NCBI GenBank assembly: GCA_014383215.1 | Contig: JACNIG010000210.1 | Coordinates: 1 to 34,003 of the forward strand | Direction: 5' to 3' | Length of the DNA stretch: 34,003 nt | Source of the DNA: Candidatus Desulfatibia vada | Lineage (GTDB): Bacteria > Desulfobacterota > Desulfobacteria > Desulfobacterales > UBA11574 | The notes under the pieces: model-generated | What the model was told of the DNA's origin: nothing | Seen by the model: only the letters and a program-made list of their open reading frames with translations | The model's database searches: none | Made by a program: the position numbers and the translations under genes | Shown here: in pieces, positions 1 to 34,003 of the stretch | Position numbering within the stretch: the stretch's first letter is position 1 | Layout of the letters: every line of letters starts with the position of its first letter

Positions 1-518
1 TAATGCCGATCAAAATAATCAGAATTCTTTGATTAATTTAGCGCGGAAATCCACAACAGATAGGTAATCTCCGTATGGCCGATGAATTTGTACCTGAATC
101 TTGCACAGGCAGTATTGAAAATTTATAAAACTTAAAACGTTCGTAAAAAGGAGGCAAACATCGGCTATGCGTCCTTCATGCGGACGATGCGATGCCCCTT
201 TCTTCCCCAACCTTAAAAGGCTCATTTCGGGGTCTTTTTTAATGACTTGTCAAACCATTTCAAGCTGTTGACTTGGTCCGACCCAGAACCGCGAAACCTT
301 CCATGCACACCAATCTATTCGCCCAGTTGGGAATAATTAATCTTGACGAATCAGTGTGTTATTGGTAAGTGGTGGCTTTAATCACTCGCCTAAAAACATC
401 TAAACCCTCTGGAGGGTAGATGCCGACCAAAAAGCACGACATAATTAACGCCGTCACGTGCCTTTTCTCTTATCATGGATTTGAAGGGACTTCCACACGT
501 CAATCTACGTAATGGGGG
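1..518. other. Gene-poor left edge with one hairpin
   Basis: I see no convincing gene here. A 68-codon open frame on the minus strand (19-225) has no recognisable protein character. The one clear structure is an imperfect palindrome at 397-422: CATCT and CCCTC pair with GAGGG and AGATG around a 2-base centre, with a short A bulge. It lies about 100 bases outside the inverted-repeat element at 519-862 and could be a relic of a transposable-element end, but that is a guess. Confidence 0.4.
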
Positions 519-862
519 ACGTTTGTGCAGAACATTCACAACTCCAAATTGAGGTTGTCATCTATATCCTCTTTTTTTCCTGATGATATCATTCGTGTCA
601 CGCAAGAGTTCGTAACACCAAGATACCTCGCAACATCAGCCCCGGAATAACCCAGTTCTCTGACACCGATCCACGACATTGTACGCCTGGCTTTCACTAC
701 TGCTCTTCTTCGACCCCCTGACCGGAGTTCACCGACTTTTCTCAATGCCCCTCGGCCCATGACACGGTGTAACGCTCTATAGGCATCTAATCTTGCTAAT
801 CTTGGCATAACCTGGAACTCTCATATTGAATATTAAACGGCAAGCACTTTCTGCACGAACGT
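519..862. mobile_element. MITE-like element with 14-bp inverted ends
   Basis: ACGTTTGTGCAGAA at 519-532 is matched by its reverse complement with one mismatch, TTCTGCACGAACGT, at 849-862. Between them lies a shortened transposase gene. The recognisable part of a broken MBL-fold gene begins at 864, immediately outside the right end, so the element plausibly inserted into or rearranged that gene. No flanking target duplication was identified. The element's family is inferred only from the transposase remnant. An alternative is that the inverted match is part of a transposase-gene leader rather than a true terminus. Confidence 0.5.
536..808 (-). pseudogene. Internally deleted Y1/REP-associated-type transposase
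   Basis: The 90-aa product keeps both ends of a transposase family but lacks the middle. Its first ~20 residues (MPRLARLDAYRALHRVMGRG) resemble the start of IS200-like/REP-associated tyrosine transposases common in Deltaproteobacteria. Residues ~35-90 resemble their C-terminal DnaA-like helix-turn-helix region, with the motif VRELGYSGADVARYLGV. The intervening ~200 residues, which should carry the HUH metal-binding motif and the catalytic tyrosine, are missing, yet the frame is open throughout. It therefore cannot be a functional transposase. It could still make a small DNA-binding protein, but decay by in-frame deletion is the simpler reading. Full-length relatives are ~300 aa from memory of the family. 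Confidence 0.6.
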
Positions 863-863
863 A

Positions 864-1067
864 TTTCACGACCCCGACGACCTCAAAGTTAAAGGACATC
901 TGACGCCGTCTATGGCCGGAGAAATAGCAACCCGCTCAAATGTTGGCCAACTGGTCCTGACCCACTTTTATCCCGAATGCGATCAGGTCGATATTGAAAA
1001 AGAATGCCGCAAAACCTATACCGGTCCGCTGGTTCTGGCAGAGGACCTCATAAAAATCGAATTATAG
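864..1067 (+). pseudogene. 3' remnant of an MBL-fold metallo-hydrolase gene
   Basis: Reading from 864 to the TAG at 1065-1067 gives about 67 residues that end in a typical C-terminus of ribonuclease Z-like MBL-fold hydrolases. Recognisable pieces are DLKVKGHLTPSMAGEIA, LVLTHFYPECDQVDI and TYTGPLVLAEDLI. The histidine in GHLTP and the one in LTHFYP lie where metal-binding residues occur in this fold. The N-terminal two thirds, with the HxHxDH motif, are absent. The remnant begins next to the inverted-repeat element at 519-862, which probably explains the truncation. Without its N-terminus it should be inactive. Confidence 0.65.
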
Positions 1068-1171
1068 CCAAATACCTCAAACCTGCATTCTCAAGAATAC
1101 CTTTCCAGAAAAGAATGGGGAATGGGTCTGGACGGGAGTTGATCCGGCTCGAAGCAACAGGCCCTAATGCA

Positions 1172-1867
1172 TTAAAACTCCATCAGAAAATCACGCGTCT
1201 GACACAAACTTGAATCTTGGTCCATTCGCCCGCTTACCAGCCAATCAACCCATTGCATAACAAAGGCCATTGCTTTCTCGCTCAAACAATATTGGGTCAA
1301 TTCAATGGATCTTGTGCTGCGGATAACCGGCTGTACATGATCGAGCCTAATGATCGAGCCTTTTTCCTTTCCGCCTATAGGCAATAAATCCCATATAAAC
1401 TGTGGATATTCGCAACGCCTGATCCGCTCTATAAATTTCTTTCTGTACCCAATATCGGCACCGTAAGATGGCACCACCAAAACGGTGGGAACGGTTCTCG
1501 ATTTTGACATATCTCTGGTCAACTCTTTTTCGATTAACGGGCCGCCTTTCGAAATGATCACGGCCGGTCTCTTTTTGGTGCGGTAGACACAGAACTTTTC
1601 ATTTTCATAGAGGGGTAATGCAGCAACTGAAAGGTCGTTTTTCTTGACAGGATCTCCAATGGAAAAAGATTTAATTTTTACCCTGGCCGTTCCGTGGTCT
1701 GTGGGATCTTCAGTTCGTCCAATAGGTATTAGCGTATATGGAACCTGGTCAGCGTGGGGTAAATAAGCCCAGACAAGCCTTCCCGGTCTGAACTCAATGC
1801 CGGTGTATTCCTCCCACCAGGGTTCAATCAATGACTGCTGGCAAACATCAGGATAATTCAGGGTCAT
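1172..1867 (-). CDS. PemK/MazF-like protein, putative toxin partner
   Basis: A 231-aa protein if translation starts at the ATG at 1867, which overlaps the end of the upstream Panacea-like gene by 20 bases. I prefer this to the in-frame ATG at 1984, which lies deep inside that gene. Features resembling the MazF/PemK/CcdB fold are a first strand RPGRLVWAYLPH, then KKRPAVIISKGG (compare the RPALVVS signature), then TVLVVPSYG, and a late GSIIRLDHVQPV segment like the LDQVR turn of MazF. It is about twice the usual MazF length. The tight overlap with a Panacea/SocA-like gene fits an antitoxin-toxin pair. A role as an endoribonuclease toxin is inferred only; catalytic residues could not be placed confidently. 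Confidence 0.5.
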   Translation of the reverse strand: MTLNYPDVCQQSLIEPWWEEYTGIEFRPGRLVWAYLPHADQVPYTLIPIGRTEDPTDHGTARVKIKSFSIGDPVKKNDLSVAALPLYENEKFCVYRTKKRPAVIISKGGPLIEKELTRDMSKSRTVPTVLVVPSYGADIGYRKKFIERIRRCEYPQFIWDLLPIGGKEKGSIIRLDHVQPVIRSTRSIELTQYCLSEKAMAFVMQWVDWLVSGRMDQDSSLCQTRDFLMEF

Positions 1868-2636
1868 GTCTTGCTTTTGATTTCCAAATATCCTCGCTAA
1901 AGGTTGCTGTATATTCTCCTTCCGCCGGAAGGGTCCCTGCCGCGGCGTCAAGCTGGGCAAGGCCTTCAAAAAATACGTCATCATACCGTGGCGGAAGCGG
2001 ACAGGTTTTTGAGCGATTATCTTTGACCTGTTGTTCGAGCTGTGTATTCAACTTTTCCTTGAATGCCTGGAATTTTTGGCGGTGCAGCTTCTTCTGTCGC
2101 ACCGTTAATTCAGCTTCAGGTTCATCATCTTCAAATGTTTTCTTGGCGGCTACAGCCACTTTAAAGTCAAGCAGTTCCCCAGGGGCGGCAGCGAGCATCG
2201 GCTTTGTTTTGTAAACAAAGTCCAGCAGACCGTATGTGTCAGTTCCAAACATGCGCATGTATTTTTGCACGGCTCCCATTGCTGTTAAATCCATCTGGTC
2301 GCCTAAACGGTCAAACAGGTCATCATCATCAAGTGACCATCTAACAAAATCGTCGTATTTTTCACTTTCAATGGTCCTTTGGGTTGCGCCGATGGAGATA
2401 AGAGAGGGTTCAATTTGCTGGAAACATTCAACTGACCATGGGCCGAAATGATGAAATTTCCAAGTCAGGCCGGTAAATGTTTCGCCATTGTGCTGTGATG
2501 CATAGGCAAGATCTGCCAGATAGGCATATTTTATCAGGTGGATCATACCCAGTTCCCGGTCGTATGGATCATTTTGCCCGGCAACGGCTATGATATACTG
2601 TAGCAACAAATCCAGTCTGTTATAATTTAATGCCAT
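1848..2636 (-). CDS. Panacea/SocA-like (DUF4065-type) protein, putative antitoxin
   Basis: A 262-aa protein. Residues ~1-90 (LLLQYIIAVAG, GMIHLIKYAYLADLAYA, FHHFGPWS) match the pattern of the Panacea domain found in SocA and many toxin-associated antitoxins: a short helical unit with a KYxYLAD-type helix and a tract ending in a GP turn. The second half is less familiar, with a charged, probably coiled segment at ~165-205 (TVRQKKLHRQKFQAFKEK). Known Panacea proteins neutralise varied toxins, often by chaperone-like binding. Its partner here would be the overlapping PemK/MazF-like gene. A perfect 14-bp palindrome lies directly before the start codon and suggests autoregulation. It sits 91 bases downstream of the small ORF at 2728, so it may be transcribed separately from the helicase operon. 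Confidence 0.6.
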   Translation of the reverse strand: MALNYNRLDLLLQYIIAVAGQNDPYDRELGMIHLIKYAYLADLAYASQHNGETFTGLTWKFHHFGPWSVECFQQIEPSLISIGATQRTIESEKYDDFVRWSLDDDDLFDRLGDQMDLTAMGAVQKYMRMFGTDTYGLLDFVYKTKPMLAAAPGELLDFKVAVAAKKTFEDDEPEAELTVRQKKLHRQKFQAFKEKLNTQLEQQVKDNRSKTCPLPPRYDDVFFEGLAQLDAAAGTLPAEGEYTATFSEDIWKSKARHDPELS

Positions 2637-2638
2637 AA

Positions 2639-2652
2639 TTAGGGTACCCTAA
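2639..2652. promoter_or_regulatory. Perfect palindrome abutting the Panacea-like start codon
   Basis: TTAGGGTACCCTAA is a perfect 14-bp palindrome ending 2 bases before the ATG (2634-2636) of the Panacea-like gene on the minus strand. The AGGG inside it is the best ribosome-binding candidate for that gene, so a bound protein could block both transcription and translation. A TTGACT lies upstream at 2681-2686 (minus strand), but no good -10 box at normal spacing was found. An operator role is inferred from position and symmetry. Confidence 0.45.
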
Positions 2653-2727
2653 ACGGTTTTCAATCAGACGCAATGATTTAAGTCAATAAAAAATAAGAAT
2701 ACGCAAGCCTATGTTTTTGTTTAAATT

Positions 2728-2877
2728 TTATGCAACAATTATACCAAGAAGTGTTTTTCCGGCAGATTTGAGCTGTTTTGTGATTTCACCATATTCCCCA
2801 AGTTCTGTTCTTTTTTCAAACTTTTCAGCTGCGTATGTTCCCCTGTTAAGAGTTCTATGATGTCTCGACATCATCAT
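2728..2877 (-). CDS. Small ORF (49 aa) overlapping the DUF499 gene end
   Basis: This frame opens with three consecutive ATG codons (2869-2877) inside the last codons of the DUF499 gene and reads 49 codons to TAA at 2728-2730. The product is basic and looks protein-like: SRHHRTLNRGTYAAEKFEKR followed by an amphipathic stretch and a hydrophobic tail, LLGIIVA. The 23-base overlap with the upstream gene suggests translational coupling, a common arrangement in operons. There is a GAGAG about 13 bases upstream but no strong Shine-Dalgarno sequence. I do not recognise the protein. It could also be a chance frame. Confidence 0.4.
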   Translation of the reverse strand: MMMSRHHRTLNRGTYAAEKFEKRTELGEYGEITKQLKSAGKTLLGIIVA

Positions 2878-5794
2878 CTAAACCTAGCTCTCGAAGCGCA
2901 ATCTTTGTCTCTTCGACTTTCTGTGTTGATATGCCACTTTCGGGGGAAATTTCAACGTTTAGAGTAATCTTTAGGCCTTTACCGCCGGCAAACTTAGAAA
3001 GAACTTTGGTATAAAAGTTCATCCATTTTTGAGGGGGAATTTGGCCGGTCCAAGATAGCTTGTTGATCTCCTCCGGTTTGGGCTCTTTTACATCGTCGGG
3101 TGGGGTCGTTCCCGGTAGTGCAATTGTGAATGTGGCAGAACCGGAAATTTTTCCAACGGTCGCTTTTACTACGAAGTTTCCTTCATCATCGGTAGCGAAC
3201 AGCACTCCTTCATTGTCAATGGTCCCTCCAGTAGCACTCCATGTCACGTCTTCAATGGAAATGTCCCGGTTATGTTGATCCCGGCCCTTTGCCGTAAAGG
3301 TTTGTTTCTTGCCGGGTTCGATGTTCACGCGATCGGGAGTAACAACAATGGATGTCAATTTTGGCGGCTCAATATGTTTTTTGGCTTCTTCTGCGGTGAT
3401 TATGAAAACATCTTCGGATATTTCCACTTCTTCAATGCTCAGTCCGCCGCCATATAGAAAAGGATCGTAACTGCCGTCTGATGATTTGGCAACATAGGCA
3501 AACAGTTTCGCATCAACCCCACGTACCAGAGTTTCTTTAATCGATTCAGCATCGAGCAGACGAGCAAATTGAGGTGAGGCAAAAATAGCATCCCGAACCT
3601 GCTTGGTGCTCCACTCCGTGAATGCCGGTGGCCAGTTATTAATGAGTTTTCTAGGCTGAAGGTAATCCGTGATTTCGTCTTCTTTTCTAAGCGTGCTCAA
3701 TATCAGGTCAACCATGCTATCGGCGGCACTTGAATGAACAAGGCCAAGATCCACTGTACGGATGGTGTTGTCTTTTGCCAGAAGCATGATGTTCTTATAC
3801 GTTCGCCAGACGCTTTCCCTTAGGTCTCGTTTGGCCTTCTTCAGGTTCTCGGCCAATTGACGTTTCTGGGCATCGTCAAGACGCAATTCCTCTTTATCGT
3901 CATTTATGTCCTCCCAGGCCAAAAATTTCCTGGCAGATTCTTTGATGACATCGGAAGATTCAGGGACGCACCAGATGAGGGCATTCTTAAAAGTCCTGGA
4001 AGAAGTTCCGTGCTCTTTGACCATATTTTCAACGGCCAAGACGGTTTTATCTTCATCCTTCATGGATTGGTCAGGATCAAGGATAACAAAGGTCAACGAA
4101 GGCCTGTTGGGTATTTGATTGCTTTTTTCAGGAAAAAAGACACGATCCACACTCGGGCCCGCATTGAAAACTTGTTGTATTTCCGAACGGATGCATTCTC
4201 CGACCTTGGGTGGCTTGACACCGGCACGGCGGTCGGACAAAAGTTTGTTCAGGTTGGGTTTGATACTGAACCAGTATCGATTCTTGGATGTATCAAGATA
4301 ATAACAGGCCCCATCAGGAGGGACCAGCGCGTCAAGAACCGTCTCAACATTGGCAATATCCAGGTCAGGTTCGCCAACCGCCATCCGGATCTCGGGCAGA
4401 GTTGTATAGCTCTGCAATTGCCCACCATTTGATTCAAAAAATATAGCTGTCGCCACCTTTCGATGAAGCCTTGATTTTTTAATGGCATTCATCGCTTCTT
4501 TATCCAGCCTAACGGCGTTGGCTCCTCTTTTCCCACAGATGTCCGTGGTGACGGCCCCTTCAAGCCTGCTTTCGCCAAGTTGTTCGAACACTGCCGCACG
4601 GAATAAAGGATCATCAAGCGGGGCGGTGCCCACCCCGATAAGCGGGTCACGATGCGCGCCTTTATAACCTTCCTGATAGGCTTTTGAAACCCATAGCGCC
4701 AGAAGCCGGAGGATGCCGCGGGTTTGTTGAAAGCGGGGGAGCGCCTGCCACTTGCGCTCAAAGACTGAAATCGTCATCGGATGAAATGGATACGTCGCAG
4801 AAAAGACTTCCCTGGCATTATCAATGGGAAACACTGAAGGTAACTGGAGGCGATATTCAAGAACCCAGTCCGTATATTCCGTAATGGTTTTTTGGGCATC
4901 GCTGGGCAAACCCTGCCATTCGAAAAGCCTGCGGCGGATAATCTCCGAGGTCTCAGCCTCGGCCGACATAATAACGGCCTTGCCCAGTCTGTCCAAAAGT
5001 TTTTTGAAGCGATCATAGTCTGACTGGTCTTCGGCACTCATTTCCAGTTCGGATGCCGGAATGGATACCACCAAAACAGTGTTGTCCTGTCCTCTTGTCT
5101 GCTCCGACAGATTGTGCAAAAAATTATACGTCTGGGCTGCCATTCCCATTTTGCGGCTTCTGCTGACATAGTTCATCAGTTCGTCAATCAAGATGAGGCA
5201 GGGTTTATCCTTTGGCAAAAAATCGCGTATAACCTCGCCGGAGGGTGCGGTCATCTGTTTCTCATGCTCGGCAACAACGTTCAATGCATCTTTGCCTCCC
5301 AGTTGATAAGCAATTTCGCCCCAGGGTGTTTTGCGAAGCGGAGTCCCATCCTTCCCCCCGCGGCCCGTGATGGAATCGAATTCGGCCCCTACAAAAACCG
5401 CTGTCTCTGCATGGATAACTGATGATATGCCTGATTTCTCTATGATTCGATTCACGCCCCGCCATTGGTTGGCAGCAGGACCGTTTTTTGCCAGGTGATA
5501 AAGAAGCGTTAAGGCATGCGTTTTGCCGCCGCCAAACTGGGTGGCCATATTAAAAACCGACGATGTTTCGGTTTTTTCACCGGATAGACGGCGGATCGCC
5601 TCAGCAGCCAAACCGGTCAGGTTCCGGGTCATATAAGTGCGCTCAAAAAACTTTTTCGGGTTCTGATAGTCGCCTGGAGCGCTGCCGTCCCGTACTTTGT
5701 CCAGATGAACAGCAAATTCTGAAGCATCAAGCGGTTTACCTTCCCGCAGGTCTTCACGGGGAGTAACGACTTTGTACCAGGGTTTAAGGGCCAT
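2855..5794 (-). CDS. DUF499 ATPase of a helicase-methylase-ATPase defence system
   Basis: A 979-aa protein of the DUF499 family, large AAA-like ATPases found beside DUF1156 methylases in defence islands. The N-terminal signature VTPREDLREGK is followed by a Walker A loop, TQFGGGKTH (residues ~85-93), and a Walker B strand, CLILIDEL (~199-206). The start ATG is preceded at 7 bases by AGGAGA and lies 13 bases after the upstream gene. Residues ~810-893 form a bacterial Ig-like (Big-2-type) domain, with IVVTPDRVNIEPGKKQTFTA and the WSATGGTI motif. The last ~65 residues (SWTGQIPPQKWMNFYTKVLS) form another small domain. No signal peptide is seen, so the protein is cytoplasmic. It is predicted to power or gate the action of the helicase and methylase encoded upstream; the substrate is unknown. 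Confidence 0.8.
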   Translation of the reverse strand: MALKPWYKVVTPREDLREGKPLDASEFAVHLDKVRDGSAPGDYQNPKKFFERTYMTRNLTGLAAEAIRRLSGEKTETSSVFNMATQFGGGKTHALTLLYHLAKNGPAANQWRGVNRIIEKSGISSVIHAETAVFVGAEFDSITGRGGKDGTPLRKTPWGEIAYQLGGKDALNVVAEHEKQMTAPSGEVIRDFLPKDKPCLILIDELMNYVSRSRKMGMAAQTYNFLHNLSEQTRGQDNTVLVVSIPASELEMSAEDQSDYDRFKKLLDRLGKAVIMSAEAETSEIIRRRLFEWQGLPSDAQKTITEYTDWVLEYRLQLPSVFPIDNAREVFSATYPFHPMTISVFERKWQALPRFQQTRGILRLLALWVSKAYQEGYKGAHRDPLIGVGTAPLDDPLFRAAVFEQLGESRLEGAVTTDICGKRGANAVRLDKEAMNAIKKSRLHRKVATAIFFESNGGQLQSYTTLPEIRMAVGEPDLDIANVETVLDALVPPDGACYYLDTSKNRYWFSIKPNLNKLLSDRRAGVKPPKVGECIRSEIQQVFNAGPSVDRVFFPEKSNQIPNRPSLTFVILDPDQSMKDEDKTVLAVENMVKEHGTSSRTFKNALIWCVPESSDVIKESARKFLAWEDINDDKEELRLDDAQKRQLAENLKKAKRDLRESVWRTYKNIMLLAKDNTIRTVDLGLVHSSAADSMVDLILSTLRKEDEITDYLQPRKLINNWPPAFTEWSTKQVRDAIFASPQFARLLDAESIKETLVRGVDAKLFAYVAKSSDGSYDPFLYGGGLSIEEVEISEDVFIITAEEAKKHIEPPKLTSIVVTPDRVNIEPGKKQTFTAKGRDQHNRDISIEDVTWSATGGTIDNEGVLFATDDEGNFVVKATVGKISGSATFTIALPGTTPPDDVKEPKPEEINKLSWTGQIPPQKWMNFYTKVLSKFAGGKGLKITLNVEISPESGISTQKVEETKIALRELGLDDDVETS

Positions 5795-5807
5795 AGCTTT
5801 TCTCCTG

Positions 5808-6389
5808 TCAAATCAGTTCAAAAGTTCCCGTATTCTTATCAAACCGCCACCATTTGAAAAAACCATAAGGAAATGTCGCCGATTCATTGCGGCTGCCCAC
5901 AACAACAATGGTTGCACCTTTCAATACCATTCGTTCTTCGATACTCAATGCCTGGAGGACCTGATCTCGAAGGAATCTGACCAATTCCGGCCCCTGATCG
6001 GAATTTTGCCTATAGCAGAATACAATTCGAAGTTCTGTATGAATGCACAGCACTTTCCATAATGAGTAGCATATGTGGTCGTTGCTCCTGCTGTTTTCCA
6101 GTTCCATGACCGCCACCGGGAATTTCCATTGATTTGTGCTTCCGGCAAAAGCCAGAACATCTAATCCGAGGTATTCCCCACGCGAAACCGGCAGAAAATC
6201 TGCCTTGTGGCCTTTGGCTGAGGCAGTCCAGCCCATCGTTTCACACGTTGTTACAACCACTGAAGTTAAAGCCTTGGTCCATTTGCCAAGTTGACCATTT
6301 ATTGCTGCCTCGCGCAGTTGCCCGGCGTTCCGGTGGCGCTGCACATTCTCAAGGAATGCCGATTGCCATTTTTCGCACAAGTCCTTCAT
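5808..6389 (-). CDS. Hypothetical protein with possible PD-(D/E)XK nuclease core
   Basis: A 193-aa protein counted from the ATG at 6389, two bases after the stop of the 1425-aa methylase gene. An upstream in-frame ATG at 6437 would overlap that gene by 46 bases and adds no domain. The centre reads YLGLDVLAF, then about 12 residues, then FPVAVMELENS, then a helix (ICYSLWKVLCI). An aspartate at the end of one strand, a following strand with E-x-E, and a helix with a conserved LWK is the layout of PD-(D/E)XK-like nucleases (D77, E96, E98). The canonical lysine of E-x-K is absent. It sits between the methylase and ATPase genes and would be a candidate effector nuclease. The fold assignment is tentative. 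Confidence 0.45.
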   Translation of the reverse strand: MKDLCEKWQSAFLENVQRHRNAGQLREAAINGQLGKWTKALTSVVVTTCETMGWTASAKGHKADFLPVSRGEYLGLDVLAFAGSTNQWKFPVAVMELENSRSNDHICYSLWKVLCIHTELRIVFCYRQNSDQGPELVRFLRDQVLQALSIEERMVLKGATIVVVGSRNESATFPYGFFKWWRFDKNTGTFELI

Positions 6390-6391
6390 TG

Positions 6392-9300
6392 CTAAAATCC
6401 CAGGCTCTTCTTGCGTGATAACACTCCATCTACCCAACGTTTTTCATCAACATTTGTCGGATAAAGCGCCGAAAGGGATTGAGCCAGCCGCCAAAATCTT
6501 TGATCGCGCCCAATACCTTCTTCCACCAGAAACCGTTTCAAAGCCTCTCCACGGCCTGACGCAAAAAGAATCATGCACTGGTGGATTCGATCAAGAACCG
6601 TTTTCCCACCTAACGGCGCAGATTTGGCATCCCATTTGTGTTGTTCTTCGGTTTCTTCAATCTCTTTCTCGAAATCGAATTTTATCTGTTTGCCTTTCTT
6701 TTTGCGTTTGCCTTTGGGTGCTTGAGCGCTTTCTTTCCCAAAAAGATATTGATTCCGCTCGGAGACCGGCAGAAGCCTGGCCTTATCGCCTTTGACTTCC
6801 ACCAGGTTCCCAAGCTGTTCCAGATGTGCCCCAAGGCCCTGAGCAATCTTGCGGGCTGCATCATATTCCAAAATGTAACCGGTACTGGCCCGCGCCTCTT
6901 CCTCTCCATTGCGTAAGCCATTGCCATTTCCACCCGTAGAAATCGTCCACAGCCACATGGCGGTAAGCCGTGCATCCTCTTCAAACCCCGTGGCATCGGC
7001 ACCTTCAAAGATCATATTCAGCGCCTCCCTGGCCACCGCGGCCCATACATGCTCTAAATATTCCTTAAGTGGCACTGGATCACCACTTGCTTTTTCGACC
7101 CTGGAATATCGAGAGAAGATTTCAAGGGCAGGACCAATACAGGCGAATATGGCGTCAGCACCGACAACGCCTTCATCGGCTAAGCGCGGCATCCATTCGT
7201 GAATGCGTTTGGGCAGTTCCTGAAGAACGTCTCGCCAGTCGCCGATATCATCAGTGCGTAAAGAGCCGTCAGGGTTTTCACGAGGTCGGCAGACAATATG
7301 TATAGATGATTGGAGAGACGCTGCTTTAGCCGCTTGGGTTCGACTTTGAAGCTCTGTGTCGATGGGCCACGAACCAGTAATTACCCAACCACCATTGATC
7401 ACTGAACTCAATATTGCTTCCCAGCTTTCTGTGGTGCTGTCCGCGAAAACAATAATACCAACCCCTTTAGGCCGGACTATTTCACGCATTTTTATCAGAG
7501 AATTAGTCATCTCTCTTGTGTAGAACTCAGGATCTTTCTTGAGCCCTTCGGTGTTTTTGCAGGCATTGGTAACGATCGTTTCCTCAGACTGATCAATTAT
7601 TTGATCTGTAAAGAGGTCTGGATGGGCGTGAATAAGCATGTCCCTCAACCACACATAGAAGAATCCCGCCAGATCACCGTATGGTATTGCTGCAAAGTAT
7701 GGCGGATCAGTGATCATCGCGTCGCAGAGATCATCAGGCAAAGGACAAAATTTTGCCGGGCTTTTTGCAATTGTTGCGGTATGCTTAACTGAAGAGTTCT
7801 TTTTAATTACACGTACAATCCAATCGATTGCGCTCTTCCAGCTACCAGAACCGTCTTCGAGAGGATTTGCCTCTGCAAAATCCCACGTAATCTGAAGGGC
7901 TTGTTTGCTGAACGCACCAGCAATGGTTGAACGGTTGTTTTGCCATCTGGATAACGAACTGTTTTGATGGACGATGCGACTAAAAGCTAGTGTTAAGATT
8001 GTAAATGTCGCTATACCAAGTTCGTCGCTAAGCAAATCTTTTTCTATAGCAGCACGGTTTACAGCTTTTTTAAATGCGACAACTGATAGGGCTTGCCTTT
8101 GGGTATACAAGTCTCGAAACCTATTCATTCCTATACGCGTGACTGCGCTTAATCCTCGTGTGTTTTTGTAAGGACGGACTGGATTGATTGTTGTATTTGG
8201 AAGTGTGTCTTCCACTGATTCATAAGTGAGAATGGCCTTCCTCAATGCTTCTTTATCTCCGCCGGTTGCAGCTCTGAAATATCGTTGAGCGCCTGACTTT
8301 ACATATACAGCCAGCAGTTGTGCATCTTTTGTCCCCCCATCTTTATCAGTCAACTGAGTTTTAACAGCTGCAGCTTGTGTTGTATATCCGCAAGCTGGGC
8401 ACGTTGCGCTTCCATTTCTTATTGTTGGATTATCCGGGGACTTAGAACCGTGATCTACAATAATCTTGAAGCAGTGTTTTTCGGTATCTGGCAACAATCT
8501 AAGATGGTAATCACCCGTCAAGGTTAACGTGCGAATAAGAGGTATTACAAAGCCACAGTTTGGGCCTTCACAGAGAATCGTACGAGCCCAAAGAAAAGCT
8601 ATAGGTTTTCCGCCATTAGAGTCAGAAGGATAGTATGCCTCAAGATCGGCTAATGCTTTACGCTTAACCCAAGCGCTCCAAACACGAATATTTTCCACAA
8701 GTTTCTCGCCGTATTTTGGAAGATACTCCAGCAGTACTTTATTCAACACAACTGCAATTGGATTTATGTCAGATGCAAACGCATCCGCACCAACCCGCAA
8801 AGCCTCCAGAGGGATCGAGCCCCCACCGGCAAAAGGATCAACCACCATCGGTTTGGTTCCCGGCATTCCGCCAAGCGCCTCATGGGCCGACTGGGTCAAG
8901 GCGCGGCTGGTACCCAGATACTCTTTAACAGTGGAATTGTCCCAGTTGGCAAAATCGGCAATAAAATCAAGCAGGGCAAATCGCAGAACATTTAAGTGTG
9001 ATGGGTTGGTTGGATCAAGGTCTTCGTGGCGCTTATGCAAAACGTTCCATTTTGCCCAAATTTCCGGGTCACACGTTTTAGCCAGAGCTTTGTCTGTAGC
9101 TGCCTTGCGAGCAAAGGTCATGATAATTTTTGATGCTGCATCTCGAAATTCCTGCGGGCATAGTTCATTTGCTGGATCTGGCCACAATGCCGCACAAATT
9201 ACAGCCCGGCATGCTGCTAAGGGTCGCCTGGCCCACCAGATATGCAAGGTGGATATATGGCCGTGTCGGATAGATTTCTCTCGACGAGCGTGTGCGGATA

Positions 9301-10669
9301 TACGTTTAATTGGTAAATCAACCTCAATAAGACGCTTTGGATATCTTGGAGTAGCATCTAACTGGCTTTGTTTTTCTGAAAAGGCCTGTTCGGCGGGTGC
9401 CTCATGAATCTGTCCAGATATTTGTGTAATTTGAGCCTCATGGGCATATGTCTCAGTTACGGGCATCTCTGTCTCTATACTAACAGGCGCTCTCAGGATG
9501 TCTAAACATTCAATAATAGGTGCTACATTAGGTTTGCCGGAGTCAACACTTTTACCAATAGGAAATGCTCGAAAGTTTCCGAAAATACTTTTTGTGGGAA
9601 AATCATCTGTACTATAATTCACATAAAACATGTTTGGTGTCTGGTGTGGATGTCGTTTTTTCAGTAGTCTGGAAAGCCAATCAGGTGATGGATCAGTTAT
9701 CAAAACTGCTTTTGCCAGCGTTAGCTGAAGGTCTCTGGCGCGAAAAGCTAATGAAGGGCTCCACCTTTGATTTGGTTTTGCAGCGCTAAGAACTATAATT
9801 CGATCTTCATCCCATATATCCTGCAGGTCTTGTCGAACCCGAAAATTGATAATCCCATCCGATAGAAATAATGCAACAGTGGCACCTTGCTGCAATGCAA
9901 TTCGTATGCTTGGGCGCTCAATGGCCGGGCCGTAGCCGACTAAAAATGTAACTCCAGGCTGAGCAATAGCTTCGATACAACCAGTCGCTGCATTAACCTC
10001 TCTTTCAGAAGGCTTACCTGATGGAAGCACTGCAAGAAAGGCACTATCTAAAATATTTAAGTTACCTTTTGCGCAAAAAGTTGCCGCACTTCTTCCTCGG
10101 AGTGCTTCAGGATATTTTTCATGGCCCGGATCTATGACAACAACCCCCAGAGATTCCAGTTTTTCCAAGCTCTCTTCATCTTCGCCGTTTTCAATCTTTT
10201 GCCCTGCCAACCTTGAAGCAGAAGGCTCGAAAACAAAAATTTCCGCTTCAAGATCGGATAAATGCTCTCGAATCATCTGTGAAACACGTTTCCAGTCTAA
10301 ACCGCCATGTCCGCAACCGAGGGCCGGCAATGCGATCTTAAGATTTTTGTTTTCCTTTGTTTGTTCAATCAAATAGTCGCGCAATGCTTTGAGACCTGCC
10401 TCGATATCATCGTACCGAGAGGGTTCCCGCCAATGGCGCTTGGATGGAAAATTGATAATCCAATCTCCGAGAAGGTTCTTCCAGACATGAAGTTGACCGG
10501 GCTTTACCTTGCCCGCCTTGCAATCTTTTTGATAATCGCGAAACATCTCAGGATACTTATTTTTAAAAGCAAGCGCTACACCAGCACCCATAACCCCAAC
10601 ACAATTAACTGTATTGATGCGGATATCTGCCGGTGTTTCGAATATGTCCCCACTGATAACTTTTATCAT
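6392..10669 (-). CDS. DarG-like macro / DprA-SLOG-like / DUF1156 DNA methylase fusion
   Basis: A 1425-aa protein with three modules. Residues 1-150 are a DarG-type macro domain: ISGDIFETPADIRINTVNC, GVMGAGVALAFK, and NFPSKRHW, in which K77 corresponds to the lysine reported as catalytic in DarG; ALGCGHGGLDW follows. Residues ~185-300 resemble the DprA/Smf Rossmann (SLOG) fold: YPEAL, CAKGNLNIL, VLPSGKPSE, GVTFLVGYGPAIE and ATVALFLSDGI. Residues ~443-1425 are a DUF1156 methylase: LIEVDLPIKRIS, EKSIRHGH, LHIWWARRPLAA, AdoMet motif VVDPFAGGGSIPLEAL (609-624), four cysteines of a likely zinc ribbon (C700, C705, C757, C760) and the catalytic DPPY (988-991). The last ~100 residues contain a lysine-rich linker (KGKRKKKGK). 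A macro domain removes ADP-ribose from DNA in DarTG, and its toxin-like partner is the gene 36 bases upstream. The ribosome site is weak. Amino-methylation of adenine or cytosine is expected. Confidence 0.85.
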   Translation of the reverse strand: MIKVISGDIFETPADIRINTVNCVGVMGAGVALAFKNKYPEMFRDYQKDCKAGKVKPGQLHVWKNLLGDWIINFPSKRHWREPSRYDDIEAGLKALRDYLIEQTKENKNLKIALPALGCGHGGLDWKRVSQMIREHLSDLEAEIFVFEPSASRLAGQKIENGEDEESLEKLESLGVVVIDPGHEKYPEALRGRSAATFCAKGNLNILDSAFLAVLPSGKPSEREVNAATGCIEAIAQPGVTFLVGYGPAIERPSIRIALQQGATVALFLSDGIINFRVRQDLQDIWDEDRIIVLSAAKPNQRWSPSLAFRARDLQLTLAKAVLITDPSPDWLSRLLKKRHPHQTPNMFYVNYSTDDFPTKSIFGNFRAFPIGKSVDSGKPNVAPIIECLDILRAPVSIETEMPVTETYAHEAQITQISGQIHEAPAEQAFSEKQSQLDATPRYPKRLIEVDLPIKRISAHARREKSIRHGHISTLHIWWARRPLAACRAVICAALWPDPANELCPQEFRDAASKIIMTFARKAATDKALAKTCDPEIWAKWNVLHKRHEDLDPTNPSHLNVLRFALLDFIADFANWDNSTVKEYLGTSRALTQSAHEALGGMPGTKPMVVDPFAGGGSIPLEALRVGADAFASDINPIAVVLNKVLLEYLPKYGEKLVENIRVWSAWVKRKALADLEAYYPSDSNGGKPIAFLWARTILCEGPNCGFVIPLIRTLTLTGDYHLRLLPDTEKHCFKIIVDHGSKSPDNPTIRNGSATCPACGYTTQAAAVKTQLTDKDGGTKDAQLLAVYVKSGAQRYFRAATGGDKEALRKAILTYESVEDTLPNTTINPVRPYKNTRGLSAVTRIGMNRFRDLYTQRQALSVVAFKKAVNRAAIEKDLLSDELGIATFTILTLAFSRIVHQNSSLSRWQNNRSTIAGAFSKQALQITWDFAEANPLEDGSGSWKSAIDWIVRVIKKNSSVKHTATIAKSPAKFCPLPDDLCDAMITDPPYFAAIPYGDLAGFFYVWLRDMLIHAHPDLFTDQIIDQSEETIVTNACKNTEGLKKDPEFYTREMTNSLIKMREIVRPKGVGIIVFADSTTESWEAILSSVINGGWVITGSWPIDTELQSRTQAAKAASLQSSIHIVCRPRENPDGSLRTDDIGDWRDVLQELPKRIHEWMPRLADEGVVGADAIFACIGPALEIFSRYSRVEKASGDPVPLKEYLEHVWAAVAREALNMIFEGADATGFEEDARLTAMWLWTISTGGNGNGLRNGEEEARASTGYILEYDAARKIAQGLGAHLEQLGNLVEVKGDKARLLPVSERNQYLFGKESAQAPKGKRKKKGKQIKFDFEKEIEETEEQHKWDAKSAPLGGKTVLDRIHQCMILFASGRGEALKRFLVEEGIGRDQRFWRLAQSLSALYPTNVDEKRWVDGVLSRKKSLGF

Positions 10670-10705
10670 AAATTAATCCAAGGCCTTATTGTACTGCAAA
10701 ATTAT

Positions 10706-12037
10706 CTACAACTCCTCTGCGACAATAGATCTTAATCTATCTATTTCCTCATGATCGACCCAACTTTGACTCACTGACATCATATCCGCTTTTCCAATTG
10801 CTATTAACATATCCAGATCCCGCTCATCATCGACGATGTTAATCAGCTCTTTTACCTGCCGTCCTCTGCCGATTCTCTTGCTCACGATGTCTCCCACAAT
10901 ATCGTGATAGCAGATTAACTTGCAAATAACCCTCGCTGAACGTTTCTTCATAGTTGCAACATCTTCAGTAAGTATCCGTTCTAACATTGGAAGCGCCCTG
11001 ATTGGATGATCATGATCAACTTGCTGCCTTCCCATTTGTCCATCCCAACGGCTTTTAGGTCCCTTCCCAATATCATGCAAAAACGCCGCTATTTCCGCAA
11101 GAAGCTTATCCGCAGAATTCATTGCTTTAAATTCAGGCAAATCCATCAAATTTTTCACAACAGACACAGAATGGGTTCCAACAGTCTCTTCGTGCATTAT
11201 GTTATCTGATTCAAGTTCTACAAGCTCTGCCGTTTCAGGTAGGATGGAAAAATCTTTTCGTAGTGCATTTCGTAACTCCTTTAATTTGTTAAATTTTGGT
11301 TTTGATCCAGCACCAATATTATTAACAATATGACGAATGGTTTTTCGATATTTTTTCTTTATAAAATAAGGCCCGGTTGCTATTGAATGTTGACCGGTTC
11401 TGTAAAAATCAATGAAATAGTGAATTGGATCAAGACCAATTGGAGGCGCCTTGAAACCAGATTCATCATAACATTCAAGCACATATTTTTTTATTGAATC
11501 GTTCCAAACGATGATTCTTGATATTGAAGCTTTATCAATTCTCCTGTGGATAAGCAATTCAGCCATTCTTTCCTGTTTGAGCCTGTCATTAGGCATGCTC
11601 CATTTAAGATTATCGATCGCTTCCCAATTTAATTGTTCCAAATCGGAAAAATTGCTATAGAAATTTGGAGGTATTCTTGTGTTGGCGGCCGCATCACAAA
11701 AAACACTTGGATAATCATTCATAATTAGTATTGGAAATTCAAAATAAATGACAAACTGCTGATCTACGACCTTATTACGAACAAGGTATAGTAACATAGA
11801 AGAACGCTTACAAAAATAAAGCGGCACATAGTCATGAACGATCCCGCCATTTCCGCAGGTAACAGGCATTGTCGCCCTGTTGCTCTGAATATCTGATAAA
11901 GCTACCGAATAATATTCAATACCCAAGCGATTACTCTCATTGGTTGACAGCAGTCCATGCTCAACTATTCCGGGCAAATTATCTATGTGAGTAAAATGGT
12001 ACACATAGAGATGCTTGAATTTGTCAGGTATCGCCAT
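10706..12037 (-). CDS. darT: DarT-like DNA ADP-ribosyltransferase fused to an HD domain
   Basis: A 443-aa protein. Residues 1-205 match DarT (DUF4433), which transfers ADP-ribose from NAD+ to bases in single-stranded DNA. Visible signatures are YHFTHIDNLPGIVEHGLLS, SNRATMPVTCGNGGIVHDYV, PLYFCKRSSMLLYL and QERMAELLIHRRI, whose E160 aligns with the catalytic glutamate known for DarT. After a linker, residues ~280-430 form an HD phosphohydrolase-like domain: GTHSVSVV (H289), AAFLHDIGKGP (H321, D322), DHDHPIRA, CYHDIVG and IGKADMM (D418). Canonical DarT is ~210 aa, so the HD part is an addition. The gene begins one base after the helicase stop codon and has a strong GGAGG. The macro-domain antitoxin candidate follows 36 bases downstream. 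What the HD domain cleaves is unknown; a nucleotide or ADP-ribose derivative is one possibility. Confidence 0.85.
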   Translation of the reverse strand: MAIPDKFKHLYVYHFTHIDNLPGIVEHGLLSTNESNRLGIEYYSVALSDIQSNRATMPVTCGNGGIVHDYVPLYFCKRSSMLLYLVRNKVVDQQFVIYFEFPILIMNDYPSVFCDAAANTRIPPNFYSNFSDLEQLNWEAIDNLKWSMPNDRLKQERMAELLIHRRIDKASISRIIVWNDSIKKYVLECYDESGFKAPPIGLDPIHYFIDFYRTGQHSIATGPYFIKKKYRKTIRHIVNNIGAGSKPKFNKLKELRNALRKDFSILPETAELVELESDNIMHEETVGTHSVSVVKNLMDLPEFKAMNSADKLLAEIAAFLHDIGKGPKSRWDGQMGRQQVDHDHPIRALPMLERILTEDVATMKKRSARVICKLICYHDIVGDIVSKRIGRGRQVKELINIVDDERDLDMLIAIGKADMMSVSQSWVDHEEIDRLRSIVAEEL

Positions 12038-12048
12038 TTTATGCCTCC
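12035..12048 (-). promoter_or_regulatory. Strong ribosome site coupling helicase and darT-like genes
   Basis: On the minus strand GGAGG (12044-12048) lies 6 bases before the ATG of the darT-like gene (12035-12037), inside the last codons of the helicase gene, whose TAA is separated from that ATG by a single A. Helicase and toxin are therefore probably translated as a coupled pair. No comparable site precedes the macro-methylase gene. Confidence 0.7.
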
Positions 12049-15000
12049 GGGTGACTATCTCCTAAGATTGCCTTTCCTTCCAGATGATAATGCTCTATCT
12101 TTACAAGCGGCTTCCATTCAAGACGCACCGGGTTCTGGATTACATGAACTTCAGGCTTCGAAGCGCAATTAAAAACCACATAAAGCCAATAATCACTCTT
12201 AAGGCGTTCTGCGGTCTTATATTCATTGGTGGTCAGTGCCACCTCACCAATCGCTGACCGGCCCTTAACCTCAATGAATCGAACCGCTGTTGCTGTTTTG
12301 GGGTCTTCCGGGTGAGGCTTGCGTGAGATAAGATCGAAGCCGCGGTTTTGGTCTTCCACGCTCTCAGGCTCCCGGCCATGCCCCCTTTCATAAGCAATAA
12401 CAGATTCTATGGCAATTTTTTCGATTTTATCATCCTTGACCATGGGTGAGATACGGGGCGATGTCCTCTCAGGATGAGGCAGAACCCAGGCGCGGCCCAG
12501 AAATTGGATGTCCCCGATCATGCATTGCCTTTCCTTGTCAAGTTCCTCTCTCCTGCGCTCCAGCCGTCCGTTTAATTCATCGATTCGGTCTTCCACTTGC
12601 TTAATATTGGCTGCAAGCAGGGGTGATTTCTCGTCTTGCTGCTGCTGCTCCAAAAGTTCCGCCATCCGAAGGTTCTGGCGATGGATCAATTCATTCAAGC
12701 TTATCTCGATATGCTGAGAGATGATCTCGGTTTCACGCTTCCGTTCAGCCGCCGTAACAAAAAGGAATGGATTCAATGCTTTTTCTATCAGAATCTGTTC
12801 GGCTGCCTGACGGTCCGGAAGGCCGGCTCCTTCAGGCGCGGTTGTGCCCCTGGGCGCCAAAGCAAGGTCAAGAAAGATGGTCGGCTGTCTGACAGACATT
12901 GATCCGTCTATGTTCACCTCAACCACAAACAACCTGCGGTGAAGAGGATAGCCTTTGCCGTCCTTTACAGAGGCGGAAAAAACATCCAAACGATAGGGTT
13001 CATTGTGGTGAAGATCAAAAAAAACACTGCCCCGTTGCAAATCTTCGCGGACGCGTTCATTTACTTCCTCCCTTACGACTTCAAATAAGGGATGGCCCGG
13101 TGTAACCCACTCGGATGTGGGGTCCTTGGATAAAAGCATCTTGTCGAATACCACCTGCCGGTAGTCGCGCCCCAACTTGCCAAACCTCGGTTCCAAGCGC
13201 TCGCCAATGGGCCACAAGTTCCTGGGAATTCGTCCGATTTTGTATATATGGGAATCCTTGCCGATTTCTTTCGGATGTATGCCTGTCAATGGGCCGGCAT
13301 CAATGAAAAAGCCTTCAATGACCTCAGGAACAAGACGACGCTCGCGGGCCTCCGCGGACCGCCCGATGATGGCAGAGAGGTTTAACTGCCGTTTGGCAAG
13401 ACCTTCAAGGGTAGACTCGGTGATGGCCCTGAAACGTTCAGCATCAATATCCTTGACAATTCGCGCCTCGATGTCAGGCACATCCGTCCGCTTTGCGTAC
13501 ATGTCGCGAAACATTTTTTCTAACAAATTGGCGGGAAAGACCTCTCCTACGACATCGAAAACCTGGTCTGTTCCCAGTTCCTTGCGGATCTCTTTGAGAC
13601 GATCAAGGAGTTTCTGAAGCACGCGCCCCTCTCGGGTGTTTATGGCAGCGAAATTGTAAATTAGACAGTCATGTTCCTGGCCGTATCGGTGAATACGGCC
13701 CATTCGCTGTTCGAGACGCACGGGGTTCCAGGGAATATCATAATTGATCATGAACCAGCAAAACTGCAAATTGATTCCCTCGCCGGCGGCTTCGGTGGCC
13801 ACAAGCACCTGGGTCTCATCACGAAATTCCTTCTCGGCATAAAGCCTTGTACCGGGAGTATTGCGGTCCCCGATCTTCATGCTACCGTGAATCTGGGAGA
13901 CAGATAGGCCCCATTCCCGCAATTTTCCCATAAGATAATCAAGAGTATCCTTATGTTCTGTAAAAAGCAGGAGCTTCATTTTGGGGTTTTGGAAAACCCC
14001 TTCTTCGGTTATGACCTCTCTAAGCTTTACCAGCTTGGATTCCACTTCACGTTGTTCAAGGGTGCGAGCCTGAACGATAAGCTGATTAAGCTGAATTATC
14101 TCCTGCCTGAGTGTTTCGGGATCAATCGAGGCCACGATTGATTCCAAGGCGTCAATGATAGCTTGTTGCTCTTCATCAGTAAGTTCATCGAAATCTTCCG
14201 GGTATTTTTTGACAATCTGTTCCTGGCGATAGGCTTCAGGATCATCGAGGATCTTCTGACGCTTGTCCCGCATCCGCTCCAAACTGCGGCGCACGGCATA
14301 AATGCTGGAGGCAAATCTGCGTTGCAGCATGGCCATTGTAAAAGCAAGCGCCCGCCCTCTGGCAGAATCGTCGGCCGATGCCTTAATGGACTGATCCTCA
14401 ACGTACCGGGTGAGGGCATCGTAAAAATCCCACTCATCATCATCTATTTTGAATTCTACGGTCTGAACTTCCCGATTGGTAAAAATTTTTTTGACGTCGC
14501 CGGTGTCAGGGTCCGGGAAAGAGACCAGTGCTTCCTTGATCCTGCGCAGGTAAAAGGGTGCACTGTTTCGTCGCATGGCTTCTTCAAGGCTCTTCACGTC
14601 GCCGTAAACATCTTTGTCAAGCAGTTCGAGAAAGAGGCAGAAGTTTTTCGGATCGCCCTTATGCGGCGTAGCAGTCATTAATAGATAATGATCGGTCATG
14701 GTTGAAAGGGTTTCGCCCAGTTGGTAGGCAAGGGTCTTTTTGTCTGCACTATAGGCGCTCATCTTATGGGCCTCATCCACAATAATCAGGTCCCAGCGGC
14801 TTCGAAAGAGGCTTTCCCTGGCATCATCTATGCGGGAAATCCATGAGACGGAAGTGATGACCTGATTCTTCTCCTGCCAGGGATTTGAACCGTAAGTAGC
14901 GCGCAGGATCTCACCGCGCATGATATCAAAGTTTTCATGGAACTTATCTTTCATTTCCCGCTGCCATTGGAAACAGAGGTTCGCGGGCGCAACAATAAGG

Positions 15001-15470
15001 GCTCTCTTAACTAAGCCACGAATCTTAAGTTCTTTCAGGAGCAATCCGGCCATGATGGTCTTGCCTGCACCCGGATCATCTGCAAGCAGAAAACGAATTC
15101 TGGGCAAGGCCATGAAATAGTCATAAACCGCTTCAAGTTGATGAGGGAGAGGATCAACCCTTGCGATGGATAGCGAAAAGTAAGGGTCATACTCGTAAGC
15201 CAGGGATAGACGCAACGCTTCGATTCCCAAGCGAAACCGCTTGGGGTCGCCGTCAAAAGGCTCTTTTTCAGGTGTGGCTTCAAGGAGATCAATCTGGTCT
15301 GCTGTGAGGACTGGTTCATGAACCTGACCACTGTTGAGTCCCTTGCCGACAAGTTTGATGGATTCACCCATAGGTGTTGCTACAATGACCTGGACGGGTT
15401 CAGGAAAAACCGGGCCGTGTACGATTACATTTGGTTTAAGGTCTTCTTTTTTCATTGACTTCCGGGACAT
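12039..15470 (-). CDS. SNF2/DEAH-type helicase with DUF3883-like C-terminus
   Basis: A 1143-aa protein, first gene of the defence operon. The superfamily 2 core is complete: LPHQLEAVYDYF (Q-motif region), Walker A DDPGAGKTIMAGL (~131-143), ALIVAPANLCFQW, Walker B IVDEAHKMSAY (DEAH ~232-235), LMTATPHKGDP (~264-273), and in the second RecA domain VATEAAGEGINLQF and QRMGRIHRYGQEHD. A coiled-coil-like region (~960-1000) precedes a C-terminal DUF3883/NOV-type segment with RFIEVKGRSAIGE, whose E-x-K resembles a degenerate nuclease site. Helicases of this type pair with DUF1156 methylases and DUF499 ATPases in Hma-type and related phage defence. The first ATG has no ribosome site; the ATG at 15455 (M6) follows CCGGAAG at good spacing and may be the true start. 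Confidence 0.8.
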   Translation of the reverse strand: MSRKSMKKEDLKPNVIVHGPVFPEPVQVIVATPMGESIKLVGKGLNSGQVHEPVLTADQIDLLEATPEKEPFDGDPKRFRLGIEALRLSLAYEYDPYFSLSIARVDPLPHQLEAVYDYFMALPRIRFLLADDPGAGKTIMAGLLLKELKIRGLVKRALIVAPANLCFQWQREMKDKFHENFDIMRGEILRATYGSNPWQEKNQVITSVSWISRIDDARESLFRSRWDLIIVDEAHKMSAYSADKKTLAYQLGETLSTMTDHYLLMTATPHKGDPKNFCLFLELLDKDVYGDVKSLEEAMRRNSAPFYLRRIKEALVSFPDPDTGDVKKIFTNREVQTVEFKIDDDEWDFYDALTRYVEDQSIKASADDSARGRALAFTMAMLQRRFASSIYAVRRSLERMRDKRQKILDDPEAYRQEQIVKKYPEDFDELTDEEQQAIIDALESIVASIDPETLRQEIIQLNQLIVQARTLEQREVESKLVKLREVITEEGVFQNPKMKLLLFTEHKDTLDYLMGKLREWGLSVSQIHGSMKIGDRNTPGTRLYAEKEFRDETQVLVATEAAGEGINLQFCWFMINYDIPWNPVRLEQRMGRIHRYGQEHDCLIYNFAAINTREGRVLQKLLDRLKEIRKELGTDQVFDVVGEVFPANLLEKMFRDMYAKRTDVPDIEARIVKDIDAERFRAITESTLEGLAKRQLNLSAIIGRSAEARERRLVPEVIEGFFIDAGPLTGIHPKEIGKDSHIYKIGRIPRNLWPIGERLEPRFGKLGRDYRQVVFDKMLLSKDPTSEWVTPGHPLFEVVREEVNERVREDLQRGSVFFDLHHNEPYRLDVFSASVKDGKGYPLHRRLFVVEVNIDGSMSVRQPTIFLDLALAPRGTTAPEGAGLPDRQAAEQILIEKALNPFLFVTAAERKRETEIISQHIEISLNELIHRQNLRMAELLEQQQQDEKSPLLAANIKQVEDRIDELNGRLERRREELDKERQCMIGDIQFLGRAWVLPHPERTSPRISPMVKDDKIEKIAIESVIAYERGHGREPESVEDQNRGFDLISRKPHPEDPKTATAVRFIEVKGRSAIGEVALTTNEYKTAERLKSDYWLYVVFNCASKPEVHVIQNPVRLEWKPLVKIEHYHLEGKAILGDSHPEA

Positions 15471-15478
15471 ACCATTAA

Positions 15479-15484
15479 ATTATA
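15479..15484 (-). promoter_or_regulatory. Candidate -10 box for the defence operon
   Basis: TATAAT on the minus strand, 8 bases before the first helicase ATG (15468-15470). Transcription from here would start almost at that ATG, which fits translation beginning at the second ATG (15455) with its own GGAAG site. The -35 region at 17-base spacing (ATCAAA) is a poor match, so the promoter may need an activator or may be chance in an A/T-rich stretch. Confidence 0.35.
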
Positions 15485-15778
15485 AGTTTCTACTTTAACC
15501 TTTGATTTGTTTGGTAAAAATGACTTCATTTTCATTGTATTAATTTGAAAGCATCCCATTTATCCTGCTTGTCCAGCCTGCCCTGTGCAATTCACGTCAG
15601 TGACAGCGAAGTTTATCCCGTGGAATTGCTCCGCAGGAGCACCCGAAGGGATTCAACTGGGGCGTATTTCACCGGGGTAGAATTAAGTTTTGGTTGTTAT
15701 TCCATCGGGGTTAAATCTTTTGTTCTTTATTTAACCGGAGCTTGAAAAGCCGGAACTTCCGGTATCCTCAAAAAGATA

Positions 15779-15815
15779 AAGCCCTTCTTAGCATTCTTTG
15801 AGCAAAGAAGGGCTT
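15779..15815 (-). terminator. Hairpin upstream of the defence operon
   Basis: An 11-bp perfect stem, AAGCCCTTCTT (15779-15789) and AAGAAGGGCTT (15805-15815), with a 15-base loop. Reading on the minus strand, it is followed by TATCTTTTTG, a modest T tract, so it could terminate leftward transcription before the helicase promoter, or act as an attenuator if the promoter lies farther right. On the plus strand there is no T run. Confidence 0.5.
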
Positions 15816-15924
15816 GCATTATATGTAGAGCCATGGGGCACCTTGGATAAGATGTTTAGATCGCACCGTGCTGAAAATTTAATGCCTGACCTTAAATGAA
15901 ATGTTTAAAAAAATCAATGGCTAA

Positions 15925-16030
15925 ATGCTGGATGCTGGTTGCGGGTGTGGCGCCTGTGGCGCTGGTGGAGGAGCGCTCTGCAAGTACTTGGCCGCCTACG
16001 CTGAAGCTACGTCGTGCCAAGGGGCTTGTG
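15925..16030. repeat. Dispersed repeat module, copy A
   Basis: The stretch starts with ATGCTGGATGCTGG (7-bp units) and ends with GCCTACGCTGAAGCTACGTCGTGCCAAGGGG. The same pair of pieces, a 7-bp-unit start followed by a CTACGC...CGTGCCAAGGG module, recurs at 30861-30985, about 15 kb away. This copy lacks the closing inverted arm, so it appears partial. Confidence 0.5.
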
Positions 16031-16116
16031 GAGCGGCTCGAGGAGCCTTAATGCGAAGTGTTTAACCAATAACTTAATGGTCACTGGTTACGGGTTGTTT
16101 CACACAAAGGCGCTAA

Positions 16117-16991
16117 GAATTATTTGACCACATCGAACTGCACGATCATCTGCCCCAGGCAGTGGAAAGCATTATGCTGTTTCTAAAAAAACACGCCATG
16201 CGCGGCGCCGATTTTTCGGAAATCCGGCGCAAAGATGTCTGGAGTATTCCCCTTGGCATTCTGCGCGAGGTGGTTATCAACGCCCTGGTTCACGCCGACT
16301 ACTCCCAGCGCGGCGCTCCTACCCGTATCGCTTTTTTCGATGATCGCATCGAGGTTGAAAATCCCGGCATTCTCCTTCCCGGCATGACCATCGAGGACAT
16401 GAAACAGGGGGTCTCTAAAATCCGCAATTCGGTTATTGCCCGTATATTCAAGGAATTGGGCTTGATCGAGCAATGGGGAAGCGGTGTACGGCGCATCTTC
16501 AAGGAAGCCGAAGAACAAGGCCTGCCCGAACCGCAAATTGTGGAAATAGGGATGCGGATGCGTTTTATTGTTCCACTGGCTGAACCGAATAAGATTCAAT
16601 CAAATGCGAAACAAACCATGGGAGACGATGCGCTGCCGCCAAAGTCTGGGAAAAGTCCGGCGATTCCAGCGACCCAGTCGCCGACCCAGTCACAGCCCAA
16701 GTCACAGCCCAAGTCACCCCCGAAGTCACCCCCGAAGTCAGAAGGATGCTTGCCGTTATAACCGGGGAGATGACACGAGGGGAAATCCAGGAAAGATTGG
16801 GGCTGAAGGATGAAAAGCACTTCAGAGAAAACTACCAGCAAGTCGGCGTGAAACTGGGCTTAATCGAGATGACCATCCCGGGCAAACCCCGCAGCAGCCT
16901 GCAGAAATACCGTCTAACCCCGAAGGGCAAAGCCGTAATTGATGCACAACACACAGATGACACGGAGAGAGGGGCGGCCGTTGATGAATAA
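16117..16991 (+). pseudogene. Truncated, frameshifted ATP-binding/winged-helix regulator (COG2865-like)
   Basis: Two frames together make the C-terminal part of a regulator of the AlbA_2/HATPase-like family. From 16117, just after an in-frame stop at 16114, residues read ELFDHIELHDHLPQAVESIM, then IPLGILREVVINALVHADYS (the ATP-binding N box region), DDRIEVENPGILLPGM and ELGLIEQWGSGVRRIF. After a repetitive Pro/Gln/Lys-coding stretch the native frame continues as DPVTAQVTAQVTPEVTPEVR and a winged helix, GEMTRGEIQERLGLKDEKHF, ending LQKYRLTPKGKAV. The switch from frame 1 to frame 3 must lie at or before ~16671, so a frameshift occurred upstream of or within the repetitive segment. The N-terminal AlbA_2 half is missing. 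A GTG at 16162 could start a 199-aa fragment, but function is unlikely. Confidence 0.7.
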
Positions 16992-17168
16992 ATTAGGCAT
17001 ATAATATAAGTGGGTTATCTCAACTTAAGCAGACGTGATCTTAGAGGGTACAAGGGGTCAAGGATTCACGGATTCGAGTAAATTGCTAAAGACTTACCAG
17101 GGAAAATCTTACAAAAGTCGTATGAACTCTGTCCGCCGGAATGGAGCATTCGATCCGGATCTGTTGTT

Positions 17169-17562
17169 TTGATTTTTAAACCATCATCGCAAAAAACAAT
17201 TCAACAGCAAGAGTCACAGCAAGAGTCATTGCGAAAACGAAGTTTTTCCGATGCCATTGATCAGCACTTTAAGATCGGCAACAATTTGAATCAACGAGAT
17301 GTGATCGCCGTCCGAAAAACCGTCTCCGGCTTGCTGAAACTGCTGTATCCCCAAGGTGAATTCGATAAGGCTGTTGTTGAACGATGCTTCGTATACGCTC
17401 TTGAAAGCCGCAGGCGTGTCAAAGAGCAGTTAAAAAAATCGGTGGCGATGTTCATTTCAGCTACATTGATAATGAAACCCTGGCGAGCTCTTCGCCAAGT
17501 TCCAGACCAGCTTCTATTCTGATCCTGTTGATGCGGCTTTTAAGGCTCTTGGGGTGGAATAA
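17169..17562 (+). pseudogene. C-terminal remnant of a BrxL/Lon-related protein
   Basis: The first frame contains GNNLNQRDVIAVRKTVSGLL, KLLYPQGEFDK and ALESRRRVKEQLKK, which I recognise as the late region of BrxL-type Lon-related proteins of BREX systems. After a 7-A run (17432-17438) the natural sequence jumps frame to IGGDVHFSYIDNETLA, and at ~17484 it jumps again to ELFAKFQTSFYSDPVDAAFK, ending ALGVE and a TAA at 17560-17562. Two single-base deletions therefore break it, in addition to loss of the whole N-terminal AAA portion. A TTG at 17169 could start a 117-aa product, but the gene is dead. It suggests another phage-defence system once stood here. Family assignment is from motif memory. 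Confidence 0.55.
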
Positions 17563-17673
17563 AAAGATGGTTTTTAATTCTATATGATTTCATATTTGAG
17601 TCTGCCGAAAGGGGTTTTTATATGGAAATAATTCTTGCATCTAAACCATCTCTTAAATTCTCTCGCTTCGACG

Positions 17674-18369
17674 TTAAATTAGGGTCTTAACAACCTGTTT
17701 TAACATAAAGTAAACCAACGGCATAAAAACCGCGGGCAGCATGTTGCCCACGTGGATCTTTTTGATTTCAAGCAGGTTGATGCCGATGGCCACGATCAGT
17801 AAGCCTCCGACGGACGACATTTGACCGATCACCTCAGGAGTCAAAAACGTTTTAATCATCGATGCGGAGATTGTTATCAATCCCTGATAGACGAATACCG
17901 ACAGGGAAGAGAACAAAACGCCGAGGCCCAAGGTGGATGCAAAAATGATCGAAGCAATGCCGTCCAGGGCCGACTTGGCAAACAAGGTTTGATGGTTACC
18001 GGTCAAACCACTTTCCAACGATCCGACGATCGCCATCGAGCCCACACAAAACACCAAACTGGCGACAACAAATCCATGTGAAATCCCTTGGCCGTTTTTT
18101 GAAAACCGGGCTTCGAGTCGTCGCCCCAAGGCGTCCAACCGCGCTTCAATGCTTAAAAATTCACCGACGACACTGCCGACGGCCAGGCTAAAGATTACCA
18201 CCAGAATCTGATTCGATTTGAATGCCATCTGCAAACCGATCAGTATCACGGCCAGGCTGATGGCCTGCATCATGGTAACGCTATATTTGCGGGGTATCCC
18301 GCCTTTTAACAGCAGGCCTATAAGGCTTCCGGCCCCAATGGCCAGCGTGTTTACTATCGTTCCTAACAT
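17674..18369 (-). CDS. DUF554 family membrane protein (YdfK-like)
   Basis: A 231-aa protein from the ATG at 18369, which follows GGGAG at about 6 bases; the longer frame to 18420 adds 17 residues without a ribosome site. The start MLGTIVNTLAIGAGSLIGLL and the glycine-rich hydrophobic segments (ISLAVILIGLQMAF, LVVIFSLAVGSVVGE, SLVFCVGSMAIVGSLESGL, GGLLIVAIGINLLEI, MLPAVFMPLVYFML) are characteristic of DUF554, with about seven membrane helices. Members are putative inner-membrane transporters of unknown substrate. It is the only intact gene between the broken genes of the island's right flank, and stands alone with repeats on its upstream side. Confidence 0.85.
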   Translation of the reverse strand: MLGTIVNTLAIGAGSLIGLLLKGGIPRKYSVTMMQAISLAVILIGLQMAFKSNQILVVIFSLAVGSVVGEFLSIEARLDALGRRLEARFSKNGQGISHGFVVASLVFCVGSMAIVGSLESGLTGNHQTLFAKSALDGIASIIFASTLGLGVLFSSLSVFVYQGLITISASMIKTFLTPEVIGQMSSVGGLLIVAIGINLLEIKKIHVGNMLPAVFMPLVYFMLKQVVKTLI

Positions 18370-18437
18370 TCTTTGCTCCCTGTCCCAGTCTATAAGCAGG
18401 CGACTGCGGATCGGCACCATAAGTGCTAAGTTGTTTT

Positions 18438-18668
18438 GAAAGATGAACGTCGAACAGACTGAACATCGAACATCGAACGTCCAACGTTGAACATCGAATA
18501 ATGATGTCGCTTCAGGCTTCGCCTTCGGCTTCAGTCTTCGCCTTCGGCTTCAGTCTTCGCCTCCGGCTTCGACCCGACAAGACGACCCGACAGGCCGCTC
18601 TGCAATTTAATTTATTTCGGTTTTTTTTATTCATCATTCGATGTTGGACGTTCAATGTTCATCTTTTA
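18438..18668. repeat. Inverted-repeat element built of GAACATC-type 7-bp units
   Basis: The left arm (18442-18503) is a run of degenerate 7-bp units (GAACGTC, GAACATC, GAACATC, GAACGTC). The right arm (~18630-18665) reads CATTCGATGTTGGACGTTCA and on, the reverse complement of the same motif. The roughly 125-base centre carries an unrelated 19-bp tandem repeat. The arms can pair into a long imperfect hairpin upstream of the DUF554 gene. Confidence 0.7.
18518..18574. repeat. 19-bp tandem repeat, about 3 copies
   Basis: TTCGCCTTCGGCTTCAGTC occurs at 18518-18536 and 18537-18555, followed by a diverged third copy, TTCGCCTCCGGCTTCGACC. It lies in the loop of the 7-bp-unit inverted element. Confidence 0.75.
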
Positions 18669-18714
18669 AGTAAACCTTACACAGTCCATCCGGCACAAAA
18701 AAATAATTTAGCGC

Positions 18715-18888
18715 TTATGCGGATTCCTTGAACGCGATCTGCACTTTTGAGATAGCTTCTAAATATCCCCTTGGCACATAGCCTAAGGCGATTAGAGGTG
18801 AACCTGTCTGATAGAGGATAATCGATCCATCTGCAACCCTAAAATTTCCCAGCTATCTGAGCAACGACCCGGCTGCAATCCCAATGGG
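18715..18888 (-). pseudogene. Unidentified 3' gene fragment with internal stop
   Basis: Minus-strand reading from ~18888 gives PIGIAAGSLLR, a TAG (18853-18855), then LGNFRVADGSIILYQTGSPL, IALGYVPRGYLEAISKV and QIAFKESA with TAA at 18715-18717. Codon-like continuity on both sides of the amber codon and a natural-looking C-terminus suggest a decayed gene. I do not recognise the family. Nothing convincing lies between it and the gene starting at 19149. Confidence 0.4.
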
Positions 18889-19148
18889 TTGTTGGGCCTG
18901 ATCCTTCTCCAATGTGCACCAGGAAAATCATAGTAGGCCAAGCTTTTTCAAGGCAGCTTCGTCCTTTTCCGTGGCGGCTTCTCCTTTCCTGGTCTATTGG
19001 TTTTGGGTAAACTCCTATAACCACAGACACCAGTTCGAGGTCACCGATACTTAAAATGTGTAAAAAATATGTTATCGCCTACTATCTTGACAAGCCCAAA
19101 TTGATGAATTACCATCATGTGTCAAAACAGATCTAAAAGGGGGATTGA

Positions 19149-19763
19149 ATGGCAGTCATTACGATAAGCAAAGAATTTGTAACCGAAAGCGAAAAAGTTG
19201 CATCCCTGGCGGCACAAAGACTCGGTTATGAGTATATTGGTAAAAATCTTATAGCAGAAATTGCAAAAGAATTACATATTTCCGAAAGTGAGGCAGAGAT
19301 ATTCCGCAAAACATCCCAGTCTCGAATTCTTCGCTTGGTCGATCGATATACCTGTTCTATTGTACAAAAGGTTGTCGACCGCGAGCACGGATGTCTGGAC
19401 GATAAAAACTACTATGAAACAACCAAAAATCTTGTTGAAAAATCGTACGACGCCGGCGATGTCATCATACTCGGCTGGGGCGGTCAGTGTATTTTAAGGA
19501 ACAAGCCCAATACCCTCCATGTCCGTCTGACAAAAGATGCGGAAGCTAAAATCAATGAGATAATGCAAAACAGAAATCTGGATCATAAGGCTGCAAAGGA
19601 TTTTATTGAAAGAGAAGAAGAAGATTTAAGAGCTTATATCAAGCAATATTTCAATGAGGACTGGAACGATGCACGCCTGTATGACCTGATTATTGATATG
19701 GGTAAAAATACGGTCGAGCAGGCCGTAGACAAGATATGCGATAATGTCAAACACAAGAAATAA
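19149..19763 (+). CDS. Cytidylate kinase-like family protein
   Basis: A 204-aa protein. The N-terminus MAVITISKEFVTESEKVASL places an ISKE/S-type nucleotide-binding strand and loop where cytidylate kinases have their P-loop. LAAQRLGYEYIGKNLIAEIA, the DVIILGWGGQCILRN strand, LHVRLTKDAEAKI and DARLYDLIIDMGKNTVEQA match the Cytidylate_kin_2 family, a P-loop kinase group common in Deltaproteobacteria. The usual glycine-rich GxxGSG loop is shortened here, so substrate and activity are uncertain; true CMP kinase is a different paralogue. GGGGG lies 5 bases before the ATG. It is followed 88 bases later by nhaA on the same strand. Confidence 0.75.
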   Translation: MAVITISKEFVTESEKVASLAAQRLGYEYIGKNLIAEIAKELHISESEAEIFRKTSQSRILRLVDRYTCSIVQKVVDREHGCLDDKNYYETTKNLVEKSYDAGDVIILGWGGQCILRNKPNTLHVRLTKDAEAKINEIMQNRNLDHKAAKDFIEREEEDLRAYIKQYFNEDWNDARLYDLIIDMGKNTVEQAVDKICDNVKHKK

Positions 19764-19851
19764 CAAAGCGCATTCAACTTAACTACAAGCCGTCTCTAAT
19801 ACACCGAGAATAGAACCAACGTGAGGCGGATTAACCTTCGGGAAATCCGCG

Positions 19852-21228
19852 ATGATGCCGTTTAAACGCAGCAAATACATGGCATTCACCAGAGAGCTGG
19901 TTGCCGACCAGATTTTCAGGCCGACCCAGAGGTTTTTTAGAAAAGAAGCTTCCAGCAGCATACTGCTCCTCGGCGCCACATTAATTGCGCTGGTTTGGGC
20001 CAATTCCCAGATCGGCGACACCTACCACAAATTCTGGCACACAGAAATATCCATTATTTTAGGCGATTACAAGGTCAGCAGAACACTTGTCCATTGGATA
20101 AATGACGGTTTCATGGCCCTCTTCTTTTTTACCGTGGGACTGGAGATAAAACGTGAGATTCTTGTCGGAGAACTGGCGGCCCCTAAAAAAGCGATGTTTC
20201 CTATCGCTGCCGCAATAGGAGGGATGTTAGTTCCCGGCCTGATCTATTTAGCGTTCAACTTTGGCTCCGAACACATATCGGGCTGGGGTATTCCCATTGC
20301 AACAGACATTGCATTCGCACTGGGAGCCATTGCGCTGTTCGGCCGCAAATTACCTGTGGGTCTGCGAATTTTTCTGGCTGCTTTTGCCATTGCCGATGAC
20401 CTGGGTGCAGTGTTCATTATTGCAATTTTCTATACAAAAGAAATTGTCTGGCATTACATTATTATTTGCCTGCTTCTGTTGGTCTGTCTTTTCATAGCGA
20501 ACCTCCTTTGGATCAGACAGACATTGATATATGTCGTTTTAGGACTATCCATTTGGTTTTTCATACTGGGTTCGGGCGTACACCCTACAATTGCAGGCGT
20601 TATCGTTTCGTTTTTTGTTCCAGCCCGGGGAAGATATGATACGGATCGCTTTTTACAAAATGTTAACCAATTAGTAAAAGAGTTCGAGTGTGAGGAACAA
20701 AGCTGCGGTTATTCGATTTTGCTCAACCAGGACCATTTGCACACAGTTCATGCCCTGGAAATGGCCTGCCATGATGTGGTGACGCCCTTGCAGCGGCTGT
20801 TGCACACCCTGCATCCATGGGTGGCATTTTTAGTTTTGCCTTTTTTTGCGCTGAGCAATGCAGGCATGAGCTTGCACGGCATCAATTTTGCCCAGGCGGC
20901 CTTTAACAATGTCAGCATGGGTATTGTTTTCGGATTGCTGTTCGGCAAGCCCATAGGGATCGTATTGTTTTCTTTTCTTGCCGTTCAAATGAAAAAGGCA
21001 GTTTTGCCCAAGGATGTCAGATGGGCACATATTATCGGCGTTGCCATGCTGGGAGGGATCGGATTTACCATGTCGTTGTTTATTTCCGACCTATCATTTT
21101 CAACGCCGCAGATACTGAGCTATACTAAGATTGCAATTTTTTTGGGTTCCGTTATATCAGCGATTGCCGGCATTGCTTTCCTATACATAATTACCGCTAT
21201 GGATCCCAAAAACTCCGAAGTCAACTGA
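19852..21228 (+). CDS. nhaA: Na+/H+ antiporter NhaA
   Basis: A 458-aa inner-membrane protein with about 12 hydrophobic segments. Diagnostic NhaA motifs are LLLGATLIALVWANS in helix I, WINDGFMALFFFTVGLEIKR, GWGIPIATDIAFALGA (aspartate equivalent to E. coli D133) and FLAAFAIADDLGAVF (the D163/D164 pair that binds Na+ and H+). The helix XI-XII region reads AMLGGIGFTMSLFISDLSF. It exchanges cytoplasmic Na+ for external H+, important for salt and alkaline pH tolerance. Between helices there is a longer soluble insert (~260-310, VKEFECEEQSCGYSILLNQD) than in the E. coli protein. Start is uncertain: ATG at 19852, 19855 or 19879; none has a clear ribosome site. Confidence 0.93.
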   Translation: MMPFKRSKYMAFTRELVADQIFRPTQRFFRKEASSSILLLGATLIALVWANSQIGDTYHKFWHTEISIILGDYKVSRTLVHWINDGFMALFFFTVGLEIKREILVGELAAPKKAMFPIAAAIGGMLVPGLIYLAFNFGSEHISGWGIPIATDIAFALGAIALFGRKLPVGLRIFLAAFAIADDLGAVFIIAIFYTKEIVWHYIIICLLLLVCLFIANLLWIRQTLIYVVLGLSIWFFILGSGVHPTIAGVIVSFFVPARGRYDTDRFLQNVNQLVKEFECEEQSCGYSILLNQDHLHTVHALEMACHDVVTPLQRLLHTLHPWVAFLVLPFFALSNAGMSLHGINFAQAAFNNVSMGIVFGLLFGKPIGIVLFSFLAVQMKKAVLPKDVRWAHIIGVAMLGGIGFTMSLFISDLSFSTPQILSYTKIAIFLGSVISAIAGIAFLYIITAMDPKNSEVN

Positions 21229-21307
21229 TGTGCATCACGCTTTTTTTAAACAATTCTTTATCCGGAAAGTATCAAAGGGCGAACGCCGCATTGATTTTGG
21301 GGGTAAA

Positions 21308-22090
21308 CTACTTGAGTTTAAAAGTTTTGGTTTGTATTCCCCAGACGAATAATTTTACCCACTCAAAACCGAGCTTCATCAACGCCACATCATCGCTGCG
21401 AATCTTTTTGAGGATGGCGGATTTTACTTTGTAGCGCTTCAAAAAGGTGCTGTTTAGTAAGAAATCACGGAAACGATCGATATTGTAAATGGCCATGAAT
21501 GCCATTTTGGCTTTGGGCCCTTCCGGCCCCTCGCGACCCCAGGGGTTTTTCTGGAACAGGCGCTTGAGTTCCGACCAGCGCAAGGTCATTTCATTATAAA
21601 TAACAGCTTCCTGATCCCGGGACCATGATTCGGTTGTCCATAATTTATTTTCGTGTTGCCCCTCACAGAAATCCGGAGGTCTGAAGAAATGGACCAGACG
21701 GGTGGTATCGCTGCCGACATCGTGCAGAGCGCCCTGCTCCACGGGAAAGGTGCGGCAGGTATCCGGGCGATCCTGGTAAACCTTGCACCCGGAGTCACTT
21801 AAAAAAGGACACGTCCGCTCTTTGTTTTCGGACATGGCAAGGAGCACTTCCGGAAAGAAATTTGAATCTCTCAAAACAATATCAACATATTTGTCCAAGA
21901 ACTGATCAGAGGTCAGGTTGAGCTGGTTTTTGAGCCGGACAACGTCGTAAGGATACAAGAAAAGATTAAGATTCCGGCAACATAAATTAAAGCAGGCAAT
22001 TTGCGGATGACAATGAAATGAAAATTTGTCCCCGGTCGCAAGTCTCTTCCCGGGCAATTGGTCAAGATTGTCAATATCGATGTATTTCAT
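21308..22090 (-). CDS. YkgJ-type cysteine cluster protein (second in operon)
   Basis: A 260-aa cytoplasmic protein, last gene of a three-gene minus-strand operon, 10 bases after the preceding gene. Cysteines in FHCHPQIACFNLCCRNLNLF (C27, C33, C37, C38) and a second group, TCPFLSDSGCKVYQDRP and DTCRTFPVE, match the YkgJ/CxxCxxCC family of putative zinc- or iron-binding proteins. The spacing of the first cluster (C-x5-C-x3-CC) differs from the family's usual C-x2-C-x2-CC. Function is unknown. It converges on nhaA, with 79 bases between the stop codons and no strong terminator visible. Confidence 0.8.
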   Translation of the reverse strand: MKYIDIDNLDQLPGKRLATGDKFSFHCHPQIACFNLCCRNLNLFLYPYDVVRLKNQLNLTSDQFLDKYVDIVLRDSNFFPEVLLAMSENKERTCPFLSDSGCKVYQDRPDTCRTFPVEQGALHDVGSDTTRLVHFFRPPDFCEGQHENKLWTTESWSRDQEAVIYNEMTLRWSELKRLFQKNPWGREGPEGPKAKMAFMAIYNIDRFRDFLLNSTFLKRYKVKSAILKKIRSDDVALMKLGFEWVKLFVWGIQTKTFKLK

Positions 22091-22100
22091 ATTTTAAGCG

Positions 22101-22700
22101 CTAAAACGTTTCAAGCATTTCTGAAACGGTCATTTTGAATTTTTGATTCACGCCTACGGCCTGCTTGAACTCCTTTTCCAGCATGGCCATTTCAACGAAA
22201 AAGGGAGTGCGGTCGAACTTGAAATAGCTTTTATCCAAAGGCTGCTCTGAAAAAGCTTCGCAGCCCGGGTGACGAATGACTCCCATTCCGGGTTGTTGCA
22301 GTTCATGGGCAATGCCGAACAACCTGCATATCATGGGGCGAAAAGCATAAAGCTGACACAAACCGTTGAAATTGAGCGGACACATGAGCCGCGCGGTTTC
22401 CCCTTGTTCATCGGCCAGAGCTGTTTTGCGGCACACCTTGGCAGCTCTTTGTTTTATCTGGTTTTGTTTTTCTTTATCAAGCGTTGTAAAGCCTTTTAAA
22501 ATAAAAGAATATTCCAGCAAGGTGTGATGATAAAACCGCGTCAAGCAGCAGTTATCCTCGCAGCCGGTACACTTAAATCCGTAATAGTCCGCCGCTTCTT
22601 GATATTTACGATCCATGGCGGCATAGATCGTTTTCAATTGGTTTAAAAACGGGGCGCAGGCAGTATTCAGGGCTTGGATTTTTAAAAGCGCTATAGACAT
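22101..22700 (-). CDS. YkgJ-type cysteine cluster protein (first in operon)
   Basis: A 199-aa protein, 11 bases downstream of the dGTPase-like gene. It has FKCTGCEDNCC (C44, C47, C51, C52), then MCPLNFNGLCQLYAFRPMIC followed by RLFGI and RHPGC, the two cysteine clusters of the YkgJ family. It differs in sequence and length from the following gene, so this is an old pair rather than a recent duplication. Metal binding is expected from the family; the reaction is unknown. Weak ribosome site. Confidence 0.8.
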   Translation of the reverse strand: MSIALLKIQALNTACAPFLNQLKTIYAAMDRKYQEAADYYGFKCTGCEDNCCLTRFYHHTLLEYSFILKGFTTLDKEKQNQIKQRAAKVCRKTALADEQGETARLMCPLNFNGLCQLYAFRPMICRLFGIAHELQQPGMGVIRHPGCEAFSEQPLDKSYFKFDRTPFFVEMAMLEKEFKQAVGVNQKFKMTVSEMLETF

Positions 22701-22711
22701 GCTAAAGCCGT

Positions 22712-23767
22712 TTATACCTGGGGGGTCGGGAAAAAGATTTTTGTGTACAAGTCGAGTGCGTACCTGTCCGTCAGGCTGGCAATGAAATCACAGACGATGC
22801 GCTCTTTGGACTGGCCGTTGTGATTACACGCGGACATTTCCAGCACTGCAAGTTCTTTTTGAAGCATGGATTCGTTGTTGAAAAAGTAGACGTATAACTC
22901 GGACAGAATTCTTTTGGCTTTGACAAATTCTTGATGGACCTGGGGTGAGCGGTAAACATTGTCATAAAGAAATTGCCGCAATTCGGCCATGGCGGCATAT
23001 ACTTCGTCACTCATACTTAAACGCAGTTGACCGTCCTGCACACTAGCGGAAAATATCAGATCCTTGATCATGACAGTGGCGCGCTCGGAATGGGTATGCC
23101 CCAGCACTTTTATGCAGGTGTCCGGGATTTGGCCTGTTTTGATAACGCCGCTTCTGACGGCGTCATCCAGATCATGATTCAGGTAGGCCATAATATCGGC
23201 AATGCGGACGATGTTGCCTTCAACCGTACAGGCCATTTCATCGGGATCGTCGGGGATAATTTTGCCGTATCCCTTGGAGTGTTTCAGAATCCCGTCGCGA
23301 ACCTCATGGGTCAGGTTCAATCCTTTGCCGTTCATTTCAAGTACGTCGACAATGCGCAGACTCTGTTGGTGATGTGAAAAATCCGGGGAATATATTTCCT
23401 TGAGGGCCATCTCTCCACCGTGTCCGAAAGGAGGGTGCCCCAGGTCGTGGGCCAGGGCGATGGCTTCGGCCAGATCTTCATTGAGCCGCATGGCCCGCGC
23501 AATGGTTCTGGCGATTTCAGCAACCTCGATAGTATGGGTCAGACGGGTTCTGTAGTGATCGCCCAGAGGGGACAAAAAAACCTGGGTTTTGCGCTTAAGC
23601 CTCCGGAAAGCATTGGAATATACAATCCGGTCCCGGTCCAGTTGGAATACCGTTCGGACAGAACAGGCTTTTTCGGCTCGCAGTCGGCCGCGTGTTGCGG
23701 AACTTAAGCACCCGTAAGCAGATATAAAGCCTTTTTCCCGTTTCTCAAATTCTTCACGTATAGACAT
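22712..23767 (-). CDS. dGTPase-like HD triphosphohydrolase
   Basis: A 351-aa protein. The N-terminus REEFEKREKGFISAYGCLSS and the motifs FQLDRDRIVYSNAFRRLKRK, RTRLTHTIEVAEIARTIAR and AEAIALAHDLGHPPFGHGGE are those of deoxyguanosinetriphosphate triphosphohydrolase-like proteins, with the HD motif HD in AHDLGH and further ligands in DFSHHQQSLR. HIMAYLNHDL-like IADIMAYLNHDLDDAV supplies the late aspartate. It hydrolyses dNTPs to nucleoside and triphosphate in characterised relatives; substrate range here is unknown. It is the first gene of an operon with two YkgJ-type genes. It lies about 7 kb from the defence island and is probably ordinary nucleotide metabolism. Confidence 0.9.
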   Translation of the reverse strand: MSIREEFEKREKGFISAYGCLSSATRGRLRAEKACSVRTVFQLDRDRIVYSNAFRRLKRKTQVFLSPLGDHYRTRLTHTIEVAEIARTIARAMRLNEDLAEAIALAHDLGHPPFGHGGEMALKEIYSPDFSHHQQSLRIVDVLEMNGKGLNLTHEVRDGILKHSKGYGKIIPDDPDEMACTVEGNIVRIADIMAYLNHDLDDAVRSGVIKTGQIPDTCIKVLGHTHSERATVMIKDLIFSASVQDGQLRLSMSDEVYAAMAELRQFLYDNVYRSPQVHQEFVKAKRILSELYVYFFNNESMLQKELAVLEMSACNHNGQSKERIVCDFIASLTDRYALDLYTKIFFPTPQV

Positions 23768-23811
23768 ATATTTCCAGCCGACCAGAAGGTATTAATTGAT
23801 ATAATGTTACG

Positions 23812-23960
23812 ACTAAGGTATCTTGCCACACCTGTCCGCCATTCTGCAGGCGGGAAGACACCAAGGCAGTCACGAGTGAACAGTCATCAGTAAGAAGTGA
23901 TCAGTAAGGGTAAACTGATTACTGATAACCGATCACTGATCACTGACATTGTACCTTAGT
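23812..23960. repeat. Inverted element built of TGATCAC-type 7-bp units
   Basis: Degenerate 7-bp units TGATTAC, TGATAAC, CGATCAC, TGATCAC at 23916-23943 face GTCATCAGTAAGAAGTGATCAG at 23883-23904. The whole is bracketed by ACTAAGGTA (23812-23820) and TACCTTAGT (23952-23960), a perfect 9-bp inverted pair. It lies upstream of the dGTPase-like gene, in the divergent gap. Confidence 0.7.
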
Positions 23961-24090
23961 GGCTGAATAGTTACGATATAATAACAAATAAAATTGATGC
24001 CCAAAATGCGCTGATCACTATAAAACCTTTGCAAAGCGGATTTATTCACATGCAAAATTAATTGTAAAGAAATATTTTAGCCTTTACATC

Positions 24091-24690
24091 ATGAAGATCA
24101 TTCATTATTTTTATCTAAAGGATTACCAGAGGAAGGAAATGCAGGGACATCATCTCATACTTGGCGAACTTGCCGATTTTATCTCCGGCGCAATCATCAA
24201 AGACACCCATGATGAAAGGTACCGGCAGAAACTGGCGCATCTTTTAGTGAACCGTAAAGGCTACCTGAAAAAAGAGATTCAACCCCGACGCGAACTTTTG
24301 GTAACAGCCGGAGATAAAAGCGCAATTGTTAAAATCGATTTCGTGATCAACGTGTCCGGTCGGACCGGTATGATCATAAAATACGGCCCCGGTTCACTGG
24401 TCACCCGTCACCGTCCTGCGCTGGCTGCGTCCAGGCTTGTTGATCCCTACCAGGTTCCCGTTGTGGTGGTGACAAACGGCGAAGATGCAGATATTATAGA
24501 TGGGGATACCTGTAAGGTTATATCACAGGGTCTTGAGGCAATACCCGCCAGAATCGAACTTGTTGAAAAGATTTCTAAAACGGATTTTAATGCAATTTCG
24601 CCCCAGCAGGTTGCAATTGAATCGAGAATCGTCTATGCCTTTGAAGTTGACGGCAGCTGTCCCTGTGATGATACGATTTGCAGGCTATAA
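24091..24690 (+). CDS. Type I restriction HsdR N-terminal domain-like protein
   Basis: A 199-aa protein. HLLVNRKGYLKKEIQPRREL, VKIDFVINVSG, HRPALAASRLVD, PVVVVTNGEDADIIDGDT and a C-terminal tail with SCPCDDTIC match the stand-alone HSDR_N_2-type domain seen in many Deltaproteobacteria. This is a PD-(D/E)XK fold: the aspartate of KIDFVIN is present, but the following strand reads GMIIKYGPG, where nucleases have E-x-K, so the acidic residue is missing and catalysis is doubtful. No restriction or modification partner is nearby. Start unclear: the ATG at 24091 has no ribosome site, and the ATG at 24139 follows GGAAGG very closely. Confidence 0.65.
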   Translation: MKIIHYFYLKDYQRKEMQGHHLILGELADFISGAIIKDTHDERYRQKLAHLLVNRKGYLKKEIQPRRELLVTAGDKSAIVKIDFVINVSGRTGMIIKYGPGSLVTRHRPALAASRLVDPYQVPVVVVTNGEDADIIDGDTCKVISQGLEAIPARIELVEKISKTDFNAISPQQVAIESRIVYAFEVDGSCPCDDTICRL

Positions 24691-24763
24691 CGCTGTTTTA
24701 AGAAACGACCTATTGATAAAAAATGTCGATGTTTGTAACGCGCATGTCTTTTATATGAAACAG

Positions 24764-24850
24764 ATGCTGGATGCTGGCCGCTGGATACTTGATAAAATGA
24801 TAACAAAAGCAGCTATATACAGTATCAAGAATCAAGCATCCAGTATCAGC
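24764..24850. repeat. Inverted element built of ATGCTGG-type 7-bp units
   Basis: ATGCTGGATGCTGG at 24764-24777 and CTGGATACTTGAT following it are answered by ATCAAGAATCAAGCATCCAG and TATCAGC near 24827-24850. This gives a long imperfect hairpin between the HsdR-N-like gene and the deaminase. The same unit occurs at 15925 and 30861. Confidence 0.7.
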
Positions 24851-24934
24851 CGTCATGAACGAAAATATGGCATATCAAAGACAAACAAACTTTTTAAGAT
24901 TTTGACCGATAAAGATGGAGCAAGGCTTCTAACA

Positions 24935-25435
24935 ATGGATTATGAGCGTTACATGAAAAAGGCGCTTGACCAAGCCCAAAAAGCACTTGAGGCCGGGGAA
25001 TTTCCGGTTGGCTGCGTACTGGTTTATCAGGGCAGGATTATAGTAAACGCTTCACGAGCAGGCACCGTCGGAGATGCTGTCAATGAAATTGATCATGCCG
25101 AAATGGTTGCCTTAAGGCGCCTTATTGACCTTAAGGAGAATATAGATGAAAGCAAGGTGACCCTGTTCTGCACCATGGAACCCTGCCTGATGTGCCTTGG
25201 CGCCATTATTTTAAGCGGCATCGGCGCAGTGGTTTACGCCTACGAAGATGTCATGGGAGGAGCCACAGGCTGCAATTTAGAAGCGCTCGCCCCTTTGTAT
25301 TCTAGCGGTCAGATTTCAATAGTGCCGCATATTTTACGCCAACAAAGCCTGGAACTTTTTAAGGCTTATTTCAACAATCCGGAGCATACATACTGGCAAG
25401 GGAGCCTGCTTGCCAAGTATACACTCAGCCAGTAA
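24935..25435 (+). CDS. Nucleoside deaminase family protein (TadA-like fold)
   Basis: A 166-aa zinc deaminase. Zinc ligands are in EIDHAEMVALRRL (HAE, with the catalytic glutamate) and CTMEPCLMCLGAIILSG (PCxxC). The start MDYERYMKKALDQAQKALEAG and EFPVGCVLV resemble tRNA adenosine deaminase TadA and related deaminases. However, TadA's HNRxE segment and its usual C-terminal tail are replaced here (NASRAG; LAPLYSSGQISIVPHILRQQ), so it may act on a free nucleoside or base instead. I chose the ATG at 24935 because the open frame upstream to 24500 overlaps the preceding gene and shows no family similarity. The ribosome site is weak. Confidence 0.75.
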   Translation: MDYERYMKKALDQAQKALEAGEFPVGCVLVYQGRIIVNASRAGTVGDAVNEIDHAEMVALRRLIDLKENIDESKVTLFCTMEPCLMCLGAIILSGIGAVVYAYEDVMGGATGCNLEALAPLYSSGQISIVPHILRQQSLELFKAYFNNPEHTYWQGSLLAKYTLSQ

Positions 25436-25605
25436 AGAATACGGACTAAATTTTTATTTTTCTTGCATTTTTTTCTTGCATTTATTAACGTAATTTTATA
25501 TTCGAAAAGCTAGTCTGGACCGGTGGTTCACAGTTTGGGAAGATAGTAACCGCAGGGTTAAAGCCGAATACAATTTTCAAAATAGGCCTGTTGCTCTGCT
25601 TCCTT

Positions 25606-25747
25606 GAGACCTTTAAAAAATGCCAATTTTTGTTCGAGTTTAAGGAAGGCGAAAATTTTAACCACAGGAATACATTTAGTATTTCGAGGATTAAAATTTG
25701 AGCCTGACACAGAAATCGGGTAAAAAGGGGCGTTTTGTAAAGGTCTC
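25606..25747. repeat. 142-nt imperfect palindrome upstream of infC
   Basis: GAGACCTTT at 25606-25614 pairs with AAAGGTCTC at 25739-25747, and the interior continues to match with interruptions: AATGCC/GGCGTT, GGCGAAAATTTTAA against TTAAAATTTGAGCC, and GGAATAC against GTATTTC near the centre (~25673). It ends 35 bases before the infC ribosome site. It could be a dispersed palindromic element or part of the infC leader; the minus-strand frame across it (25485-25775) is a by-product. Confidence 0.65.
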
Positions 25748-25782
25748 CCCTATTGGTGAGCAATAACAAAAACATTTACTGT

Positions 25783-25797
25783 AGGAGGTGCAGGATA
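25783..25797 (+). promoter_or_regulatory. infC ribosome site and probable AUA start codon
   Basis: AGGAGG at 25783-25788 is followed after 6 bases by ATA at 25795-25797, in the infC frame. There is no ATG, GTG or TTG at suitable spacing; the nearest in-frame conventional starts (TTG 25753, GTG 25756) lie upstream of the ribosome site. IF3 discriminates against non-canonical starts, and infC is known to use AUU in E. coli and AUC in Myxococcus, giving autoregulation. Confidence 0.75.
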
Positions 25798-26334
25798 GCT
25801 GTAACAAAACGACCAAATAGACCAAGGAGGTCAGACAGAACATTTATAAATAAAAATATAAGAGCCAAAGAGGTTAGAGTAATCGATCCCGACGGAAATC
25901 AGATCGGTATTATCCCTACGTACAAGGCCCTTGCCACTGCTGGAGATTTTGGTCTTGACCTGGTTGAAATTTCTCCCAATGCAAATCCTCCTGTTTGTAA
26001 AATAATGGATTACGGTCGGTACAAGTATGAACTGACCAAAAAGAAACAGGAAGCAAAAAAGAAACAAAGCACCTTTCAGCTCAAAGAAATAAAGGTGCGC
26101 CCAAAAACAGGCGATCACGATTTGCAGACCAAAATCAACCATATCAAGAAGTTTATTGCTAAAAGGGACAAAGTTAAGGTAACCGTTATGTTCAGGGGTC
26201 GTGAAATTACGCTTTCCCAGCTTGGCAGAGATGTGCTGGAAAGAATTGTTCAAGAAACGGAAGAAGTTGCTACAGTGGAGCAATACCCCAAGTTTGAAGG
26301 CCGTACCATGTTTATGTTACTGGCACCGAAATAA
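25795..26334 (+). CDS. infC: Translation initiation factor IF-3
   Basis: A 179-aa IF3 starting at the probable AUA codon. The N-domain reads TFINKNIRAKEVRVIDPDGN, QIGIIPTYKALATA, LDLVEISPNANPPVCKIMDY. A lysine-rich linker (ELTKKKQEAKKKQ) leads to the C-domain with KEIKVRPKTGDHDLQTKI, VTVMFRGREITLSQLG and EQYPKFEGRTMFMLLAP. IF3 binds the 30S subunit and enforces start-codon and initiator-tRNA selection. It heads infC-rpmI-rplT-pheS-pheT. The usual upstream gene thrS is not present; a deaminase gene lies there instead, so the cluster probably has its own promoter in 25436-25780. Confidence 0.95.
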   Translation: MAVTKRPNRPRRSDRTFINKNIRAKEVRVIDPDGNQIGIIPTYKALATAGDFGLDLVEISPNANPPVCKIMDYGRYKYELTKKKQEAKKKQSTFQLKEIKVRPKTGDHDLQTKINHIKKFIAKRDKVKVTVMFRGREITLSQLGRDVLERIVQETEEVATVEQYPKFEGRTMFMLLAPK

Positions 26335-26428
26335 TTATTTTCTTCATCCGACTCTCTTTTGCAAGCGTAAAAGTGCTGGATATGATAGCATGCTACCTTG
26401 CTAATTGTTCATGTTTTTTATTTTGAAG

Positions 26429-26465
26429 ATGGCGTGGGCTGGATTTTGTCTAATGCTCGCGCCAT
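26429..26465 (+). promoter_or_regulatory. Hairpin in the infC-rpmI gap
   Basis: ATGGCGTGGGC (26429-26439) pairs with GCTCGCGCCAT (26455-26465), with two mismatches and a 15-base loop. No T run follows, so it is more likely a structural or processing element in the infC-rpmI-rplT message than a terminator. Confidence 0.4.
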
Positions 26466-26496
26466 TTATATTGGAACTTCTAAAATCAATTAGTGC

Positions 26497-26558
26497 CCAT
26501 CCATAAATACATTTGAGCACTAAGTAGTTTCCAATTCCTCATTTGTGGATGGAAACTA
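26497..26558 (+). promoter_or_regulatory. Mutually exclusive hairpins before rpmI (candidate ribosomal-protein leader)
   Basis: CCATCCATAAAT (26497-26508) pairs with ATTTGTGGATGG (26541-26552), with one mismatch. TAGTTTCC (26525-26532) can instead pair with GGAAACTA (26551-26558). The two share bases 26551-26552 and cannot coexist fully. They end about 23 bases before the rpmI start, whose ribosome site is AAGGA at 26568-26572. In other bacteria L20 represses rpmI-rplT by binding such leaders; regulation here is inferred. Confidence 0.4.
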
Positions 26559-26580
26559 AAACTTGTAAAGGACTTGATAA

Positions 26581-26778
26581 ATGCCTAAAATTAAGACAAA
26601 TCGTGCAGCAGCAAAGCGTTTCAAGAAGACAGGTACGGGTAAATTTGTATTTTCAAAATCACATGCAAGTCATATTTTAACTAAAAAGACCACAAAGCGT
26701 AAGCGGGGGCTACGGAAAAGCCAGATTGTTGACAAAACGAATAGAAAAGAGATAAAGCTCCTGCTTCCCAACGGATAG
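26581..26778 (+). CDS. rpmI: 50S ribosomal protein L35
   Basis: A 65-aa basic protein with the L35 pattern: [50 protein letters not shown] and a C-terminal IKLLLPNG. It is an rRNA-binding component of the large subunit. AAGGA lies about 8 bases before the ATG. It follows infC after 246 bases containing hairpins and precedes rplT after 195 bases containing a repeat element, so spacing is looser than in most bacteria. Confidence 0.96.
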
Positions 26779-26843
26779 GCTTCCGCTGGCAGGCCCGCCG
26801 ATGATAGACAGGAAATGCGCTTTTGGGTGCAATGAAGATAAGG

Positions 26844-26956
26844 GTAACCGTTCAGAGGTTCAGGGTTCAGAGGTTCAGGGTTAAGAGGTGTAAAGTACAG
26901 AGATAGCCCAGAACGCAGAACCCAGAACGGGAAACGTTGAACCTGTGAACGGCTAC
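26844..26956. repeat. Inverted element of GGTTCAG-type units between rpmI and rplT
   Basis: GTAACCGTTCAGAGGTTCAG at 26844 and on faces CGTTGAACCTGTGAACGGCTAC ending at 26956; the outer 20 bases of the arms pair with few mismatches. Inside are runs of GGTTCAG/AGGTTCAG and AGAACCC units. It sits inside an otherwise essential ribosomal operon and ends about 6 bases before the rplT ribosome site (AAGGAG). Confidence 0.7.
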
Positions 26957-26973
26957 AGATAAGGAGAATAACA

Positions 26974-27324
26974 ATGCGCGTAAAAAGAGGTTTTAAAGCT
27001 AGAAGACGCCGTAAAAAAGTCTTAAAATTGGCCAAAGGGTTTCGCGGAGGGCGTAGTAAGCTGTTTCGTACAGCGGCTGATGCGGTAGACAAAGCATTAA
27101 TGTACGCCTATCGTGATCGCAGAGTACGCAAGCGCGATTTTCGGAAACTCTGGATCGCAAGAATTAATGCGGCGGTTCGCATGCATAATTTGTCATACAG
27201 TAAATTCATACACGGCCTTAAACTTGCCGGCGTTGAGCTTGACCGCAAAGTTATGGCAGAGCTGGCGATATCTGATCCTGCGGGATTTGCCAAGATAGCC
27301 GATTTGGCTGCACAACAACTTTAG
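26974..27324 (+). CDS. rplT: 50S ribosomal protein L20
   Basis: A 116-aa protein of normal length: [60 protein letters not shown] and [20 protein letters not shown]. The long basic N-terminal helix binds 23S rRNA and is needed early in large-subunit assembly; L20 is also the autorepressor of this operon in well-studied bacteria. AAGGAG lies 6 bases before the ATG. pheS begins 19 bases after the stop. Confidence 0.97.
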
Positions 27325-27343
27325 CCCGGATATTTCATGAAAA

Positions 27344-28351
27344 GTGGAAAAAAATATTGAACAGATTCAAGAGCAGGCACTGAAGGAGCTTGAGGTTGCT
27401 GCTGATGTTGCAAGCATCAAAGACCTTTCAATCCGATATCTGGGCCGGAAAGGCAAAGTCACTCAATTTTTAAGGAGTATAGCGGATCTTCCGCCGGAAC
27501 AGAAACCGGAAGCCGGAAAAAAGGCCAACGAGACTAAAAAATTTCTTGATGCCAAATTCAAAAAGGCCGTCAAACAACTTGAGACGGCATCATCAGAATC
27601 TGAAGGCTGCATCGATGTTTCGCTGCCCGGCCGAGTTGTCCGGCAAGGATCGTTGCACCCCATTACTCAGATTGCCCGGCAGATTTGCGACATTTTTATC
27701 AAGCTGGGGTTTGATATTGCTGAAGGGCCGGAGGTTGAAACCGATTATTATAATTTTGAAGCACTTAATATCCCCCAAAATCATCCGGCAAGGGATATGC
27801 AGGATACGTTCTATATTTCAAAGAACATTGTTCTGCGAACCCATACCTCTCCTACCCAGCCGCGGATAATGGAGCAACAGAAGCCGCCGGTCAGAATTAT
27901 TGCCCCCGGCAAGGTCTACCGTTGTGATTCCGATCTGACACACACACCCATGTTTCATCAAGTTGAAGGCTTGCTGGTTGATAAAGGCATTTCCTTTGGC
28001 GATCTCAAGGGGGTGCTTACTACCTTTGTGCACCAGATGTTTGACACCGAGACAAACTTAAGATTCAGACCCAGCTACTTCCCTTTTACCGAACCCAGTG
28101 CCGAAGTCGATATTCGATGTGTTATCTGCCGGGGGGCGGGATGCAGGGTATGCTCACACACCGGGTGGCTTGAAGTCCTTGGTTCCGGCATGGTACATCC
28201 CGCTGTGTTTGAAAACGTCGGTTACGATACTACACGCTACAGCGGATTTGCTTTTGGGATGGGCGTTGAAAGAATTGCCATGCTGAAATATAGAATTGAT
28301 GATATCCGCAAGTATTTTGAAAACGATTTAAGATTTTTAAGGCAGTTTTAA
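27344..28351 (+). CDS. pheS: Phenylalanine-tRNA ligase alpha subunit
   Basis: A 335-aa protein starting at GTG. The N-terminal coiled coil (EQIQEQALKELEVAA) with IRYLGRKGKVTQFLR binds tRNA. The class II synthetase core has HPITQIARQICDIF, GFDIAEGPEVETDYYNFEAL, PRIMEQQKPPVRIIAPGKVY, THTPMFHQVEGLLVD, RPSYFPFTEPSAEVDI, a cysteine-rich RCVICRGAGCRVCSHTGW segment and the motif 3 region FGMGVERIAMLKY. Together with PheT it charges tRNA-Phe. No strong ribosome site precedes the GTG. The stop codon is one base before the pheT ATG. Confidence 0.97.
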   Translation: MEKNIEQIQEQALKELEVAADVASIKDLSIRYLGRKGKVTQFLRSIADLPPEQKPEAGKKANETKKFLDAKFKKAVKQLETASSESEGCIDVSLPGRVVRQGSLHPITQIARQICDIFIKLGFDIAEGPEVETDYYNFEALNIPQNHPARDMQDTFYISKNIVLRTHTSPTQPRIMEQQKPPVRIIAPGKVYRCDSDLTHTPMFHQVEGLLVDKGISFGDLKGVLTTFVHQMFDTETNLRFRPSYFPFTEPSAEVDIRCVICRGAGCRVCSHTGWLEVLGSGMVHPAVFENVGYDTTRYSGFAFGMGVERIAMLKYRIDDIRKYFENDLRFLRQF

Positions 28352-28352
28352 G

Positions 28353-30770
28353 ATGAAAGTCAGTTTAAGCTGGTTAACGCAATACGTGGACGTTGACATG
28401 CCGCCGGAAGACCTGGCTGACGCCCTTACCATGGCAGGGCTTGAAGTTGAGAGCGTTTCAGATCGTTATGAGTATCTCGATAGAGTTGTCGTTGGCCGTA
28501 TTGCCAAGATTGCATCCCATCCTCAGGCTGACAATCTCAAAATCTGCCAGGTGGATGTGGGCTACCGCGTGATTCCTGTTGTGTGTGGCGCGCCCAATGT
28601 GAAAAAAGATATGCTGGCACCCTGTGCCCTTCCCGGCATCTGTCTGCCGGACGGAAATATTATCAAAAAAGATTTGATCCGCGGCGTAACCTCTGAGGGG
28701 ATGCTTTGCAGTGAAGCTGAATTGGGCCTGGGTGCAAGCAGGGCCGGTATCATGGAGCTTGCCTCCAAATTTTCGCCTGGAGATCCGTTAAACCAGGCGC
28801 TTGGATTGTCAGACCCTGTGTTTGAAATTGACCTGACACCCAACAGGGCGGACTGTTTAAGTATCATTGGAATAGGACGGGAAGTTGCGGCATTTAAGAA
28901 TACAAAGGTAAAATATCCTGAAATTAGCCTTCCGGAATCTTGCGATGATATTTCCAATTATACCTCTGTCAAAATTTTAGATCCGGACTTTTGTCCAAGA
29001 TATGCCGCTATGCTTGTTGTTGATGTTAAGGTCGGCCCTTCACCGTTTTGGCTCCAGGATCGACTGATTTCGATAGGTTTAAAGCCGATTAACAATGTTG
29101 TCGATGCCACCAATTTTGTTATGATGGAGACCGGCCAGCCGCTGCATGCCTTTGACTTTGACCGGCTGGCTGAAAATAGAATTGTTGTGCGGGTCGCGCA
29201 ACAGGATGAGACATTTACCACTCTGGATCAAAAAGAGCGGCGCCTGGATCCGGAAATGCTTATGATCTGCGATGGAGAGAAGCCGGTTGCTATTGGAGGT
29301 GTTATGGGCGGGTTGAATTCGGAAGTCGAAAACACCACCACACGGGTTCTACTTGAAAGCGCTTATTTTGATCCGGTTTGTATTCGGAAAACGGCTAAAA
29401 AACTGGTGCTGAGCACCGATGCGTCCCATCGGTTTGAACGTGGCGTTGACCCCCGGGGCACCACAGCCGCATTGCATCGGGTTGCCCAACTCATTGTCGA
29501 AATCAGCAGCGGCAAACTAATCAGCGGTACGATTGATGAACACCCCAAGCCTTTACCCGATAAAATCATCGATTGCAGCGTCAACGCTTTAAATAGTCAT
29601 CTTGGTACCCGGTTGGACCAAAATGAGATTGAAAGCTTTTTGCGGTCGATTGAGTTTGATGTTGAAAAAATTGATAACGACAAACTTCGTGTTTTTCCGC
29701 CGTCCTGTAGAGTTGACATCAGCAGATTTGAAGATCTTACTGAAGAAATTGCGCGGTTGTTGGGTTATGACAACATCAAGACAACCTTCCCCTTGATACC
29801 GGCGGATGACAGAAAGGCGTCCCGGCGGGTCGACTCGAGAGCCCGCATTAAACACCTGATGACAGGCATGGGCTTTACTGAAGTAATAAATTACAGCTTT
29901 ATCAACAAGCTGTCATGTGATCGCCTCCAAATCAGACCGGATGACCCTAAGCGCAACCAAGTAGAGATATTAAATCGTTTATCGGAAGATCAGTCCGTGA
30001 TGCGCACATCTTTAGTCCCCGGCCTGCTTGAAACAATGCATCGCAACCTGGCAATGCAAAATAAAAATCTGAAACTTTTTGAGATGGGCAACGTTTTTTT
30101 TAGTACCGGAGAAATAGAGAGTCAGCCGATTGAAGTTGAAATGCTGGCAGGTCTTTGGACCGGAATTAGAAACGATGCTTTGTGGTTTTCCGAAGAAATA
30201 AATTGTGATTTTTATGACTTAAAAGGTGTTGTCGAAGAATTGTTAAAGAGCCTGGGCGTCGTCAACGGGGCATTTACCCTTATGCCGCCGGAATTTTGCT
30301 GTTACACCAAAACCGGTTATACGGCCCAAGTTTTTATAACCGATGAACCATTAGGCCTTTTAGGAGAACTGCACCCGAATGTGCTTGGCAACTACGATCT
30401 CAAGCAAACGGCCTACATTTTTGAACTTAATTTCGACCTGCTGCTCAAGCAAATACCTACTATGAAATCAGCCCGGCCCATTCCAAAATTTCCGGCCACT
30501 GCAAGAGATATTACCCTGATTGTCGACAAGAATGTCGAAGCGCTGAAGATACTAAAATGCGTTGAAACCCTTGACCAAGACCTGGTGGAAAGTTTATATT
30601 TATTTGATGTATTCGAAGGTGATCCGACCCCTTCAGACAAAAAAAGTATTTCATTTAGAATAACTTACAGATCTTTCCAAGAGACCTTGGATGATGATAA
30701 GGTAAATCGAATCCATAAAAACATTGCCGACAGCCTTTTAAAGGAATTTGATGCTGCATTGCCTGCCTGA
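28353..30770 (+). CDS. pheT: Phenylalanine-tRNA ligase beta subunit
   Basis: An 805-aa protein of standard length. Domains in order: N-terminal KVSLSWLTQYVDVDMPPEDL; the tRNA-binding OB fold with VVVGRIAKIASHPQADNLKI (~45-155); the B3/B4 region with LDPDFCPRYAAMLV, RPINNVVDATNF-like PINNVVDATNFVM (editing domain); SDASHRFERGVDP-like STDASHRFERGVDPRG; the B5 and catalytic-like domains; and the C-terminal anticodon-binding domain KFPATARDITLIVDKNVEAL. It pairs with PheS in an alpha2-beta2 enzyme. The gene starts one base after pheS and ends the ribosomal-protein/synthetase operon. The ihfA gene that often follows in proteobacteria is absent. Confidence 0.97.
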   Translation: MKVSLSWLTQYVDVDMPPEDLADALTMAGLEVESVSDRYEYLDRVVVGRIAKIASHPQADNLKICQVDVGYRVIPVVCGAPNVKKDMLAPCALPGICLPDGNIIKKDLIRGVTSEGMLCSEAELGLGASRAGIMELASKFSPGDPLNQALGLSDPVFEIDLTPNRADCLSIIGIGREVAAFKNTKVKYPEISLPESCDDISNYTSVKILDPDFCPRYAAMLVVDVKVGPSPFWLQDRLISIGLKPINNVVDATNFVMMETGQPLHAFDFDRLAENRIVVRVAQQDETFTTLDQKERRLDPEMLMICDGEKPVAIGGVMGGLNSEVENTTTRVLLESAYFDPVCIRKTAKKLVLSTDASHRFERGVDPRGTTAALHRVAQLIVEISSGKLISGTIDEHPKPLPDKIIDCSVNALNSHLGTRLDQNEIESFLRSIEFDVEKIDNDKLRVFPPSCRVDISRFEDLTEEIARLLGYDNIKTTFPLIPADDRKASRRVDSRARIKHLMTGMGFTEVINYSFINKLSCDRLQIRPDDPKRNQVEILNRLSEDQSVMRTSLVPGLLETMHRNLAMQNKNLKLFEMGNVFFSTGEIESQPIEVEMLAGLWTGIRNDALWFSEEINCDFYDLKGVVEELLKSLGVVNGAFTLMPPEFCCYTKTGYTAQVFITDEPLGLLGELHPNVLGNYDLKQTAYIFELNFDLLLKQIPTMKSARPIPKFPATARDITLIVDKNVEALKILKCVETLDQDLVESLYLFDVFEGDPTPSDKKSISFRITYRSFQETLDDDKVNRIHKNIADSLLKEFDAALPA

Positions 30771-30860
30771 CATTTAGGCGAATTAGTTTCTTAGTGATCA
30801 AATTTGTGCATTTTGTGGCAAAATATTTTTATAACACCTTGTGATGCCTTTATGGATAAG

Positions 30861-30985
30861 ATGCTTGATGCTAGTTTCTGCCGTCTACGCAGTGCTTCGC
30901 CGTGCCAAGGGATACTGGATTTTAATAGGATGTTATCCTTATTTTATCCCCGCTAAAGACGGGATCTTCGACCAGCATCAAGCAT
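30861..30985. repeat. Composite inverted element between pheT and merR-type gene
   Basis: ATGCTTGATGCT (30861-30872) is the exact reverse complement of AGCATCAAGCAT (30974-30985). The loop contains CCGTCTACGC...CGCCGTGCCAAGGG (30888-30911), a module shared with 15988-16026, and a small CCCGCTAAAGACGGG hairpin. Further 7-bp-like units (ATCCAGTGTCCAGTATCAGC) follow on the right. There is no gene in 30771-31036. Confidence 0.7.
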
Positions 30986-31078
30986 CCAGTGTCCAGTATC
31001 AGCTTGTTAAATGGCACAGGTGATTAAAGTTTTAATATGTCCTGTTTGGTTACGTCTTGTCCGGGTTGGGGTATTAAG

Positions 31079-31426
31079 ATGCAAAACCAGAAGCCTGATC
31101 AAAAAGAGCTGCCTGACAAACTGTACTTCAAAGTTGGAGAAGTCAGCGCAATTACAGGGGTTCCGGCATATGTTTTAAGGTTCTGGGAAACTGAATTCAA
31201 AAGAATAAAACCAAAGCGAACACCATCAGGCCATCGACTGTACAGAAAGATTGATGTGGAGCTAATTTTAAAGATCAAGCATCTTCTGTATAATGAAAAA
31301 TTTACTATCCGGGGAGCCAAACAGCACCTGAGGGCCACAACCGGCGATCTCAAAGAAAAGTCTACACCCATCACTGTGGATGAAATCCGATCAGAACTCA
31401 AACAGATTAGGGACCTCATAGAATAG
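31079..31426 (+). CDS. MerR-family transcriptional regulator
   Basis: A 115-aa protein from the ATG at 31079, which follows GGTTGGGG; an in-frame ATG at 31037 adds 14 residues with no similarity. KLYFKVGEVSAITGVPAYVL, RFWETEFKRIKPKRTPSGHR, LYRKIDVELILKIKHLLYNE and FTIRGAKQHL form the winged helix-turn-helix of MerR proteins. The C-terminal part is a short helical stretch (DEIRSELKQIRDLIE), without a cysteine-rich effector site. This small class commonly lies downstream of pheT or ihfA in Deltaproteobacteria; its targets are unknown. Confidence 0.88.
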   Translation: MQNQKPDQKELPDKLYFKVGEVSAITGVPAYVLRFWETEFKRIKPKRTPSGHRLYRKIDVELILKIKHLLYNEKFTIRGAKQHLRATTGDLKEKSTPITVDEIRSELKQIRDLIE

Positions 31427-31530
31427 CTTGATTTTTCTGCCTTTTTATAAACCGCCAATTCCATCAGCACATCAAAATTATCACGTCTTTTCACATTCTT
31501 TGATGCAGTTACAAATATGCTTGAAAAATA

Positions 31531-31559
31531 TTGACAAGAGTTTTTTTTTATAATAGTTT
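31531..31559 (+). promoter_or_regulatory. Candidate tRNA-Gly promoter
   Basis: A perfect TTGACA at 31531-31536 lies upstream of tRNA-Gly. A perfect TATAAT is at 31549-31554, but only 12 bases away, too short for standard sigma-70. At 17-base spacing the hexamer is TAGTTT (31554-31559), a moderate match that would start transcription about 8 bases before the tRNA. The A/T-rich spacer includes a T9 run. Confidence 0.45.
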
Positions 31560-31573
31560 AATCTATTTATTGC

Positions 31574-31648
31574 GCGGGCATAACTCAGTGGTAGAGTACA
31601 AGCTTCCCAAGCTTGGAGTCGCGAGTTCAAATCTCGTTGCCCGCTCCA
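31574..31648 (+). tRNA. tRNA-Gly (CCC anticodon), CCA encoded
   Basis: The cloverleaf is complete in 75 bases. The acceptor stem pairs GCGGGCA with TGCCCGC, the D arm is ACTC/GAGT, and the anticodon stem CAAGC/GCTTG carries the loop TTCCCAA, giving anticodon CCC for GGG codons. The T arm is GCGAG TTCAAAT CTCGT. The discriminator base is T and CCA (31646-31648) is encoded. Confidence 0.96.
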
Positions 31649-31795
31649 TAGATAGAACGCCTTTTTCATTATAAAGGTTGTGAAGATAGAACTTTTGGCG
31701 GCGGGTGTGGCTTGGAGTTAATTTATTCCGTATGGATACTTGCATGAACACTTAATATTTACGGTCCACGACAAAAGATCTACCATCGCAAGCGG

Positions 31796-31818
31796 AAACG
31801 GGCCACAGCCCGTTTTTG
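31796..31818 (+). terminator. Intrinsic terminator-like hairpin after tRNA-Gly
   Basis: ACGGGC (31798-31803), loop CACA, and GCCCGT (31808-31813) followed by TTTTGTTTTTG form a compact intrinsic terminator. It lies 150 bases after the tRNA and 90 before rimP, so it may end the tRNA transcript or attenuate readthrough into rimP-nusA. Confidence 0.65.
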
Positions 31819-31831
31819 TTTTTGTTAAGCA

Positions 31832-31855
31832 ATAAAATCGCTAAAGCGATTTTAT
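31832..31855. promoter_or_regulatory. Perfect 24-bp palindrome in the rimP leader
   Basis: ATAAAATCGCT (31832-31842) and AGCGATTTTAT (31845-31855) are exact reverse complements around AA. The tail TTTTAT makes it terminator-like on both strands. It is the middle of three consecutive hairpins. Confidence 0.5.
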
Positions 31856-31860
31856 ATAAC

Positions 31861-31877
31861 GCGGCTTTGCCGCTTTT
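31861..31877 (+). terminator. Third leader hairpin before rimP
   Basis: GCGGC (31861-31865), loop TTT, GCCGC (31869-31873), then TTTT. A short, GC-rich stem with a minimal T tract, 31 bases before the rimP start. It is probably an attenuator or weak terminator. Confidence 0.45.
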
Positions 31878-31908
31878 AAAAAGGAAATTGTTTTTACGCT
31901 AAAGACTT

Positions 31909-32442
31909 GTGAAAGGGCAAAGAAAAAAAACAAAAAGAAAACAAGGATCCAAGGCAAAAGGCCACAGCACAGAAAACCGGTCTGCAGATAGCGAGAAAAA
32001 AATTATCGCGCAGATCAGGGATTTAATTGAAGCATTATGTGCAACCGAGGGCCTGGAACTCGTGCATGTTGAGTTTCAGCGGGAGCCCGGCGGCAGGATA
32101 CTGCGCTTTTATATAGACGGCCCTGGCGGGGTGATCTTAGATGACTGTATCAATATAAGCCGTCAAGGGGGTGACCTTCTGGACGTCTATCTTGAAAATA
32201 TAGGGCCTTATAGGCTTGAAGTTTCATCACCGGGACCGAACCGCCCTTTGTCAAAAAGACCCGACTATGAAAGATTCATAGGGAGACAGGCAAAAATCAG
32301 GACCATGCAGCCTATTGAGGGGCAGAAGAATTTCAAAGGCGTCCTGTCGGGCACATCGGCAGAGATAGTAAAACTGGCAGTCGAAGGTATTATCGTTTCT
32401 ATTCCTTTTAGTAAGATTGCTCGAGCGCAGCTTGCTGATTAA
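31909..32442 (+). CDS. rimP: Ribosome maturation factor RimP
   Basis: A 177-aa protein starting at GTG; an alternative TTG at 31888 runs into a stop, and no ATG is available. A lysine-rich N-terminal extension (~1-30, KGQRKKTKRKQGSKAKG) precedes the RimP fold: IEALCATEGLELVHVEFQRE, RILRFYIDGPGGVILDDCIN, YRLEVSSPGPNRPLSKRPDY and ERFIGRQAKIR, then the C-terminal SH3-like half. RimP is needed for 30S subunit maturation. It lies 37 bases upstream of nusA, the usual rimP-nusA-infB arrangement. The basic extension is not found in the E. coli protein. Confidence 0.92.
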   Translation: MKGQRKKTKRKQGSKAKGHSTENRSADSEKKIIAQIRDLIEALCATEGLELVHVEFQREPGGRILRFYIDGPGGVILDDCINISRQGGDLLDVYLENIGPYRLEVSSPGPNRPLSKRPDYERFIGRQAKIRTMQPIEGQKNFKGVLSGTSAEIVKLAVEGIIVSIPFSKIARAQLAD

Positions 32443-32479
32443 TCTGCCCGTTTTTAAAGTTAGATAACGGAGAAAACCG

Positions 32480-34003
32480 ATGTTAATATCAGATATAAAA
32501 CGCGTTGTTGAGCAGGTCAGCCGCGACAAAGGTATTGACCGTGAAGTCCTTATCAAGGCTCTGCAGGAGGCATTAGAATCTGCTGCCAGGAAAAAGCTTG
32601 GGGTCAAGGTCGATATCGAGGTGCAATACAACGAAGAGGTCGGTGAACTCGAAGTCTTCCAGTTTCAAGATGTGGCCGAAGTAGTTACAGAGGCGGATCT
32701 TCAAATCAGTCTCGAAGAAGGGCGCAAGCTGGATCCGGATTGCCAGGTTGGCGACAGCCTGGGCATAAAGATCGATACATCCACCTTCGGACGCATAGCG
32801 GCCCAGTCGGCTAAACAGGTAATTATCCAGAAAATGAAGGATGCCGAAAGGGATGCGATTTACGCCAGTTTTATCGATCGCAAAGGTGAAGTCATCAATG
32901 GAATTGTTCAGCGTTTTGACCGCAATGATATTATTGTTAATCTGGGGCATATAGAAGGAATCCTTTTGTATAAAGAGCAGGTTCCCAGGGAGAATTACCG
33001 GCGAGGTGATCGTGTCCGAGCTTATATACATGATGTCCTTTATGAAACGCGCGGACCTCAGATTCTTCTTTCAAGAACGCATCCTAACTTTTTGATAAGT
33101 CTTTTCCAAACAGAAGTGCCTGAAATCAGTGAGGGTATTGTTTCCATCATGGGTGCGGCCCGTGAGCCGGGAGTGCGGGCAAAAATTGCCGTAACTTCAA
33201 ATGATTCTGATATTGATCCGGTGGGTGCCTGTGTAGGCATGAAAGGAAGTCGGGTTCAAAACGTTGTGCAGGAACTCAAGGGTGAGAAGATAGATATTAT
33301 ACCCTATCATATTGATTCGGCAAAATTCGTGTGTAACGCGCTGGCGCCTGCAGAAATATCCAGAGTGATTATCGATGAACAAAACCGCAGTATGGAAGTT
33401 ATTGTTCCTGACGAATTTCTTTCGATTGCGATTGGTAAAAAAGGCCAGAACGTACGACTGGCCTCAAAGCTGACCAAGTGGCGTCTTGATGTCACCAGTG
33501 AATCGCGATACAGCGAGGCCATGCAGGACGGCTACAACTCTCTGACGGCACTGGCGGGCGTTGGCATCAGCCTGGCAGATGTTTTGTATGAAAAAGGGTT
33601 TTATTCTGCCGAAGAACTCAGCCATGCGGACATAGAAGATTTGGTCCAAGTCAGGGGAATCGGCCAAGAAAAAGCTAAAAAACTGGTTGAAACTGCAAAA
33701 GATTATTTAGCAAATATAGAGCAAATTGAGGCGGCATCCATAGAAGTTGGGCCAGATGATGCAGAGGATTCGGATACCGGGGAAGCTGCTGAAAAAGGTA
33801 CCGCCGAAGGTGAGGATGCGCCTGCCTGGATTGAGTCTGGCGAAGATGATGCAGAGGCTTCGGATACCGGGGAAGCTGCTGAAAAAGGTACCGCCGAAGG
33901 TGAGGATGCGCCTGCCTGGATTGAGTCTGGCGAAGATGATGCAGAGGCTTCGGATACCGGGGAAGCTGCTGAAAAAGGTACCGCCGAAGGTGAGGATGCG
34001 CCT
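32480..34003 (+). CDS. nusA: Transcription termination/antitermination factor NusA (runs off window)
   Basis: 508 codons are present without a stop; the 3' end lies outside the window. GGAG sits 9 bases before the ATG. Domains in order: N-terminal RNA-polymerase-binding domain (MLISDIKRVVEQVSRDKGID, ~1-125), S1 domain (~130-200, INGIVQRFDRNDIIVNLGHI), KH1/KH2 (~200-345) with GACVGMKGSRVQNVVQEL and FLSIAIGKKGQNVRLASKLT, then a helix-hairpin-helix-like segment (YEKGFYSAEELSHADIEDLV, VRGIGQEKAKKLV). The last ~83 residues seen are an acidic repeat of 30 aa. NusA controls pausing, termination and antitermination. Acidic C-terminal repeats do occur in NusA (AR domains of E. coli), but this one is a near-identical tandem array. 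Confidence 0.95.
   Translation, partial: MLISDIKRVVEQVSRDKGIDREVLIKALQEALESAARKKLGVKVDIEVQYNEEVGELEVFQFQDVAEVVTEADLQISLEEGRKLDPDCQVGDSLGIKIDTSTFGRIAAQSAKQVIIQKMKDAERDAIYASFIDRKGEVINGIVQRFDRNDIIVNLGHIEGILLYKEQVPRENYRRGDRVRAYIHDVLYETRGPQILLSRTHPNFLISLFQTEVPEISEGIVSIMGAAREPGVRAKIAVTSNDSDIDPVGACVGMKGSRVQNVVQELKGEKIDIIPYHIDSAKFVCNALAPAEISRVIIDEQNRSMEVIVPDEFLSIAIGKKGQNVRLASKLTKWRLDVTSESRYSEAMQDGYNSLTALAGVGISLADVLYEKGFYSAEELSHADIEDLVQVRGIGQEKAKKLVETAKDYLANIEQIEAASIEVGPDDAEDSDTGEAAEKGTAEGEDAPAWIESGEDDAEASDTGEAAEKGTAEGEDAPAWIESGEDDAEASDTGEAAEKGTAEGEDAP
33755..34003 (+). repeat. 90-bp tandem repeat in the nusA 3' end
   Basis: GATGATGCAGAGG begins at 33755, 33845 and 33935, exactly 90 bases apart, with 2.8 near-identical copies before the window ends. 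Only about one base differs in the copies examined (GATTCG against GCTTCG). Each unit encodes 30 acidic residues, DDAEASDTGEAAEKGTAEGE followed by DAPAWIESGE. Confidence 0.92.

Follow-up and report, generated by a model that had tools for sequence, protein, structure and literature searches.

The gene for translation initiation factor IF3 (infC) in Candidatus Desulfatibia vada almost certainly starts with AUA at position 25795, judging from its homologs. Over a whole bacterial order, the IF3 gene as a rule starts outside the usual ATG, GTG, and TTG codons, and IF3 N-termini in this order may therefore often be misannotated. We give a probability of roughly 85% to the full statement that infC has an AUA start, that this codon would be decoded by fMet-tRNA, and that IF3 would repress its own synthesis there, with the start resting on sequence comparison and the loop on analogy. 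The window, meaning the whole stretch of 34,003 nucleotides that was analyzed, holds the following features around this start.

25606..25747, + strand: 142-bp palindromic, MITE-like repeat in the infC leader, with arms GAGACCTTT.../...AAAGGTCTC; it supplies the AAAGG before TTG 25753
25753..25758, + strand: in-frame TTG (25753) and GTG (25756) from the open reading frame list, rival conventional starts judged unused (no credible Shine-Dalgarno sequence, not conserved)
25783..25788, + strand: Shine-Dalgarno sequence AGGAGG of infC, read from the sequence and part of a block conserved in the order (AGGAGGTG including the next two bases)
25795..25797, + strand: infC start codon ATA, shared as a homologous ATA by 123 of 128 order genomes
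25795..26334, + strand: infC, encoding IF3 in 179 codons and a stop (TIGR00168, 229 bits, E = 2e-68)

The infC locus and its start site

The initial annotation had described AGGAGG followed after 6 bases by ATA in the infC frame, and positions 25783 to 25797 do read AGGAGG-TGCAGG-ATA. The Shine-Dalgarno sequence is strong, its spacing of 6 is normal, and it is conserved across the order. Downstream of infC lie rpmI (26581) and then rplT (26974). We also observed a second perfect AAGGAGGT within infC at 25824-25831, 27 bases past the start and not followed by a suitable start codon; because congeners carry AAGGAGAT at this site, the internal copy is probably due to chance.

The local motif by itself carries no weight and occurs at chance level, since AGGAGG-N5-7-ATA has 71 matches in the 4.78-Mb assembly versus 87 for a reversed control pattern. 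The same counts led us to reject genome-wide use of Shine-Dalgarno-AUA starts. A 16S match, sought for comparison of the anti-Shine-Dalgarno sequence, was not found in the assembly. The case for the AUA start becomes strong only via comparison among genomes.

AUA is the prevailing infC start across the order

Within the family, 21 of 24 genomes yielded infC, and within the order, 178 of 194 did; its 5' end was read in 128 order genomes from 64 families. The start was ATA in 123 of these, ATC in three (L098, L128, and L257), and ATT in one (L042), with one genome left without an assignment. Six starts were assigned by eye, of which five were ATA (L094, L099, L109, L120, and L262); the sixth was the genome without an assignment (L037/G130), which lacks ATA at the infC start site. 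An ATG, GTG, or TTG start was assigned in none of the 128. This comparison over the order, which had been proposed as a check on the AUA start, thus bears out that reading, as ATA stands behind a Shine-Dalgarno sequence at the homologous position in 123 of the 128 genomes. The accompanying remark that AUA is rarer than AUU or AUC did not hold for this group: AUA is the rule in this order and occurs often in the rest of the phylum as well as in Rhodobacteraceae. Named records with an ATA start include Desulfatitalea alkaliphila, Candidatus Desulfaltia, and several Desulfobacteraceae metagenome-assembled genomes, which places the order at or near Desulfobacterales.

In 62 of 101 checked ATA genomes, no canonical codon occurs between the preceding in-frame stop and ATA, and in many order genomes that stop lies a few codons ahead of ATA (for example, TAG GAC ATA in L034 and TAA AGC ATA in L033). 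The rpmI and rplT genes of the same loci start with ATG. A profile of 119 aligned order starts, built from ATA starts only, showed a Shine-Dalgarno block, ATA, and GCT as the second codon, with little further upstream. The second residue of IF3 is mostly Ala, which is usual for a processed N-terminus.

Constraint on the third base of the infC start

We compared the third base of the start with that of two internal conserved Ile codons, positions at which Ile occurs in 104 of 105 sequences. The third base was A in 123 of 127 starts versus 38/104 and 31/104 at the internal positions (Fisher p ~2e-25 and ~7e-30, from a test that assumes independent genomes, an assumption that does not hold here). 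By this comparison, A is far more constrained at the infC start than at internal Ile codons, and selection on the AUA start codon is supported.

Whether selection would favor AUA specifically, rather than any near-cognate codon, is a more tentative matter, and we hold it possible but somewhat doubtful. AUA makes up 123 of the 127 assigned starts in the order, while AUA, AUC, AUU, and CUG are all used elsewhere in the phylum; under such selection AUA, perhaps with a fixed AUAG context, would hold IF3 at a level of its own, distinct from those under AUU and AUC. Reporters in Listeria rank ATG > ATA > ATT (PMC13068326), and from this greater strength of AUA over AUU we speculate that AUA could set a different IF3 level.

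A proposed autoregulatory loop

At 25795, we infer, the ordinary initiator tRNA (anticodon CAU) would decode AUA as formyl-methionine, and the strong Shine-Dalgarno sequence would compensate for the poor third-base pair. IF3 would in turn destabilize initiation at infC because AUA is a near-cognate start. A rise in IF3 would thus lower infC translation and a fall in IF3 would raise it, a homeostatic circuit of the kind known from E. coli infC. The E. coli precedent with AUU and the recognizable conservation of IF3 itself make autoregulation the likely reason for the AUA start. Of the E. coli IF3 positions compared, a set associated with 30S binding and initiation fidelity, Y75, R99, K110, R131, R133, R147, and R168 are identical here and positions 107, 112, 116, and 129 differ; these differences count against the loop. 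The sole initiator-type anticodon arm that we found is the usual CAU, in a tRNA cut by a contig end, and a special initiator tRNA reading AUA was rejected on this finding.

An alternative that accepts the AUA start is that it merely holds IF3 synthesis low, with no IF3 feedback in this group. Near-cognate starts do cut initiation on their own: S. aureus reporters gave ~10% of the AUG value when cells were in poor medium (PMC13009471), and the ranking of ATG > ATA > ATT in Listeria (PMC13068326) agrees with such an effect. Against this, IF3 discriminates against AUU, AUC, and AUA generally (PMC4611024), and it is precisely the gene for this discriminating factor that has retained a near-cognate start, while its neighbors keep ATG. 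We therefore regard low synthesis without feedback as unlikely and favor the autoregulatory loop.

Upstream in-frame codons and an inserted repeat

The initial annotation had also stated that no conventional start fits. This was correct only in part: upstream, TTG 25753 and GTG 25756 share the infC frame, but neither has a credible Shine-Dalgarno sequence. The longest infC open reading frame with conventional starts opens at TTG 25753, and no stop separates either codon from ATA. If translation started at one of them, IF3 would be 13 to 14 residues longer and ATA would be an internal Ile codon. Besides the open frame, this reading could draw on congeners G004 and G005, which have ATG at the position of GTG 25756, and on the 39 of 101 relatives that also have conventional in-frame codons upstream. 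However, a Shine-Dalgarno scan found no match before the ATG of G004 or G005, congener G003 has CCG at that position, and the sole Shine-Dalgarno-like bases before TTG 25753, a weak AAAGG, are the end of the inserted repeat. The extension would also be impossible in relatives with a stop just before ATA, and an internal Ile codon would be expected to vary at its third base like other Ile codons. Translation from TTG 25753 or GTG 25756 is accordingly very improbable, and ATA at 25795 stands as the preferred start.

The 142-bp repeat itself (25606-25747) has 22 matches in this genome, is absent from the infC leaders of congeners, and folds as one long hairpin (z = -7.5). Copies of this element, in either orientation, lie ~40-50 nt ahead of the infC start in L012, L013, L017, L020, and L264, the last belonging to another family, which suggests that the element inserted repeatedly at this spot of the infC leader.

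Stop-start overlap and upstream signals

Least probable of the alternatives is that a fixed ATAG/ATAA forms a stop-start overlap coupling infC to an upstream reading frame. In its favor, 118 of 119 order sequences have a purine directly after ATA, always creating TAG or TAA, and thrS of L046 does end so. Against it, of the 46 loci with sufficient DNA upstream, 45 have no Shine-Dalgarno-led open reading frame ending there, and the frame in question closes within a median of 9 codons. An Ala or Val second residue accounts for the purine. In L046, the terminal TAG of thrS overlaps the infC ATA start as ATAG; this was the only such case found, and with 1 of 46 loci, translational coupling via an AUAG overlap was rejected.

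No Rfam family reached its gathering score near infC, and a consensus promoter scan returned nothing on the + strand upstream of infC. At 25457-25502, we observed two direct copies of TTTTTCTTGCATT followed by TTGCAT-N15-TATATT, and similar sequence occurs in the leaders of the related L003, L004, L005, and L019. This region could be a candidate infC promoter, though it was absent from the output of the consensus scan.

infC starts beyond the order

We read 90 phylum genomes from other orders in the same way: about half had ATA, then came ATC, ATT, and CTG, and a few had ATG or GTG (some starts were assigned by eye, and a few were ambiguous). Among named genomes, we saw ATA in Rhodobacteraceae, Smithella, and Desulfovibrio-type genomes, ATC in Myxococcus, ATT in several Firmicutes, and CTG in Syntrophobacteraceae-type genomes. 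In the last type (L057, L077, L079, L157, L161, L277, and L301), infC appears to start with the near-cognate CTG behind a Shine-Dalgarno sequence. The start appears to be ATG or GTG in L291, L312, L286, L310, L058, L060, L063, and L064, although for L060, L063, and L064 either GTG or ATA could be the start.

The near-cognate character thus seems mostly kept while the codon itself shifts, as expected if IF3 control is selected. ATG or GTG starts in those few phylum lineages would abolish IF3 autocontrol, and the IF3 loop is therefore not universal. AUA, AUC, AUU, and CUG, together with the rare AUG and GUG lineages, form a natural series in which to study how IF3 feedback depends on the start codon.

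Comparison with known infC systems

In E. coli, infC starts with AUU and IF3 autoregulates its synthesis (PMC5472188). The gene analyzed here resembles E. coli infC in encoding IF3, in having a near-cognate start behind a Shine-Dalgarno sequence, and in being followed by rpmI and rplT. The two differ in the third base of the start, which is A here and U in E. coli, and in that thrS is not directly upstream here. Furthermore, autocontrol has been demonstrated for E. coli infC (PMC5472188), whereas here it is proposed by analogy.

The S. aureus infC gene starts with AUA, as mapped by ribosome profiling (Ribo-Ret; PMC13009471), and AUA as an infC start is thus already published and not new in itself. 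Codon and gene are the same in both cases, but the S. aureus start was mapped experimentally, while ours is drawn from conservation, in a group unrelated to S. aureus. Novelty may lie in how nearly AUA is fixed over an order, as judged from a literature search with most subscription papers missing. Streptomyces, with ATC (PMC5472188), and Listeria, with ATT (PMC13068326), likewise have near-cognate infC starts outside Proteobacteria, with third bases that differ from the A found here.
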